From Salinibacterium sp. dk2585 (GTDB lineage: Bacteria > Actinomycetota > Actinomycetes > Actinomycetales > Microbacteriaceae), in the NCBI RefSeq assembly GCF_008001035.1, contig NZ_CP042856.1, positions 1,054,001 to 1,118,000 of the forward strand: DNA of 64,000 nt. Reading direction: 5' to 3'. Each line of letters begins with the position of its first letter. Position 1 is the stretch's first letter. The notes beneath the pieces were generated by a model. The model was not told the DNA's origin, did no database searches, and saw only the letters and a program-made list of their open reading frames with translations. Below are positions 1-64,000 of the stretch, in pieces. The translations under genes were made by a program, and so were the position numbers.

Positions 1-104
1 CCGAGAGCCTCGACCTGCGCTGGGTGCGGCTCGACGCGGTCGAGTCGTTGCCGTTGCATCCGCTCTTCGCTGAGGCGTGGCCCGCCCTCATGCGCCGGCT
101 CTGA
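1..104 (+). CDS. C-terminal end of a NUDIX-type hydrolase (partial)
   Basis: The reading frame that stops at 102-104 is open from the window edge and gives about 33 residues ending in LPLHPLFAEAWPALMRRL. A tail of the form LPLHP-x-F-A-x-x-WP-x-L is common at the end of actinobacterial NUDIX hydrolases, which cleave nucleoside diphosphates linked to another moiety. The catalytic NUDIX box itself lies outside the window, so the call rests on the tail alone. The gene converges on the TetR array with a gap of only 9 bases. Confidence 0.4.
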   Translation, partial: ESLDLRWVRLDAVESLPLHPLFAEAWPALMRRL

Positions 105-113
105 CGCGGTAGC

Positions 114-1295
114 TCAGCCGGCGCGGATGTTCGCCATGGCGGCGAGCACGACGCGCTGGACGCGAGTCTCGGTGAGCTCGTCTCGCTGCCAGTCGAGCTT
201 GCGCCCGAGATCGTTGACGATGCACATGCCCGCGAACACGAGGAACTGTGCCTCCGACAGGGAGAGCTCCGGCCGGATGCCGAGCAGGGAACGCACCCAG
301 TGGCCGACCGTGAAGGCCTGCATGCGCAGGAACTCCAGCTTCTGATCACCGGGGAGGCGACGGCCGTCGTTGAGGAAGGCCGTCATGCCCTCCGGCTCCT
401 CGAAGGAGTAGTGCACGTAGTTGCAGGAGAAGCCGATGAGGGCATCGCGGGGGGTCTCCGCCGTCGAGAGTACGTCATTGTCGATGCGCTGCAGTTCGGC
501 GTGACCCACCACGCAGGCCTCACGTAGCAAGCCGGAGAGGTCGCCGAACTCGCGCGCGATCACGTCAAGCGATACGCCGGATGCTGCGGCGACGTCATCG
601 GCGGCGACGGCACAGAAGCCGTCCCTGGCGAAGAGGGTCAGGGCGGCGCGCTGGATGCGACTGCGCGGGGAATCGTCGTGCCGCCAGGGCAGGTGCACCT
701 CGCGAGCTGGGGCGACCTCGCTCGGCCGCACGGGGGAGCTGTCGAGCACCCGCATGGCCGCCGTGGTCAGCAGCGTGAGGATCTTCTGTTCCGGCATGTC
801 GGTGGGGTGGATGGTGATGCTCGCGACGGCGCTCTGGGAGGCGGCCGCGAGCATCGCGACCTCTACCGGTTCCAGTTCAGGTCGCAGCAGGGCCAGGGGG
901 CGACGGATGCGCGCCTGCACCTCCTCGACGATGGCCGCGTTCTCGGCGCGGTCATCCGGGAGCAGGTAACGCACCTCCGAGCGGTAGAAGCCGCTCGCAT
1001 CGCGTTGCGCGATCGTGGCCCGCGCGGACGCCTCGATGACGGCGGCCAGCTGCGCGCGCGCCTGGCGTGAGTCCTGCACGTCTGCGACGAGGTGGTCGCT
1101 GGCGCGCAGGACGGTGCGCGCGGCGCCGAGCACGGATTGCGCGAAGAGCGCGTACTTGTCTGGCGATTGCCGTTCGAGGTCATCGCTCGACAGGCCGGCC
1201 GCTGCGGCGATGTCGTGCAGCGTGGTGCGCAGGTAGCCCTGGGAGGCGAAGACCCGTGCGGCCGCAGAGAGCACGAGTGTCGAGGTGTCGGTCAT
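114..1295 (-). CDS. Double-HTH TetR-family regulator (third gene of the array)
   Basis: A 393-residue transcriptional regulator, about twice the usual TetR length of roughly 200. It has two complete TetR-type DNA-binding domains: one near residues 5-50 (VFASQGYLRTTLHDIAAAAG) and one near residues 212-255 (ALTLFARDGFCAVAADDVAA). Each is followed by a helical ligand/dimer-type domain. The ATG at 1293-1295 overlaps the stop of the upstream gene (ATGA), so translation is coupled; an upstream in-frame start exists but would run deep into that gene. It is the last gene of three paralogues. Ligand and targets are unknown. The family call is firm, the tandem architecture is directly visible. Confidence 0.88.
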   Translation of the reverse strand: MTDTSTLVLSAAARVFASQGYLRTTLHDIAAAAGLSSDDLERQSPDKYALFAQSVLGAARTVLRASDHLVADVQDSRQARAQLAAVIEASARATIAQRDASGFYRSEVRYLLPDDRAENAAIVEEVQARIRRPLALLRPELEPVEVAMLAAASQSAVASITIHPTDMPEQKILTLLTTAAMRVLDSSPVRPSEVAPAREVHLPWRHDDSPRSRIQRAALTLFARDGFCAVAADDVAAASGVSLDVIAREFGDLSGLLREACVVGHAELQRIDNDVLSTAETPRDALIGFSCNYVHYSFEEPEGMTAFLNDGRRLPGDQKLEFLRMQAFTVGHWVRSLLGIRPELSLSEAQFLVFAGMCIVNDLGRKLDWQRDELTETRVQRVVLAAMANIRAG

Positions 1296-2503
1296 CTGAT
1301 CAACGCCATGACCATGCACGCGAACTTTTCGATCCTGCGTGTGGTCGCGTCGTCGTTCTTCCACCGGAGCATGCGGGCAAGGTCGCTCACGAGGCTCATG
1401 GAGGCGAAGGCGAGGAAGGTCGCCTCGGTGGGCGACAGCTCCGGCCGGGCATCCTGCATGGCCCTCGTGCAGAGGGTGACCGAGTAGTCCTGCAGCTCGA
1501 GCATCGGGCCGTGGTCGCCGTCGTCGAAATTGCGCGCGTCAGCGAGGTAGACGGTCATGAGCTTGTAGTCGACCATGTAGTGGCGCACGTAGGCGCGGCA
1601 CAGGCCGAGGAGGGTGTCGCGCGCGCTGACGGAGCTCTCCAGCGCCTGGTTGAGGTCGGTCTTGAGCGCTTGGTAGCCGTTGAGGCATCCGCGCGTCAGA
1701 ATGTCGGAAAGGGAGGCGTGCTGTCGTGCCCACGCGACATCGATTCCCGCAGCGGTCGCGACGTCGTCGATCGTGACGGCGTGGTACCCACGCTGGAAGC
1801 ACAGGTCGACCGCGGCCTTGAGGAGCTGCCCATCCCTGCTGGTGTCGTCATGCCAGGTGGGGCGGGTCGCCGGCTGGTCGATGTGCACCTGCGCGGGGGC
1901 AGGTTCGCTGTCGAGCATCCTCATTGCGGTGACCGTGAGGAGCGTCTGCACCTTGGGTGCGGGGAGGCTCGTGGCATGGATCGTGATGCTCGCGATGACG
2001 CTGAAGGCGGCCGCGGCCATGAGGGTTGCGTCGTCCTCCGTGAGCTTCGGGCGGTGAAGCATCAGCGGCTGCCACACTCGACGGTGCAGTTCGCCGATGA
2101 GTTCGCTGAGCTCATGCGCGTCTTCGCGGCGAAGGTAGCGGTGCTCCGAACGGTAGAAGCCGCCCGTCGCGCGAGTGGCGATCGCAACCCGGGTGGCGTT
2201 CTCGATGATGCGGGTGATGACGCTGCGCGCCTGCCGTGGGTCATGCGTCTCGATGCCGTCCGTTGCGCGCACCATCTCCCGCGCGTTCGCGAGCACGACA
2301 TCTTTGAAGAGTGCGTACTTGTCCTCGTAGTGGGTGGAGAACGTCTCGGCGTCCAGGCCCGCTTCGGAGCACACCTCTTCGATGCTGGCGTCGTTGTAGC
2401 CGCGTGTGGCGAACACTCCGGCAGCGACGATGCGCAGACGGGTGCGGGGGTCTGCAAGGGTGGGGGACGTGGCGGCGTCCGGGTTCGACGTGTCGTTGTG
2501 CAT
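1292..2503 (-). CDS. Double-HTH TetR-family regulator (second gene of the array)
   Basis: A 403-residue TetR-like protein with two HTH units: near residues 18-65 (AAGVFATRGYNDASIEEVCS) and near residues 232-275 (CFQRGYHAVTIDDVATAAGI). The linker regions carry the same helical pattern as in its two neighbours, including a shared GFYRSE(V/H)RYL segment with the downstream paralogue, which points to tandem gene duplication. The start is the ATG preceded by AAAGGAGCAACGG. It begins 31 bases after the stop of the first array gene and ends in an ATGA overlap with the third. One polypeptide could form an intramolecular pseudo-dimer; this is inference. Confidence 0.9.
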   Translation of the reverse strand: MHNDTSNPDAATSPTLADPRTRLRIVAAGVFATRGYNDASIEEVCSEAGLDAETFSTHYEDKYALFKDVVLANAREMVRATDGIETHDPRQARSVITRIIENATRVAIATRATGGFYRSEHRYLRREDAHELSELIGELHRRVWQPLMLHRPKLTEDDATLMAAAAFSVIASITIHATSLPAPKVQTLLTVTAMRMLDSEPAPAQVHIDQPATRPTWHDDTSRDGQLLKAAVDLCFQRGYHAVTIDDVATAAGIDVAWARQHASLSDILTRGCLNGYQALKTDLNQALESSVSARDTLLGLCRAYVRHYMVDYKLMTVYLADARNFDDGDHGPMLELQDYSVTLCTRAMQDARPELSPTEATFLAFASMSLVSDLARMLRWKNDDATTRRIEKFACMVMALIR

Positions 2504-2534
2504 CCGTTGCTCCTTTGCTGCGGGTGAGTGCGCT

Positions 2535-3755
2535 TCAGCGACCGCCGATGAGAGTCGCGAGAACGAGACGCTCGGTTTTCGCCATTGCCTCGTGGTCGTA
2601 CTCCCAGTTCACGTGGATGCCGACGTCCTCAACGATATTGAGGGCGGCGTACACGAGGAAGCGGGCTTCGGCGTCGGCGAGCTCCGGGCGGATGGCCTTG
2701 ACGTTCTCCAGCCAGCCTTCCATGAACTCCTCGTGCAGCTGCGCGGCACGCTCTGCGTACTGCAGAGGGAGATGGTGCCCGTCGAGGATGAACACCGTCA
2801 TGAGCTTAGGGTCGGTGAAGTAGTGCTCGACAAACTTGTGGCTGAGCGCGAGCAGGATGTCGCGGGGGAGCCTTCCTGCCTCCTTCGCCGCGTTGTCCAT
2901 CGCATCGCGCATGATTGCTCCGCCCGTCGCGAATGCGGCAGTCAGGAGGTCGGCGGTGTTCTTGACCTTCCGCTCGATCGCCCACTTCGGGAAGCCGGTC
3001 TCCCGGGCGATGTCCTTCATGGTGACCGCGGAGAAGCCCTTCGCGTAGACAAGGTTGATGGTCGCGGCGATGACCCGGCCGGTCTTGCTGTTGTCCGCCA
3101 TCCACGGTGGGGTCATGCGGGGGCGGAACTCGCCCGTGGTGGCGGTGAGGGCCGACTGGCTCTCGAGGAGGCGCATGGCCGATACGACGAGGATTGTCTC
3201 CAGCTTGGGGCTGGGCAAGACGGTTGGCGCCGCCCCCGCTGTCGCAATCGTGCTCGCAGCGGCACGGGAGAGGAGTTCGACGTCGCCGCTGTTGAGGTCG
3301 GGACGCACGCGATGCAGTAGGGCGGCGATGCGCTCGTTGATGGTGGCGTGGGTGGCTCGGAGCTCCGCCTGGTCTTCCGCGGTGAGATAGCGATAGTCGC
3401 CGCGGACGAAACCAGCGCGAGTGCGGCGGGCGACGTGGGCGGCGGCGAGTGACTCGAGCATGGAAAGGAGGAGGGCACGTGCCTGGCGGGTGTCGTCGGG
3501 CACGTTTGCGCCGATGTCGGTGGCGGCTCTGAGCTCGCGGGCACTCGTCAGCATGCACTCGCGGAAGAGGTCGTAGACCGTGGGGAACTCTGCCTTGAGC
3601 GTGTCGCAGTCGACGCCGGTCTCGGAGCAGACCTCCTCGAGCGTGGCGTTCACGAAACCGCGGGTGTCAAACAGCTCGACGCCTGCGTCGATGACGCGCC
3701 GCCGGAGGTCCGAAGTCGTTTCGGAGGTGCGGGCGGCGGAATTCGGGTGGGACAT
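2535..3755 (-). CDS. Double-HTH TetR-family regulator (first gene of the array)
   Basis: A 406-residue protein with two TetR HTH domains, near residues 18-60 (LFDTRGFVNATLEEVCSETG) and near residues 235-280 (VYAKGFSAVTMKDIARETGF). The ATG at 3753-3755 is chosen because GAAGGG lies upstream and the family homology begins just after it; a longer in-frame extension to 3878 would cover the repeat-rich leader and is rejected. It heads the three-gene unit. The upstream region contains several GGGGTACAA-like elements that may be its operators. No non-regulatory gene is co-transcribed, so its physiological role cannot be read from context. Confidence 0.9.
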   Translation of the reverse strand: MSHPNSAARTSETTSDLRRRVIDAGVELFDTRGFVNATLEEVCSETGVDCDTLKAEFPTVYDLFRECMLTSARELRAATDIGANVPDDTRQARALLLSMLESLAAAHVARRTRAGFVRGDYRYLTAEDQAELRATHATINERIAALLHRVRPDLNSGDVELLSRAAASTIATAGAAPTVLPSPKLETILVVSAMRLLESQSALTATTGEFRPRMTPPWMADNSKTGRVIAATINLVYAKGFSAVTMKDIARETGFPKWAIERKVKNTADLLTAAFATGGAIMRDAMDNAAKEAGRLPRDILLALSHKFVEHYFTDPKLMTVFILDGHHLPLQYAERAAQLHEEFMEGWLENVKAIRPELADAEARFLVYAALNIVEDVGIHVNWEYDHEAMAKTERLVLATLIGGR

Positions 3756-3800
3756 TTCGGGTTTCCCTTCGCCTTGCTCGTGTTCCCAGTGAATCACGTT

Positions 3801-3900
3801 GGGGGGACAAAATGGGGGTACAGAATCCCCCAGTGTGGGGGCAAATACGGGGCATTCTGCCGGAAAACCGGGGTACAAGGCGGCCCCCAGTTTGTACCCC
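3801..3900. promoter_or_regulatory. Repeat cluster upstream of the TetR array (putative operators)
   Basis: Within 100 bases there are GGGGGGACAA (3801-3810), GGGGGTACA (3814-3822), GGGGTACAA (3870-3878) and its inverted copy TTGTACCCC (3892-3900). The last two form a 9-bp inverted repeat with a 13-bp spacer. A second inverted pair is TGGGGG (3813-3818) and CCCCCA (3827-3832). TetR proteins bind inverted repeats and often repress their own promoter, so these are the best operator candidates for the array. Binding is inferred, the repeats are seen. Confidence 0.55.
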
Positions 3901-4022
3901 AGTTGCTCGCATGAGCGCGGAGCGAAGGTCGGAACCGTCGTGTTCGGATGCGCGCCAGAAACACGATAAGCTTGTCCGGTTGCTTCAGCCGCCGGGAGAT
4001 CGGAAGCCGCAGCAGCAAGCCA

Positions 4023-4096
<74 letters not shown>

Positions 4097-4136
4097 CAGA
4101 AGGGTCGTTCTAAAAACCGTCCCAAATACTCAAAGC

Positions 4137-4170
4137 GAAATCCCTTCCGAACACGTTCGGGAGGGATTTC
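4137..4170 (+). terminator. Hairpin terminator behind tRNA-Pro
   Basis: Arms 4137-4151 and 4156-4170 pair over 15 positions with one mismatch around the loop CACG, followed by GTCGTTTTC. The position 41 bases after the tRNA and the short T-run fit an intrinsic terminator for the tRNA transcript. Confidence 0.8.
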
Positions 4171-4248
4171 GTCGTTTTCAGTGGGATAGAAACGGGATGA
4201 ATGCGCTCGGCCGGCCGATTCACGAAGCTCTGGGCGTTAAATGACGGA

Positions 4249-4270
4249 ACGCGCCCGTTTTCGGGCGCGT
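4249..4270. terminator. GC-rich perfect hairpin
   Basis: ACGCGCCCG and CGGGCGCGT form a perfect 9-bp stem around TTTT. There is no T-run on either side. It lies between the tRNA terminator and the transposase-like remnant and could stop transcription coming from that remnant (minus strand). The function is inferred. Confidence 0.45.
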
Positions 4271-4321
4271 CGTATCGAACTGTATGCGGGGTGTGGTGCG
4301 GGAACTAGGGGCGGGAGTTGC

Positions 4322-4694
4322 CTAGATTCTGAGTGGAGACGCCAGTTCACCTTGGTGGTAGAGCAGGATGACCGGATCGTCCGGGAGTGTCCCCGTGTAC
4401 CGGTTGATGCTCACCCGGTCGCGGCGGCGCCGCTTCTTCTCGCCGGGGTCGCTTGGTTGGTCCTTCAGCGCTGCGATGGCTTCTTCTTTTAGGAAGGTGG
4501 CGATGGCGCGCAGGTTGTAGACGGTGAGCAGGAATGCCATGAAGAATCCGGCCGCTGCGAATCCGCGGACCCGACGCCGCGAGGGACTATCGATGTTTTC
4601 CTGGCCGTCATCCTTGCTGTTGCCGTTGAGTCCTTCGATGCTGTTCCGAGCGTGCTTGTGGAACTCATGCCACTCGTCGCTCTTGTACTGGAAG
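4322..4694 (-). pseudogene. C-terminal remnant of a transposase-like protein
   Basis: The minus-strand frame is open from the stop at 4322 to the IS3 end near 4694 and encodes about 124 residues. These include WHEFHKHARNSIEGLNG, then GRRRVRGFAA-like (here SRRRVRGFAAAGFF) and a basic tail. This pattern, RNSIEG followed by RRRVRGFAA and a hydrophobic NLR segment, is what I associate with the C-terminus of actinobacterial transposase-like proteins carried on mobile DNA. The 5' part is missing: the frame ends abruptly at the inserted IS3 derivative and is not continued on the other side. It is certainly a fragment; the exact family is uncertain. Confidence 0.55.
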
Positions 4695-5043
4695 GGGACT
4701 GATGAACGTCTTGGTGACTCTTCGAGTTAGGCCGCGAGTGCGGCCGGTGTGGTCATGATGGTCTCGAATTCGATCGGCGTCAAACGGCCCAACGCTCGCT
4801 GTCTCCTGCGGCGGTGATAGGTCGCCTCGATCCAGGACACGATCGCCAGGCGGAGTTGCTGGCGAGTTGCCCATCGGTGCTGGTTCAGGAGGTTCTTCTG
4901 CAGTAGTGCGAAGAAGCACTCCATCGCTGCGTTGTCTTCGGCGGCACCGACCCGGCCCATCGATCCGGTGAGCCCGGCGGCGCTGAGTTCGTGAACGAGG
5001 ACGCCGCACCTCGCGTCTGCGCTCAACCTTCTCAGGCAGTCCC
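4695..5043 (-). mobile_element. Internally deleted IS3-family element (about 349 bp)
   Basis: The element starts with GGGACTG at 4695-4701 and ends with CAGTCCC at 5037-5043. The next roughly 20 bases inward also match in inverted orientation (GGTGACTC-like against GGTTGAGC), as expected for IS3 terminal repeats. Between them only the last third of the integrase-type transposase remains. Because both ends survive, it is an internal deletion derivative that could in principle be moved by an intact relative. No clear target-site duplication is visible. Confidence 0.7.
4727..5010 (-). pseudogene. IS3-family transposase OrfB, C-terminal remnant
   Basis: About 93 residues from HELSAAGLTGSMGRVGAA through ATYHRRRRQRALGRLTPIEF to the TAA at 4727-4729. 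This is the end of the DDE integrase core of IS3 OrfB, containing the region with the catalytic Glu (DNAAMECFF) but lacking both Asp residues, so it cannot catalyse transposition. The frame continues to 5155 through unrelated sequence beyond the IS end, which is not real coding. Confidence 0.85.
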
Positions 5044-5053
5044 TGGTTTGCTC

Positions 5054-5080
5054 TTGACTCTGTGGCTGGCACAGGGTCTT
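5054..5080 (+). repeat. Dispersed palindromic repeat, copy 1
   Basis: TTGACTCTGTGGCTGGCACA followed by GGGTCTT. It fits the pattern TTGAC-N2-TGT-N7-ACA-N2-GTSTY shared by several copies up to 17.1 kb. It abuts the IS3 derivative. Confidence 0.6.
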
Positions 5081-5149
5081 TACTCGGTGGGTATACCGCA
5101 ATCTTGATCGCTGAGAGAGAACCCATGTCTCATCTGCACGGAGAACGCC

Positions 5150-5272
5150 ATGCACGCTGACCTCGGGGAATCCTTGCTCGCCTTCGCGGGAGTTGCGGGG
5201 ATCCTTCTCGGTACCTTCATCGTCGGGGTCTTCTTTTACCTCGACTTGCGAGTACAGCCGCGCTGGTCATGA
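5150..5272 (+). CDS. 40-residue single-pass membrane protein
   Basis: ATG at 5150 preceded by CGGAGAACGCC, stop at 5270-5272. The product is a short N-terminus, one hydrophobic helix (about residues 8-29, SLLAFAGVAGILLGTFIVGV and following FFYL) and a short polar end (RVQPRW). No homologue is recognised. Small bitopic proteins next to respiratory dehydrogenases can be accessory subunits, and poxB starts 123 bases downstream, but a hairpin lies between. Strong SD and membrane-helix composition argue for a real gene. Confidence 0.5.
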   Translation: MHADLGESLLAFAGVAGILLGTFIVGVFFYLDLRVQPRWS

Positions 5273-5285
5273 GCGAATTCGACTG

Positions 5286-5320
5286 GACAATCGTGACGGC
5301 TTCCCCGCCGCAAGATTGTC
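5286..5320 (+). terminator. Imperfect hairpin between the small membrane gene and poxB
   Basis: GACAATC (5286-5292) pairs with GATTGTC (5314-5320), with further inner pairing TG/CA and CGGC/GCCG around the loop TTCCCC. It lies 13 bases after the small ORF and about 75 bases before poxB. It could be a weak terminator or attenuator, or a palindromic protein site. Confidence 0.4.
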
Positions 5321-5395
5321 ATCCTTGACCCCGGCGGGGCACCCGTCACCCTCCCGAAAAGTCGCACCGCCCTCACCCCTGAGAGGACCAACCTC

Positions 5396-7117
5396 ATGAC
5401 CAACGTCGCTGAGAACATCGTCAAGACTCTGCACGCCAACGGGGTCGACCGCGTCTACGGTCTCCCAGGAGATTCGCTGAACGGCTTCACAGACGCCTTG
5501 CGCAAGAACGAAACGATCCGATGGGTGCACGTGCGGCACGAGGAGTCCGCTGCCTTCGCGGCGGCGGCGGATGCTGCGACGACGGGGCAGCTCGCGGTCG
5601 TCGCCGGATCCTGCGGCCCCGGCAACCTCCACCTGATCAACGGTCTGTACGACGCGAACCGCTCACGTGTACCCGTGCTCGCGATCGCGGCGCACATCCC
5701 CACGAACGAGATCGGCACGGGCTACTTTCAGGAGACGCACCCGCAGGAGCTCTTCCGCGAGTGCAGCGTCTATGTCGAGTACGTCGCTGATCCGCGCCAG
5801 ATGCCGCGCCTGCTCGAGATCGCGATGCGTGCGGCGATCGAGAAGCGCGGCGTCGCCGTGCTGGTGATCCCCGGTGACGTCGCGCTGGCGGACATCGTCG
5901 ATGACCGCGCCGTCGTGATCGAGCGAACCCATCCCGTGGTCGTGCCGAGTGGCGCTGAGCTCGAACGAGCCGCGACCCTGCTGAATGAGGCCAAGAGCGT
6001 GACGATCCTCGCCGGCGCTGGTGTGGAGGGTGCGCACGACGAGGTCATCGCGCTGGCTGATCGCCTGGGCTCACCGATCGTTCACGCACTGCGGGGCAAG
6101 GAGTTCATCGAGTACGACAATCCATTCGATGTGGGCATGACGGGTCTGCTCGGCTTCGCCTCGGGGTATCGGGCGATGGAGATGGCGGATGCCCTGCTGG
6201 TGCTCGGCAGCGACTTCCCATACGAGCAGTTCTACCCCGCACGCGCGACGACCATCCAGGTTGACATCCGCGGCTCGCAGCTGGGCAAGCGGCATCCGCT
6301 CGATCTCGGTCTCGTCGGAGACGTCGGCGCGACGGCCGAGGCGCTCCTGCAGCGGCTCGCGAAGAAGGACCGCGGACACCTCGACGACGCCACCGCGCAC
6401 TATCGCAAGACTCGGGCGAAGCTCGACGACCTCGCGGTCCCAACGAAGACCGGCCGAGCCATCCATCCGCAGTACCTTGCCCGGCTCCTGGATGAGCAGG
6501 CGGCCGATGACGCGATCTTCACCGCAGATGTCGGCTCGCCCACCGTGTGGGCGGCGAGATACCTCTCCATGACCGAGGAGCGGCGATTGATTGGCTCCTT
6601 CACGCACGGTTCCATGGCGAACGCGCTCATGCACGGGATCGGCGCGCAGGTGGCGAATCCGGACCGTCAGGTCGTCGCGCTCGCAGGTGACGGGGGTCTC
6701 GCGATGATGCTGGGCGAGCTGCTCACTCTCACGCAGAACCGCCTGCCGGTCAAGACGATCGTGGTGAACAATTCGTCGCTCAACTTCATCGAGCTCGAGA
6801 TGAAGGCGGCCGGCTTGGTGCCCTACGGCACCGGGCTCGCGAATCCCAGCTTCGCGGCGATCGCCGAGGCCATGGGCATCTTCGCGCGCCGGGTGGAGAA
6901 CAGCGAGGATCTCCCTGAGGCGGTGCGTGAGGTGCTCGCCCACGACGGTCCTGCTCTGCTCGACGTCGTGACCGAGCGACAGGAGTTGTCGATGCCCCCG
7001 GCGATCGAGGCCGCGCACGTGAAGGGTTTCGCGCTGTATGCGATCCGCACGGTCATGTCGGGTCGAGGCGACGAGTTGATCGACCTGGCGCGAGCGAACT
7101 GGCGCCTGCTGTTCTGA
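5396..7117 (+). CDS. poxB: Pyruvate dehydrogenase (quinone)
   Basis: A 573-residue thiamine-diphosphate enzyme of the pyruvate oxidase group, expected to convert pyruvate plus quinone to acetate, CO2 and quinol at the membrane. The N-terminal PYR domain has YGLPGDSLNGF and the catalytic Glu at residue 50 (VRHEES). The central FAD-type domain follows. The C-terminal PP domain has the diphosphate/Mg motif GDGGLAM...NNSS near residue 430. Length matches E. coli PoxB (572). The start has GAGAGGACCAACCTC upstream. It would give a bypass to acetate in slow growth or low oxygen. Acetolactate synthase is a related alternative, but the whole-length resemblance favours PoxB. Confidence 0.88.
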   Translation: MTNVAENIVKTLHANGVDRVYGLPGDSLNGFTDALRKNETIRWVHVRHEESAAFAAAADAATTGQLAVVAGSCGPGNLHLINGLYDANRSRVPVLAIAAHIPTNEIGTGYFQETHPQELFRECSVYVEYVADPRQMPRLLEIAMRAAIEKRGVAVLVIPGDVALADIVDDRAVVIERTHPVVVPSGAELERAATLLNEAKSVTILAGAGVEGAHDEVIALADRLGSPIVHALRGKEFIEYDNPFDVGMTGLLGFASGYRAMEMADALLVLGSDFPYEQFYPARATTIQVDIRGSQLGKRHPLDLGLVGDVGATAEALLQRLAKKDRGHLDDATAHYRKTRAKLDDLAVPTKTGRAIHPQYLARLLDEQAADDAIFTADVGSPTVWAARYLSMTEERRLIGSFTHGSMANALMHGIGAQVANPDRQVVALAGDGGLAMMLGELLTLTQNRLPVKTIVVNNSSLNFIELEMKAAGLVPYGTGLANPSFAAIAEAMGIFARRVENSEDLPEAVREVLAHDGPALLDVVTERQELSMPPAIEAAHVKGFALYAIRTVMSGRGDELIDLARANWRLLF

Positions 7118-7266
7118 GGGGACCGGCTGGCCTTCACCAGTACCGCTGGCGGTTCAGTGGATGAGGCATCGACGGCTCCCCCGCATCCGCACTGCCATTA
7201 ACGCTGAACTGTCGCGCTGCGGCGTTGTAGAGGCGCGACCCCAAGAACGGGCTGTCAAGGCACACG

Positions 7267-7457
7267 TGAGGTATGTGCCCGAACTGGTACAGCCGTTCGG
7301 CGGGGGCGAGGGCGAGGTCGCGGCCATGGTCGGCATCGTCGGAGGGATCAACCCGATCATCGCTGGCACCTCCGGGGCCGTGGGCTCCGCGGAGGCTTTC
7401 GTCGCTGAGAAGCCGGAGTCGAAGGGCCGCGCGAAGTTCAAGAGTTGGCTCACTTGA
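7267..7457 (+). pseudogene. Remnant of a small multidrug-export-type membrane protein
   Basis: The frame contains VPELVQPF, GEGEVAAMVGIVGGINPIIA and KPESKGRAKFKSWLT. These match in order the intact protein encoded at 11090-11668 (VPEIIQPF, GEVASMVGLVGGLHPIVA, KPDSKGRLRFKRWL). The membrane segment between the last two blocks and everything after KFKSWL is gone, and the frame ends at a palindromic repeat. It is a decayed, internally deleted copy. The preceding stretch 7118-7266 holds nothing recognisable. Confidence 0.75.
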
Positions 7458-7480
7458 CTGTGTGCCCGGGACATGGTGTC
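7454..7480 (+). repeat. Dispersed palindromic repeat, copy 2
   Basis: TTGACTGTGTGCCCGGGACA then TGGTGTC. It sits exactly at the truncation point of the export-protein remnant (the stop codon lies inside it), which suggests involvement in the deletion. Confidence 0.65.
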
Positions 7481-7586
7481 GGATTTAAGCACAACCGACC
7501 ACGGCAGCTTTTACACCCGTTCGCCATCCATGAGGCGGTGAGCGCGCGATTCACCGCAACCTGCGGATCGTCGGCAAGGGAGAACA

Positions 7587-8657
7587 GTGAACAGCGAACC
7601 TTCGACCATCGAGTTCGGCATTGACACCTTCGGTGATCTGCCGCGGGACGAGCGCGGTGATGTCATGTCTGCTGCCGCGGCGATCCGTGCCGTCGTCGAC
7701 GAGGCGATCCTGGCCGACGAGATCGGCATCGACGCGATGACGGTCGGCGAGCATCACCGACGCGAGTACGCCATCTCGAGCCCCGAGACCGTGCTCGCCG
7801 GCATCGCGACGGCGACGAAGCGCATCAGCCTCGGATCCGGCGTGACCGTGCTCTCCTCCGATGACCCCGTGCGCGTGTTCCAGCGCTTCGCGACCGTCGA
7901 CGCCCTGTCGAACGGCCGCGCCGAAGTGATCCTGGGCCGCGGGTCCTTCACTGAATCCTTCCCACTCTTCGGCTACGACCTGAAGGACTACGAGTTGCTC
8001 TTCGAAGAGAAGATCGACCTGTTCCGCCATCTGCTCGACGAGAAGCCGGTCACGTGGGAAGGGACGACACGTGCGTGGCTCCGCGATGCCGACGTCTACC
8101 CGAAGACCGAATCTGGGCGCCTGAAGACGTGGGTGGGTGTGGGCGGATCGCCGCAATCCGTGCTGAGGACAGCCCATTACGGCTTCAACCTCATGCTCGC
8201 GATCATCAGCGGATCACCGGAGCGGTTCGTGCCGTACGTCGATCTGTACCGCAAGGCCGCGGAGCAGCTCGGTCAGCCGGTTCAGTCGGTAGGGATGCAC
8301 TCGCCCGGGTTCATCGCGGCGACCGACGACGAGGCGAAAGAGTTGTTTCACCCCGGCTATCGTGTGATCCGCGACCGCATCGGCGGCGAGCGCGGTTGGC
8401 CACCGATGCGGCGGGAAGAGTTCGAATCTGAGGTCCGGGGCGGATCCCTCTACGTCGGCTCCGTCGAGACGGTGGCGCAGAAGATCGCTCAGGCGATCCG
8501 CACCCTCGATGTCGGCAGATTCGACATGATCTACTCCGCTGCAGGAACCGTGTCGGCATCGGCGCGGCTACGCTCGGTCGAGCTGTACGGAACCCAGGTC
8601 ATCCCTCGTGTCCGCGAGCTGCTCGCCGAAAAACACGTGCCGGAGGTCGTGCGGTGA
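7587..8657 (+). CDS. Luciferase-like (LLM class) flavin-dependent oxidoreductase
   Basis: A 356-residue bacterial-luciferase-fold oxidoreductase using FMN or F420. Seen are the N-terminal FGIDTFGDL strand, the [20 protein letters not shown] block, the [20 protein letters not shown] block and [12 protein letters not shown]. The EHH/SPETVLA signature places it with the CE1758-like LLM subgroup. Start is GTG with AAGGGAGAACA upstream. Its end overlaps the next gene (GTGA), which is an F420-reductase-like protein, so the two may form a cofactor-producing and cofactor-using pair. The substrate is unknown. Confidence 0.85.
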
Positions 8658-9352
8658 ACCGCGCCACGGAGACCATCGGCATCCTCGGCGCGGGGAAGGT
8701 GGGCACAGTGTTGGCGCGACTGGCGCTTGCCGCCGGCCATCGCGTGCTCATCGCTGGCTCCGCTGACCCGGCGAAGATCTCGCTGTCGACCGAGGTGCTC
8801 ACCCCGGGCGCGACAGCTGTGCGCGCCGCGGAAGCTGCGCTGCGCGCGGATGTCGTGGTCCTCGCACTGCCGCTGAGCAAGTACTGGTCGCTGCCGGTGA
8901 ATGAACTCGTCGAAAAGCTGGTTATCGATGCCATGAACCACTGGTGGGAGGTGGACGGCCCGCGCGACATCGTGCTCGCGCCGGGAATCTCGTCGAGTGA
9001 GGCCGTGCAGCAGTTCCTGCCGGCGGCCAGGGTCGTCAAAGCGTTCAATCACATGGGATACCACGACCTGGAGGACGAAGCCCGTGAACGCGGAGCGGCC
9101 GGACGCAAGGCGATCGCTCTCGCCGGAGACGGAGACGACGACCTCGAGACGGTCTCGGCGCTCATCGACGGGTGGGGTTTCGATCCGCTGATCATCGGTG
9201 CCCTCTCCGCGGGAACGCGGCTGGAGCCCGGTAATCCTGCCTTCGGAGCGAACGTCACCGCAGACGAGCTCCGGTCGCTGACCCGTGTTGCCGATGTCGA
9301 CGAGCTGCCGGTCGACGCACAACCATGCCCGGCTGCGCGCGAGGTCGCCTGA
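8654..9352 (+). CDS. F420-dependent NADP reductase-like NAD(P)-binding protein
   Basis: A 232-residue Rossmann protein opening with [20 protein letters not shown], the signature of the F420-dependent NADP oxidoreductase family, followed by [15 protein letters not shown] and [11 protein letters not shown]. Members transfer hydride between NADPH and F420, or act as related dehydrogenases. The GTG start overlaps the stop of the luciferase-like gene and its stop overlaps the glutaminase start (TGATG), so all three are translationally coupled. Whether this host makes F420 cannot be judged here. Confidence 0.75.
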
Positions 9353-10686
9353 TGCGCTCGATCGTCTCTGACTACCTGAGCGATGCGATCCACGACGTGG
9401 ACACCAACAGGGCGGGATCCCTTGCGGAATACATCCCCGAACTCGCCGATGCCGATGCCGAACGTCTCGGTGCCGTCTTCGCGATGGTAGACGGAACCGT
9501 CTACGGTGCGGGAGACGTGGACACCCCTTTCACGATCCAGTCGATCTCGAAGCCGTTCGTCTACGCCCTAGCGCTCGCCGACCGGGGCTTCGACATGGTC
9601 CTCGCGAAGGTCGGCGTGGAGCCGTCAGGGGAAGCCTTCAACGAGATCTCGCTCGAGCCCGACACGGGGCGCCCACGCAACCCGATGATCAATGCGGGCG
9701 CGATCACCACACATGCGCTGGCCGGCCCACGGGGGGCGGACGCCGCGGCGCGTACACAGCGCGTCATCGACGGCCTCTCGGCCTTCGCCGGTCGGCGCCT
9801 CTCGGTCGATGAGGCGGTGTGCTCCTCGGAGATGACGCATGCGCACCGCAACTTGGCCATCGCACACATGCTGCGCAGTCACGACGTCCTCACGGAGGAT
9901 CCACGCGTGGTCGTGGACGGGTACATCCGCCAGTGTGCGGTCCTCGTCACCACCCGCGACCTCGCGATGATGGCGGCGACCCTCGCGAATCACGGGCTCA
10001 ACCCGCTGTCCGGGGAGCGGGTGGTTGACGAGTCGGTCATCCGCCAGGTGCTGAGCGTCATGGCCACGTGCGGCATGTACGACGCGGCGGGCGACTGGGC
10101 CACTCAGGTGGGAATCCCCGCCAAGAGCGGTGTGGCCGGAGGACTCATCGGCGCGCTGCCGGGGCAGGTTGGCATCGCCACCTTCTCACCTCGACTCGAT
10201 GAGCATGGCAACAGCGCGCGCGGCGTGCAGCTCTTCGAGCAGTTCTCTGCAGACATGGGTCTGCACGTCATGTCGGTCCCGCCGGCGGCGCGATCGGTTG
10301 TGCGGTCACACGACGTCGTCGGCGACGGACCAGATGCGATCCGCGTGCTGAAGCTGCAGGGCGGCATCCGCTTCGCCGGAGCAGAGAAGATCGTGCGCGA
10401 GGTGGAGGGAACGGTCCTGACAGAGCACACTGTGGCCCTGGATCTCACGCTCGTGTCCTCGGTCGACGAGGTCGCGCAGCGAATGCTGCGGGAGCTCACC
10501 CGTCGGGTCGAGGAGGAAGGGCATCGAGTGATCCTGGTCGACCCGGACTCCCTCTTCCCGTCACCCCTTCCGTCCGACGCCGGGGCAGTCGACGTTGTCG
10601 CGTCGCTGACCGGCCTGCCTGCTTCAGAAAGGACGCGCCTCGCATCGGCGCCGTCATCCCGGCATCCGATCACCTCGACGGCATGA
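9352..10686 (+). CDS. glsA: Glutaminase with C-terminal STAS domain
   Basis: A 444-residue serine-dependent beta-lactamase-fold glutaminase (glutamine to glutamate and ammonia). The catalytic block TIQSISKPFVYALALADRGF contains the Ser-x-x-Lys pair; NPMINAGAI and GIPAKSGVAGG follow. From about residue 320 a STAS-like domain is attached (DAIRVLKLQGGIRFAGAEKI), as in many actinobacterial glutaminases, which makes it longer than the roughly 308-residue enterobacterial enzyme. The ATG at 9352 gives a TGATG overlap. The last residues read into a glyoxalase remnant, so the native C-terminus was probably altered by a deletion. Confidence 0.9.
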   Translation: MRSIVSDYLSDAIHDVDTNRAGSLAEYIPELADADAERLGAVFAMVDGTVYGAGDVDTPFTIQSISKPFVYALALADRGFDMVLAKVGVEPSGEAFNEISLEPDTGRPRNPMINAGAITTHALAGPRGADAAARTQRVIDGLSAFAGRRLSVDEAVCSSEMTHAHRNLAIAHMLRSHDVLTEDPRVVVDGYIRQCAVLVTTRDLAMMAATLANHGLNPLSGERVVDESVIRQVLSVMATCGMYDAAGDWATQVGIPAKSGVAGGLIGALPGQVGIATFSPRLDEHGNSARGVQLFEQFSADMGLHVMSVPPAARSVVRSHDVVGDGPDAIRVLKLQGGIRFAGAEKIVREVEGTVLTEHTVALDLTLVSSVDEVAQRMLRELTRRVEEEGHRVILVDPDSLFPSPLPSDAGAVDVVASLTGLPASERTRLASAPSSRHPITSTA

Positions 10687-10930
10687 CCCGGTTCTACCGC
10701 GACGTCGTCACCCTCCGGTGCTGACGGCCGACGGCGACACCGTCACCCTCGGCCGGGCCGACCGCCCGATCGTCGTGCTCGAGTAAGCTCCTGTGCTGCG
10801 TCACGCACCGCAGGGGTCGGCCGGACTCCTCCACACGGCGATCCTGTTTGAAATCGCAGGCGGCGCTGGCCGCCGCGGTCTACTCGGTGGCGAGCAGGGC
10901 CGCCCATAGGTTCGCGGTGCGGGACCGCGG
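10661..10930 (+). pseudogene. Glyoxalase/VOC-family protein remnant
   Basis: Pieces of one VOC protein appear in order but in changing frames: SDHLDGMTRFYRDVVTL (about 10665-10720), VLTADGDTVTLGRADRPIVV (10721-10787), LRHAPQGSAGLLHTAILFE (10796-10852) and ALAAAVYSVASRAAHRFA (10861-10914). At least three frameshifts separate them. No intact active-site set survives. The first piece overlaps the end of glsA. From 10931 to 11089 nothing certain is seen. Confidence 0.75.
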
Positions 10931-11089
10931 ATGCCCGCACTCGGCCTCGGACATGTCGACCTCGAGCTGCCGGGTGCCGACGACCTCGGCGAGCTGGGGG
11001 AGCGCTACGTCACCCGAAAACTCGGCCGGACAGGCGCTGCTCGCGGGCGGCGAACGCGGGGCCGCGCGTTAGCGCAACTCGTTGGTCGC

Positions 11090-11668
11090 TCAGACTCCGA
11101 CGAGGAAGGTGAGGGCAGCCCATATCGAGATGGTGGAGACGGTCGTCCAGAGAACGATCGCCACCGCCTGCCAAAGCAGGACCCAGCCGCGCGGGGTTCC
11201 GCCGCCGACGAGGATCGAGGCCGTCACCTGCGTGGGGATTGCCAGGGGACCGAGGATGCTCGCGCCGGGGACGCCGTAGCGGACGAGCCACCGCTTGAAG
11301 CGAAGACGGCCCTTCGAATCGGGCTTGGCAGGCACCGCTTCCTCGAACGGTGCCGGGTCGTCGTCTGAGGACATTGGTGCCCCTGCTCCCGACATCGCCC
11401 CGACACGGGATCTACGGCGGTTCACGACGGCCATGCGAGCCTGCGACGTCAGGAACACCACGAGAGCGACGGAGATGAAGTTGCCAGCAGCGGCGGCGAG
11501 GGCGGCGACGATTGGGTGGAGGCCGCCAACGAGGCCGACCATGGAGGCAACTTCACCCTCTATGAACGGGACCGCGCCGGCGAGCATCACGATGAAGGGT
11601 TGGATGATCTCGGGCACTTGGGCGACAAGATTCTGGAAGTTGATGATGGTCTCTTGAAGGGGACTCAT
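11090..11668 (-). CDS. Small multidrug-export-type membrane protein
   Basis: A 192-residue membrane protein of the putative small multidrug export family (PF06695-like; family assignment from memory of its pattern). Hydrophobic segments flank the acidic block FIEGEVASMVGLVGG and the block YGVPGASILGPLAIPTQVTA, which is the conserved re-entrant-like part of the family. The ATG at 11668 is preceded by AAAGGAGTCGCCACC, while the long in-frame extension upstream has no family similarity. A second, decayed copy lies at 7267-7457. The transported compound is unknown and drug export is only the family name. Confidence 0.75.
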   Translation of the reverse strand: MSPLQETIINFQNLVAQVPEIIQPFIVMLAGAVPFIEGEVASMVGLVGGLHPIVAALAAAAGNFISVALVVFLTSQARMAVVNRRRSRVGAMSGAGAPMSSDDDPAPFEEAVPAKPDSKGRLRFKRWLVRYGVPGASILGPLAIPTQVTASILVGGGTPRGWVLLWQAVAIVLWTTVSTISIWAALTFLVGV

Positions 11669-11817
11669 GGTGGCGACTCCTTTGGGTCTGCAGGTCGCGA
11701 TATCGACCGATCGCGGCTCTGAAGCCAGTAGAAACCGTGTTCTCAGGACAAGGTCAAGCGGTCCTGACGGGGCTTCACTGGCGTCGTCGGCTGGCAGATA
11801 CGACGCCCATTGCCCCC

Positions 11818-11844
11818 TTGACTGTGTTGCGGGGACACGGTCTT
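11818..11844 (+). repeat. Dispersed palindromic repeat, copy 3
   Basis: TTGACTGTGTTGCGGGGACA then CGGTCTT, in the intergenic region upstream of the export-protein gene. Confidence 0.65.
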
Positions 11845-11884
11845 TGCCCTGCTCGAGAACCGCGCGATCGAACGGAGTGACTCC

Positions 11885-12085
11885 ATGCCCGCCACCGCAC
11901 CCGACAAGCCCACGGCCCGCCGGCGCAGACGGCGTTGGATTGGCGGCGGCATCGCCGACCGCAATCACGTCTATGTCTCGTGGGACGGCGTCCGACAGCA
12001 CTACCAGGTGCACCTCCCGCCGCACCACGGCGGATCCGGGAAACTGCGGGTGATGATGGAGAGCCAGAGCTCCTGGCTGGCGTAG
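11885..12085 (+). CDS. Hypothetical short basic ORF
   Basis: A 66-residue frame with ATG preceded by ACGGAGTGACTCC. It starts with a basic stretch (ARRRRRRWIGGG) and has RNHVYVSWDGVRQHYQV. I do not recognise a family. It lies in a region of decayed genes and may be the truncated front of a longer protein. Confidence 0.3.
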   Translation: MPATAPDKPTARRRRRRWIGGGIADRNHVYVSWDGVRQHYQVHLPPHHGGSGKLRVMMESQSSWLA

Positions 12086-13463
<1,378 letters not shown>

Positions 13464-13464
13464 T

Positions 13465-13700
13465 GTGGGAAACGAGCTGGTGACTGGGGGATCGCGGGGA
13501 ATCGGCAGGTCGATCGCCCGAGCCCTGCTGCCATGGCGGTCGCTTTCGCTCCCCACGGCATCTCGGTGGCGTCGATCGCCCCGGGGGTGATCAACTCCGG
13601 ACGACGGGCCGACAAGCTCTCGGGCGCCGGGGGAGGGGCAATCCGCTCCCGCGCGGTCTGGGCATCCGGCGCAATCCTCGACTTCAACGGGGCGTCCTAG
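13465..13700 (+). pseudogene. Short-chain dehydrogenase remnant with internal deletion
   Basis: The front encodes ELVTGGSRGIGRSIARALL (NAD-binding Gly motif) and then jumps, with a frame change, to VAFAPHGISVASIAPGVI and AVWASGAILDFNGAS before TAG. The middle of the protein with NNAG and the YxxxK active site is missing. The C-terminal pieces match the intact SDR at 56979-57755 (APHGISVASVAPGFI, AVWASGAILDLNGAS), so both come from the same SDR subfamily. Confidence 0.85.
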
Positions 13701-13823
13701 CTGCGTACGTGAACGAGCGGGATCATCGCTACCCCTCGAGGGTCCGCTTGACCATGTCGAAGTCCGTCCGCGTAAGCACGCGGTATGTGCCGAGCGCGGT
13801 GCTTTGCCGTTTGGGGTAATCAG

Positions 13824-13922
13824 TTGACACCCTGTGGCCGGAACACGGTCGAGGCCACTCACGGATCGGATCCGTGATCAGCAGCCTGGGCTTGACCATG
13901 TGGCAACAACACAGTGTCAACT
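13824..13922. repeat. Composite repeat A, MITE-like, about 100 bp
   Basis: Two palindromic units in inverted orientation, 13826-13852 and 13892-13920, enclose ACGGATCGGATCCGT. The ends GTTGACAC...GGTCGAG and CTTGACC...GTGTCAAC are inverted relative to each other. The same arrangement recurs at 17046-17131 with the inner ACGGATC-x-GATCCG conserved. Confidence 0.6.
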
Positions 13923-13959
13923 GCCGGTAAGGCCTCGCAGTGGACGGAGCCAAAGAGTC

Positions 13960-14007
13960 CAATACGCCGTATTGGGATGGTGTTACGATCGCCATTACGC
14001 CGTATTG
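13960..14007. promoter_or_regulatory. Two palindromic operators before the membrane-protein/CPBP unit
   Basis: CAATACGCCGTATTG (13960-13974) is a perfect palindrome around a central base. CATTACGCCGTATTG (13993-14007) differs at one position. Their centres are 33 bp apart, about three helical turns. A third copy of the TACG-N-CGTA core stands at 15751-15759 directly before the TetR gene. They are likely operators of that TetR protein. Confidence 0.75.
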
Positions 14008-14054
14008 GTGTTTCGTCTGAATAGAGGGTGCGTTCAAGAGGGGAAAGGTGTCGA

Positions 14055-14720
14055 ATGTTGAGTGATCGCGAGCGGCGAAAGGGTGCGAAGCGCACGCGTG
14101 CCGGCAACGGGCGCCCGCTCGAGCCGTTTCGCTGGTGGCACTTGTTTTCCGGCCGGAAGCTCTTCACCCGATCGATCGTTCGCGCAGACGGGAGCCGAGC
14201 GGACTACGCCGTGGACGTCCGCGTGTCCGGGAAGCAAGCCCAAGACGAGGGCATGGCCGGCATGATGCATCTGTACCTCGATGGCCGGCACCACGCCGAG
14301 TCGCCCCTGCCCGCAGCGGTGCCCGTCGAAGGCGGTGTGATCGTCGTCGCCCTGAGCTCCGTCGGGCTTCGGCGTGCCCACTACCTGCCGGACGATGGCG
14401 AAGCCCTTCAGTTGACTCCCCACCCGAAGACCGCAATCGGACTGAGGTTGCGATTCGATCGGAACTATCCCGTGCTCAGCCGCTGGGTGGCTGCGTTCTC
14501 AATCGTCATGCTGGTCATCGGCGTTGGCCTGAATGGCTTGCAGTTGCTGGAGCCCCTCTCCCAGATCCCGCCCGTCGCGGAGCGTTTCGGGCACTTCGAA
14601 TCACCGCTGAACCTGCCGCTGTGGCTCAATATCGCGTTTGGGTTCGGGGCTGGACTCGGTGCCACCGAGCGAGCGCTCCGCCTGAAGTTCCATTGGTTGC
14701 TCGACGGCGTCGGCACCTGA
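14055..14720 (+). CDS. Hypothetical two-pass membrane protein
   Basis: A 221-residue protein with a basic N-terminus, a soluble region of about 130 residues and two hydrophobic helices near the end (AFSIVMLVIGVGLNGLQLL and LPLWLNIAFGFGAGLGATE). No family is recognised. The ATG at 14055 has GAGGGGAAAGG upstream. It is the first gene after the paired TACG-N-CGTA operators and is followed 50 bases later by a CPBP-type protease, so it is probably controlled by the TetR protein two genes downstream. Confidence 0.65.
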   Translation: MLSDRERRKGAKRTRAGNGRPLEPFRWWHLFSGRKLFTRSIVRADGSRADYAVDVRVSGKQAQDEGMAGMMHLYLDGRHHAESPLPAAVPVEGGVIVVALSSVGLRRAHYLPDDGEALQLTPHPKTAIGLRLRFDRNYPVLSRWVAAFSIVMLVIGVGLNGLQLLEPLSQIPPVAERFGHFESPLNLPLWLNIAFGFGAGLGATERALRLKFHWLLDGVGT

Positions 14721-14770
14721 AACCAATGCTCTCTCTGTCTCACTCCTCATCCAATACGAACGGAACCAGC

Positions 14771-15742
14771 ATGAACCGCACGATCAGCATTCCGTCTGAG
14801 GTTGAGTACCACCGTGTTCTCGCCGGGGAGAAACGTCGCATCGGTCGCGGCATCCTTGCGATCGTGCTTCTGATCGGCGGGATGCTCGTATTCAATGTCC
14901 TCTTTACCGTCGCTGCGGCGCTGGTAAACGGCCCGATCGAAGCCGACGGCCGCGCCGCGTACACACCGCTGTTCCACGCTGCGGGCCTGGCCTCCGTTGC
15001 GCTTCTGATTCCGTGGAGCATGCTCATCCAGCGCTGGCTCTACGGGGTGAGGGGGGCATCGCTGCACTCGGTGCTCTCGCGGTTCCGCTTCGACATCTTC
15101 GGGCGAGCGTTGCTTGTCATTCTTCCCGTGTGGGTAGCTGTCACGGCCGCCCTGTACTGGTCCCCGTTGCCACAGGCCAGCTGGGCGTACGCGGACGTGA
15201 TCTGGTTCCTTGCCGCCACGCTGCTGCTGACGCCTCTCCAGGGCGCGGGCGAGGAATACGGCTTCCGAGGTCTGATCTTCCGCATTGTCGGCGGGTGGAC
15301 GCGTCGGCCGCGGGCCGGCCTCATCGTCGGCATCCTGGTCTCGAGTGTGCTCTTCGCTGTGGTCCACTTCTCCACCGATCCGGTGCTGAACCTCAACTAC
15401 CTCATTTTCGCTGCCGGAATCGCGCTGATTGTATGGCGCACCGGTGGCCTCGAGATCGCGGTGGTGCTGCACGCGGGATTCAACACACTGAACTTCCTGT
15501 TCGATGCTGCGCTAGGCATCGATATCACCGAGGCCTATGATCGCTCGGCTGGCGTAGGGACTGTGCTGACGATCCTGCCCGCAGCAGTGGTCATCGTCGC
15601 GGTGCTCGTGGTGTGGGTTCGCACCCGACGTACCGGGCCGGCGCTAACACCGTCGATGCTCGAACACTCAGCTGGTATTGCGACAGATGCTCCGCAGGGG
15701 AGAGTTGAGACCCCGGAAGAGACGGCCGCACGGATAGGCTAG
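14771..15742 (+). CDS. CPBP-family intramembrane metalloprotease
   Basis: A 323-residue multi-pass membrane protein with the Abi/CPBP signature: EEYGFRGL at residues 161-168 (EExxxR motif), AVVHFS with His199, and HAGFN further on, all inside hydrophobic helices. Such proteins are prenyl-endopeptidase-like glutamic or metal-dependent proteases, and in several bacteria serve peptide maturation or bacteriocin self-immunity. A start at 14726 is possible but lies further from homology. It is flanked by an unknown membrane protein and a TetR regulator, and the unit carries three shared operators. Confidence 0.82.
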   Translation: MNRTISIPSEVEYHRVLAGEKRRIGRGILAIVLLIGGMLVFNVLFTVAAALVNGPIEADGRAAYTPLFHAAGLASVALLIPWSMLIQRWLYGVRGASLHSVLSRFRFDIFGRALLVILPVWVAVTAALYWSPLPQASWAYADVIWFLAATLLLTPLQGAGEEYGFRGLIFRIVGGWTRRPRAGLIVGILVSSVLFAVVHFSTDPVLNLNYLIFAAGIALIVWRTGGLEIAVVLHAGFNTLNFLFDAALGIDITEAYDRSAGVGTVLTILPAAVVIVAVLVVWVRTRRTGPALTPSMLEHSAGIATDAPQGRVETPEETAARIG

Positions 15743-15747
15743 AAGCC

Positions 15748-15762
15748 TATTACGGCGTATCA
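15748..15762. promoter_or_regulatory. Third TACG-N-CGTA operator, before the TetR gene
   Basis: TATTACGGCGTATCA holds the palindromic core TACGGCGTA (15751-15759), the inverse of the two sites at 13960-14007. It lies 14 bases upstream of the TetR start and fits autoregulation. Confidence 0.7.
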
Positions 15763-15773
15763 GGGAGTGGCAG

Positions 15774-16424
15774 ATGGAGGAAGGACCGCCGGCAGGTCTC
15801 AGCACCCGTGACAAAATCCTCTGGGCTGCGGCGACGATGTTGGGAGGGAAATCTGCGACAACGCCGAGCGTTCGTGCGGTCGCCGCTCGGGCCGGGGTGA
15901 GCACGGGCTCCGTGCAACACCACTTTCCCACTCAGCGCGAGCTGATGGACGAGGTGCTCATCCTCGTCTACGACACGGTGCTTTCCGAGGACAGTTTGCA
16001 CGACTCGTCCATACCGGCGAGGGATCGGCTCGTCGCGTCCCTCCAGCGACTGCTCGCACTCGAGCTGAAAGATTCGGATTCGCGCGGCGCGTGGATCCAG
16101 GCCTTCGACCGATACGTGAGGTCGGAGCCGACGGAGGCAGCACGCGAGGAATACTTGGCCAGCGAGAGGGAGCTGCGCCGTCGCATCGAGTACAGCCTCG
16201 CAGTCCTTCAGGAAGAGGGTGTACTCGCTCCCGGGGATACTTCGCGCCGAGCGATGTTCTTGAATACGGTGGTCAGCGGGCTTTCGATCGCTCAGGTGTT
16301 CCCTGCCGGGAACTCGCGGCTGGCGACCGAGCTGGAGGTGCTGCGAACGGCTGTCGACTACGTCCTGAACGAGCAGCCCACTTCGGAATCGCCGTCGCCA
16401 GGGACAACTCAATCCGGGGAGTGA
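15774..16424 (+). CDS. TetR-family repressor
   Basis: A 216-residue TetR protein. The HTH at about residues 10-55 contains ILWAAATMLGGKSATTPSVR and AARAGVSTGSVQHHFPTQRE, followed by a helical C-terminal domain. It starts 31 bases after the CPBP gene with GGGAGTGGCAG before the ATG. The palindromes at 13960-14007 and 15748-15762 are the likely binding sites, making it the local regulator of the membrane protein and CPBP genes and of itself. The inducer is unknown. Confidence 0.85.
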   Translation: MEEGPPAGLSTRDKILWAAATMLGGKSATTPSVRAVAARAGVSTGSVQHHFPTQRELMDEVLILVYDTVLSEDSLHDSSIPARDRLVASLQRLLALELKDSDSRGAWIQAFDRYVRSEPTEAAREEYLASERELRRRIEYSLAVLQEEGVLAPGDTSRRAMFLNTVVSGLSIAQVFPAGNSRLATELEVLRTAVDYVLNEQPTSESPSPGTTQSGE

Positions 16425-16619
16425 CCAGGTCTGGATGTTGCCAAGACGGCCCTCCGGGATGGTTATACGACAGAGGCTCGGATGCGGGCGCGCGGGTGCC
16501 CGGATGAACGCTTCCAGATCAACAGAATAGACCTCGTGGCCGCCCGAGCCGAGCCGCGGGCAGCCGACCCTCATGTTCCCGGCGGACGAGCGAGTGCGCG
16601 GTGATCGCACCGGAGCCGA

Positions 16620-17003
16620 TCATCGGGCCAGTCGCTTTATCAAATCGATGTCGGACGGCATCGGCGTGCGGTACGCACCGCCGGCCGCGACGAACTGCTC
16701 GCCGTGCTTCCTGAGGTGGCGGGCGAACAGCGGACACACCGGGATGACGGTGAGGCCCTTGCGGACGCTGTCTGCGAGCGCCTCGCGTACCAGTAGCCCC
16801 GCGAGCCCACGGCCTCCGAACTCCGGATCCACCTCGGTGTGGAAGAAGATCCGCTCATCACCTGCTGCGCGAGAGTCGACGAAGTCGGCCCTCCCGACTT
16901 GCTGTGCATGGGCGAAGCTCACGGTGAAAGCGCTGACCGGCTCACCGCGTTCGATCCTGACTGTGACCGGCTCGCCGGTGTTGTCCTTCAGGTCTTGAGC
17001 CAT
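16620..17003 (-). CDS. GNAT-family N-acetyltransferase (COG2388 type)
   Basis: A 127-residue single-domain acetyltransferase. RIFFHTEVDPEFGGRGLAGLL contains the acetyl-CoA loop and is typical of the small COG2388/YidJ-like group, with VIPVCPLFARHLRKH after it. The ATG at 17003 is preceded by GAGGAGAGGACACCAGA; the longer in-frame extension crosses a repeat and is not used. Substrate unknown. The 195 bases between the TetR gene and this one show no recognisable gene. Confidence 0.85.
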   Translation of the reverse strand: MAQDLKDNTGEPVTVRIERGEPVSAFTVSFAHAQQVGRADFVDSRAAGDERIFFHTEVDPEFGGRGLAGLLVREALADSVRKGLTVIPVCPLFARHLRKHGEQFVAAGGAYRTPMPSDIDLIKRLAR

Positions 17004-17045
17004 TCTGGTGTCCTCTCCTCTGTTCCGCCCGTTGTGCGCAGGTAT

Positions 17046-17131
17046 TCGACACCCTGTTGTCGGGACACAGTCAAGACGCACCGACGGATCTGATCCGGAC
17101 TTGACCATGTGCCAACAACACAGTGTCAACT
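17046..17131. repeat. Composite repeat B, MITE-like, about 86 bp
   Basis: Units at 17048-17074 (GACACCCTGTTGTCGGGACA then CAGTCAA) and 17101-17129 (TTGACCATGTGCCAACAACA then CAGTGTCAA) enclose ACGGATCTGATCCG. The layout equals that of repeat A at 13824-13922, with 28 of 29 bases identical in the right-hand unit. Confidence 0.6.
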
Positions 17132-17207
17132 GACGTCTGGGGCCGCACCGCGGGCGGTCCCGCGCTGACGAAGAACAGACGAACGAAGTACGAGGGAGCC
17201 CGAAGCC

Positions 17208-19412
17208 ATGGATTACGGTCACGCATTGGAGTTCGGCGCTTTCATCACGCCCACCAATTCGCAGCCACAGACGCCGGTGGCGTTGGCCCAGCTGAGTGAA
17301 CAGCTCGGGTTCGATCTCGTGACGTTCCAGGACCACCCTTATCAGCCGGCCTTCTTGGACACGTGGACGCTGCTGTCATACGCAGCGGCGGCGACATCGA
17401 CGATCCGTCTCGCACCGAACGTGCTGAACCTCCCGCTGCGACCTCCCGCTGTACTCGCGCGGGCGGCGACGTCCCTCGACCTACTCTCGGGCGGCAGATT
17501 CGAGCTCGGCTTGGGCGCGGGAGCGTTCTGGGACGCGATAGAGGCGATGGGAGGAGGGCGGCTGGCTCCAGGACAGGCTATCGAGGCTCTCGAGGAGGCG
17601 ATCGACCTCATTCGAGGCATCTGGAACCCAGACGAGCGCACACCGCTGCCGAGTGGAGAGTACTACCCGTTGTCGGGTGCGAAGAGAGGACCCGCACCTG
17701 CGCACGAGATACCGATCTGGATAGGTGCACTCAAGCCGAGGATGCTGCGCCTGACCGGGCGGAAGGCCGACGGTTGGCTGCCGAGCCTGAGCTACATCCA
17801 GCCTACGGAGATCAACTCCCACCAGGAGCGGATCGACGACGCCGCACGCGGTGTCGGGCGGAACCCAGCAGAGGTGCGGCGCCTGCTGAACGTCCCCTAC
17901 GGCATTGAGCCGAAACGGCTGGCAGAGCTCGCTCTGGTCCATGGATTCTCCACGTTCATCGTCGTTACCGACGAGCCGAGCGCACTGGCCCAGTTCGCGC
18001 AGGAGACTGCACCGATGGTGCGCGAACTCGTCGAAACGGAAAGAGTGAGGCTGGGCACAGCCGCACCGGGACGGTCATCTCGCGCACTCGCCGCCCGGCG
18101 GGACGGGATCTCCTACGACGAGTTGCCCGCTTCCCTGCGAGGCAAGGCGATCGAGCCGGGCGACTTCGCCTACCGTGCCGTGCGGTCCACCTACATGCGC
18201 GGCGGCGCCCCCGGAATCGTACTCCGTCCCGAAGACACCGCAGGGGTGCAGGACGCCGTCGCATTCGCCCGCGCTCACCGGGATCTGCCGCTGGGAATCC
18301 GCAGCGGCGGGCACGGCGTCAGCGGCCGCAGCACGAACGATGGAGGAATCGTCATAGATCTTGCCGGACTGCGCGAGATCGAGATTCTCGACGAACAACG
18401 ACGGTTGGTGCGCGTCGGTCCTGGAGCTCGCTGGCAGGAGGTCGCGCGTGCGCTCGAACCGTACGGGTGGGCGATCACCAGCGGCGACTATGGCGGCGTC
18501 GGCGTCGGCGGGCTCGCCACCGCCGGGGGCATCGGATTCCTCGGCCGCGAACACGGCCTGACCATCGACCAGCTGGTCGCAGCGGAGGTCGTCCTGGCCG
18601 ACGGCACGCTCGTCCGTGCCTCCGAGGACGAGAACCCGGACCTGTTCTGGGCCGTGCGAGGAGCCGGCGCCAACGTCGGGATCGTCGTCTCCTTCGAGTT
18701 CGAGGCGACGCCGACCGGGAACGTCGCATGGGTTCAACTGGCCTTCGACGCCTCCGATGCAGCATCCCTGCTCCAGCGATATGCGGACGCGACGGACAAC
18801 GCCCCGCGCGACACGACGCTCTTCCTTGTCGCCGGCACGACACGTGCCGCAACCACTCCGGTTGCGCGTCTCTACGGTGTGATCGATTCGGATGATGCCT
18901 CCGTGATCATCGAGCGGCTCCAGCCATTCCTCGCGATCGCCCCGCTGTTGCAGCAATCCGTGCAACTCGGCTCCTACGCCGACGTCATCTCGAACGCCCC
19001 CGACACGTCCCACGATGGACGAGGTGAACCGGGTTTCCGCTCCGGCCTGCTCAACGAGTTCGGTCCCGAGACGGTATCCGTCGCCGCAGAGCTTGTGTTG
19101 TCCGGCAGCACGCCGTGGTTCCAGCTTCGCCCTGTCGGCGGAGCCATCGCCGACGTCCCCGAACAGGCGACCGCCTACGCGCACCGCAGAGCCCGATACT
19201 CCGTCACCGCAATCGGTCGCTCTGCCTCCTTCGACGGACTCTGGAAACGCCTCGAGGAGAGGTTCGATGGCCTCTATCTGAGCTTCGAGTCACGCACCGG
19301 ACCAGACATCGTGGCTCAGGCATTTCCACCCGCGACCCTTGAACGGCTTCGGGCGCTCAAGGAGAAGCACGACCCCGAGGGCCTTTTCCGCGACAACTTT
19401 CCCGTCCGATAG
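17208..19412 (+). CDS. Fused luciferase-like oxidoreductase and FAD-linked oxidase
   Basis: A 734-residue two-enzyme fusion. Residues 1 to about 285 form an LLM-class TIM barrel (FGAFITPTNSQPQTPVALAQ, LDLLSGGRFELGLGAGAFWD, PIWIGALKPRMLRLTGRKAD). After a short linker, residues from about 325 to the end form a BBE-type FAD-linked oxidase with VLRPEDTAGVQDAV, the flavin-binding RSGGHGVSGRS including the His used for covalent attachment, VGVGGLATAGGIGF, and the C-terminal HDPEGLFRDNFPV. The Cys used for a second covalent bond in berberine-bridge-type enzymes is not seen at the expected place (SGDYGGVGVGG). ATG preceded by GAGGGAGCCCGAAGCC. The substrate is unknown; the downstream SDR is probably co-transcribed. 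Confidence 0.85.
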   Translation: MDYGHALEFGAFITPTNSQPQTPVALAQLSEQLGFDLVTFQDHPYQPAFLDTWTLLSYAAAATSTIRLAPNVLNLPLRPPAVLARAATSLDLLSGGRFELGLGAGAFWDAIEAMGGGRLAPGQAIEALEEAIDLIRGIWNPDERTPLPSGEYYPLSGAKRGPAPAHEIPIWIGALKPRMLRLTGRKADGWLPSLSYIQPTEINSHQERIDDAARGVGRNPAEVRRLLNVPYGIEPKRLAELALVHGFSTFIVVTDEPSALAQFAQETAPMVRELVETERVRLGTAAPGRSSRALAARRDGISYDELPASLRGKAIEPGDFAYRAVRSTYMRGGAPGIVLRPEDTAGVQDAVAFARAHRDLPLGIRSGGHGVSGRSTNDGGIVIDLAGLREIEILDEQRRLVRVGPGARWQEVARALEPYGWAITSGDYGGVGVGGLATAGGIGFLGREHGLTIDQLVAAEVVLADGTLVRASEDENPDLFWAVRGAGANVGIVVSFEFEATPTGNVAWVQLAFDASDAASLLQRYADATDNAPRDTTLFLVAGTTRAATTPVARLYGVIDSDDASVIIERLQPFLAIAPLLQQSVQLGSYADVISNAPDTSHDGRGEPGFRSGLLNEFGPETVSVAAELVLSGSTPWFQLRPVGGAIADVPEQATAYAHRRARYSVTAIGRSASFDGLWKRLEERFDGLYLSFESRTGPDIVAQAFPPATLERLRALKEKHDPEGLFRDNFPVR

Positions 19413-19490
19413 CCCATCGCAACATACCGTGAACCGCCGACGGCGGCCGTTAGCCCCGTTTCGTGGGCGTCAAGTATAAGGAGAAGTAGA

Positions 19491-20285
19491 GTGGGGAAAT
19501 TGAGTGGCCGCACTGGTCTCGTCACCGGTGCAGGGCAGGGCATCGGCGCAGCGATCGCGAGGAGACTGGTCCTCGACGGCGCCAACGTCGTCATTTTCGA
19601 CCTGAACGCCGAGCCTGCGTCCTCTCTGGCCGAAGAGCTGAACGCCATTGGGTCCGAGGGGGGCGCGGTCTCTGTCATGGGATCGGTGACGGACGCCGAC
19701 GACATCGCGAAGGCGTTCGACGTCGGACGTTCGGCGTTCGGTGAGGTGGATCTGCTCGTTAACAACGCCGGGACGTCAGGGCTGTCCCTCGTCGCAGAAA
19801 CGGAGGAACCGTCCTGGGATCGCATTGTGGATGTCGTGCTGAAGGGAACCTTCCTCGTGAGCAAGGAGTTCGGTCGTCGTCTCATCGCGGCCGGTGGTCC
19901 GGGCGCCGTCGTGAACGTGAGCTCCCTGAATTGGCAGGCGCCGTCAGAAGGCATCGCCGCATACAGCGCGGCCAAGGCCGGGGTAGTGCAGCTCACCAAC
20001 AGCCTCGCGCTGGAGTGGGGACCTCATCGGATTCGGGCGAACTCCATCGCACCCGGTTCGACCGAGACGCCAATGCTCGATTCGATCCTGACAGACCGGA
20101 TGCGTCACGAGTTCCTCACTCGTACTCCTCTCGCACGACTCGGCAACGGGGAGGATATCGCGATGGTGGTCTCCTTCCTCCTTTCGGAGGAAGCGAGGTG
20201 GGTCACGGGTGCCGTCGTTCCTGTCGATGGCGGTCAGCACATCCGGTTGCTCCAGTCCTATTGGAACATGATGAACGACGCATAA
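19491..20285 (+). CDS. SDR-family oxidoreductase
   Basis: A 264-residue classical short-chain dehydrogenase. It has the cofactor motif TGAGQGIG, LVNNAGTSG, catalytic Ser in VNVSSLNW, YSAAK with the Tyr and Lys, and the C-terminal VPVDGGQHI. The GTG start is preceded by AAGGAGAAGTAGA. It follows the LLM-FAD fusion by 78 bases and likely acts on the same pathway, reducing or oxidising a carbonyl/alcohol intermediate. Substrate not identifiable. A strong terminator follows. Confidence 0.88.
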   Translation: MGKLSGRTGLVTGAGQGIGAAIARRLVLDGANVVIFDLNAEPASSLAEELNAIGSEGGAVSVMGSVTDADDIAKAFDVGRSAFGEVDLLVNNAGTSGLSLVAETEEPSWDRIVDVVLKGTFLVSKEFGRRLIAAGGPGAVVNVSSLNWQAPSEGIAAYSAAKAGVVQLTNSLALEWGPHRIRANSIAPGSTETPMLDSILTDRMRHEFLTRTPLARLGNGEDIAMVVSFLLSEEARWVTGAVVPVDGGQHIRLLQSYWNMMNDA

Positions 20286-20308
20286 GCAGCGTCACCTAGG
20301 CACATGCG

Positions 20309-20340
20309 GGGGAGCATCGGCAATCACGCCGATGCTCCCC
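20309..20340. terminator. Bidirectional hairpin terminator
   Basis: GGGGAGCATCGG (20309-20320) and CCGATGCTCCCC (20329-20340) form a perfect 12-bp stem with the loop CAATCACG. It separates the convergent SDR and LuxR-type genes. Confidence 0.85.
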
Positions 20341-20354
20341 AGCTCGCTGTGCAC

Positions 20355-23090
20355 TCAGGTGAGCTCCAGCTCTTTGAGCTGTCGGCGAGACGTGATCTCG
20401 AGTTTGCGGAAGATGTTGCGCAGGTGGGACTCGATCGTGCGCGGACTCAAGAACAGCTGGCTGCCGACCTCCCGCGACGTCGCGCCAGTGGCAACCAGTC
20501 GTGCGATGTGCAGTTCCTGGGCCGTGAGTTCGTCGCTCGGACGGGCAGTCCGCTTTCGCGGATGCTCGCCGGTGGCATGCAGCTCGCGCGCGGCTCGCTC
20601 GGCAAAGGCTTCGACGCCCATGTCTGACAGGAGCTCGTGGGCGATACGAAGATGATCGCGTGCCTCTTGACGGCGCCCTTCACGGCGTAACCATTCGCCG
20701 TAGACCAGATGGGCTCGCGCGGCCTCGCGAGCGATTCTCGTCCCACTGAGATGCGCGATTGCTGCGAGATAGTGCTCTTCTGCGGCAGCACCAGTGATGG
20801 TCAAGGCGCGGGAACGCGCCTCAAGCCCGAGGGCCCAAGCGGAACCAGAGGCGCGGGCTCGCGAACTGAAACGCTCGAGGGCGTGGGCCGCGCTCTCCTG
20901 GTCGCCCGCACGAACGGACGCTTCGATCAACTCGGGCAGGCCGATGGTGCTGAGCGAAAGCTCGGCAGAGTCACACGTCTTCGCTGCAGCACGTTGCGCG
21001 AGCGAATAATCGCCGAGCCCGTTGTGGAGCACGGCGCTCGCATAGTGCGCCAATGCCGCTTCTCCGCTCCCCTCGGGAACGCGCTCGTCACGGAGCGTGA
21101 GATCATTTGACTCTGCTACGACGGCACGGTCACCGCGCCACGCGGCCAGCACCGCTCGGATACGACGCAGCCGAAATCCGCCAGTCGATTCCGTGACAAT
21201 CTCGGCCTCGGCGCCCAGCTCTTCCGCACGGGCGATCTTGCCGCTGAACGTCAAGACGTGGGCATGGAAAACCAATGCGGCAGGCAGTCGTGCCAGTGCC
21301 CCCGTACTGCGCGACAAGGTGACATCGTATTCGGCGAGCTCATGAGCTCGTTCCTCATCGAGGATTCCGACCGCAAGTCGGCTTGCCAGCCAAAGCCACG
21401 GCTGGCTGCCACCTTCCACAACGGTGCCCTCGTTGATTGACTGGCTCAGCGCGTCTAATGCCAGCCGCAGACGGGGGGTGCCCGCCTCGACCCCGCGCAC
21501 AATTGTCACCGCGAGGCCGTCAAGGAGCAGGTCTACCGGCCGGGGAGGGTCGACAGTCGGCGCAGCCAGAGCGCGATCGGCAATGAGCGCCACCTTTGGC
21601 AGTCCGTTGATAATCGCTGTATCCAGTGCGTGCAGATACGTTTCACGAGACAGCGCAGGGTCGGACGAGGCAAGCGTCGCAGCGGCATCCGCCAGCATCT
21701 CCGGCACCTCTGCCACCTGATTGATATGGAACGCGATCTGGGCGCGCAGCAGTTGGATGCGAGCACGTTCCAGCGCATTGGGCGAGCCGCCCTCAGCCGT
21801 CGTGAGCAGGTCCAACGCCGCCTGGGATGCGCCGGCGCTATGCATCGCCTGCGCCGCTTCCAGCGCGCGCCTGGTGCGCTCCGCCACCTCAGGGGTGAGT
21901 TCCGTTGACCGCTGCAGGAACGCGCCGGCCGCAGCGTAGCCGCCGCGAGCACGCGCCCGCCCTGCCGAACGCTCCAGATCTGCGGCCGCCTCCTCGTCGA
22001 CCCCCCGCACCGCCTGAGCGCGGTGCCATGCGCGTCGGTCGGGGTCGAGGTCGGCGTCAGTGGCGGCGGCCAAGGCGCTGTGTACGCGGCGACGATCCGC
22101 GGGATTCGCGGCTCGATACACGGCCGAGCGCACCAAGGGGTGGCGAAACCGCACCCGAGAATCGATCTCAATCAGTCCGGCGGCTTCTGCGGGTGCGGCT
22201 GACCCCGAATCCATACCGAGCTCGATGATTGCGCGGCAGAGCAGCACCGGGTCTCCGGTCGGTTCGGCCGCGGCGGCGAGCAGCAGCAACTGCGTCGCCT
22301 CGGGCAAGTCATTCGAACGACGTTGGAATCCGTGCTCGATGCGGCCCGGAACATCCGACAGATCCGGCAGTGCGTATCCGCCCGCAAGCCTCGCTGCCGC
22401 GACGTTCGCGGGAAGCTCCAGGAGCGCAAGGGGGTTGCCTCGTGCCTCTGCGATGATCCGTTCGCGTACCTCATTGTCCAACGGCGCTAGAAACGCGGTG
22501 TCCAACAGCCTGCGCGCAGCCGCACCGTCGAGTCCGGTCAACTTTAACCCCGGCAGGCCAGAGAAGACGCTCGGAACGCCGCCGACATCGCGCACGCCGA
22601 ACACCATTGCCAGCCGCTCGGCATCAACCCGCCGGGCCACGAATGCCACAACTTCGGCAGAAGCCTGGTCCAGCCACTGGGCGTCGTCGACAAGACAGAG
22701 CAGCGGGCCTTGCTCGGCGACCTCGGCGACCAGGTTGAGAGTGGCGAGTCCAATGAGAAACCTGTCCGGCGCCGGACCGCTTCGCATGCCCAGGGCGACT
22801 CCGAGAGCTCTCTGCTGCGGCTCGGGTAGTGCGCTGAGGTGCTCGAGAAACGGGGCGCAGAATTGATGAAGCCCGGCGAACGCGAACTGGGTCTCCGCCT
22901 CGATACCCGTCGAGGACTCCACACGGAATCGAGAGGCAACCGCCGCATCGCGGAGATGCTCCAGCAGCGCGGTCTTGCCCATTCCCGCGTCGCCGTGCAC
23001 GACGAGCACCGCGCTGCGGCCAGCTTGCGCCTCGACCAGCAACTGCTCGACCTCGCGGCACTCCAGGCTTCTACCCAGAAGCTTCGACAC
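20355..23090 (-). CDS. Large ATP-binding LuxR-family (LAL) regulator
   Basis: A 911-residue MalT/LAL-type transcriptional activator. N-terminal AAA/NTPase part has Walker A GDAGMGKT at residues 33-40 and Walker B LLCLVDDAQWLD. A long helical (TPR-like) middle region follows. The C-terminal LuxR HTH is ELTAQELHIARLVATGATSR with SPRTIESHLRNIFRKL. Such proteins bind ATP and a small ligand and activate nearby secondary-metabolism or catabolic operons. It converges on the LLM-FAD/SDR unit and diverges from a small-ORF/MerR cluster, so either could be a target. The start has GAACGGGAGCGAACGTGTCG upstream and is not certain. Confidence 0.9.
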   Translation of the reverse strand: MSKLLGRSLECREVEQLLVEAQAGRSAVLVVHGDAGMGKTALLEHLRDAAVASRFRVESSTGIEAETQFAFAGLHQFCAPFLEHLSALPEPQQRALGVALGMRSGPAPDRFLIGLATLNLVAEVAEQGPLLCLVDDAQWLDQASAEVVAFVARRVDAERLAMVFGVRDVGGVPSVFSGLPGLKLTGLDGAAARRLLDTAFLAPLDNEVRERIIAEARGNPLALLELPANVAAARLAGGYALPDLSDVPGRIEHGFQRRSNDLPEATQLLLLAAAAEPTGDPVLLCRAIIELGMDSGSAAPAEAAGLIEIDSRVRFRHPLVRSAVYRAANPADRRRVHSALAAATDADLDPDRRAWHRAQAVRGVDEEAAADLERSAGRARARGGYAAAGAFLQRSTELTPEVAERTRRALEAAQAMHSAGASQAALDLLTTAEGGSPNALERARIQLLRAQIAFHINQVAEVPEMLADAAATLASSDPALSRETYLHALDTAIINGLPKVALIADRALAAPTVDPPRPVDLLLDGLAVTIVRGVEAGTPRLRLALDALSQSINEGTVVEGGSQPWLWLASRLAVGILDEERAHELAEYDVTLSRSTGALARLPAALVFHAHVLTFSGKIARAEELGAEAEIVTESTGGFRLRRIRAVLAAWRGDRAVVAESNDLTLRDERVPEGSGEAALAHYASAVLHNGLGDYSLAQRAAAKTCDSAELSLSTIGLPELIEASVRAGDQESAAHALERFSSRARASGSAWALGLEARSRALTITGAAAEEHYLAAIAHLSGTRIAREAARAHLVYGEWLRREGRRQEARDHLRIAHELLSDMGVEAFAERAARELHATGEHPRKRTARPSDELTAQELHIARLVATGATSREVGSQLFLSPRTIESHLRNIFRKLEITSRRQLKELELT

Positions 23091-23155
23091 GTTCGCTCCC
23101 GTTCAGAGATAGACAGTTCCTGGAACCGAAGGATGTGTACCACACCATATATCGC

Positions 23156-23183
23156 CGACACCGGCGAATCGACACCGGCGAAT
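23156..23183. repeat. Tandem 14-bp direct repeat
   Basis: CGACACCGGCGAAT occurs twice back to back, 66 bases upstream of the LAL regulator start and about 175 bases before the small ORF at 23358. It could be a regulator site in this divergent region. Confidence 0.55.
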
Positions 23184-23357
23184 ACGGGTGTGTATCTGGA
23201 TCAACCGCGTGCCCGGAGCACTGTGTCACCCCCACTCGAAGCTTCTACGTAGTTCATCGCACCGACCGGGTGCGCCGCTCGGTGCTTTTCACCGACGCGA
23301 GGTGAGGCCTCTCTGAATGAGGCTGAAGGCATCAAACCTCGATCGAAGGAGAAGACC

Positions 23358-23477
23358 ATGGGATCTGTCACGACCGATGATTCGGCGACTCCGCTGGAGG
23401 GGCCAATCAGTCTTGCCGCTGCGCTCGCCTCCATCATGTTGAGCCTGAACGTCGGCGAAACGCGAATTCCTCAGTAA
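23358..23477 (+). CDS. 39-residue small ORF before the MerR gene
   Basis: ATG at 23358 with AAGGAGAAGACC upstream, stop at 23475-23477. The peptide has an acidic front (TTDDSATPLEG) and a helical hydrophobic part (ISLAAALASIMLSLN), no Cys and no signal peptide. The MerR gene starts 13 bases later with its own SD. I recognise no family; it is loosely similar to the small LPxT-type ORFs at 24253 and 43383. The excellent ribosome site is the main support. Confidence 0.5.
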   Translation: MGSVTTDDSATPLEGPISLAAALASIMLSLNVGETRIPQ

Positions 23478-23490
23478 GGAGGATGAGACC

Positions 23491-24219
23491 GTGGCATGGA
23501 GTACGCGTGAGCTCGCTGAACTCGCAGGAACGACCGTAAACGCCATTCGGCATTACCACCGAATTGGTCTGCTGGACGAGCCGGAACGCAGTCACAACGG
23601 ATACAAGCAGTACGGCACCGATGAGTTGGTGCGTCTACTGCGGATCCTCAGGTTGGTGGACCTTGGCGTGCCGCTGGCGAAGATCGCCGATGTCGGAGCG
23701 GGCGGGGTCACTACGACGACGATACTGAAGGAGCAGAGTGCGGAGCTCAAGTCGCGTATCGTGCGACTGCAACGCGCGCGTGCCGATATCGCAGCGATCC
23801 TGCGTTATGACGCGCCCACCGACGCCCCCGCCGGCTTCGTGGCTGTCGCAGCACGACTGTCGGAGTCAGACAAGTCGATGCTCCACATCACGAACCGGCT
23901 CTACGATGCCGACGCGATGACCGATTTGCGGCGGATGGTGGAGTTCGATGCCGATAGCAGCGACGCCGGGCCAGCGATCGATACCCTGCCAGCGGATGCG
24001 GATGAGGAAACGCGAGAACGGCTTGCTGCTGACCTCGCGCCCATCCTTGCCCGGCACCTGGTCGACTATCCATGGCTGACGAACCCGGTCAAGCACCTCT
24101 CTCAGGGGCCGCGTGTCACGCAACACACGTTCGTTGAAGCGCTCGCGGCACTGTACAACCCTGCCCAACTGGATGTGCTCGCGCGCGCCGGAAACCTCGC
24201 CGGAAGAACGACCGGCTGA
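23491..24219 (+). CDS. MerR-family regulator
   Basis: A 242-residue MerR protein. The winged HTH at residues 3-70 reads STRELAELAGTTVNAIRHYH and HNGYKQYGTDELVRLLRILR, followed by the dimerisation coil (LKEQSAELKSRIVRLQRARA) and a C-terminal helical domain of about 120 residues of TipA/ligand-binding size, without conserved metal-binding cysteines. GTG start with AAGGAGGATGAGACC. It stands between two small ORFs that share strong SD sites, suggesting one transcript that encodes peptide, regulator and peptide. Confidence 0.88.
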   Translation: MAWSTRELAELAGTTVNAIRHYHRIGLLDEPERSHNGYKQYGTDELVRLLRILRLVDLGVPLAKIADVGAGGVTTTTILKEQSAELKSRIVRLQRARADIAAILRYDAPTDAPAGFVAVAARLSESDKSMLHITNRLYDADAMTDLRRMVEFDADSSDAGPAIDTLPADADEETRERLAADLAPILARHLVDYPWLTNPVKHLSQGPRVTQHTFVEALAALYNPAQLDVLARAGNLAGRTTG

Positions 24220-24252
24220 CGGCCTGCGACGGGCCACCACAGGAGGCAATCC

Positions 24253-24384
24253 ATGTACGAAATCCGACCGAGCGACATCACCTTGCCGCCGACAGTGTCC
24301 ATCGATCTCAGTCATCTCGTCGTGGCAGCGCTTGAGGCTGCGGCCACGATGGGCCACGCCAACGAGTCGAAGCCAGCGGCATGA
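24253..24384 (+). CDS. 43-residue small ORF with LPPTxSID motif
   Basis: ATG at 24253 preceded by CAGGAGGCAATCC, stop at 24382-24384. The peptide contains ITLPPTVSIDLSHLVVAALE. A peptide encoded 16 kb away (40579-40719) has IALPPTYSID in the same position, with different codons for the same residues, so the motif is conserved as protein. No signal peptide, no Cys. It follows the MerR gene by 33 bases. Function unknown; a signalling peptide, a modified-peptide precursor or a small regulator are possible. Confidence 0.65.
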   Translation: MYEIRPSDITLPPTVSIDLSHLVVAALEAAATMGHANESKPAA

Positions 24385-24387
24385 CGT

Positions 24388-24558
24388 GTGACGTTCGTCG
24401 GCGAAGTCGTGCTCATCGTGTGGCTGCTCGGGTGGGTCGCTCGACGCCCTCGCGGTGATTTCCGGCTGCCAGGGACGCCTGACGTGGGCCACGCGAAGGT
24501 GCCGCTGAGCGGCGCGACTGCACAGACGGACCCGTCCGGGGTCACGGGGCCGAACTGA
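24388..24558 (+). CDS. Possible 56-residue membrane protein
   Basis: GTG start 3 bases after the small ORF. The product begins with a hydrophobic stretch (FVGEVVLIVWLLGWVA) and has a polar Pro/Gly-rich tail. It overlaps the end of the convergent gene by 17 bases. There is no good SD; translation may be coupled to the preceding small ORF. No family recognised. Confidence 0.3.
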   Translation: MTFVGEVVLIVWLLGWVARRPRGDFRLPGTPDVGHAKVPLSGATAQTDPSGVTGPN

Positions 24559-25468
24559 CGACCTGCGTGTCTACCGCAGAGTACGACACGGTCGTTCCCG
24601 CAGGGACTGCACCCATCGCTGTCGTAGTGACCTCTCGCTCTCCGATGTAGCGCCCGGTGGCGGGGTCGATGATGATCTCCAGGCGGTCATGGGCGCCGGT
24701 TGGTTCAACGCTGAAGGCAGTTCCGGTCCGACCGTCGAGCACGGCGGTGTCCTGAGTAATCCGGATGCTTGGGAGCAGCGCGATCGCTTCGTAAAGCACG
24801 GCCCGCTGCGGCGCACTCATGGTGCCATCCCGCAGTAGCTCTGCCGCGAAGTGGAGGACGCCCTCGTCGCTGGGGTCGGTGGTGGCCCGCAGATAGGTGA
24901 GGGCCTCTCTCGGAGCATCGGGAAGATCGCCGAGGTCTACGTCCCCACCGAGCTCGCGCAATTCGATGAAGCGGCCGTTTGCAGCATGTGTGACCTGTAC
25001 TATCCCGCTCGCCAACGTGGATTCCCAGTCGCGTTGCGCTGCGTCTTGCGCGCCGTCTCCATAGAAATCTGTCGCCGGTTTCGCGGTGACACGCTGTACC
25101 CAGTTCTCGGTGTTGTCGCTAGGCATCCATACTTCTGTCGTCGAAGGCGCGATGTAGCCGGTGACGGTGCCGTTGGCGTCTGATTCGCCAGCGAAGTAGG
25201 CGGCGTCGGTCGTCACCTTCAGGTACTGGCCGGGGCCGACGACCGGGTCGGCGACCGTGATCGTCTGCGCAGACGCAACACGGAGCACTTCGGCGGCTTT
25301 CGCCGCGGGCATCCCGGGCAAGATGACGCCGGCCGCGACGATCGCCGCCGCCACGGGCAGTGCTGCCATGCCGAGGACCAGCCCTCGAGGGTGCCGACTG
25401 GGCGGATGCTCGACGCTTTCCTTGACGATGCTACGGAGGGCGGCGCGTTGAGGACTGGTGAGGGTCAT
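24542..25468 (-). CDS. CU044_5270-family membrane-anchored protein (anti-sigma-like position)
   Basis: A 308-residue protein with a short cytoplasmic front of about 28 residues, one helix (LVLGMAALPVAAAIVAAGVI) and a long extracytoplasmic domain with FSVEPTGAHDRLEIIIDPAT near the end, as in the CU044_5270 family. Its ATG overlaps the stop of the ECF sigma gene (ATGA). The genetic pairing suggests it acts as a membrane anti-sigma or sensor, though its cytoplasmic part lacks a typical zinc anti-sigma fold. The family call is good, the role is inferred. Confidence 0.8.
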   Translation of the reverse strand: MTLTSPQRAALRSIVKESVEHPPSRHPRGLVLGMAALPVAAAIVAAGVILPGMPAAKAAEVLRVASAQTITVADPVVGPGQYLKVTTDAAYFAGESDANGTVTGYIAPSTTEVWMPSDNTENWVQRVTAKPATDFYGDGAQDAAQRDWESTLASGIVQVTHAANGRFIELRELGGDVDLGDLPDAPREALTYLRATTDPSDEGVLHFAAELLRDGTMSAPQRAVLYEAIALLPSIRITQDTAVLDGRTGTAFSVEPTGAHDRLEIIIDPATGRYIGEREVTTTAMGAVPAGTTVSYSAVDTQVVSSAP

Positions 25469-26010
25469 AGCGATGTCCTGACTTCAGTGGTGGCCAATAC
25501 AGGGGAGAGCTGGGCGGCGAGCCGCTGTTTTGCCCGGTGGAGGCGGGACTTGACAGTCCCCGCCGGAATGGAGAGCATCTTCGCGGCCTCCGCCTCGCTA
25601 AGGCCCTCGATCACGCAGAGGGTCACAACGTCCCGGTGCGCTTTGGTGAGCTCGCTCAAAGCGCTGAGCGCGGGGCCGTCGTCATCAATCGCCTCAACGT
25701 GCGGTGCCGGCGGAACCCTCTCAAGCAGGTCCCGGTAGCGCCGTGCAGATCGCGAGACGTTCCGCGCGGAGTGTCCCGCGGTGACCAACAGCCACGGCAG
25801 GAGCGATCCGTCCACAAATCGCACGCTCGCTCTCTTGCGCCACGCTTCGAGAAAGGTGATTCCCACGACATCCTTGGCGTCGTCGTGAGTTGGAACGAGT
25901 GCGAGGCAGTGGCGGAAGATCCTTTGCTCGTGCCGGTCGAATATGCGTGCGAACGCTTCGCCGTCTCCTGCCAGTGCCAGCTGCCATTCCTCGGCGTCGG
26001 TGGTGCTCAT
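25465..26010 (-). CDS. ECF-type RNA polymerase sigma factor
   Basis: A 181-residue group 4 sigma factor. Region 2 includes FARIFDRHEQRIFRHCLALV and DVVGITFLEAWRKR; region 4 includes VVTLCVIEGLSEAEAAKMLS and IPAGTVKSRLHRAKQRL, the HTH that contacts the -35 box. ATG at 26010 follows CATTACAGGT; a GTG at 26028 in frame is an alternative. The downstream partner is the membrane protein described above. Targets are not visible here. Confidence 0.9.
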   Translation of the reverse strand: MSTTDAEEWQLALAGDGEAFARIFDRHEQRIFRHCLALVPTHDDAKDVVGITFLEAWRKRASVRFVDGSLLPWLLVTAGHSARNVSRSARRYRDLLERVPPAPHVEAIDDDGPALSALSELTKAHRDVVTLCVIEGLSEAEAAKMLSIPAGTVKSRLHRAKQRLAAQLSPVLATTEVRTSL

Positions 26011-26107
26011 ACCTGTAATGTCCGGCACCCCTCAGAAAGTTCCATCGGCGCCGATCTGTTTGAAATTCATGGACTGAGCAGAATCGGCATCGGCAACGGC
26101 CGCGCTT

Positions 26108-26578
26108 TCAGGTGCTCGGCGACGCGTTCTCGGGGACAAGGCGCTTCTCGAAGCAGCGCGTCGATGGCGAATCTTTCCAGTAGCCATAGCCCGGGATGGG
26201 CGTGTAGCCAGACCCGGCGTAGAGGTTCATGGCCTCTGGTTGCTCGGTGCCGGTCTCCAGCCTCAGCGTCTCAACCCCGAGGCGGCGCGCGAGATCTTCG
26301 GCGCCAGCCAGCAGTATGCGGCTGAGCCCTCTGCCCCGAGCGGACTTCTCCACGAACATCCGCTTGATCTCGCCGATCTCGCCATCGTGAGAGACGGCCA
26401 CGCAACCGAGTGCCTCGGCACCTAGATAGAGGAGAAGGACTGGATCATCCGCTGCCGGGCGAGGGCCTGTCGTGTCTGAGCCGTAACGCTGCATCAACTC
26501 ACGCTCCTGGATCGCGAACAGCGCGAGGGCGGGCGGATGATCGGCTCTCGATTCGACGAGGTGCGGCTCGGGCGACAT
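26108..26578 (-). CDS. GNAT-family acetyltransferase
   Basis: A 156-residue protein with the GNAT motif A KRMFVEKSARGRGLSRILLA (Arg-Gly-x-Gly acetyl-CoA loop) and motif B LRLETGTEQPEAMNLYAGSG then YTPIPGYGYW. The pattern ETGxxQPEAxxLYxxxGY is common in small acetyltransferases that act on amines or amino acids. It is a single gene with no obvious operon partner. Confidence 0.88.
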   Translation of the reverse strand: MSPEPHLVESRADHPPALALFAIQERELMQRYGSDTTGPRPAADDPVLLLYLGAEALGCVAVSHDGEIGEIKRMFVEKSARGRGLSRILLAGAEDLARRLGVETLRLETGTEQPEAMNLYAGSGYTPIPGYGYWKDSPSTRCFEKRLVPENASPST

Positions 26579-26712
26579 GGATTCACCCTAAAACAGCGAC
26601 GAACGCGCCGGTCCGCTGCGAGAGCGACGAGGTGTGAGCCGCCGGAGTTCCGCCTCTTGTCGGCGGACCCAGACAGGCATAGTCTCGCCTCCTGCACAGA
26701 GGGAGAAGCCTC

Positions 26713-26925
26713 ATGGTTGTTGTCGGTCTCGTACTCGCGGGGTTCGCGGCGCTCATTCACGTCTTCATCTTCTATCTGGAGTCCATAGCCTGGACCAGGC
26801 CGCGGGCAAGGGCGACGTTTGGGATGACCGAAGCGGAGGCGGAGGCAACCAAGGAACTCGCGTTCAACCAGGGCGCGGTTCCGCTGCTTGCTGTCATCGC
26901 GCTGGCACTCGGCCTGGCGCTGTAG
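26713..26925 (+). CDS. Truncated DUF1304-type membrane protein
   Basis: A 70-residue product: helix VVVGLVLAGFAALIHVFIFY, then LESIAWTRPRARATFGM, ATKELAFNQG and one more hydrophobic stretch before TAG. DUF1304 proteins are about 115-125 residues with four helices; here the second half is missing. It may be a decayed gene or a short functional variant. Start preceded by GAGGGAGAAGCCTC. Confidence 0.6.
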   Translation: MVVVGLVLAGFAALIHVFIFYLESIAWTRPRARATFGMTEAEAEATKELAFNQGAVPLLAVIALALGLAL

Positions 26926-26956
26926 TTGCGCACTGCAGAATACTCAGCGCGGGGGA

Positions 26957-26970
26957 GGGACTATTGGCCG
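26957..26970 (+). promoter_or_regulatory. DosR/DevR-box-like site before ldh
   Basis: GGGACTATTGGCCG matches 11 of 14 positions of the DosR core GGGACTWWAGTCCC. It ends 34 bases before the ldh ATG. The site is a weak match alone and gains weight from similar sites at 39568, 40774-40857 and 43607-43668. Confidence 0.45.
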
Positions 26971-27004
26971 AGTCACGGAGGCCTGAGCCTGACATCATGA
27001 GCAC

Positions 27005-27961
27005 ATGAGCGCATCCGGGAACACCAAACTCGCCGTGATCGGCGCAGGGAGTGTCGGCACCTCGCTGGCCTACGCCGCCCTCATCCGCAACTCCGCCCGC
27101 GAGGTCGTGCTGTACGACGTCGACGCGGCCAAGGCTGAGGCGGAGGTGCTCGACCTCGCCCATGGCACCCCGTTCACCGGTGCTTCCCGCATCAGCGGCG
27201 GGGCTGAGATCGACGCGGTGGCGGATGCCGACATGATCGTGATCACTGCGGGCGCCAAGCAGAAGCCGGGACAGACCCGACTGGACCTCGCCGCGACCAA
27301 CGCCGGCATCCTCGAGCAACTCATGCCGCAGCTTCTCGAGCGTGCCCCAAATGCAGTCTTCCTGCTGGTCACCAACCCGTGCGACGTGCTCACTGTTGTC
27401 GCCCAGCAGATCGCGCAACTGCCCACCGGGCGGGTGTTCTCCTCCGGCACCCTGCTTGATTCGGCGCGGCTCCGTTGGCTGATCGCCGAGCGCGCCGGCA
27501 TCGCGGCGCGGAGCGTGCACGCGCACATCGTGGGCGAACACGGCGACACCGAGTTCCCGCTCTGGTCGAGCGCCCGCATCGGCCCGACCCCGATCCGCGA
27601 ATGGAGCGGCCCCGATGGTGAGCTGCTCTTCCCCGAGGCCGTGCTCGATCAGATTAGCTACGACGTGGTGCGCTCCGCCGACCGGGTCATCGCAGGCAAA
27701 GGTGCCACGAACTACGCGATCGGCCTCTCGGGAGCGCGCATCGTCGAGGCCGTTCTGCGCAATGAACGCGCGATCATGCAGGTCAGCTCGGTGCTGCAGA
27801 ACTACCGCGGAATCAACGGGGTGGCCCTTAGCATGCCCTCGATCGTCGGTTCCGGAGGTGTCGAGCTGGTGCTCGACGTGCCAATGGATGCTGCCGAGTT
27901 CGGCCACCTGCAGGCCTCGGCCGACGCCCTTCGGGCGTCCGCTACGTCGATCGGGTACTGA
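27005..27961 (+). CDS. ldh: L-lactate dehydrogenase
   Basis: A 318-residue NAD-dependent L-lactate dehydrogenase interconverting pyruvate and lactate. It has GAGSVGTSLAYA, the substrate loop with Arg (KQKPGQTR), LLVTNPCDVLT, and IVGEHGDTEFPLW with the catalytic His. Gln in the QKPGQTR loop rather than Arg separates it from malate dehydrogenase. Start ATG at 27005, spacing to a SD-like GGAGG is long. A DosR-like box lies upstream, which would fit induction in hypoxia. Confidence 0.93.
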   Translation: MSASGNTKLAVIGAGSVGTSLAYAALIRNSAREVVLYDVDAAKAEAEVLDLAHGTPFTGASRISGGAEIDAVADADMIVITAGAKQKPGQTRLDLAATNAGILEQLMPQLLERAPNAVFLLVTNPCDVLTVVAQQIAQLPTGRVFSSGTLLDSARLRWLIAERAGIAARSVHAHIVGEHGDTEFPLWSSARIGPTPIREWSGPDGELLFPEAVLDQISYDVVRSADRVIAGKGATNYAIGLSGARIVEAVLRNERAIMQVSSVLQNYRGINGVALSMPSIVGSGGVELVLDVPMDAAEFGHLQASADALRASATSIGY

Positions 27962-28096
27962 GCGTCGATTGCTGACCGGCACGGCTCGGATTGCGGATCG
28001 CGGAGGATGGCGTGCCTGTGGTCCAGAACAGGAGCCCATGTCGCCGCGGCGGCTTGACAGCGCACCCGACGCAATCCGGCGCGAGCCTGGCCAGGC

Positions 28097-28804
28097 TCAG
28101 ATGTCTGACAGTGGTGGCAACTCGTTCGCGAAGTGGCGCGTTCCGAGTCGGCCCAGAGAGTAGTCAGTGTGACGAATCACTGCCTCGTGGGCGCCCTGAG
28201 GGTCAGAGGCAAGGATGGCATCCGCGATGTCTTTGTGCAGCTCGACGAGCACTGTCGCCTCATCGGGAAGGCCCGGTGCCAGCCGCAGATAGCGGTCGGA
28301 TGCATCGAGCAGAGAGAGAGTCATGGCGTGGAGGCGCGGCTGAACAGTCGCATTCACGATGAGGTGATGGAACTCGCGGTGCAGCGTGTATGAGGCGCCG
28401 TGGTCTTCGGCCATGTACGCCTCGGACATGCGGGCGATCACGTCGGCAAGGTGGTCTTTGTCGACAGCATCGGACTCGACAGCCACGCGGACGGCTGCCG
28501 CTTCAACGACCTTGCGGGTTTCGTAGATATCGCGCAAATCCTCGATTGAGATCGGTTCGACTGTGGCGCCGAGGTTCGCCTCGAATCGTACGAGCCGCTC
28601 GCCTTCCAGACGACGCAGTGCCTCACGCACGGGCACTGCGCTCACGGCCATGCGTGTCGCGGTCGCTGCGACCGGTAGCGAGGCCCCCGGGCGGTGAAAC
28701 CCTTCGAGGATCTCCCGCCGCAGCTGGGCGTGAATGCGATCCACCGTCGATAACACCGGCGTCTCTCGCGTGCTGCGGCGGCGACTGTCTTCACTGCGAA
28801 CCAT
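28097..28804 (-). CDS. GntR-family (FCD) regulator of the divergent catabolic operon
   Basis: A 235-residue GntR protein. The winged HTH covers about residues 18-80 (LRREILEGFHRPGASLPVAA, AVSAVPVREALRRLEGERLV) and an FCD ligand domain follows (ISIEDLRDIYETRKVVEAAA, HREFHHLIV with metal-binding-type His). It is divergent from the ABC-transporter/amidohydrolase operon and is its likely repressor, sensing the substrate or an intermediate. ATG at 28804 has AGGAAGAGTGAGAG upstream. A 16-bp palindrome GAGCCTGGCCAGGCTC overlaps its stop codon (28083-28098) and may help terminate it. Confidence 0.88.
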   Translation of the reverse strand: MVRSEDSRRRSTRETPVLSTVDRIHAQLRREILEGFHRPGASLPVAATATRMAVSAVPVREALRRLEGERLVRFEANLGATVEPISIEDLRDIYETRKVVEAAAVRVAVESDAVDKDHLADVIARMSEAYMAEDHGASYTLHREFHHLIVNATVQPRLHAMTLSLLDASDRYLRLAPGLPDEATVLVELHKDIADAILASDPQGAHEAVIRHTDYSLGRLGTRHFANELPPLSDI

Positions 28805-28880
28805 GGAGCTCTCACTCTTCCTCGTCGTCGGGGGTGGCACGGAACAAGCCCAGATTACGCCCCGGGGGAGAGCGTTACAT

Positions 28881-28959
28881 ATATTATACGATCACGTTTC
28901 GGCTCTGTAAAATGCAGGCGAGCTCGTTGACCGTGCAAATTCAAATAATATACGTTGTC
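28881..28959. promoter_or_regulatory. Promoter and operator region of the catabolic operon
   Basis: This AT-rich patch contains two related 15-mers, ATATTATACGATCAC (28881-28895) and ATAATATACGTTGTC (28945-28959), sharing ATA-N-TATACG. TTGACC (28927-28932) with TATACG (28949-28954) at 16-bp spacing gives a plausible sigma70 promoter toward the transporter, and the second 15-mer covers its -10 element. The GntR protein is the expected binder. Confidence 0.55.
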
Positions 28960-29039
28960 CACAACGCGGCGGCTAGCAGCCTCCCGGTTACCCAAACATC
29001 TCGTGTGAGCAACAATATTTCAGGATTGGACCGCGTGCC

Positions 29040-29927
29040 ATGGACCGTAGAACATCTCTCAAGAAAACCCGAACCGTCACCGCCGCGCTGGGAGCTATCG
29101 CTCTCGCTGTGTCGCTCGTGGCATGTGGGGCCGACACCGGCAGCAACGGCGCCGCGCCGGCCGCCGCTGATGAACCGGCGCTCCTCACGAAGATGAAGGC
29201 GGAGGGCGCCATCCTCGGCATGGTCGACTCGCCGCCGACCAGCTTCGTCGAAAGTGATGGAACCCCGGCCGGGTTTAGCAGCCTCGTCACGATGGAGATA
29301 TTGAAGCGAATGGGCGTCACCGAATTCGGCGCCCTCGTCACAGATTTTCCTGGCGCCATCCCGGCGCTCATGGCGCAACGCTCCGACATCCGTATCGGCG
29401 GGCTCACACCGAATGACGAGCGTTGCCCTGTGATGGCCTTCACGAAGCCCTCGCATGTCCTCACCTATGCCTTCGCGGTGAAGCCGGGCAACCCACTCGA
29501 TCTGCACAGCCTCGCTGACCTTGCCGCGACGAACTCCAAGCTCGGCACGCAGGGTGCGACCACGCAGGAGCGCGTTGCCATCGAGGTCATGGGCGGCAGC
29601 GAGAACATCGTCATCTTGCCCGACCGTCAGAGCGGCATCGACGCTTTGCGCACAGACCGGGTAGACGCCTTTGTTGCACCACTGGAGACGCTTGTGCAGT
29701 TGCAGTCGACGAACCCTGGTGCCTTCGACATTGCCGACGGCATCGTGCCCGACCTTCCCATCCTGGCGCAGGCGAGCGTCGTGCGGAACGAGGACAAAGA
29801 CTTCGTCGAGGCCTACGACAAGATCTTCGACGAGCTGGTCGCTGAAGGCTGGCTCGAGGAGCTGTCCGACGAGTACGGATTCGACTTCTCGCTGCTCTCA
29901 TCGCCCGAGCTGACCACCTGCGACTGA
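29040..29927 (+). CDS. Amino-acid-type ABC transporter substrate-binding lipoprotein
   Basis: A 295-residue extracytoplasmic solute-binding protein (family 3). A basic start, a hydrophobic stretch and the lipobox SLVAC with Cys29 mark a lipoprotein. The mature part has LGMVDSPPTSF, ILKRMGVTEFGALVTDFPGA, the RIGGLTPNDERC block and IDALRTDRVDAFVAP, the usual two-lobe pattern. It is the first gene of the uptake and catabolic operon and presumably binds the compound degraded by the downstream enzymes. Confidence 0.88.
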   Translation: MDRRTSLKKTRTVTAALGAIALAVSLVACGADTGSNGAAPAAADEPALLTKMKAEGAILGMVDSPPTSFVESDGTPAGFSSLVTMEILKRMGVTEFGALVTDFPGAIPALMAQRSDIRIGGLTPNDERCPVMAFTKPSHVLTYAFAVKPGNPLDLHSLADLAATNSKLGTQGATTQERVAIEVMGGSENIVILPDRQSGIDALRTDRVDAFVAPLETLVQLQSTNPGAFDIADGIVPDLPILAQASVVRNEDKDFVEAYDKIFDELVAEGWLEELSDEYGFDFSLLSSPELTTCD

Positions 29928-29935
29928 CGCAGGGG

Positions 29936-29974
29936 CACTGGGTGCAGGAGTCGAACACACCCCTGCACCCAGTG
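29936..29974 (+). terminator. Intercistronic hairpin after the binding-protein gene
   Basis: CACTGGGTGCAGG (29936-29948) and CCTGCACCCAGTG (29962-29974) form a perfect 13-bp stem with a 13-base loop, 8 bases after the stop codon. No T-run follows. Such hairpins commonly protect binding-protein mRNA or partly terminate, giving more binding protein than permease. Confidence 0.75.
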
Positions 29975-30021
29975 TTGCGTCGCTCGCTCAAACATCGCCA
30001 TTGAGAGAAAGCGTGCAGTAG

Positions 30022-30738
30022 ATGGATCTGTCTTGGCTTGAAGCCTCAGCCAGCCCACTGTTTCAGGGCATGTGTACTACGTTGCTGGTCTTCTTCGGCT
30101 CGATCATCATCGCCACGGTCATAGGGGTGCTGGTCGGCGCGCTGCGCTTGTCGCGCTCGTCGATCGTTCGCGGTATCGCCTGGGTGTACGTGGAGTTCTT
30201 CCGGGGCGTTTCGGTCATCGTCCTCATCTTCTGGGCATTCTTCGTGCTCCCCCTGTTGGGAATCCACCTCAGCACCCTGGTCACCTCGTGGCTCGTGATC
30301 GGTCTCAACCAGAGCGCCTTCATCGCTGAGATCGTGCGCGGTGGCATTCAGGCCGTTCCACGAGGTCAGATCGAAGCGAGCATCGCTATCAACCTCAGCC
30401 CTCTGACGCGGCTCCGCAACATCGTCTTCCCGCAGGCGCTGCCGATCATGCTCCCGCCCTACGCCAACCAGCTCGTCAACACGCTCAAAGAGACGGCCGT
30501 CGTCTCACTCATTGGGCTCGCAGACCTGACCTTCAGCGCCAACGAACTGCGAACGCACATCGGTCACTCACTCGAGATGTTCTTGAGCATCGGGATCATC
30601 TACCTCCTGCTCGCCTATCTCTTGACCCAGCTCACCAAGTGGCTCGAGACAAAGACTCGGGTCGAGCCGTTACGAGGCTCCAGCGCGAACAAGAATCGAC
30701 GACTCAGCAAGTCGCTTACCGAAGGGCTTTCCTCATGA
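30022..30738 (+). CDS. ABC transporter permease (HisM/GlnP type), first subunit
   Basis: A 238-residue inner-membrane permease with about five helices. The front has PLFQGMCTTLLVFFGSIIIA, then YVEFFRGVSVIVLIFWAFF (the RGxP-like block of polar amino-acid permeases) and the EAA loop QIEASIAINLSPLTRLRNIV with PQALPIMLPPYAN. ATG preceded only by a weak SD after the intercistronic hairpin. Pairs with the next gene (ATGA overlap). Confidence 0.9.
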   Translation: MDLSWLEASASPLFQGMCTTLLVFFGSIIIATVIGVLVGALRLSRSSIVRGIAWVYVEFFRGVSVIVLIFWAFFVLPLLGIHLSTLVTSWLVIGLNQSAFIAEIVRGGIQAVPRGQIEASIAINLSPLTRLRNIVFPQALPIMLPPYANQLVNTLKETAVVSLIGLADLTFSANELRTHIGHSLEMFLSIGIIYLLLAYLLTQLTKWLETKTRVEPLRGSSANKNRRLSKSLTEGLSS

Positions 30739-31409
30739 ACTGGGACTGGGGATACGCAATAAGCATCATGCCCATGCTGCTCAACGGGCTGTTGGTCACC
30801 GTGGTCGTGACCCTCATCGCCACCGCATTCGGCCTCGCCGGGGGGCTGCTCCTCGGCATCGTGTCGTCGATGCGCATTCCGTTCTTTTCCAAGATCGCCG
30901 ACGGCTATGTGATCGTGTTTCGTAACTCGCCCTTCTTGGTACAGCTGTATCTGATCTTCTTCGCGCTGCCCGAGATCGGCATCGTGCTGACTCCGCAGGT
31001 GAGCGGCGTACTGGGCCTCGGCTTGTTCATCTCGGCCTACATGGCCGAGGTGTACCGCGCAGGCATCGCATCGGTGCCGGTGGGCCAGTGGGAGGCGACG
31101 ACTTCGATAAACCTGTCGAAGTTCCACACCTGGACACGGGTGATTCTTCCGCAGGCAATCCCGCCGATCATTCCCATGCTCGGCAACTACGCCAACCTGG
31201 CGTTCAAGCTCAGCGCGTACGTCGCCGTCATCGGCACGGTAGAGCTGTTCGGAACCGCGCTCCGACTGGGAGAGCAGTCATACCGCTATATAGAGCCGTT
31301 CACGCTTGTCGGCCTCCTCTACCTGGTGGTGAGTGTCGCGGCAACCATATCGCTGCGCCAGTTGGAGAAGCGGATGCAGCGTAATCGCCCGCAGATGGCG
31401 GACCTGTGA
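30735..31409 (+). CDS. ABC transporter permease (HisM/GlnP type), second subunit
   Basis: A 224-residue permease. MLLNGLLVTVVVTLIATAFG, IVFRNSPFLVQLYLIFF (R-N-S/T-P block) and the EAA loop QWEATTSINLSKFHTWTRVI with LPQAIPPIIP are seen. The ATG at 30735 overlaps the stop of the first permease, so the two are coupled and likely form a heterodimer. An upstream in-frame start inside the first permease is not used. Ends in a GTGA overlap with the ATPase gene. Confidence 0.9.
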   Translation: MNWDWGYAISIMPMLLNGLLVTVVVTLIATAFGLAGGLLLGIVSSMRIPFFSKIADGYVIVFRNSPFLVQLYLIFFALPEIGIVLTPQVSGVLGLGLFISAYMAEVYRAGIASVPVGQWEATTSINLSKFHTWTRVILPQAIPPIIPMLGNYANLAFKLSAYVAVIGTVELFGTALRLGEQSYRYIEPFTLVGLLYLVVSVAATISLRQLEKRMQRNRPQMADL

Positions 31410-32245
31410 GCAACACCATGTCAGAGACAGACCTAGAGAGAGTGGGAGTCCACGCTGTGAGTGGAATTGAAGCTGTGAACCGGACCCAAGCGATGGTGGA
31501 GTTCAGGAACGTCGTCAAGCAATACGACGCCACCGTGCTCGACAGCTTGAACCTGTCAGTCGCGCCAGGTGAGAAGGCGGTCATCATCGGGCCGAGCGGT
31601 TCAGGCAAGACGACGATTCTGCGCATCCTCATGACCCTCGTGCGTCCCGACGAAGGCCATGTCTTCATCGATGGTGAGCCGCTGTGGCATATGGAGAAGA
31701 AGGGCGAGCTGGTCGACGCGGATGAGAAGCATCTGCGTTCCATGCGCAACTCGCTGGGCATGGTGTTCCAGCAGTTCAACCTGTTCCCGCACATGACGGT
31801 GTTGCGCAACGTCACAGAGGGCCTTATACGAGTGAAGGGCATGGCGAAGGACGAGGCCGAGCATGAGGCGCTCGCGAACCTTGAAAGGGTGGGCCTACGA
31901 CACAGGGCAAAGGATCACAGCTGGCAGCTATCAGGTGGGCAGCAGCAGCGGGTAGCCATCGCCCGCGCGATTGCGCTCAAGCCTCGCGTGCTGCTGTTCG
32001 ACGAGGTGACGTCTGCCCTCGACCCCGAGCTGGTCGGTGAGGTCCTCGAGGTGATCCGCGACCTCGCGGTCAACACGAACATCACCATGCTGTTCGTCAC
32101 TCATGAAATGAGCTTCGCGCGCGATATAGCCGACCGGGTCATCATGTTCGACCGCGGACGCGTCGTCGAGCAGGGGCCGCCTGCTCAGATATTTGACAGC
32201 CCCCAGGAAGAACGCACTCAGAACTTCCTGCGAAAGGTCGGCTGA
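31406..32245 (+). CDS. ABC transporter ATP-binding protein
   Basis: A 279-residue ATPase of the polar-amino-acid uptake class. Walker A IIGPSGSGKTTIL, Q-loop VFQQFNLFPHMTVL, signature WQLSGGQQQRVAIARA, Walker B VLLFDEVTSALDPE and the switch His in FVTHEMSF are intact. GTG at 31406 overlaps the permease stop; ATG at 31418 is an alternative. The insert after Walker A (LWHMEKKGELVDADEKHLRS) resembles EhuA-type ectoine-transport ATPases, which alone does not fix the substrate. Confidence 0.92.
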   Translation: MSNTMSETDLERVGVHAVSGIEAVNRTQAMVEFRNVVKQYDATVLDSLNLSVAPGEKAVIIGPSGSGKTTILRILMTLVRPDEGHVFIDGEPLWHMEKKGELVDADEKHLRSMRNSLGMVFQQFNLFPHMTVLRNVTEGLIRVKGMAKDEAEHEALANLERVGLRHRAKDHSWQLSGGQQQRVAIARAIALKPRVLLFDEVTSALDPELVGEVLEVIRDLAVNTNITMLFVTHEMSFARDIADRVIMFDRGRVVEQGPPAQIFDSPQEERTQNFLRKVG

Positions 32246-32293
32246 TATGTGTGCCGTCACTGGCCGGCGGGGCCAAGCACGGGGGGATGCGAA

Positions 32294-33499
32294 ATGAGCG
32301 AGCACTCGCGTCTGCTCATCACCGATGTGCGGTTGCCTTTCGGCGATGCTGAGTCCCTCGATCTCTTGATCGAGGGTGAGCGAATCGCGCGAATCGAGCC
32401 CAGCATCGAGGCAGGGCCGAACGATCGCGTTGAGCGAGCCAACGGGCGTCTTGCGCTGCCCGGTTTCGTCGACGCGCACTGCCACCTCGACAAGACCCTG
32501 GTGGGCCGCCCCTGGCACTCGCATCGTGCGGGCAACAGCGTCGCCGAGCGGGTGCGAATCGACCATGAGCTGAGACGCGGGCTTGGAATGCCGAGCGTTC
32601 ACAACACGACCGCGCTGGTCGAGCAGATCATCAGAAGTGGCACGACATCGGTGCGCACGCACACCGAGATCGACACAGAAGTCGGCCTTGCCGGCGTGGA
32701 GGTCGTCAGCGCAGTCGCCGAGCGATTCCGCGGTGACATCACGATTCAGCAGGTCGCGTTTCCTCAATCAGGAATGCTCGCGGATGCTGCCGTCGAGGGA
32801 CTCCTGTCCGAGGCCATCGACCGCGGTGTGAGGGTCATCGGCGGGCTCGACCCCGCCGGTGCGGAACGGGATCCGGTGGGACATCTCAACCGGATCTTCG
32901 CGCTCGCGGTGGCGAAGGACTGCGAAATCGACCTGCACCTGCACGACCCCGGCGAGTTGGGGGCATGGGAGCTTGACCTCATCAGCGAACGCACGCGCGT
33001 GGAGGGATTATCGGGCCGAGTGAACGTGAGCCACGCGATCGCCTTGGGGCAGGTGGATGCTGGACGCCAGGCGCGCTTGGCCGAGGCAATGGCGGCAGCG
33101 GGGGTGTCAATGACGACGTGTGTCGCCCACAATGATCCGCCGCCTCCCGTGGAGCTGCTCTTCGACTCAGGCGTGTTGCTCACGGCGGGCAATGACAGCA
33201 TTCGCAACACCTGGTCCCCGTTTGGGACGGGCGACATGCTCGAAAGGGCCTGGATTCTCGCGGTGCGCTGCGGGCTCCGCACAGACGAGCAGCTTCAGCT
33301 GGCGCTCACCATTGCCTCGGCGCACGGTAGCGCGCTCGTGCGGGGCGAAGGCACGAGCGCACTCGAGGTTGGCTCGATCGCCGACCTCGTGCTGGTCGAT
33401 GCTCTCAACGTTGGTGATGCACTAGCGCGTCGGCCGGCCCGTGACCTTGTCGTGCATCGCGGCCGTGTGTCCGCCCGAGCGACCCCGGAAGCCGCCTAG
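32294..33499 (+). CDS. Amidohydrolase, cytosine deaminase/AtzC-like
   Basis: A 401-residue amidohydrolase-superfamily enzyme. The metal motif is GFVDAHCHLDKTLVGR, with the HLDK form typical of cytosine deaminase and N-isopropylammelide hydrolase relatives. Further ligands are in THTEIDT, IDLHLHDPGE, NVSHAIALG and the Asp of TAGNDSIRNTWSPFG. It probably hydrolyses a C-N bond of a heterocyclic ring or removes an amine from it. ATG at 32294; no strong SD. Sits between the ABC ATPase and the DapA-like gene and is clearly part of the catabolic operon. Confidence 0.82.
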   Translation: MSEHSRLLITDVRLPFGDAESLDLLIEGERIARIEPSIEAGPNDRVERANGRLALPGFVDAHCHLDKTLVGRPWHSHRAGNSVAERVRIDHELRRGLGMPSVHNTTALVEQIIRSGTTSVRTHTEIDTEVGLAGVEVVSAVAERFRGDITIQQVAFPQSGMLADAAVEGLLSEAIDRGVRVIGGLDPAGAERDPVGHLNRIFALAVAKDCEIDLHLHDPGELGAWELDLISERTRVEGLSGRVNVSHAIALGQVDAGRQARLAEAMAAAGVSMTTCVAHNDPPPPVELLFDSGVLLTAGNDSIRNTWSPFGTGDMLERAWILAVRCGLRTDEQLQLALTIASAHGSALVRGEGTSALEVGSIADLVLVDALNVGDALARRPARDLVVHRGRVSARATPEAA

Positions 33500-33546
33500 T
33501 GCATCGTCCAAGAACCGATTGGCAAGTAACAAAGGAGAGTGCCCCC

Positions 33547-34452
33547 TTGAGAGGGAACATTTTAGAACTCAACGGTGTCGCCCACATCGCCTTGACGCCG
33601 TTCAACGAGGACGAAACGATCGACTTCACCGGCATCGAGAACATCGTTGACGAGGCGGTGAATGTCGGATGCACGGCGGTCGTTCCCCTGGGGATCATGG
33701 GGGAGTCACACAAGTTGCTCGACTCCGAACGCGATGAGGTGTTGCGCGCCTATGTCGAACGGGCTGGTGACCGGCTTCACGTGATTGCGGGCATCACCTC
33801 CGAGTCGACAGCGGTCGCAGTTGCGCGGGCTGAGAGTGCCTTGCGTCTCGGAGCGACCGCAGCCATGATGGCTCCTCCCCGCAACTTCAAGCCCGGGCCT
33901 GGGCTCGTCGAACACTATCGAGCGGTTGCCCGGACGGGCATTCCCGTGGTGGTTCAAGATGAGCCGGTGACGACCGGCGTGATCATGCCGGGTGAGTTCA
34001 TCGGTCAACTCGCTGAGATTCCCGGGGTGTTCTGCGCGAAGGTCGAAGAAGCGCCGAGCCCCCCGAAGGTGTCCGCGATTCTGGAGCACGCCCCGAACCT
34101 GCTCTGCTTGGGCGGGCTGGGTGGTGTGGCCATCTACGAAGAGTTGGCTCGCGGTGCGGTCGGCATCATGACCGGTTTCGGCTTTCCGGGCATCCTTGTC
34201 CAGATCTGTGAGCGCTATCTTGCCGGCGACCATGCAGAGGCGCGGCGCATCTTCCACCACTACCTGCCGATCATCCGTTTCGAGGCGCAGCTGGGAGTCG
34301 GCGGTGTGGCCATTCGCAAGCAGCTGTTCTACGAGCGGGGTCTCATTGCCACCCCGCTCGCCCGCAGGCCGGCACGGCCGGTGGATGCGCGCACGGTAGA
34401 GGAGCTCGGTGAGTTGCTCGACATTCTGGAGCTGAGGAACACTAATGATTGA
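33547..34452 (+). CDS. Dihydrodipicolinate synthase/N-acetylneuraminate lyase-family protein
   Basis: A 301-residue (beta/alpha)8 aldolase-family protein. ALTPFNEDETIDFTGIENIV and VVPLGIMGESHKLLDSERDE are family blocks, and the Schiff-base Lys is in VFCAKVEEAP. The usual Tyr position (LYN) reads VVQDEP, so the canonical proton-relay Tyr is absent; a QDxP form marks a divergent subgroup. TTG at 33547 is chosen as start because AAAGGAGAG lies ideally upstream; a GTG at 33499 is in frame. Likely a retro-aldol or lyase step on a pathway intermediate. Confidence 0.85.
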   Translation: MRGNILELNGVAHIALTPFNEDETIDFTGIENIVDEAVNVGCTAVVPLGIMGESHKLLDSERDEVLRAYVERAGDRLHVIAGITSESTAVAVARAESALRLGATAAMMAPPRNFKPGPGLVEHYRAVARTGIPVVVQDEPVTTGVIMPGEFIGQLAEIPGVFCAKVEEAPSPPKVSAILEHAPNLLCLGGLGGVAIYEELARGAVGIMTGFGFPGILVQICERYLAGDHAEARRIFHHYLPIIRFEAQLGVGGVAIRKQLFYERGLIATPLARRPARPVDARTVEELGELLDILELRNTND

Positions 34453-35785
34453 GATTCTGCGTGGCGCTCGACTTTTCGAGTCGCCGGAGGCTGGTCCGCG
34501 CGACATCGTCATCGATGGCGGCGTCATCGTTGCCGTCACCCAGGCGGGTGCAGCCGAGGGCGGCGCGGTCATCACCGACCTCGACGGCCTGGAGATCATG
34601 CCGGGGGCGATCGACGCTCACGTGCATCCGATACACGATGAGACATTCGCGTCAGTGGCGCAGGCGGCCGTGCATGGTGGTGTGACGACAATAGCCAACC
34701 AGCTGTACCCGCAAAGCGATGAAACAGCCGCTGCCGCGATCGATCGCATGATCGCCGAGAGCGTCGGCGGTACGGCCGACTATGCAGCGCATGTTCGATG
34801 GGATCGCACACGCGGCCTCGAGGATCTGCTCGGCGCGGCGGAGGCAGGCGCGATCTCGATCAAGGTCTTTCTCGCGCACCCTGACAAGCAGATTCAAAGC
34901 AGTCTGGGCGACCTCGTGAAAGCCATGTCGTCGGCGGGAAAGGCCGGGCTCCTGACGCTCGTGCACGCCGAGTTGGGCGACGTCGTCGATGACTTGGGTG
35001 CCGTCGGCCTCGGCTCAATGGGGTCGATGCGCGAGGTGAATGCATGGCGATCGACGGCGATCGAAGCGTCGGCGGTGCGCGCCGTTGCCGTGGTCGCACA
35101 AGCGGTGGGTGCGCCCGTCTACATCGTGCACGCGTCGTGCGAGGAGGGCGTCCGTGAGGCCTCCGAGGCGAAACTGCGGGGGACCGAGGTGTATGTGGAA
35201 TCGTGCCCGCACTATCTGTTTCTTGATCTCGATGATGTGCCGCCGGGCGGGCAGGGTTTTGTCCTGCCCCCACTCCGCGAACGCGGCGATCGGGATGCTC
35301 TGCGCCGTGCCGCGGCGAGTGGACTCGTCGATACGCTCGGGAGCGACCATTGCGGTCATGGCCCGGCCGCGAAGCCGACGCACCAGATCGCTGGAGCGAA
35401 GGCGGGTCTCCCGGGTCTTGAGTCAATGCTGCCGCTCATCGTGGATGCCGTGATCGGCGACGACCCATGGTTATCACGGCAGCGAGCGGTGCAACTGCTG
35501 TCGTCGAATGCGGCGTCGGTCTTCGGTCTGGCAGGCAAGGGCTCGATCGACGTGGGTTTCGACGCCGACCTCGTCGCGATTGACCCAGCCGGCCAGCGGC
35601 GCCTCTCGGTGGCGGATTTCCATGACGCGGCCAACTACAGCCCCTACGAGGGCATGACGACGCGCGGCAGCATCGCGAGGGTGTGGCGGCGTGGTCAGCT
35701 CGTGGTGCGTGACGGCGAGGCGCATTCAACCGGTGGCGGGCGTTTCGTACGCGGCTCTGGGGCTCAGCGTCGGGGCGGTGCGTGA
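34445..35785 (+). CDS. Dihydropyrimidinase/hydantoinase-like amidohydrolase
   Basis: A 446-residue cyclic amidohydrolase. It has the HxH motif MPGAIDAHVHPIHDETF, the Lys that would be carboxylated in AISIKVFLAH, metal ligands in TLVHAELG and YIVHASCEEG, and the Asp in TLGSDHCGHG. The order is that of D-hydantoinases and dihydropyrimidinases, which open cyclic ureides. It overlaps the DapA-like gene by 8 bases. With the deaminase-like enzyme upstream, it suggests degradation of a cyclic amide or ureide. Confidence 0.83.
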   Translation: MIEILRGARLFESPEAGPRDIVIDGGVIVAVTQAGAAEGGAVITDLDGLEIMPGAIDAHVHPIHDETFASVAQAAVHGGVTTIANQLYPQSDETAAAAIDRMIAESVGGTADYAAHVRWDRTRGLEDLLGAAEAGAISIKVFLAHPDKQIQSSLGDLVKAMSSAGKAGLLTLVHAELGDVVDDLGAVGLGSMGSMREVNAWRSTAIEASAVRAVAVVAQAVGAPVYIVHASCEEGVREASEAKLRGTEVYVESCPHYLFLDLDDVPPGGQGFVLPPLRERGDRDALRRAAASGLVDTLGSDHCGHGPAAKPTHQIAGAKAGLPGLESMLPLIVDAVIGDDPWLSRQRAVQLLSSNAASVFGLAGKGSIDVGFDADLVAIDPAGQRRLSVADFHDAANYSPYEGMTTRGSIARVWRRGQLVVRDGEAHSTGGGRFVRGSGAQRRGGA

Positions 35786-35828
35786 TGGTGCTTGGTGTCA
35801 GTTCGCGGCGCGTGAAAGGGAGTGTCTG

Positions 35829-36587
35829 GTGGATCTAGGGCTGAAGGATCGGGTCTTCGTGACTACGGGGTCGACGAGTGGCCTGGGTGGCGCGTGTGCT
35901 GAGGCCCTGTTGGCGGAGGGTGCCCGTGTAGTGATCTCCTCGCGCGCTCAGGCGCGAGTGGATGCATCGGTGGCCTCTCTGGAGGAGCGCTTTCCCGGCC
36001 AGGTGCTCGGAGTGGCAGCCGACTTGGTAGATGGGGACGCTGCGGAGCGCGTCGTCGGCGGTGCGGTCGAGAAGTGGGGGCGGCTCGACGGTGCCATCAT
36101 CAGCGGTGGTGGCCCGCCGGTAGGCGGTGTCATGGTCGCGACAGACGAGCAATGGCTGAGTGCGTTTGAGAGCGTCTTCTTGGGCCCGTTGAGGGTGGCG
36201 AGGCGGGCAGCTTCCCTGATGTCTGAAGGTGGATGCATCGCGATGGTGCTGTCGGGCAGTGCATTGGCACCTATTCCAGATCTGGCGCTGTCGAATGGAC
36301 TTCGGCCTGGTGTGGCGATGACGATGAAGACGCTCTCAGATGAGCTAGCTGGGTCGCGCATTCGCACCGTGGGGCTTGTGCCGGGGCGCATTGCGACGTC
36401 GCGCACGCTCGAGTTGGACAGTGCGCACCCAGAAGTGTCGGAGCGTCGCAACAAGGCCATCCCGGCGGGCCGCTTGGGCACGCCGGAGGAGTTTGCACGG
36501 GTGGCGACGTTCATGGTGTCGCCCGCGGCGTCGTATGTGAATGGCACGTCGATCGTGATCGATGGCGGTGCGCGGCGGGCGCCGTGA
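35829..36587 (+). CDS. Atypical SDR-family protein, first of a pair
   Basis: A 252-residue SDR-fold protein. GTG at 35829 after GAAAGGGAGTGTCTG. Cofactor motif TTGSTSGLGGACAEALLAEG, SGGGPP in place of NNAG, and VNGTSIVIDGG at the end. After the Ser (VLSGSALAPIP) the YxxxK pair is replaced by ALSNGLRPG, so the classical Tyr and Lys are missing. The same SN-x-LR form occurs in the next gene. These belong to a divergent SDR subgroup whose chemistry is not the standard one. Last-but-one gene of the operon. Confidence 0.85.
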   Translation: MDLGLKDRVFVTTGSTSGLGGACAEALLAEGARVVISSRAQARVDASVASLEERFPGQVLGVAADLVDGDAAERVVGGAVEKWGRLDGAIISGGGPPVGGVMVATDEQWLSAFESVFLGPLRVARRAASLMSEGGCIAMVLSGSALAPIPDLALSNGLRPGVAMTMKTLSDELAGSRIRTVGLVPGRIATSRTLELDSAHPEVSERRNKAIPAGRLGTPEEFARVATFMVSPAASYVNGTSIVIDGGARRAP

Positions 36588-36628
36588 CGGTCGAGTAGCA
36601 GTTTCAGGTTTGAGACAAGGAGAGATCG

Positions 36629-37414
36629 ATGGATCTGGGTATAACGGGTAAAGGCGCGCTTGTGTTGGGCGCGGGAGGTGGCCTCGGTGGGGCGATCGCG
36701 AAAGCGTTGGCGCGTGAGGGTGTGCGTGTCGCGGTGGGAGATTTCGTCGAGGATGCTGCCAATGGCACTGTGGCGGCGATCAGGGAGGCCGGTGGTGAGG
36801 CCGTTCCGTTGATCTGGGATCTTGCTGATCTTGCCGCGATGGATGCTGCTCTCGATCGTCTGGAGAAGGACCACTGGCAGGTCGACATCGTGGTGCACAT
36901 CACGGGCGGGCCGCCGCCGAGTCCTGTGTCGGGCCAGTCGGATGACGTGTGGCGTGACCATTTCAACAGCATGGTGCTGCCGATCATTCACCTCACGGAT
37001 CGGGTACTGCCAGGGATGAAGGCGCGGGGCTGGGGGCGCATCATCACAAGCACGAGCTCAGGGGTAGTGACGCCGATTCCGAACCTCGGGCTGTCGAACG
37101 CGCTGCGGTCGGCGCTGCTCGGGTGGTCGAAGACGTTGGCCCGCGAAGTCGGCCCGTCCGGTGTCACTGCGAACCTGGTAGTTCCTGGTCGCGTGGCGAC
37201 GAAGCGCATCACCTTCCTTGATGAGGCGAAGGCTGAGCGTGAGGGTCGGGATGTGAACGACGTGACAGCAGAGAGCGTGTCGTCGATTCCGGTCGGTCGA
37301 TACGGCGACCCCGATGAGTATGCTGCGGCGGTTGCGTTCTTGGCGAGCGTGCAGGCGGGGTACATCACCGGTACGACGCTGCGTGTGGATGGGGGCCTCA
37401 TCCCGTCGATCTGA
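36629..37414 (+). CDS. Atypical SDR-family protein, second of a pair
   Basis: A 261-residue SDR-fold protein with AAGGAGAGATCG before its ATG. Cofactor motif VLGAGGGLGGAIAKALAREG, TGGPPPSPV in place of NNAG, TSTSSGVVTPIPNLGLSNAL replacing the usual Ser-Tyr-x3-Lys arrangement, and TLRVDGGLI at the end. It is about the size of FabG-type enzymes. Two such divergent SDRs in tandem may form a hetero-oligomer. It closes the catabolic operon, with a strong terminator after it. Confidence 0.85.
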   Translation: MDLGITGKGALVLGAGGGLGGAIAKALAREGVRVAVGDFVEDAANGTVAAIREAGGEAVPLIWDLADLAAMDAALDRLEKDHWQVDIVVHITGGPPPSPVSGQSDDVWRDHFNSMVLPIIHLTDRVLPGMKARGWGRIITSTSSGVVTPIPNLGLSNALRSALLGWSKTLAREVGPSGVTANLVVPGRVATKRITFLDEAKAEREGRDVNDVTAESVSSIPVGRYGDPDEYAAAVAFLASVQAGYITGTTLRVDGGLIPSI

Positions 37415-37446
37415 ATCTCGATAGAGGCGATCGCGGGAATCCATCA

Positions 37447-37492
37447 CCGATGTCGTTGGTGAATGCGCTCGCACAGGCACCAGCGACATCGG
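37447..37492. terminator. Terminator of the catabolic operon
   Basis: CCGATGTCGTTGGTG (37447-37461) pairs with CACCAGCGACATCGG (37478-37492) with one mismatch. It lies between the convergent SDR and macrodomain genes and can serve both. Confidence 0.8.
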
Positions 37493-37505
37493 GGCATCCG
37501 TCGGC

Positions 37506-38009
37506 TTAGGCCTCGCGAAGTAGTCCCTCGATGCGCCGGTACGTCGCCTCGTCGAACGCGACCACGCGGACATCCTCGACCGCCGTCTCGGCAGTCCGGA
37601 TCGTGTCGACAGCGGCGGCGACCGCGTCATCCTTCGGCCAGCCGTAGGCGCCCGCGCTGATCAGCGGGAACGCGATACTGCGCGCACCGAGCTCGTCCGC
37701 GACGGCCAGTGAGCGACGGTAGCAGGACTCGAGCAGACCGCGGTCGCGCTCTCCGGCAGCGTAGTTCGGGCCGACCGTGTGGATCACCCACCGCGCCGGA
37801 AGGTCGCCCGCGGTCGTCCACCCTGCATCGCCCGTCGCCAGCCCGCGAGGGAACCGGGCGATGCAGTCCTCCAGCACCGCCGGGCCGCCCGCGCGATGGA
37901 TCGCGCCGTCCACGCCGCCCCCACCGCGCATCCGATTGTTCGCGGCGTTGACGATCGCGTCGACGTCTTGTGTGGTGATGTCGCCGAGCACGGCGCTGAG
38001 TGCGGTCAT
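37506..38009 (-). CDS. Macrodomain protein (O-acetyl-ADP-ribose deacetylase type)
   Basis: A 167-residue macrodomain of the YmdB/MacroD type. AVLGDITTQDVDAIVNAANN, GGGGVDGAIHRAGG and FPLISAGAYGWP are the ADP-ribose-binding and catalytic loops. Such enzymes remove acetyl from O-acetyl-ADP-ribose or ADP-ribose from proteins. Single gene, start ATG at 38009. The front overlaps nothing functional; a DUF4440-like remnant begins on the other strand. Confidence 0.93.
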   Translation of the reverse strand: MTALSAVLGDITTQDVDAIVNAANNRMRGGGGVDGAIHRAGGPAVLEDCIARFPRGLATGDAGWTTAGDLPARWVIHTVGPNYAAGERDRGLLESCYRRSLAVADELGARSIAFPLISAGAYGWPKDDAVAAAVDTIRTAETAVEDVRVVAFDEATYRRIEGLLREA

Positions 38010-38044
38010 GCCAGCACTCTAAACTTCCTGGCACAGACGCCCGG

Positions 38045-38317
38045 CAATCGAAGGTTCTCGCCCACGGCCAGATCCTCGACCGACAGCGCGTCATCGACTC
38101 CCTCACGGATGCACCGCAGTGGCGCAGCTATGACATCGCGAACGAACGACTCATCACTTTGAGCCACGACCACGCGATTCTCGTCTACACCGGCCGGGCC
38201 TACCGAGACGCGGGGGAGCCCGCGTTCAGTGCGCTCATGTCCAGCGTCTACACCCGCCAAGGGGACGCCTGGCGACTCGCCCTCTACCAGCAGACGCCCG
38301 TCCCCGCCGAGGCGTAG
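38045..38317 (+). pseudogene. C-terminal part of a DUF4440/SnoaL-like protein
   Basis: About 90 residues: VLAHGQILDRQRVIDSLTDA, YDIANERLITLSHDHAILVY and SSVYTRQGDAWRLALYQQTP, the second and third strands of an NTF2-like domain. Full members have some 30-50 further residues in front; here the reading frame upstream runs into the macrodomain start with no plausible beginning. Probably a 5'-truncated gene. Confidence 0.6.
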
Positions 38318-38399
38318 AGCCGGGTACTTCGGCCCACACCGGCGCCTCATCGACCGTCACGACGAGTCTCGGGCCCGCTTCGCTCCGGCTTCCCGTCGG

Positions 38400-38798
38400 T
38401 CAGACGTTAATGTCGAAGCCGAGATCGATGTCCGAGGCTGGCAGCCCGGCCCTCGTTCCCCAGTTCTCTTGCGAGATCTCGTGCAGGATCACCGTCACGT
38501 GGTCTCGCGGGATGCCGACCGCTTCGTGAAGCCGGTTGGAGAGCTCTGCGAACAGATGGCGTTTCGCATCGATGCTGCGACCGGCGAAGCAATCGATCGT
38601 CACGAGCGTGTATCGGTCTGGTTCTGCGAGCCCGTCGGGGGTTGTGAAGCGAGTCGGTGGGTGCTCGATCAACCGTGCACCGCGATCCTCCTGCGGTATC
38701 CGAAACGCGACGACCAGCGCCTCGTGCACGGCGTCCAGGATTGCTGCAGCCGCGTCGTCCGTGTACTGACGCCGTACCTCAACCAGTGCCTTGGGCAT
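38400..38798 (-). CDS. Tautomerase-family protein
   Basis: A 132-residue tautomerase-like protein (PF14552 type). The ATG at 38798, with AAAAGGATCGAT upstream, places Pro directly after the initiator Met (MPKALVEVRRQY), and N-terminal Pro is the catalytic base of this superfamily. An in-frame start 5 codons earlier would bury it. IDCFAGRSIDAKRHLFAELS and VTVILHEISQENWG complete the pattern. Substrate unknown. Confidence 0.88.
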   Translation of the reverse strand: MPKALVEVRRQYTDDAAAAILDAVHEALVVAFRIPQEDRGARLIEHPPTRFTTPDGLAEPDRYTLVTIDCFAGRSIDAKRHLFAELSNRLHEAVGIPRDHVTVILHEISQENWGTRAGLPASDIDLGFDINV

Positions 38799-38917
38799 AT
38801 CGATCCTTTTCACGCGAAGTGCACGTCATCGAGGACCAGGGCGTGTCTTCGAGGCACCCACCGGGATGAGGGCGGTGGGCAATGTGCGGGAGTCACGTCT
38901 GACTCTAGGGTGATCTC

Positions 38918-39535
38918 GTGAAGATCATCGTATTTGGGGCAAGCGGCGGGGTAGGGCAGCGCGTCGTCGAGCGTGCAGCCGCGGCTGGCCATGAGGTCAC
39001 CGCGTTCGTTCGGAACCCGGAGAAGCTCGGCCCCCACGAGGGCGTGACTGTGGTGCAGGGCGATGCCTTCGATGCTGAGGCAGTCGCCTCCGCTATCGAA
39101 GGGCACGACGCGGTCGTCTCCTGCCTCTCATCGTCGACCGCATTGAAGAAGTCTGATGAGCTCGCCCGCATGACCCGCAACATTGTCGAGGGAATGCAGC
39201 GCGGTGGCGTCAATCGCATTGTGTACTGTGCGTCTGCGGGCGTCGATGGTGAACTCCCCGGTGCGATCGGCAAGACAGTGATGTGGATGCTGCGCTACCC
39301 GCTTGCCGACCATGCCGCCGCTCTCGGCCTGATCGCGGCGGCCGGGCTCGATGCGACGATTGCGCGCCCCATGTCGCTCACGAATGATCCATACGCCGAC
39401 TACGTGGAGACGATGGACGGCGCGCCCGAGGGTTCGAAGCCGATCCCGCGGGCCTCGGTCGCCGACTTCATGGTGAAAGCACTCGAAGAGCCGCAGGCGT
39501 ACAGCGGCACATCGGTCGGCTTGGGGCTCCCGTAG
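38918..39535 (+). CDS. NAD(P)H-binding atypical SDR (NmrA/YwnB-like)
   Basis: A 205-residue Rossmann protein: IIVFGASGGVGQRVVERAAA, AFVRNPEKL, VVQGDAFDAEAVASAIEGHD and RIVYCASAGV. This is the NAD(P)-binding PF13460 group, often flavin or quinone reductase-like or regulatory. A hairpin terminator follows 5 bases after the stop. Confidence 0.85.
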   Translation: MKIIVFGASGGVGQRVVERAAAAGHEVTAFVRNPEKLGPHEGVTVVQGDAFDAEAVASAIEGHDAVVSCLSSSTALKKSDELARMTRNIVEGMQRGGVNRIVYCASAGVDGELPGAIGKTVMWMLRYPLADHAAALGLIAAAGLDATIARPMSLTNDPYADYVETMDGAPEGSKPIPRASVADFMVKALEEPQAYSGTSVGLGLP

Positions 39536-39540
39536 TAGCC

Positions 39541-39556
39541 CCCGAGAAGCCTCGGG
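39541..39556 (+). terminator. Short hairpin after the NAD(P)H-binding gene
   Basis: CCCGAG and CTCGGG pair around AAGC. It is short and lacks a T-run. Confidence 0.45.
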
Positions 39557-39567
39557 AATCGAGCAGT

Positions 39568-39581
39568 GTGACTTAGGACCC
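39568..39581 (+). promoter_or_regulatory. DosR-box-like site before the SHOCT membrane gene
   Basis: GTGACTTAGGACCC matches 11 of 14 positions of the DosR core GGGACTWWAGTCCC. It ends 79 bases before the ATG at 39661. Confidence 0.45.
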
Positions 39582-39660
39582 AAGCACACGACTCGGCCTC
39601 TGTCACTCTGCTAGAAACGATGCGTTCCGAGCATCGCTCTCTATCAGGAGGAATAGCGAT

Positions 39661-40056
39661 ATGAACGGTTTTTACGGCTTCTGGGACGTCATCGGCACCG
39701 TGTTCTGGGTCTTTGCGTTCGTCGTCTATCTGATCGCGGTGTTCGCCGTCATCGGCGACCTGTTCCGTGACGAATCCCTGAACGGATGGTGGAAGGCGCT
39801 GTGGGTGCTGGCGCTGGTGTTCCTCCCGTTCATTACCGTGCTCGTGTATCTCGTCGCCAGAGGATCCGGGATGCGCAAGCGCGCTGAACAGGCGGCCAAT
39901 GACGCGCAGAAGGCGACCGCGGACTATGTGCGCAGTTTGGGCGTGGCGCACTCGCCGGCCGATGAGATCGCCAAGAGCAAGGCGCTCTTGGATGAGGGGA
40001 CCATCACTGCGGAGGAGTACGAGAAGCTCCGCGCGCGCGCCCTTCAGTGGACGTGA
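39661..40056 (+). CDS. PLDc_N-type membrane protein with SHOCT motif
   Basis: A 131-residue protein. Two helices (VFWVFAFVVYLIAVFAVIGD and ALWVLALVFLPFITVLVYLV) form the phospholipase-D N-terminal-like membrane unit, and the C-terminal SHOCT motif is IAKSKALLDEGTITAEEYEK. ATG preceded by CAGGAGGAATAGCGAT. Such small proteins are often stress-induced; here a DosR-like box lies upstream. Its end overlaps the convergent gene by 53 bases. Confidence 0.82.
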   Translation: MNGFYGFWDVIGTVFWVFAFVVYLIAVFAVIGDLFRDESLNGWWKALWVLALVFLPFITVLVYLVARGSGMRKRAEQAANDAQKATADYVRSLGVAHSPADEIAKSKALLDEGTITAEEYEKLRARALQWT

Positions 40057-40576
40057 GACGGTTAAGGTCGACCGCCGGGCGTGCATACAGGTCTACGAAC
40101 TCGGTCAGGCGCGCCCACGCGGTGTCTCCCTCTCCCAGTGCGGAGAATGACCCGTCGACCTCGTAGATCCCGCGAGGCGTCGCGCATACGAGAACCCCAA
40201 GGTCTTCCGGTGTCGACGCGCGGTGATCCTCGTCGAGGAGCAGGCTCTCAGGCGGGTTCCACCCGCGAATCGCAACGAGGTACTCGTAGGTGAGGTGATC
40301 CGGTGGGTCGATCGAGAGGAATCTCACGGTGTTCCCCGTAGCGAGTGCAGAAGACGCATGCAGCGCAGTGTCCTCGGGAGAACACGCGGGGGAGGAGATG
40401 AGGATGATTCGCCCAATTCGACGGCGCTGGCGCACGATCCGTCGTTCCAGCGGAACCGCGCCGAGGGCCTGCCGCGCGCGGGCGATCCATACGATTTGAG
40501 CGTACGTCTCGGCTAGCTGGGCGGTCGCGCTCCTTTGGTGGGCATCGACTGTGCTGCCAGCCGTGTGTGTGTGCAT
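40004..40576 (-). CDS. Unknown 190-residue protein coupled to a small peptide gene
   Basis: No family is recognised. The sequence looks like a folded soluble protein: IGRIILISSPACSPEDTALH, FLSIDPPDHLTYEYLVAIRG and LGVLVCATPRGIYEVDGSF alternate strands and helices, with a basic patch (RRIVRQRRRIGR) near residue 50. Its ATG stands 2 bases after the stop of the small ORF 40579-40719, and its SD (GGAGAGG) lies inside that ORF, so the two form a coupled operon. DosR-like boxes precede the pair. The last 53 bases overlap the SHOCT gene on the other strand. Confidence 0.6.
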   Translation of the reverse strand: MHTHTAGSTVDAHQRSATAQLAETYAQIVWIARARQALGAVPLERRIVRQRRRIGRIILISSPACSPEDTALHASSALATGNTVRFLSIDPPDHLTYEYLVAIRGWNPPESLLLDEDHRASTPEDLGVLVCATPRGIYEVDGSFSALGEGDTAWARLTEFVDLYARPAVDLNRLTSTEGRARGASRTPPQ

Positions 40577-40578
40577 GC

Positions 40579-40719
40579 CTACCGCAGCCTCTCCTTGGCC
40601 GGGCTCACGGGAACGGCCACGTACTCGGTGAAGTCGATGGAGTACGTCGGCGGCAGTGCGATTGCCGCCGGGTCAATAACAGTGGCCCAAGCAGATGGCC
40701 ACGCAGACGTCGTTTCCAT
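40579..40719 (-). CDS. 46-residue small ORF with LPPTxSID motif
   Basis: ATG at 40719 preceded by CCAAGGAGGCCGTC, stop TAG at 40579-40581. The peptide starts METTSAWPSAWATVID and contains IALPPTYSIDFTEYVAVPV. The ten-residue block aligns with ITLPPTVSID of the ORF at 24253 with synonymous codon changes. No Cys, no signal peptide. It is followed after 2 bases by the unknown 190-residue protein and preceded by two DosR-like palindromes. Possible roles: precursor or signalling peptide, or small effector of the hypoxia response. None is shown by the sequence. Confidence 0.7.
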   Translation of the reverse strand: METTSAWPSAWATVIDPAAIALPPTYSIDFTEYVAVPVSPAKERLR

Positions 40720-40773
40720 GACGGCCTCCTTGGTTCTGAAAGCCCATACTCACCCTCAACGCGCTCCGCGATC

Positions 40774-40857
40774 GGGCCAAACGTCCCACCGCCGAGGCCT
40801 CCCCACAGGCCATTTTCGGCTGCGAAGGGGGCCGTCATGCCGGGGGACCTTGGTCCC
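40774..40857 (-). promoter_or_regulatory. Two DosR/DevR-like boxes before the small peptide gene
   Basis: GGGACCTTGGTCCC (40844-40857) is a perfect 14-bp palindrome with 12 of 14 matches to GGGACTWWAGTCCC. GGGCCAAACGTCCC (40774-40787) has 11 of 14. Their centres are 70 bp apart. They lie 55 and 125 bases from the peptide start and 192 or more from the kinase start, so they most likely serve the peptide operon. Confidence 0.65.
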
Positions 40858-41049
40858 ATCTCCCTCAGCGATCTCGGCATTAGATGATCGCGCTCGTAGC
40901 GGAATCAGGGGTTGGCGAAGGGGGTGGGCAAAACGGATGTTGCGCTGTTTACTTTGTCCATGTGAACAAGCCTCGACGCAAGCAGCCGGGTGCAACCGGT
41001 CAACGGTTGTCGGATGCGTAGTCGATGAACCCGAAGAGGAGAATCGATT

Positions 41050-42642
41050 ATGAATGGTCGCGAGGGGGATAGCACATACTCCTACGGCACCGGCCGCGAG
41101 GCTGAGCGAACGGTCAGGCAGGTCGCCGAGCAGCCAAGCCCCATGTCGCGCGCAGATCCTCGGGTGAATCCCTTGTTTCTCGCCCTGGAGAGAATGAGCG
41201 CAGCCATCGAGACCAGGGCCGTTCTGCAGCGATTCGTCGATGTCGCGGTCGACATGGTCGGGGCAGAGCGCGCGGTGCTGGAAATCGATGACCGAGGTGG
41301 AAGACGTTCCGAGCTCATCATGGCGACCCGCGACGGTGATGTCGACCGAGAACCGTGGACGCATGGCAACGCCGCAGAGAACGACGAACGCTGGCATTCC
41401 TTGCCGGTTCGCCTCGGGAACGGCCCTTTCGGCACCCTCCACCTGCGCAGCGGGGACCAGAGACGCCTGGAGCGTGAGGACATCGAGCTCGCAGCGGGAC
41501 TCGCAAACCTCGCAGGCAACTTGATTCGAAGCGCCATCCTCTATCAGGAGATCGAAGTGCGGGAGCAATGGGGCAACGCGTCTTCTCGTGTCAGCACCGC
41601 GCTGCTGGCGGTCGACCCGCATGAGAGCTTGCGGACGATCGCGGCCGAACTCGCGGCCGAGCGCAAGGGGGAGAGAATCGCCGTGCTGCAGCCTGGCCCC
41701 GCATCCGGATCGATTCGAGTCGTGGCGGTCGAAGGGCCCGACCGTGAACGATGCGTCGGCAGGACCTACTCGGCCGGCGAGACGCTGGGAGCCAGTGTGC
41801 TGGGAGATGGCATGCCCCGCGCCACCGGTGCCCGAACCAGTCACGGCCCGGAGACGCTCTCCCTCGAGACCGATGGCATGAGGGGTCCCGTGCTGTTCTT
41901 CGCCATCACGCGTCAGAAGCGGGTCTGCGCGGTGCTGGCGGCGGCCAGGCAGCCTGGTTCCCCCGAGATCAGCGACACAGAAGTGCACGCTGCCGCTGAT
42001 TTTGCCGAGCGCATGTCCTTGGTCTTGGATCTCGCCGTAGCTCGTGAGGCGCATGAACGATCAACCGATCGCGCTCGCATAGCGAGGGACCTGCATGACC
42101 ACGTCATACAGATCCTCTTCAGTGTGGGCCTGGACCTGAAGAATGTCCTGAGCCGAAACTCCAACGTGCTCGAGGAGGCCCTCAGCGCGAGCCTGATCGA
42201 TCGTATCGATGACGCCATCCGGCGGATAAGAACGACCATCTTCTCCATCAACCCCGCCCCGCCTGAGTCGGCCCGACAGGCGCTGATGGACCTGGCGGAG
42301 GAAGCCTCGCGCCTGCTACCCCAGCCGGTGAACATGAACCTCTCGGGCCCGATCGACACGATGGTGACTGGCTCCTTGCTCAATGACGTCACCGCGGTCG
42401 CCCGTGAGATGCTCGCCAATGTGGTGAGGCACTCAGGCGCCGATCGGGTAGAGATGGATGTTGCAGTGCTCGATGGCTCCTTCGTGCTGACCGTTGAGGA
42501 CGACGGGGTAGGCATGTCGGCGACGCCGCCAAACGGTGGGCTGGCCAACATGCGTAAACGGGCGCTGGCGCGCGGGGGCTCATTTGAAGTCTCGAAGAAG
42601 CCACGCCGGACATCTGCGACCTGGGTCGTGCCCCTGCCATGA
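41050..42642 (+). CDS. DevS/DosT-like GAF sensor histidine kinase
   Basis: A 530-residue cytoplasmic kinase. Two GAF-type regions occupy about residues 45-165 and 180-320, then the HisKA_3 dimerisation segment RARIARDLHDHVIQILFSVG with the phosphorylated His, and the HATPase_c part with EMLANVVRHSGAD (N box), VEDDGVGM (G1) and GLANMRKRALARGG (G2). The layout equals that of mycobacterial DevS/DosT, which sense oxygen, NO and CO through haem or redox in GAF1; whether haem is bound here cannot be told. ATG has GAGGAGAATCGATT upstream. Coupled (ATGA) to the response regulator. Confidence 0.9.
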   Translation: MNGREGDSTYSYGTGREAERTVRQVAEQPSPMSRADPRVNPLFLALERMSAAIETRAVLQRFVDVAVDMVGAERAVLEIDDRGGRRSELIMATRDGDVDREPWTHGNAAENDERWHSLPVRLGNGPFGTLHLRSGDQRRLEREDIELAAGLANLAGNLIRSAILYQEIEVREQWGNASSRVSTALLAVDPHESLRTIAAELAAERKGERIAVLQPGPASGSIRVVAVEGPDRERCVGRTYSAGETLGASVLGDGMPRATGARTSHGPETLSLETDGMRGPVLFFAITRQKRVCAVLAAARQPGSPEISDTEVHAAADFAERMSLVLDLAVAREAHERSTDRARIARDLHDHVIQILFSVGLDLKNVLSRNSNVLEEALSASLIDRIDDAIRRIRTTIFSINPAPPESARQALMDLAEEASRLLPQPVNMNLSGPIDTMVTGSLLNDVTAVAREMLANVVRHSGADRVEMDVAVLDGSFVLTVEDDGVGMSATPPNGGLANMRKRALARGGSFEVSKKPRRTSATWVVPLP

Positions 42643-43298
42643 CACTCACGATCCCGCCCCGCCCCATTCGCGTCTTTCTGGTCGACGACCACGAGGTCGT
42701 GAGGCTCGGCATTGCCAGCGTGCTGAGGGCCGACCCGGGGCTGGAGGTCGTCGGCGAGGCAGCGAACTTCCACACGGCTCTCAGAAGGGTCCCGGCGCTT
42801 GCCCCTGAGGTGATGATCGTCGATGTTCGCCTCCCTGACGGGAGCGGAATCGACCTGTGCCGACAACTTCGCTCACTCAACTCGGCCATCAAGTGCCTGC
42901 TCTTCACCGCGTACGACGACGACGAAGCGAGTCGCAGCGCCATCCTTGCCGGTGCCTCGGGCTACATCCTGAAGAATGTGGGGGCGTTCGATCTCGCCGC
43001 AGCCGTACGCGCGGTAGCCGGCGGGGCGACGCTCATGCACCAGATGGCCGCGCAACGGATTCGCTCGTCCTTCGCTGCCGGAGATGCGCCTGATCCCCGC
43101 TTCGCCTCGCTCGGTCTCCGCGAGCGACAGATCCTTGCGCTCATCGGTGAGGGCCTCACGAATCGCCAGATCGGGCAGCGGCTCGGGCTGGCGGAGAAGA
43201 CGATCAAGAACTACGTCTCCGGTCTTCTGGTCAAGCTTGGGATCGAACGACGCACTCAGGCAGCAATCCTCAACGCGCAGTGGCGCAGCAGGGGATGA
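42639..43298 (+). CDS. NarL/DevR-type response regulator
   Basis: A 219-residue regulator. The receiver domain has acidic Asp16-Asp17 (FLVDDHEVVR), the phosphoacceptor Asp62 (MIVDVRLPDG) and the Lys in GYILKNVG. The LuxR HTH is LGLRERQILALIGEGLTNRQ with AEKTIKNYVSGLLVKLGI, close to DevR/DosR in the recognition helix (KTIKNYVS). The ATG overlaps the kinase stop. It is the natural candidate to bind the GGGAC-type palindromes found before Hsp20, the two small peptides, the SHOCT gene and ldh. Confidence 0.92.
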   Translation: MTLTIPPRPIRVFLVDDHEVVRLGIASVLRADPGLEVVGEAANFHTALRRVPALAPEVMIVDVRLPDGSGIDLCRQLRSLNSAIKCLLFTAYDDDEASRSAILAGASGYILKNVGAFDLAAAVRAVAGGATLMHQMAAQRIRSSFAAGDAPDPRFASLGLRERQILALIGEGLTNRQIGQRLGLAEKTIKNYVSGLLVKLGIERRTQAAILNAQWRSRG

Positions 43299-43382
43299 GG
43301 CGACCACAGACGATTCCGTTCGGGATCGCGGGATTCCTCACTCGCGACTGCTGCACGGATGGGTGACACATCGTCGTGTGGC

Positions 43383-43523
43383 TCAGACGTTGCTGCTCGA
43401 GCCCCACGCTGTCCCGCCGTGCTCGTCGGCGTCGTTGAGTGCGCGAATCAGGGCGTCGACATCCAGCGGTTGCGTAATCGGCAACGAGGCATCCTCGGGG
43501 GTGTACCGCGCGGAATCAGTCAT
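43383..43523 (-). CDS. 46-residue small ORF, LPxT-type
   Basis: ATG at 43523 with GGAGGAGAGAGCTGC upstream, TGA at 43383-43385. The peptide reads MTDSARYTPEDA, then SLPITQPLDVDALIRALNDA, with a Gly/Ser-rich end. The core LPxT-x-x-(I/L)-D resembles LPPTxSID of the two other small ORFs, and its length equals the one at 40579. It is divergent from hsp20, and two DosR-like boxes lie in the shared promoter region, so it is probably co-regulated with hsp20. Function unknown. The longer in-frame extension to 43625 is rejected since the SD and similarity start here. Confidence 0.62.
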   Translation of the reverse strand: MTDSARYTPEDASLPITQPLDVDALIRALNDADEHGGTAWGSSSNV

Positions 43524-43606
43524 GCAGCTCTCTCCTCCACTTCCCTGGCCCCGCAAATGGGGCCTGGGTTGGCTCAAGCATCGTCTCCGCGACGTTCGCA
43601 CGAATA

Positions 43607-43668
43607 GGGGAATTGGTCCTGCCATGCGATCCCGCCTTCGGCAGCACGGAACGCGGGACCTATGGCTC
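43607..43668. promoter_or_regulatory. DosR-like boxes in the hsp20/small-peptide divergent promoter
   Basis: GGGACCTATGGCTC (43655-43668; 10 of 14 matches to the DosR core) lies 61 bases before the hsp20 ATG. GGGGAATTGGTCCT (43607-43620; 9 of 14) lies about 48 bp further. Paired boxes before an alpha-crystallin gene recall the mycobacterial hspX promoter. The individual matches are moderate. Confidence 0.5.
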
Positions 43669-43729
43669 TACACCGTGCAATGAGCGGCGTTAGCGTGTAC
43701 GACACCAGTCCCAGATAAGGAGAGCCACC

Positions 43730-44170
43730 ATGGCACGCAACCTAGTTCGATTCGATCCGCTGGCGGAGTTCACCTCCCTTCAGAAGCAGCTCTTCTCCGA
43801 TGGGTTGTTCGGTCATTCCCGCACGGCAGCGCTGCCGACGACGGACGTCTACACCGAGAACGACAAGCAGTTGACGGTCGAAGTGCACCTGCCCCACTTT
43901 TCCGACGAGGATGTGAGCGTCAACGTCGACCAGGGTGCGTTGGTGATTCAAGCGGAGAAGACCGAGAAGGAAACGGACAAGAAGAAGAAGTATGTCGTGC
44001 GCGAGAGCGCCACCAGCTTCTATCGAAGGATCATGCTTCCCGAGCAGGCAGACGAGGAGAACGTCAAGGCGAGCTTCCACCACGGGGTGCTCAAAGTGAA
44101 CGTGCCATTCAAGGAGCTGCCGTCGCCGCGCAAGATTGCCTTGACCAAGGGCGACAAGGAGAGCGAGTAA
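43730..44170 (+). CDS. Hsp20/alpha-crystallin small heat-shock protein
   Basis: A 146-residue small heat-shock chaperone. The alpha-crystallin domain spans about residues 35-130, with TDVYTENDKQLTVEVHLPHF, FYRRIMLPEQAD and the conserved HHGVLKVNVPF near the end. ATG preceded by ATAAGGAGAGCCACC. It forms oligomers that hold unfolded proteins. Adjacent to a DevS/DevR-like pair and with DosR-like boxes upstream, it parallels the mycobacterial DosR-hspX arrangement. Confidence 0.93.
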   Translation: MARNLVRFDPLAEFTSLQKQLFSDGLFGHSRTAALPTTDVYTENDKQLTVEVHLPHFSDEDVSVNVDQGALVIQAEKTEKETDKKKKYVVRESATSFYRRIMLPEQADEENVKASFHHGVLKVNVPFKELPSPRKIALTKGDKESE

Positions 44171-44208
44171 GACTCGCCTCCGTGCACTGCCAGGAGTATC
44201 CTCCTCGC

Positions 44209-44505
44209 ATGTGTCGCAACATCCGGGTGCTCCACAATTTCGATCCGCCGACCACTGACGAAGAGGTCCATGAGGCCGCCCTCCAGTTTGTGCGCAAGGC
44301 GAGTGGGTCCACCCACCCCTCGCGCGCCAACGCCGAGGTATTCGAGCGGGCGATCGACGAGATCGCGCAGGCCACGCGACGGCTGCTCGATGACCTCGTG
44401 ACGAACGCTCCCCCCAAGAGCCGGGAAGCGGAGGCGCTCAAGGGTCGCGCGCGTCACGAGAAGCGCATGGAGCGAGAGGTGCGCATCCGAACCTCCTCGG
44501 CGTGA
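44209..44505 (+). CDS. DUF2277-family protein
   Basis: A 98-residue conserved protein starting MCRNIRVLHNFDPPTTDEEV and continuing AALQFVRKASGSTHPSRANA, the highly conserved DUF2277 pattern found in many actinobacteria. Function unknown. The ATG at 44209 is used since the family begins with MCRNI; an earlier in-frame ATG is not needed. Confidence 0.9.
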   Translation: MCRNIRVLHNFDPPTTDEEVHEAALQFVRKASGSTHPSRANAEVFERAIDEIAQATRRLLDDLVTNAPPKSREAEALKGRARHEKRMEREVRIRTSSA

Positions 44506-44511
44506 GGGCCG

Positions 44512-44898
44512 TCAGAACAACAGCGAGACGGACGACGCGATGAACCCGGCCGCGCCCGTGGCCAGCATGACGATGGCCAGCGTCATGAAGATCCGCTCGG
44601 CCTGTGAACGCCTGGTGAACGCCACGCGCTCGGGACGCGCGGGGGAGACGTAGCCCGTGACAGTCCAGTCCGGGAGGCGGATGCTGGGGTCGATCGCCTG
44701 CGAATAGGTGCGGTCGTCGACGGTCCAGATCGCGACGAGGCGGTGTTCGAGGTCGTCGACCACCGTGACCTGCACGGGTTGCCGCTTGCCGCCAGCCACG
44801 CGCAGCACGAGCGCGACCGAGAAGCAGAGAACGCCTACTACCCCGCCGATCCACGACATGAGCTCGCCGATGATGCCGACGGCCTCGGCGGTGGTCAT
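44512..44898 (-). CDS. Hypothetical two-pass membrane protein
   Basis: A 128-residue protein with helices near both ends (IGGVVGVLCFSVALVLRVAG and FMTLAIVMLATGAAGFIASS) and a small soluble domain between (VTVVDDLEHRLVAIWTVDDR) that looks like a beta-rich ligand or interaction unit. No family recognised. ATG at 44898 chosen because the upstream extension is low-complexity and unrelated. Confidence 0.6.
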   Translation of the reverse strand: MTTAEAVGIIGELMSWIGGVVGVLCFSVALVLRVAGGKRQPVQVTVVDDLEHRLVAIWTVDDRTYSQAIDPSIRLPDWTVTGYVSPARPERVAFTRRSQAERIFMTLAIVMLATGAAGFIASSVSLLF

Positions 44899-44972
44899 CC
44901 TCGGGCGTGAGGGGGACGTGGCGTCAAGGGCGTGCTTTCGAGTCGGTGGCGCGGGATGGGTGCGATCGGAGT

Positions 44973-46082
44973 CTAATCTGCCGCGTGCGGCCAATCGCTG
45001 ATGGCCGCATCGATCGCGCGCCGCGTCCGTGCCGGCACCGGCTCCACCAGCTCGATGACAGGCGCTTTGCCCCGCGGCATGCGCCACGTGCCGACGACCA
45101 CGCCATCGACCAGGATGCCCGGGCGGAACACGCCGTTGTTTCCGGGCACGAGTGCCTCAAGCATCCGCGGGCTTGCGACGAGCGAGCGGTCTGCGTAGCC
45201 GAGGATCCACTCGTCGAAGGCCGGTATGAGCGTCACCCCGCTTGCCGCGGCCGGCGCCGGTTCGCCGATCATCCATGCGGGCGCGCCGTCCACCGAGACG
45301 GTGACAACGTCGTCGACGGATGCCACGGCGCGGCGCAGCACGCCGAGCGGCAGTTTCGTCCACCACGCCAGGTCGGACTCACTCACGGGACCTCTCGCTG
45401 AGACGTAGCCGCGCACCACCGCGGCGAGCGCCGCATCGGGGTCTGCCGGTACGTTCGCGGGGGAGAGGGTGAGCAGTTGCTCGGAGCCGGAGCCGGCGAA
45501 TGCTCCCCAGTGCACGAGGCCCGCGATCGCGAAGTGGGCGATCAGGTGGTAGCCACGGCCTTCGGTGGTCCCGATGCCCGCGTCTTCCCAACTGGCGAGC
45601 ACTTCGGCGCGGGTGAGTGGCCGCGAGCCGAGCCCGTCCAGGAGAACCTCGCGGGCGGCGTCGACGACACGATCGTCGAGTCCAAGATCGGTTCGTCGGC
45701 GCGCCGCCGCTCGGTGAAGACGCTCACCAGTGAAGTGCAGCAGGGCGGCCAACTGCTCGGGCGTGGTCGCGAAGAGCGTGCCACGCATGGGCCACGAGCG
45801 CACGAGTTCTCCGGCTGCGAACGCCGCGCGCACATCGGCGAGGGTCGTGCCCGCACGGGAGCGGATGGCGATCGCCCGCAGCACGCCCGGGAGATCCTGT
45901 CCCTGGAGGGCGACGGCACGTCGCACGACCTCGGCGGGGGTGAGGGACGAGCCGCCCAGCAGTTGGGCGTGCCAGCGCATCCGCCGAGCCTGCGCAGCGG
46001 TGAGAAGCTCGTCGGCCTCAGCACGGCGCAGCGCTGTCGCACGATTGAGCGCCTCCGCCAGCGGCATGTCGGATCGCGACAT
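44973..46082 (-). CDS. Winged-helix DNA-binding protein, AlkZ/YcaQ-like
   Basis: A 369-residue protein of the HTH_42 (winged-helix) family to which the DNA glycosylases AlkZ and YcaQ belong. RRAVALQGQDLPG carries the Q-x-Q motif used for catalysis in AlkZ. SWPMRGTLFATTPEQLAALL, LTLIPAFDEWILGYADR-like and PGILVDGVVVGTWRMPRGK follow in the usual order. It probably unhooks interstrand crosslinks or removes alkylated or bulky bases. ATG at 46082 preceded by GGGAAGGAACCCGCG. Confidence 0.85.
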   Translation of the reverse strand: MSRSDMPLAEALNRATALRRAEADELLTAAQARRMRWHAQLLGGSSLTPAEVVRRAVALQGQDLPGVLRAIAIRSRAGTTLADVRAAFAAGELVRSWPMRGTLFATTPEQLAALLHFTGERLHRAAARRRTDLGLDDRVVDAAREVLLDGLGSRPLTRAEVLASWEDAGIGTTEGRGYHLIAHFAIAGLVHWGAFAGSGSEQLLTLSPANVPADPDAALAAVVRGYVSARGPVSESDLAWWTKLPLGVLRRAVASVDDVVTVSVDGAPAWMIGEPAPAAASGVTLIPAFDEWILGYADRSLVASPRMLEALVPGNNGVFRPGILVDGVVVGTWRMPRGKAPVIELVEPVPARTRRAIDAAISDWPHAAD

Positions 46083-46200
46083 CGCGGGTTCCTTCCCAGC
46101 CACAGTGCGCTCCTCTTCCGCTCGTTCACAGGCTCGGATGCCGGTCACACTACAGCGGAGGCGGCGTGAGATGCCTGGGGTGCGGCGTTCGTGTAGGCGA

Positions 46201-46953
46201 ATGCGTACAGGGCAGCAGCATAAACTTCTTCTAGTGCTGAACCGTTACGTGAGCGACACCGCGAGAGCCAACTGGAGCTCCCTCATCTCTGCGGTCGTCG
46301 GCGCGGGACTTGCCCTCGGCCTCACGGCGATTCGCGGCGACTTGGGCAGGATCGACGCGCTCGCCTTCGGCATCGACGCATACCTGCTCATCTGGCCAGC
46401 CTTCGCCGCCATCTACCTCCTGTGGACCCACCGTGCCTACTCCCGCCCTGGCCCGCGCGCCCTCGCGGTGCAGGTCGAGCGTGAGCGTGCGTACCAGGGC
46501 AAGTGGTGGTCGACGCTGCTCGGCTACGGCGGCGCATCCAGCTGGACCCTCATGGCCGCGATCGGTGCCGTCGGCGTCACCGTCCTGATCGCGCAGGATG
46601 CCTCGTACCGCGGCAACCTGCTCTACGTGGCCTTGGGCCTGCTCTGCGTGGCTGGCTCATGGGCGCTCATGGTCTACGCGTTCGCCCTGCAGTACATGCG
46701 CCTCGGCAGCAGCAGTGACCGCGAGCATCCGCACATCGTGATCGGCATCGACGGAGACATCCGCTTCGCCGACTACCTCACCCTCGCGGTGCTCCTGTCG
46801 ACAATGGCGGCAACGGTCTCCGCCGACATCCGGTCCCGCGAGGCGTGGGGGCTCGTGCGCACCAACGTGCTCTTCGCGTTCACCTTCAACTCGGTCATCG
46901 TCGCAATGGTCGTCTCGCTGCTGCTCGGCGGTCTCGTCAGTCCCGGGCCATAG
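46201..46953 (+). CDS. DUF1345-family membrane protein
   Basis: A 250-residue protein with about five to six hydrophobic helices, among them LLIWPAFAAIYLLWTHRAYS, LYVALGLLCVAGSWALMVYA and the C-terminal FNSVIVAMVVSLLLGGLVSP. DUF1345 has unknown function. The start is uncertain: ATG at 46201 has a weak SD, while GTG at 46234 lies 8 bases after a TAAACT -10-like element and could be leaderless. Confidence 0.75.
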   Translation: MRTGQQHKLLLVLNRYVSDTARANWSSLISAVVGAGLALGLTAIRGDLGRIDALAFGIDAYLLIWPAFAAIYLLWTHRAYSRPGPRALAVQVERERAYQGKWWSTLLGYGGASSWTLMAAIGAVGVTVLIAQDASYRGNLLYVALGLLCVAGSWALMVYAFALQYMRLGSSSDREHPHIVIGIDGDIRFADYLTLAVLLSTMAATVSADIRSREAWGLVRTNVLFAFTFNSVIVAMVVSLLLGGLVSPGP

Positions 46954-46987
46954 CTCGCGGAGCCGCATCCCAACGGTGTGGCAGGGC

Positions 46988-47329
46988 CTACGCTTCGAGG
47001 TCGAAGTCGTCGTAGTAGCTTGGCGCGGTCTGGTCGCTGGGGCTCACGAGGCTAGGGGTTCCGAGCCGCTTCATCTTCGCCCGCATCACCCTCACCGCCT
47101 CAGTGTTGTCCGGTTCCGCCATCGAGGTGTGGGTCGTCTCAGCCATCAGCGCGGAGCCTTGGTTCAGCACGAAGGTGGCATCCACCTCGTCAGCATCCGC
47201 CCCGAAGCACCGCAGCGTCACAGTATCGGCCGTGCCGTACTGGCCCAGCAGGGCGCTGTACTCCATCAGGACATCAGCCGCCTCGTCGCCCATCAATAGG
47301 GACTTCTCCGAGTAGGTGACATGCTTCAC
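46988..47329 (-). CDS. Hypothetical protein, end of the DUF7882 cluster
   Basis: A 113-residue acidic protein starting with GTG (AAAGGAAGAAGCCAATC upstream). It contains GDEAADVLMEYSALLGQYGT and VRVMRAKMKRLGTPS. No known domain is recognised. The last of four small co-directional genes; similar sets of small genes next to DUF7882 proteins are typical for Microbacteriaceae, as I recall. Confidence 0.65.
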   Translation of the reverse strand: MKHVTYSEKSLLMGDEAADVLMEYSALLGQYGTADTVTLRCFGADADEVDATFVLNQGSALMAETTHTSMAEPDNTEAVRVMRAKMKRLGTPSLVSPSDQTAPSYYDDFDLEA

Positions 47330-47364
47330 GATTGGCTTCTTCCTTTCAGCTGCCGAAGGTGCGG

Positions 47365-47589
47365 TCAGAGCGCTTCTTCGCCCGACGAGGGCTCGACGAT
47401 CAGCGCGATCGACGTGGAGGGACCGACGAAGACCTCGGCCGTCCTTGGGGCACCCTCGCCCTCGTTGACCCTCACCCAGCGCGGTCGTCCAGAGCTGACC
47501 GCCTCCTCGATGGACGACTTCAGCCGGTCGAGGTCCTCCGCGGCGACCGAATACTGCATGCCGTCGTAGATCACGAGAACGCGCTTCAT
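47365..47589 (-). CDS. Hypothetical 74-residue protein
   Basis: A small protein with a beta-alpha-beta look (RVLVIYDGMQYSVAAEDLDR, then SIALIVEPSSGEE). No family recognised. Its ATG overlaps the stop of the DUF7882 gene by 4 bases, so it is translationally coupled. Confidence 0.65.
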   Translation of the reverse strand: MKRVLVIYDGMQYSVAAEDLDRLKSSIEEAVSSGRPRWVRVNEGEGAPRTAEVFVGPSTSIALIVEPSSGEEAL

Positions 47590-47915
47590 TCCTGTTCCTC
47601 CGCCGCATCAGGGAGTCGAACGTCTGGCTCCGGTATCAGTCTCAGTCCGCCCGGTGTATTCGCCGTCAGCATGAGCGCGTCGATCCACGAGCGGTTGATC
47701 GACGGCGGGCGGCCCCCCGTGAACTTGAAGTAGAGCGGGATCGCGGGATGGATCCACAGCGAGCCCCGGCCGTCCCCGATGTCCTGCGCATTCGTCCAGG
47801 TGAAGAAGAACGACTCCTTTCGTCGGAGCTTCGCGCCCATCACCACCTGAAGATGCGCCAGCACCCGGTCATCGAAGTCGATATGCGTCGTCGAATCGTA
47901 GGTCAACCGGCCCAT
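47586..47915 (-). CDS. DUF7882-family protein
   Basis: A 109-residue protein starting MGRLTYDSTTHIDFDDRVLA with HLQVVMGAKLRRKESFFFTW and WIHPAIPLYFKFTGGRPPSI. This is a common Microbacteriaceae family that databases have at times labelled ATP-dependent DNA ligase, without ligase motifs. It is a strong hint to the host family. Overlaps both neighbours by a few bases. Function unknown. Confidence 0.85.
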   Translation of the reverse strand: MGRLTYDSTTHIDFDDRVLAHLQVVMGAKLRRKESFFFTWTNAQDIGDGRGSLWIHPAIPLYFKFTGGRPPSINRSWIDALMLTANTPGGLRLIPEPDVRLPDAAEEQE

Positions 47916-48145
47916 GAAGACTCCGCAATGAAGTGCATGGCCTCAGCCATCGTCGAGCACTCTGCCCGGGTGCCCGCGCGTGGCGCGAGCATGAGCACCG
48001 ACAACCGCCCCGGCTTCCGCTCCTCCACGTAGGCCAGGACGCAGTGCCGGTGTGCCGGTCCCAGCTCGACACTCGCGACTCTCCACGAGTGCTCGTCGAG
48101 CGCTACGACGTCCAGCTGTGCTGGACGCAAAGCTTCCGTCAGCAT
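47903..48145 (-). CDS. Hypothetical 80-residue protein, first of the DUF7882 cluster
   Basis: ATG with a perfect SD (AGGAGGTCTTGAC). The product has ELGPAHRHCVLAYVEERKPG and LSVLMLAPRAGT, then a helix. Not recognised. Overlaps the DUF7882 gene by 13 bases, making a four-gene run of small coupled genes. Confidence 0.65.
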   Translation of the reverse strand: MLTEALRPAQLDVVALDEHSWRVASVELGPAHRHCVLAYVEERKPGRLSVLMLAPRAGTRAECSTMAEAMHFIAESSWAG

Positions 48146-48348
48146 GTCAAGACCTCCTGAGGCGTCCGATGCCCAAGAGGGTAAGGAGTCCTGTCGTTCG
48201 GCGTCAGGGATTGAAATCTGTGGAACGAGAGAGTATTTGGAGTGCCCTGCCGTTCCGCTGTCTCGTCGCCTGCAGGCGAGTCTCGTGGGACGAATCTCGG
48301 CGTTCTGCCCAGTGTGCAGGAAACGGCCTCGGAGGTACGTTCGGGCAT

Positions 48349-49932
48349 GTGCGAGCGAGCGTTGTGGTTCCGGTATTCAATCCGGGGCCGGGTCTAGAGA
48401 CCCTCATCGAGTCCTTCGATGCCCAGACGCTGAAGCCTGACGAGTTCGAGGTGATCCTGTGCGACGACGGGTCTGACGAGGCGACGCGCCGTCGGCTCGC
48501 CGAGATCACCGCCACGCGAGCAAACGTCCGCGTGCTCACGCTCGCACACACGGGTTGGCCGGGGACGCCTCGCAACCACGGCATCGATGCCGCCCGCGGC
48601 AGATACGTGTTCTTCTCCGACCAGGACGACGTGATGTTCGAGCGGGCGCTCGAACAGCTCTGCGACTACGCCGATCGCCACTCTTCCGATGTTGTCATCG
48701 GCAAGGTCGTGGGGATTGGGCGCCGGATTCCGCGGGCCATCTTCCGCCGCGATATCCCCAGGGCGACGCTAGGGAAAGACCCCATCCTCGAGTTGCTCAC
48801 GCCCCACAAGCTGTTCAGGATGTCCTTCCTCCGTGAGCACAACATCCGCTTTCCCGACGGTCGGGTGCGCTTAGAGGATCACCTTTTCGTCATGCAGGCG
48901 TACTTCAGCGCGCGCACGATCTCGGTTCTCGCGACGGAACCCTGCTACGGCTGGGTCAAGAACCAAGGCAGCGCCAGTTCGTCGCGAATCGACCCCGCCA
49001 CGTACTTTCCCCATCTGGAGAGGGTCCTCGACCTGGTGGAGGACAAGACAGCACCCGGCTCCTTGCGGGACACCCTGTTTCGTCACTGGTATCGCGGCAA
49101 GATCCTGAAGCGCCTCGATGGAGCGCGCATGGTTGCGTACCCTGAGGTCTACCGCGAGGCGTTCCTCGACGCCGTTATTCCCATCGCCCGCCAACGATTT
49201 GGCCCTGGCGTCGAGAAGGGCCTCGCCTTCCCGTTGAGGATTCGTTCGAGGTTCTTGAAGGAAGGACGACGCGCCGAGTTATTGCGTCTTGCCGAGTTCG
49301 AGGCCGGTCTCGAATGCCGAGCTGAAGTGATCTCCGCACGTTGGACACGGGGCGGAACCCTCACGCTGGAGATCCGGGTGCGCGTATTGCGGGACGGGCA
49401 GGATGCGCTCACCTTCACTCCCCGCGAGGTGGCACGCGTCCGTCCCTCGTCGTCGATGACACGCGCAGCGATCTGGCAGCCGCCGCCGGGGGTCGAGCAG
49501 AGCGCGCTCACAGAGCGCGACCTCGACGCGAGCAGGGACCTGCGATCGGACTGGGTGGAATTGCGTTTGCTTGACAGCATCGAACGAGCCGAATACCTGG
49601 TCCCGGGCCGGGCTCGCGTGAGTTCAGGGCTCGCAAGGGCAACGCTCGACCCGATCCGTGTCTTCAGCCGAAGGGATACATCCAGCGGTGGGCGCCTCGT
49701 CGCCAGCGTCCGACGCGCCGGTTGGACCTTCGAGACGCCGCTGCGAGCAGACCCAGCGGTTCTCGCTGACGCCGCCGGGTCTCCGTTCCTCGCAGGGCAC
49801 AGGTGCTGGCTGGCGCTTCACAGCGACGGCACGCTTGAACTCCGCCGTGATGTTGGAGGCGGACAGCTCAGGGAGTTCGTCGCGCGTGCGGCTCGCCGCG
49901 CTGCACGAGCACTGCGACGCGTCGCGCGGTAG
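48349..49932 (+). CDS. Family 2 glycosyltransferase
   Basis: A 527-residue protein. The N-terminal GT-A domain has VVVPVFNPGPGLETLIESFD, VILCDDGSDE, GTPRNHGIDAARGRYVFFSD and the DQDD metal motif; VRLEDHLFVMQAYF holds the later acidic pair. The remaining roughly 300 residues are a C-terminal region without recognised domain. It probably transfers a sugar to a wall or surface polymer. GTG at 48349 is the start closest to homology; GGAGG lies 13 bases before it. Longer in-frame extensions upstream lack family similarity. No polysaccharide cluster surrounds it. Confidence 0.85.
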   Translation: MRASVVVPVFNPGPGLETLIESFDAQTLKPDEFEVILCDDGSDEATRRRLAEITATRANVRVLTLAHTGWPGTPRNHGIDAARGRYVFFSDQDDVMFERALEQLCDYADRHSSDVVIGKVVGIGRRIPRAIFRRDIPRATLGKDPILELLTPHKLFRMSFLREHNIRFPDGRVRLEDHLFVMQAYFSARTISVLATEPCYGWVKNQGSASSSRIDPATYFPHLERVLDLVEDKTAPGSLRDTLFRHWYRGKILKRLDGARMVAYPEVYREAFLDAVIPIARQRFGPGVEKGLAFPLRIRSRFLKEGRRAELLRLAEFEAGLECRAEVISARWTRGGTLTLEIRVRVLRDGQDALTFTPREVARVRPSSSMTRAAIWQPPPGVEQSALTERDLDASRDLRSDWVELRLLDSIERAEYLVPGRARVSSGLARATLDPIRVFSRRDTSSGGRLVASVRRAGWTFETPLRADPAVLADAAGSPFLAGHRCWLALHSDGTLELRRDVGGGQLREFVARAARRAARALRRVAR

Positions 49933-50015
49933 CAAGGCACGATTCCGTCGGGCAGGTGGCAGGACGATGCCGCGTGCTGGGGCACGTCTCACGCTGGCGG
50001 CGACTGTCTCCGTCG

Positions 50016-50792
50016 TCAGATGTTCAGCAGGTGGGCGAGCGCCGTGACGACGCCGTGCTCCTGGTTGCTCGGCGCGAGGTAGCGCGCGTTATCGCGGACC
50101 GCCGGGTGTGCGTTGGCCATGGCGAACGACCACTCCGCGGCATCCAGCATCTGGAGGTCGTTGAGGTAGTCGCCGAAGACGGCCGTCTGCTCGGGTGTGA
50201 TGCCGGAGGACTCCTGCAGCGCGCGCAGGCCGCGGCCCTTGTCGACGCCGTCGTTCATGATGTCGACCCAGTGCTTGCCAGAGACGACGACCTGATGGGT
50301 CTCGCCGAGGTTGCGGAAGGTCGTGCTCGCGGTGCTCTCCGCATCCACGTCGTCGAAGGTCGCCAGCTTGAGCACCTCGTCGGTGACCTCGGTCAGGTCG
50401 GCGACGGTCTCCAACCGGGCGTAATACTTCTGCGCCTCGGCGAGGAAGGTCGGCTCGGTGCGTTCGACATAGGCACTTTGGAGGCCGCAGACGACGAGGC
50501 CGAGCTCCCTCTCGCTCGCTCGCACGGTGTCGATCACCTCACGAACCGTGCTGGCGTCCATCGACGTGGACGAGAGCACCTTCCCATCCCGCACGACGAG
50601 GTTGCCGTTCTCAGCGATGTAGGTCAGCTCACCATCAATGCGTGAGAACACCTTCTTGAGCGCCGCATACTGGCGGCCACTCGCGGGAACGAAGGCGATG
50701 CCGCGCGACCGCATGACCTCCAGGAGCGGCCAGAAGGAATCGGGTACCGCGCCGTCATCCGTCAGCAGCGAGCCGTCCATGTCGCAGACCAC
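50016..50792 (-). CDS. Cof-type HAD-family hydrolase
   Basis: A 258-residue HAD phosphatase. Motif I CDMDGSLLTDDG, motif II VPASGRQYAAL, the Lys in VDKGRGLRAL and motif IV VFGDYLNDLQML are all present. C2-cap (Cof) members dephosphorylate sugar phosphates or cofactors. The GTG at 50792 begins very close to motif I and lacks a clear SD, so translation might begin slightly upstream. Confidence 0.9.
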   Translation of the reverse strand: MVCDMDGSLLTDDGAVPDSFWPLLEVMRSRGIAFVPASGRQYAALKKVFSRIDGELTYIAENGNLVVRDGKVLSSTSMDASTVREVIDTVRASERELGLVVCGLQSAYVERTEPTFLAEAQKYYARLETVADLTEVTDEVLKLATFDDVDAESTASTTFRNLGETHQVVVSGKHWVDIMNDGVDKGRGLRALQESSGITPEQTAVFGDYLNDLQMLDAAEWSFAMANAHPAVRDNARYLAPSNQEHGVVTALAHLLNI

Positions 50793-50919
50793 GAGGCGGA
50801 TGTCGTGCGGCCCGCTCGGAATTGAACTCCAGGGAGTGGGCCTCGTCGTGTGCTTCTCGTTCGGGATTGGATCCTCCTGCCGTCGCCCTTCAAGGCTAGC
50901 GCTCGGCTAGCGTTGACCC

Positions 50920-51336
50920 ATGCCCACGAACCTTCTCGGCCCCGAGCCGACCCTGCTGCCAGAAGAGCCCGAAGTGCTTGAGTCGATCGCCGACGCTGAC
51001 TTCGCGGCATCCGATGTCGCGATGGCCCACCCGACGTCATCCCTCGCGTGGGCGCTCCTCGCCGATGAGGCCTTCGAGGCGGGCAAGACTCTCGAGTCCT
51101 ACGCCTTCGCACGGGTCGGCTACCACCGCGGCCTCGACGCGCTGCGCCGGTCCGGATGGAAGGGCCAGGGCCCCATCCCGTGGTCGCACGAGCCCAACAG
51201 GGGAGTGCTTCGCGCGCTCTTCGCCCTGCAGCGCGCCGCCGACGCGATCGGCGAAGAGGACGAGGTCGAGCGCTTGGCCACGTTCCTCGACGACTCCGAC
51301 CCCGGCGCGGCCGAGAAGATCCGCAGCGGGGAATAG
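50920..51336 (+). CDS. DUF3151-family protein
   Basis: A 138-residue protein conserved in actinobacteria: NLLGPEPTLLPEEPEVL, HPTSSLAWALLADEAF and ESYAFARVGYHRGLDALRRS with HEPNRGVLRALFALQRAADA. TPR-like helices; function unknown. Two copies of GGCTAGCG (50898-50915) precede it. Starts with ATG at 50920. Confidence 0.9.
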   Translation: MPTNLLGPEPTLLPEEPEVLESIADADFAASDVAMAHPTSSLAWALLADEAFEAGKTLESYAFARVGYHRGLDALRRSGWKGQGPIPWSHEPNRGVLRALFALQRAADAIGEEDEVERLATFLDDSDPGAAEKIRSGE

Positions 51337-51357
51337 CGGGCCGCACCCGGCCGGGCC

Positions 51358-52404
51358 ATGCGAGCACCCGACACGCGCATCCGGGGCCTCGACATCGCGC
51401 GAGGTGTCGCCGTGCTGGGCATGTTCACCGCCCACACGATCTCGGTCAGTGAGCCGTCGGGAGTCTTTGTCGTGCTCGACGAGCTTTCGGGTGGCACCAG
51501 GCCACGGATGCTGTTCGCCCTGGTCGGCGGCATCTCTCTCGGCCTGTTCGTGGCGGGGACTCCACGGGTGCGAGTGCGCCTGCAGGTCGCCATCCGCGGC
51601 ATCCTGCTGCTCGCGCTCGGCCTGCTGCTCCAATCGTTCTTCTCGGGCGTCAGCGTCGTCATCGACGAGTGGGGGCTGCTCTTCCTCCTGATGGTTCCGC
51701 TGCTCATCGTGCCGAGCCGGTGGCTGCTGCTCGGCGCCTCTGCCCTCATGCTCGTCGGGCACATAGCGATCGCTGCGGGTGTGGGGCGGATGCCGTACGC
51801 GAGTGACGGTGGAGTACCGCGCGCCGTCTTGGAGCAGGCGCTGAGCTGGACGTTCACCGGCGACTACCCGCTCGTCACGTGGCTGCCCTCGGTCATCGGC
51901 GGCTATCTCCTGGCCCGTGCCGACATCACCCGGCCCGCGACGCAGGGCTGGATGGGCGGCCTCGGTGCCGCAGCATTCCTGCTGGGACTCGTGCTGACGC
52001 CCGCGCTCGACCCCTCGGCCGACCCTGAGGCCTGGCCTGCCACGCTGGCCCTGCAGCTCTCGGCCCTCGGTGCCGCGGCCGTCGTCGTCGCCATGCTGGT
52101 GTGGGCCACCTCGCCGCGGGCCGGTGCCCCTGGCAGGCTGGCCGGCGCCATCCTGTACCCCCTCGCCGCCGCGGGCGCCATGCCCCTCACGGTCTACACG
52201 GCGCACGTGCTCGCCCTCGCAGCCTGGTACCTTATCGACCCTGCCGGGTGGGCCCCGGATGCCACGACCTGGATGATCTTCACGGTCGTGACGCTCGTCG
52301 TCGCCCCCGTGTGGAGGAAGACGATCGGGCAGGGGCCGCTCGAGTGGCTGCTTGCCTTCCTCAGCGGGCGGAAGGGGTTCGTGCCTCGGCTTCGCGCGAA
52401 CTGA
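51358..52404 (+). CDS. DUF418/heparan-alpha-glucosaminide acetyltransferase-like membrane protein
   Basis: A 348-residue multi-pass protein. It starts with IRGLDIARGVAVLGMFTAHT, the typical RGLDxxRGxAxLGM first helix of this membrane acyltransferase-like superfamily, and ends with PLTVYTAHVLALAAWYLI, the second conserved block. About nine to ten helices. Proposed role is transmembrane transfer of acyl groups; not proven for bacterial members. It starts 21 bases after the DUF3151 stop and could be co-transcribed. Confidence 0.8.
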   Translation: MRAPDTRIRGLDIARGVAVLGMFTAHTISVSEPSGVFVVLDELSGGTRPRMLFALVGGISLGLFVAGTPRVRVRLQVAIRGILLLALGLLLQSFFSGVSVVIDEWGLLFLLMVPLLIVPSRWLLLGASALMLVGHIAIAAGVGRMPYASDGGVPRAVLEQALSWTFTGDYPLVTWLPSVIGGYLLARADITRPATQGWMGGLGAAAFLLGLVLTPALDPSADPEAWPATLALQLSALGAAAVVVAMLVWATSPRAGAPGRLAGAILYPLAAAGAMPLTVYTAHVLALAAWYLIDPAGWAPDATTWMIFTVVTLVVAPVWRKTIGQGPLEWLLAFLSGRKGFVPRLRAN

Positions 52405-52406
52405 GC

Positions 52407-56866
<4,460 letters not shown>

Positions 56867-56978
56867 GCGTGCAGTCTAGCCATGCGCCCGCGAGTGCCCA
56901 GGCAGCCGCGCGCACAGCGTGCGAGTACCCTGAACATCGCGCGACCGTGCGCTCACCAGGATGCTGCAAGGGGCCAGG

Positions 56979-57755
56979 ATGACCGACAACACTCGACGCG
57001 GCGTGCTCGTCACAGGAGCCTCGAGGGGCCTCGGACGGGCCACCGCCATTGCGTTCGCTGCTGCGGGCGACCGGGTCGCGGTGCACTACGCGAACAGCCG
57101 TGCCGCGGCGGAGGAGACCCTCGCGCTGCTGGCGGGCGAGGGCCACGCTGTCGTGGCGGGTGACCTCGCGGACGCCGAGGAAGCCCGCGGCATCGTCGAC
57201 CGCGCCGTCGCGGGCGTCGGCCCCCTGGACGTGCTCGTCAACAACGCGGCCGACGGCCCCTCGCTCGACAACCAGCACCCGATCGACGAGGGCGACTGGG
57301 AGGCGTGGCGCAGCGCCTGGGAGGGGATGACCCGCACCAACCTCCTCGGCCCCGCCCACCTCACGTGGGCCTTCGCCCGGCACCTCATCGAGCGGGAGGC
57401 TCCCGGGGCGATCGTCAACGTGGGGTCACGGGGCGCGTTCCGCGGTGAACCCGACTACCCCGCCTACGGCGCCACGAAGGCAGCCCTGCACGCTCTCGGG
57501 CAGTCGATTGCACCGCGGCTCGCGCCGCACGGCATCTCCGTGGCATCCGTCGCCCCGGGCTTCATCGCCACAGAGCGACAGGCAGCGAAGCTCGACGGCC
57601 CCACCGGCGACGCCCTCCGCGCGCAGAGCCCCTTCGGCCGTGTCGGCACGCCGGAGGAGATCGCCGAGGCGATCGTCTACCTTGCCTCGCCCGGGGCCGT
57701 GTGGGCATCCGGCGCCATCCTCGACCTCAACGGGGCCTCCCACTTCAGGATGTGA
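56979..57755 (+). CDS. SDR-family oxidoreductase
   Basis: A 258-residue short-chain dehydrogenase with LVTGASRGLGRATAIAFAAA, VLVNNAADG, catalytic Ser in VNVGSRGAFR, YPAYGATKAAL with Tyr and Lys, and AVWASGAILDLNGASHFRM. Chosen ATG at 56979 follows AAGGGGCCAGG. The same subfamily is represented by the remnant at 13465-13700. It is divergent from the DUF2207 gene. Substrate unknown. Confidence 0.88.
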   Translation: MTDNTRRGVLVTGASRGLGRATAIAFAAAGDRVAVHYANSRAAAEETLALLAGEGHAVVAGDLADAEEARGIVDRAVAGVGPLDVLVNNAADGPSLDNQHPIDEGDWEAWRSAWEGMTRTNLLGPAHLTWAFARHLIEREAPGAIVNVGSRGAFRGEPDYPAYGATKAALHALGQSIAPRLAPHGISVASVAPGFIATERQAAKLDGPTGDALRAQSPFGRVGTPEEIAEAIVYLASPGAVWASGAILDLNGASHFRM

Positions 57756-57821
57756 CGCTCTCGGGCAATACAGAGGTGACGCTCCTACCGTCGCGACACA
57801 AGCGGCACAAGGAGGATACGG

Positions 57822-58214
57822 ATGCCGGGATCACAGGAACTTCCCTCGACCCTCGAGCGCTCACCGAAGCACGCGCAGCAGATCTGGATCAAGGCCCACG
57901 ACTCGGCCGTGGAGAGCTACGGCGAAGGCGAACGCGCCCACCGCACCGCCTTCTCGGCCCTTAAGCACGAGTACGAGAAGGTCGGCGACCGCTGGGAGAA
58001 GAAGTCATCGAGTGGCCCCTCCGACACCAAGGCATCGGGCGGGCGCGGCTCGAAGGGCGACACCAAGGGCGGTGTCAACGCCAACGCGACCAAGGAGCAC
58101 CTCTACGACGTCGCCAAGCGCCTCGACGTGCCCGGCCGCTCCCGCATGAACAAGGACGAACTCGTCGACGCGATCCAGAAGGCCAACGACCGCGAGACGC
58201 GCAGGAGCCGTTAG
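57822..58214 (+). CDS. ChaB-domain protein with Rho-N/SAP-like tail
   Basis: A 130-residue basic protein. The ChaB-like part is LPSTLERSPKHAQQIWIKAH with HRTAFSALKHEYEKVGDRWE. A Gly/Ser/Lys-rich linker leads to a helix-extended-loop-helix NATKEHLYDVAKRLDVPGRS, which resembles Rho N-terminal nucleic-acid-binding motifs. Probably binds DNA or RNA. ATG after AAGGAGGATACGG. Ends in a 4-base overlap with the convergent SGNH gene. Confidence 0.88.
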   Translation: MPGSQELPSTLERSPKHAQQIWIKAHDSAVESYGEGERAHRTAFSALKHEYEKVGDRWEKKSSSGPSDTKASGGRGSKGDTKGGVNANATKEHLYDVAKRLDVPGRSRMNKDELVDAIQKANDRETRRSR

Positions 58215-59392
58215 ACGCTTTCGGGCGCCAGCGGCCCTCCGTCGCCGAACGCGAGCCTCGCGAAGCGCTCGCCCATGAAGGCATGGGTCGCGGCGTCGGG
58301 GTGGAGTGCATCGGGAAGCGGGAACTCCGTGGCATCCGCTTCGCCGTAGAGTTCCCTGCCGTCGAGGTAGAACAGGTGCGGATCGCTGCTGCGGCGCTCG
58401 GTCACAACCCTCTCGATCTCGCGCCGGATGACGGTGAGCGTGAGCTTGCCCTGCGCGACCTCGGCGGGATCGCCCGTCGCACGGAAGCGCATGTCGCCGT
58501 CCTTCAGCGCTTCCAAGTCGAAGGCGCCCGGACCGGGGGTGTCTTCGTGGATCTCGCAGAAGATCGGCGACATCACCAGCAGGGGCGTCGTGGGATGCCC
58601 GTCGCGCACGGTGTCGAGGAAGCCGTGGAGCGCCGGACCAAACGCCCGCAAGCGCATGAGGTCGGCGTTCACGACGTTGATGCCGAACTTCAGGCTGATG
58701 AGATCGGCGGGCGCATCGCGGATGGTGCGAGCCACGAAGGGATCAAGCAGCGCGCTGCCGCCGAAGCCCAGGTTGCGCAGTTCAACACCGCCCAGTCTCG
58801 CCGCGACGGCGGGCCAGATTCCCGTCGGGTGGGCGGCATTCGAGCCGTGGCTGATCGAACTGCCGTGGTGCACCCAGAGCGGGCGATCGGATGTCGCGCG
58901 CGGCAGGACCTCCGCATCGGCGCGGAGTGCCACGATCGAGACGTTCTCGATGTGCGGCAACCACAGTTCGACATCCTTCATCCCGGCGGGAAGCGCGTCG
59001 AAACGCGCGGTGAAGGGCGGCCCGTCGTCGACGGCGCTCGTGCCGGTCGCAAGGTCGATCGTGACGAGCGTTCCACCGGAAGTGACGGCGTGGGCATGCC
59101 GCTCGCCGTCGATCACCAGGTCGACGATGCCGTCCGCGCGGGGAGGAACGCCGGCGTAGGTTGTGCGCGAGCGCAGGAGGTCGAGCTCGATGTGGGTCGC
59201 TTCCGAGCGGAACGCGATGCGCACACCGGATGCCTGCGCCTCCACCATGGCCAGTTGCGGGTCTGCGCACTGGGCGCGCGCCCACGCGGGCAGGCGGTGC
59301 GGCACGAGTCCGCGCTCGGTGCGCACGATCTCGGCGGCCCCGACGATCAAGTCATCGGTGAGAGGGATTGTGCGGAGGGGCGCTGCCGTCAT
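58211..59392 (-). CDS. SGNH/GDSL-type hydrolase
   Basis: A 393-residue protein. The C-terminal two thirds is an SGNH esterase fold: block I WVHHGSSISHGSNAAHPTG with the nucleophile Ser, block II NLGFGGSALLDP, block III FGINVVNADL, and DALHPDAATH with the Asp-x-x-His pair. The N-terminal 150 residues form a beta-rich domain seen in some carbohydrate-ester hydrolases. The ATG lies within the stop of the DUF262 gene (TGATG), so the two are tightly coupled. Substrate unknown. Confidence 0.85.
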   Translation of the reverse strand: MTAAPLRTIPLTDDLIVGAAEIVRTERGLVPHRLPAWARAQCADPQLAMVEAQASGVRIAFRSEATHIELDLLRSRTTYAGVPPRADGIVDLVIDGERHAHAVTSGGTLVTIDLATGTSAVDDGPPFTARFDALPAGMKDVELWLPHIENVSIVALRADAEVLPRATSDRPLWVHHGSSISHGSNAAHPTGIWPAVAARLGGVELRNLGFGGSALLDPFVARTIRDAPADLISLKFGINVVNADLMRLRAFGPALHGFLDTVRDGHPTTPLLVMSPIFCEIHEDTPGPGAFDLEALKDGDMRFRATGDPAEVAQGKLTLTVIRREIERVVTERRSSDPHLFYLDGRELYGEADATEFPLPDALHPDAATHAFMGERFARLAFGDGGPLAPESV

Positions 59393-61413
59393 CACATCAC
59401 CTCGCCGATGTAGGAGTACTTGACGAAGACCTCGGACGCGATGCCCGCCTCTTCCAGCAGGCCCTGCAGTGCCGTCAGCATGTACTTGGAGTCCCAGCCC
59501 ATGTAGATGAAATGGTCCGCATCGATCTGGTCCCAGTGGCCCGTCCACGCCTGCTCGTCGAAGATGGGGCCGCCGCGCTGCTCCGTGAACGCGATGACGG
59601 CTGCCCGGTCATCCGCCCACAGGCGCTTGAAGACACGGTTGAAGAGGTACTTGACGTCGTAGACCTCCCAGTGCTCGCCGCGATACTCGACGTACTCGAA
59701 CTCGCGCTCCCAGCCGCGCGGCCAACCGCTGCGGCGCTGCGCGTCGAGGATCGGCGTGAGGCCGTCGTCGTCGATGCCGACCTCCGGTGCGGTGGGCCAG
59801 ATGCGCAGGAACTCGGAGGTCAGGGCCGCCGTGCGCTCACCGATGGCCGCCGTGCCCCAGCCGGGCAGCTCGGCGAGGTCCCGCGAGATACCGACCGCGC
59901 TTGCGCCGTAGACGGCGCGTTTCTGCGGGAACGGCGCCTCCATGCCGCGTTCCGCGAGATCTTCCTCGAGCAGCGTCAGGTTGCCGATCGTCGGGGCGAG
60001 GGCGCGGTGGCTGTTCTGCTCGTCCTCGCTCAGTTCGGCCCAGCTGCGCTCGCCGTCGCCCGTCCACGCATCGCCAGGGGCAAGCGGCAGCACGTGGTCG
60101 ACATCGAGTCCCTCCGTGCTGTCGACCCCTGCGATGCGACCCAGCACGTAGGCGGGGTGGGGGAGCGCCCCGTACTTCAGGGCGACCCGCACTCGGGCAT
60201 CCGATGGCGTGACGCGGGCGATCGCGCGCAGCAGCTGCTCCGTGCCCTCAAGCCGCGCGCGGCACATGCGCGCGACGAGGCGCTTGGTGCTGAGGCCGAT
60301 GACCGAGCGGCGCAGGAGGAGCGATTGCAGGCGCTCCAGCACCTCGATGAGCTCTTCCTTGCTCGCGGTGCCGCGCGAGTAATCGCGGTAGGCCTGCATC
60401 GCGAGCGGGAACATGCCCCGGCCGAAGGTGCCGAGGTAGGAGAGGTGGCGCGAGACCGTCGCATCCGCCTCGGACTCTGGATGCAACAGGGTGCGGTAGA
60501 TCTCCGAGAACTCCCGCCACTCGGTCGCCCTGGCCCGCAGCGTATCGACGTCGAGCCGGGGGAACTCGTGTCGGAAGGCGTCATAGACCGCGCGCGGGAT
60601 CGCGGTGTCGACCTCGCGCCCCGTCGTCGCGATCAGGTAGTGCCGCCAGAACTCGCCGATCGTCGTGCCCGTGTTGCGCTCGATCGGCAGCCAGAACTCG
60701 TCTTCGATCTCGCTCTGCTCGGCGTGTGTCAGCCCCATGAGCACGTAGTTGTGGATGAGCTCGTGGTCACGCAGGGGCGCGCCCGTCGAGTTCAGGCTCT
60801 CGAAGATCTGCTGCGCGTTCGCCTCCTCGTGGAGGGCGATCGCGACATGCTCGAGGCGCTGCAAGCCGCGCCAGATGCGGGGAACCTCACTCGCGGGGAT
60901 CTGGCTGCGGAAGAAGGCGTAGTTGTCGTCGAAGCGTGAATCCCGCAGCTCGGCATCCGCCCCACGCCGGTCGAGCACGACACTCTCGAAGACCTGCGCC
61001 CACTCGCGGTGGGGCCGCAGCTTGGTGCGGTTCGGGTCGTCCGCCCTCGCGAGCACAGCGCGCAGCTTCTCGGCAAGCGTCACGTCTCCCGTGAGCTCCG
61101 GATGCTGCAGCACGGCGTGGTGAAGGGCCGCGACCAGCAGCATGAGGGTCGTGATGCGCTGCTGCCCGTCGATCAGCACGAGCTCGCGCGAATCACCGTC
61201 ATGGCTCGCCGACGAGAGAATCGAGCCGATGAAGTGGTGGTGGCCGTCGCGGGAGTCTGCGACCGCACGGATGTCTGCCAGCAGCTGTTCGCATCCGTCG
61301 ATGTCCCAGCGGTACTGGCGCTGGTAGACGGGAACGACGATCGTGGTGGCGGGATCTGAGAGCCAGCGCATCGTGTTGACCGCGGTGGCATCGACATTCG
61401 TGGCTGTGGTCAT
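59392..61413 (-). CDS. DUF262/DUF1524 (GmrSD-like) protein
   Basis: A 673-residue protein with the DUF262 ParB-like nucleotidase fold at the front: VVPVYQRQYRWDIDGCEQLL (residues 27-46) and DGQQRITTL (residues 82-90). The DUF1524 nuclease region, around residue 435, has LDVDHVLPLAPGDAW and later HRALAPTIGNLTLLEEDLAE, the HNH-like histidine and N-L-T-L-L block. The final Asn/Lys part is diverged (EEDLAERGM). A further 130-residue tail is not recognised. GmrSD-type enzymes are type IV restriction systems against modified phage DNA; a defence role is thus likely but not shown. Coupled to an SGNH hydrolase. Confidence 0.85.
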   Translation of the reverse strand: MTTATNVDATAVNTMRWLSDPATTIVVPVYQRQYRWDIDGCEQLLADIRAVADSRDGHHHFIGSILSSASHDGDSRELVLIDGQQRITTLMLLVAALHHAVLQHPELTGDVTLAEKLRAVLARADDPNRTKLRPHREWAQVFESVVLDRRGADAELRDSRFDDNYAFFRSQIPASEVPRIWRGLQRLEHVAIALHEEANAQQIFESLNSTGAPLRDHELIHNYVLMGLTHAEQSEIEDEFWLPIERNTGTTIGEFWRHYLIATTGREVDTAIPRAVYDAFRHEFPRLDVDTLRARATEWREFSEIYRTLLHPESEADATVSRHLSYLGTFGRGMFPLAMQAYRDYSRGTASKEELIEVLERLQSLLLRRSVIGLSTKRLVARMCRARLEGTEQLLRAIARVTPSDARVRVALKYGALPHPAYVLGRIAGVDSTEGLDVDHVLPLAPGDAWTGDGERSWAELSEDEQNSHRALAPTIGNLTLLEEDLAERGMEAPFPQKRAVYGASAVGISRDLAELPGWGTAAIGERTAALTSEFLRIWPTAPEVGIDDDGLTPILDAQRRSGWPRGWEREFEYVEYRGEHWEVYDVKYLFNRVFKRLWADDRAAVIAFTEQRGGPIFDEQAWTGHWDQIDADHFIYMGWDSKYMLTALQGLLEEAGIASEVFVKYSYIGEVM

Positions 61414-61441
61414 CGCCTCCGAGTCTATTCACCCCCGGATG

Positions 61442-61455
61442 TTAGGCTGCCCTTA
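61442..61455 (+). promoter_or_regulatory. Possible DtxR/IdeR-type iron box
   Basis: TTAGGCTGCCCTTA resembles the centre of the actinobacterial iron-repressor box TTAGGNTANCCTAA. It lies 51 bases before the ATG at 61507, in the promoter region. A single imperfect match. Confidence 0.3.
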
Positions 61456-61506
61456 GTTGGGCCTGTTAAAACGTGCTGGCCCTCAACGAAAGGGATGATC
61501 CACCTC

Positions 61507-62280
61507 ATGGGTTACATCAAGTCCGCCGCGCTCGAAGAGACCGGCTACGTCGTCCTCGACAAGTACAACCGCGAAATCGACCCCAAGGAATGGCTCGACA
61601 TCGAGTATGTCGACTGGAAGTCCTCGGGTGAGACTCGGTTCGCCCCCCTGGCCAGCGCCAAGGGTGAGATCGAGGTCAACGGGTTCTGGAACCACACGCC
61701 GCCCCGCACCGACAAGGACGGGGTCTGGATTCCGTCGCAGGTCGAGAAGGCCCCCACGCTCACCGAGCGTGCCCTCGAGCCGGGCGCCAACGTCGGTCGT
61801 TGCCGCGTGATCGAGCTTCTGCCCAACACCTACGCGGACGCGCTGTACAACCTCCACCAGGACGACAACAACCGCCTCAACCCCGATGGTACGGGCTGGG
61901 TCGTTCGTGGCTTCTTCAACCTCACGGATGACAAGGACAGCTACTTCGTCCTCCGCGAGAACCGCACCGACCCGAGCGTCGAGTATCGCATCGCGCTTCC
62001 CGCCGGCGCACAGATCATCGTCGACACGCAGCGCCTCTGGCACGCCGTCGCGCACAACGGCACCGAGCCGCGCTACTGCCTGATCACCTCGTGGGAGTCG
62101 GGCGAGGAGCTTGACGCCTACATGGCCAAGTACAACGCGGTCAGCCGCGTGCCCAACGTCGAAGTTCCGCAGGACGTGCTCGACGCGGGCCAGGCGGAGC
62201 AGGAGCGTCGCATCGCCGCTCGTGCCGCCTACTACGCGGCGAAGGGCCAGGCCGAGAAGACGGCCATGAGCGAGGCCTGA
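61507..62280 (+). CDS. Putative Fe(II)/2-oxoglutarate-type double-stranded beta-helix protein
   Basis: A 257-residue protein. LYNLHQDDNNR places His117-x-Asp119, and TQRLWHAVAHNG gives His179, followed by Arg189 in EPRYCLITSWESG; this H-x-D...H...R order is that of Fe(II)/2OG oxygenases. The strands VVRGFFNL and SYFVLRENRT lie between. I do not recall a characterised member. ATG at 61507 is preferred because the AAAGGG at 61488-61493 is too near the in-frame ATG at 61495. A perfect terminator follows. Highly expressed-type codon choice is seen. Confidence 0.55.
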   Translation: MGYIKSAALEETGYVVLDKYNREIDPKEWLDIEYVDWKSSGETRFAPLASAKGEIEVNGFWNHTPPRTDKDGVWIPSQVEKAPTLTERALEPGANVGRCRVIELLPNTYADALYNLHQDDNNRLNPDGTGWVVRGFFNLTDDKDSYFVLRENRTDPSVEYRIALPAGAQIIVDTQRLWHAVAHNGTEPRYCLITSWESGEELDAYMAKYNAVSRVPNVEVPQDVLDAGQAEQERRIAARAAYYAAKGQAEKTAMSEA

Positions 62281-62294
62281 TCCTCCTCTGACGC

Positions 62295-62329
62295 GAAGAG
62301 CCCCCGATGCCCGGCACCGGGGGCTCTTC
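62295..62329 (+). terminator. Strong intrinsic hairpin
   Basis: GAAGAGCCCCCG (62295-62306) and CGGGGGCTCTTC (62318-62329) form a perfect 12-bp stem with an 11-base loop, 14 bases after the preceding stop codon. Confidence 0.88.
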
Positions 62330-62357
62330 ACATCTGGGCATCGATATTCTTGGGGGC

Positions 62358-63125
62358 ATGGGCAAGAAGGACGACCGCACGCTCGCAATCCGGCAGAAGG
62401 CCAACGAGGCCCGCATGCGGGAGAAGAAGGCTGAAGCGCGCCGTCGGGCCCTCATCCAGGGCGGCATCATCCTCGGCGTGCTCGTCGTCGTCGCAGCGAT
62501 CGTCATCGCCGTCGTGTTGGGCAACCGGGCGGCGAGGGAGGTCGCGATCCCGGAGAACACGGCCACCATCTCGGTGGGAGAGACGAGTGACATCCCATTC
62601 CAGATCGCGGGCACGGCCGTGCGCGTCGGTTCGGAGGAGGCGCCCGTCACGATCTCCCTCTATGAGGACTTCTCCTGCCCCCACTGCAAAGACTACGAGG
62701 CCGCCGTGGGGCAGACGCTGCAAGAGCTCATCGCCGAGGGTGATGTCGCGGTCGAGTACCACCCCATCAACGTCGTGAGCGAGTACGGCATCCGGGCCGG
62801 CAGTGCTGCCGCCTGCGTCGCCGCCCACGAGCCTGAGAGCTGGACGACAGCGCACGCCTCACTGTTTGCGGTGCACGACGCGTCGACGGATGCCTGGAAC
62901 AACGAACAGTTCGCCACCTTCCTCAACGGCCAGGGCATCGGGGGAGACGAGCTGACGGAGTGTGTCGAGTCGGGACGCTACGCCAACTGGATCAAGCAGA
63001 ACACGCTCGAGGCACGCGACGCAGGCATCGCCTCGACCCCGACGCTGCTCATCAACGGAGAGCGCCAGGAGGCGCTGCTCAGCCCGGAGCAGCTGCGCGC
63101 CGCGGTGGGGGAGATCGTCTCCTGA
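62358..63125 (+). CDS. Membrane-anchored DsbA-like thiol oxidoreductase
   Basis: A 255-residue protein. A basic cytoplasmic front (RMREKKAEARRRAL), a helix at about residues 33-54 (GGIILGVLVVVAAIVIAVVL) and an extracytoplasmic thioredoxin-4 domain with active site CPHC at residues 107-110 (YEDFSCPHCKDYE). IASTPTLLINGER holds the cis-Pro. It probably oxidises or isomerises disulfides of exported proteins. ATG at 62358 after TTGGGGGC. Confidence 0.9.
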   Translation: MGKKDDRTLAIRQKANEARMREKKAEARRRALIQGGIILGVLVVVAAIVIAVVLGNRAAREVAIPENTATISVGETSDIPFQIAGTAVRVGSEEAPVTISLYEDFSCPHCKDYEAAVGQTLQELIAEGDVAVEYHPINVVSEYGIRAGSAAACVAAHEPESWTTAHASLFAVHDASTDAWNNEQFATFLNGQGIGGDELTECVESGRYANWIKQNTLEARDAGIASTPTLLINGERQEALLSPEQLRAAVGEIVS

Positions 63126-63280
63126 TACCCAGTTTTCGAGGGTCACGGCGCGTCGCGGAACTGGGGCTTCTTTCGCGCCCGTCTGCATGCGTATGATGTG
63201 CGAGACATCGCCGATGCCCTAGCAACATCCGTCCACTCGGGGGCTCTCCCCAGGACCGTCAGAAAGACCAGAACAGCCCT

Positions 63281-63898
63281 ATGGACATCGGCAGCATCGT
63301 CGTGAACGCGCTCGGTTTCATCGGCACCGCGTTCTCAATCCTCATGTGGATCCCGCAGGCGAGGATCACCTGGGGCGCGCGCAACGATCCGGCTCGGCTT
63401 GCTGGCATCTCCGAGACGACACAGTGGCTCCTCACGGGCAGCTACCTCGTGTGGGGTGTCTACGGCGTGCTCGCCGGCTCGCTGTGGATCGCCGCGCCGA
63501 GCGTCGTCGCGCTGCCGATCGCCATCGCATCCGTCGTCATCGTGCGCCGCGGGCGCCGCCTGCCGTTGACCGTCTCGGTGCCGATCATCTCGGCCGACGA
63601 GACGCACTCCAACCTCGACGAGACACACCTGGATGTTGCGACCGGGTCGATCCCCGTCACGCCGGTCGCTGACGAACTCGGCAAGTTCGATATCACGACG
63701 CCCATCGTCGTGATCCCGGCAGACGCCGAGGCAGAGTCGACCGCGACGGGCACGATCCCGATCCTTGCGAGCGAACCGCTCGGGGCCGACATGGCCGTTG
63801 AGGGCCATACCGAGCCGACCGAGCCGACGCGCAGCGCACCTACCGCGGCCCAGGCCGCCTCGGGCAGCGACACCGGCATCATCACCATCCCGGCGTGA
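63281..63898 (+). CDS. SemiSWEET/PQ-loop-like membrane protein with polar tail
   Basis: A 205-residue protein. Residues 1-90 carry three helices with the PQ motif ILMWIPQARITWGARND and SYLVWGVYGVLAGSLWI, resembling SemiSWEET/MtN3 half-transporters. The remaining 110 residues are polar, rich in Thr, Asp and Ile-Pro repeats (GSIPVTP, TTPIVVIPA, TGTIPILA, TGIITIPA). A sugar-transport role is possible by family. The tail is unusual for SemiSWEETs. Confidence 0.7.
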   Translation: MDIGSIVVNALGFIGTAFSILMWIPQARITWGARNDPARLAGISETTQWLLTGSYLVWGVYGVLAGSLWIAAPSVVALPIAIASVVIVRRGRRLPLTVSVPIISADETHSNLDETHLDVATGSIPVTPVADELGKFDITTPIVVIPADAEAESTATGTIPILASEPLGADMAVEGHTEPTEPTRSAPTAAQAASGSDTGIITIPA

Positions 63899-63951
63899 CT
63901 CCTCCCTGAGCACTGCGCCCCTTGCGCGCGGCCGGGACCGAGGGGAGCCTG

Positions 63952-64000
63952 TGCTGGTGGACAGCAATCAGTGGGATGTCATCGTCATTGGGGGTGGCTC
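63952..64000 (+). CDS. Start of a FAD/NAD(P)-binding protein (partial)
   Basis: GTG at 63952, after GAGGGGAGCCT, opens a frame that reads NQWDVIVIGGGS before the window ends. The beta-strand plus GGGS is a dinucleotide-binding start of many flavoprotein oxidoreductases. GTG at 63958 is an alternative start. Confidence 0.6.

Follow-up and report, generated by a model that had tools for sequence, protein, structure and literature searches.

An array of three Mce3R-type tandem TetR genes with remodelled recognition helices in Salinibacterium

Gene content and history of the locus

The analysed window, a stretch of 64,000 nucleotides from Salinibacterium sp. dk2585 (genome G000), carries three co-directional genes on the minus strand, which run from position 3755 down to 114 in the order 3, 2, 1. 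Gene 3, the first of the operon (2535–3755), encodes a tandem TetR protein of 406 aa, gene 2 (1292–2503) one of 403 aa, and gene 1 (114–1295) one of 393 aa. Genes 3 and 2 are separated by 31 bp, and the stop codon of gene 2 overlaps the start of gene 1 in an ATGA at 1292–1295. This stop/start overlap is kept as GTGA in two other Salinibacterium genomes (G001 and G002), and the three genes are probably co-transcribed. The TetR_N domain (PF00440, Pfam) was detected twice in each protein (48–59 bits per whole protein, above the gathering score), and a genome scan for single TetR_N HTHs with a cut-off of 24 bits matched the six HTHs separately (24.9–35.5 bits). The proteins align pairwise from end to end with 32–38% identity; therefore, fusion of the two halves preceded gene duplication, and the genes are, judging by these alignments, duplicates of an already fused protein. 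The first-pass annotation had described three adjacent, coupled genes of about 400 residues which arose by duplication, and had proposed an HMM search for double TetR_N matches; the description was borne out, and the search gave the double match for every one of the three proteins.

Gene 1 is followed by a convergent NUDIX gene, while intergenic DNA and a tRNA-Pro (GGG) gene (4023–4097, plus strand) lie upstream of gene 3. The claim that the array has no non-regulatory partner is correct for the window genome but does not extend to G004, where a single copy is located tail-to-tail with fadB-fadA. To the right of the tRNA gene, at 4665–5155, an integrase-core-like ORF was recognized by eye as an apparent transposase remnant.

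Among the genomes surveyed, only G000, G001, and G002, all of them Salinibacterium, have the triple array. Two more genomes of the genus, G003 and G004, have one gene each at the same chromosomal place. In the family survey, 13 of 400 genomes gave a match at the threshold used, and the full-length proteins outside the genus were all single copies. In the phylum survey (397 genomes), scoring covered the four top candidates of each genome, which makes the counts lower bounds; most full-length tandem TetRs came from two other families, and the actinobacterium G647 contributed one adjacent pair. The survey for arrays of two or more genes, suggested at first pass, thus returned the triple from three genomes of one genus and a single pair outside it. 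The array was rejected as a unique module, since a published example exists in Mce3R and a pair occurs in G647.

In the phylogenetic tree, the eleven Salinibacterium proteins formed one clade (100/100), within which genes 1, 2, and 3 were each orthologous across the three genomes. Gene 2 was nearest to the single copies of G003 and G004, the G003 copy grouping beside it (92/90). Gene 3 was 94% identical to its orthologue in G001 and 76% in G002. Between G000 and G002, the array proteins shared 56–76% identity vs. 84–93% for NUDIX and der. Values of dN/dS between G000 and G001 were 0.11–0.19 per gene and 0.10–0.24 per half, and no frame break was found in any of the 11 genus genes; by these measures purifying selection acts on each of the three genes. 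In each of the five genus genomes, the array or the single gene adjoins the der-to-NUDIX block, and in four of them tRNA-Pro is the upstream neighbour. This constant place indicates that the genus has had the locus for a long time, and a recently acquired island was rejected on the same grounds. In G004, an integrase-like gene and a repeated 3' part of tRNA-Pro occur next to tRNA-Pro(GGG) (L043, 5000–8550); this tRNA gene, the upstream neighbour of the array, has probably served for integration in that genome.

Fold, relatives, and gene neighbours

The only solved protein that matched the array proteins over the full length was Mce3R (PDB 9b7y; profile E-value 2.7e-33), which is also the one solved example of a double TetR protein that we found. 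In Mce3R from M. tuberculosis, studied by cryo-EM, a single chain forms an omega fold (pseudo-dimer) with one ligand-binding domain and two HTHs that differ from each other, the binding site is a non-palindromic sequence of 25–27 bp, and the protein autoregulates (PMC11667970). Binding to an asymmetric operator, as suggested at first pass, is therefore already in print for a double TetR and is not new (PMC11667970). An AlphaFold model of gene 2, the only member with a usable structure model, was built from 12 sequences (pLDDT 86, pTM 0.84) and superimposed on 9b7y with TM-scores of 0.80/0.83 over 388 columns; the other leading structural matches covered one half only. The built-in pseudo-dimer suggested by the first-pass annotation was recovered in this single-chain prediction, so that an intramolecular pseudo-dimer is well supported by modelling, though not a new idea.

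By fold and homology, the array falls among the Mce3R-type tandem TetRs, which are known but uncommon. Like Mce3R (Rv1963c), each member is one chain of about 400 aa with two TetR units that matches over the full length in sequence, and for gene 2 the model adds a full-length match in fold and a predicted single-chain omega shape. There are also differences: Mce3R is about 22% identical in the structural alignment, keeps the helices YRHY/YRSF where those of the array are remodelled, and is a single gene beside the mce3 operon, whereas the array has three copies and no adjoining lipid operon in the window genome. The pair in G647 (L141, 3846–6556) resembles the array in being adjacent, on the same strand, and duplicated (62% identity to each other); it differs in having two copies instead of three, no overlap, and a TetR signature kept in the first halves, and in lying beside mce and AMP-ligase genes, here mce genes and an acetyl-CoA synthetase-like gene; it is a natural Mce3R-type array of two copies. 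For each half, the leading single-domain structural matches included Fad35R/BkaR (Rv2506) and KstR2, but these are single TetRs with one HTH per chain that act as homodimers. The SACE_7040 family (NF050111) was the top NCBIfam match for all three proteins; membership in this equivalog was rejected at 64–93 bits vs. a cut-off of 250.

Distant tandem TetRs adjoin genes for AMP-binding ligases, acyl-CoA dehydrogenase, CoA-transferase, and aldehyde dehydrogenases, and others lie next to thiolase or to mce genes with an AMP ligase. No lipid or mce genes flank the array in the window genome. Only in G004 does fadBA adjoin the tandem TetR gene, and the FadB of this genome has counterparts of only about 30% identity in other genomes. 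Given these neighbours, an acyl-CoA or lipid-type ligand is the best guess, and by analogy the most likely one, for the ancestral family. The window genome also has a second tandem TetR, only distantly related to the array (L002, 8010–9542; C1, ca. 276–277.5 kb), adjoining CoA-transferase, CitE-like, alpha/beta hydrolase, and ABC transporter genes (annotation by eye).

Recognition helices and the role of the proteins

The recognition helix of an ordinary TetR follows a Tyr-x-x-Phe-x-x-Lys pattern, in which Tyr is typical although not absolute. All six DNA-reading helices of the array lack the signature Tyr and five are acidic, which is a derived and unusual state and the new point of this analysis. 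On the minus strand, these are the helix stretches of the first and second HTH of gene 3 (3585–3641, LEEVCSETGVDCDTLKAEF, acidic; 2967–3020, MKDIARETGFPKWAIERK, basic), of gene 2 (2330–2383, charge −6; 1718–1771, with a one-residue deletion), and of gene 1 (1167–1220; 546–602, charge −5). The second helix of gene 3 was the only basic one of the array (+3, and +2 in G002).

The signature Tyr was present in 0 of 16 HTHs of the clade (the arrays of G000 and G002 and the single genes of G003 and G004), a count that amounts to about two changes on one stem and not to sixteen independent events, because the members share ancestry. It was found in 10 of 10 HTHs of five distant tandem TetRs and in 19 of 23 single TetRs, so that four single TetRs also lack it. 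The Lys of the helix was retained in six of the 16 clade HTHs. The mean net charge of the helix stretch was −2.9 in the clade vs. 0.0 in other tandem TetRs and +0.9 in single TetRs. Further distant tandem TetRs keep the Tyr pattern, most of them in both halves, and the second tandem TetR of the window genome retains F-x-x-K in both halves and Tyr in the second. Canonical helices in both halves, common to other Mce3R-type members, were not observed in the array; they are not known to be required. The six HTHs, described at first pass as complete, are thus complete in domain detection and predicted fold, but the Tyr of the DNA-contact signature is missing from every one of them.

Between the G000 and G002 orthologues of genes 1 and 2, the helices were 35–60% identical vs. 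56–68% for the ligand-binding parts. The reverse was seen in distant tandem TetRs (G232/G212/G290), with 57–80% for helices vs. 29–47% for ligand parts. The helices of gene 3 were as conserved as the rest of the gene.

The likeliest description is, as far as sequence can tell, one of pseudo-dimers that derive from lipid sensors and bind DNA in an altered or weakened way, with gene 3 as the strongest candidate for a DNA binder. The array would then be a genus-restricted triplication of an Mce3R-type regulator. Each chain is expected to fold alone into the omega shape that ordinary TetRs make as homodimers, with two HTHs on a pseudo-symmetric core, and remodelling in the Salinibacterium lineage would have affected the recognition helices in each of the two halves, which lost Tyr and mostly turned acidic. 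Since the helices are remodelled in this way, the products of genes 1 and 2 have most likely ceased to be self-standing DNA-binding repressors and may bind ligands as partners within a co-expressed assembly. Gene 3 has a basic second helix and the best-conserved DNA-binding domains, and its product would be the subunit most likely to touch DNA. We put forward this account as a whole, weakened DNA binding and partnership included, tentatively and at a little below even confidence. The earlier proposal that pairs of complete DNA-binding domains act combinatorially is weakened by six recognition helices without Tyr, five of them acidic.

A more radical version, which we consider possible but doubtful, is that the pseudo-dimers gave up DNA binding and that triplication turned them into a co-translated assembly for ligand sensing or anti-regulation, in which no more than one half, the second HTH of gene 3, would still touch DNA. 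Against such a loss, the helices keep some constraint and those of gene 3 match the rest of the gene; changed specificity fits equally. A lineage with a triplication and rewritten helices, and with the parent form elsewhere, offers a natural series for comparing new specificity with lost DNA binding in a fused TetR pseudo-dimer.

Promoter boxes and alternative explanations

Four TGT(A/C)CCCC boxes were found within 100 bp between gene 3 and tRNA-Pro, compared to two elsewhere in the 64 kb window. Two of them form the inverted pair GGGGTACAA-n13-TTGTACCCC at 3870–3900, the sole such pair in the genome; the other two are promoter-proximal (3802–3822, minus strand). G001 keeps the half-sites of the pair, and so does G002, with a mismatch in one of them, while the spacer has diverged. 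The spacing is kept in both genomes (19 bp inside GGGGTA...TACCCC and 55 bp to the next box). In each of the five genus genomes, similar boxes precede the tandem TetR, including the single genes of G003 and G004. The layout at the promoter is an inverted pair plus further copies; the operator expected of an Mce3R-type protein is a non-palindromic site of about 25 bp.

The bare 9-mer TTGTACCCC was no more frequent than its reversed control, and only its placement and the longer form were informative. TTGTMCCCCNAA gave 17 matches vs. three for the reversed control in the genus, and eight vs. 13 in 20 other genomes. Away from the array, 33 of 41 TTGTACCCC sites in the genus were intergenic, compared to 0 of seven in G018 and nine of 16 in G010, these placement counts resting on pattern searches, retrieved stretches, and a home-made gene caller. 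The motif TTGT(A/C)CCCC looks real, and the array may be merely one target of its putative binder.

Such boxes allow another explanation, namely that all three proteins are DNA-binding repressors re-tuned to TTGT(A/C)CCCC at their own and other genus promoters, triplication allowing responses to different ligands at shared sites. The crowding of boxes at the array, their recurrence before the tandem TetR in the five genus genomes, the enrichment of TTGTMCCCCNAA, and the mostly intergenic sites elsewhere agree with it. However, acidic helices are unlikely DNA readers, and the motif was absent upstream of the tandem TetRs in three other genera. Moreover, no tandem TetR was found in G010, which represents another Microbacteriaceae genus, although this genome has intergenic sites. 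The boxes precede a gene for a CAP-like secreted protein (CAP-like by resemblance only, with no Pfam match) in all five genus genomes, and in G010 the motif lies upstream of the same gene. We rate the re-tuned repressors as rather unlikely; the tandem TetRs as sole owners of the motif were rejected because of G010.

The same G010 sites, together with the functionally mixed genes at which the motif occurs, would suit an array that is only the target of another regulator binding TTGT(A/C)CCCC, with the three proteins acting elsewhere. This leaves the role of the proteins unexplained, and autoregulation is common among TetR proteins, Mce3R being an example (PMC11667970); we regard it as unlikely. 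Chance retention of decaying orphans of an ancestral lipid regulator after loss of the target genes, to which the fast evolution of the array proteins and the restriction of adjacent fadBA to G004, with its FadB of low identity to other counterparts, could point, is improbable and already disfavoured by the low per-gene dN/dS, the intact frames of all 11 genes, and the gene order kept in three species.

The CAP-like gene of the window genome (L053, 3037–3855; G000:C1:755036–755851) has a multi-box promoter, the layout of which is conserved in G000, G001, and G003, and in G000 a single TetR gene is located just upstream of it. TTGT(A/C)CCCC was also found near Flp/Tad pilus, Bax-inhibitor-like, acetyl-CoA synthetase, T2SSE ATPase, peroxiredoxin, and GGDEF genes; its occurrence near diverse genes in Salinibacterium and one other Microbacteriaceae genus makes a wider regulon a candidate. 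In G004, identical motif-bearing stretches are present on two contigs (L091 and L093; C4 and C5), representing either a repeated region or an assembly duplication.
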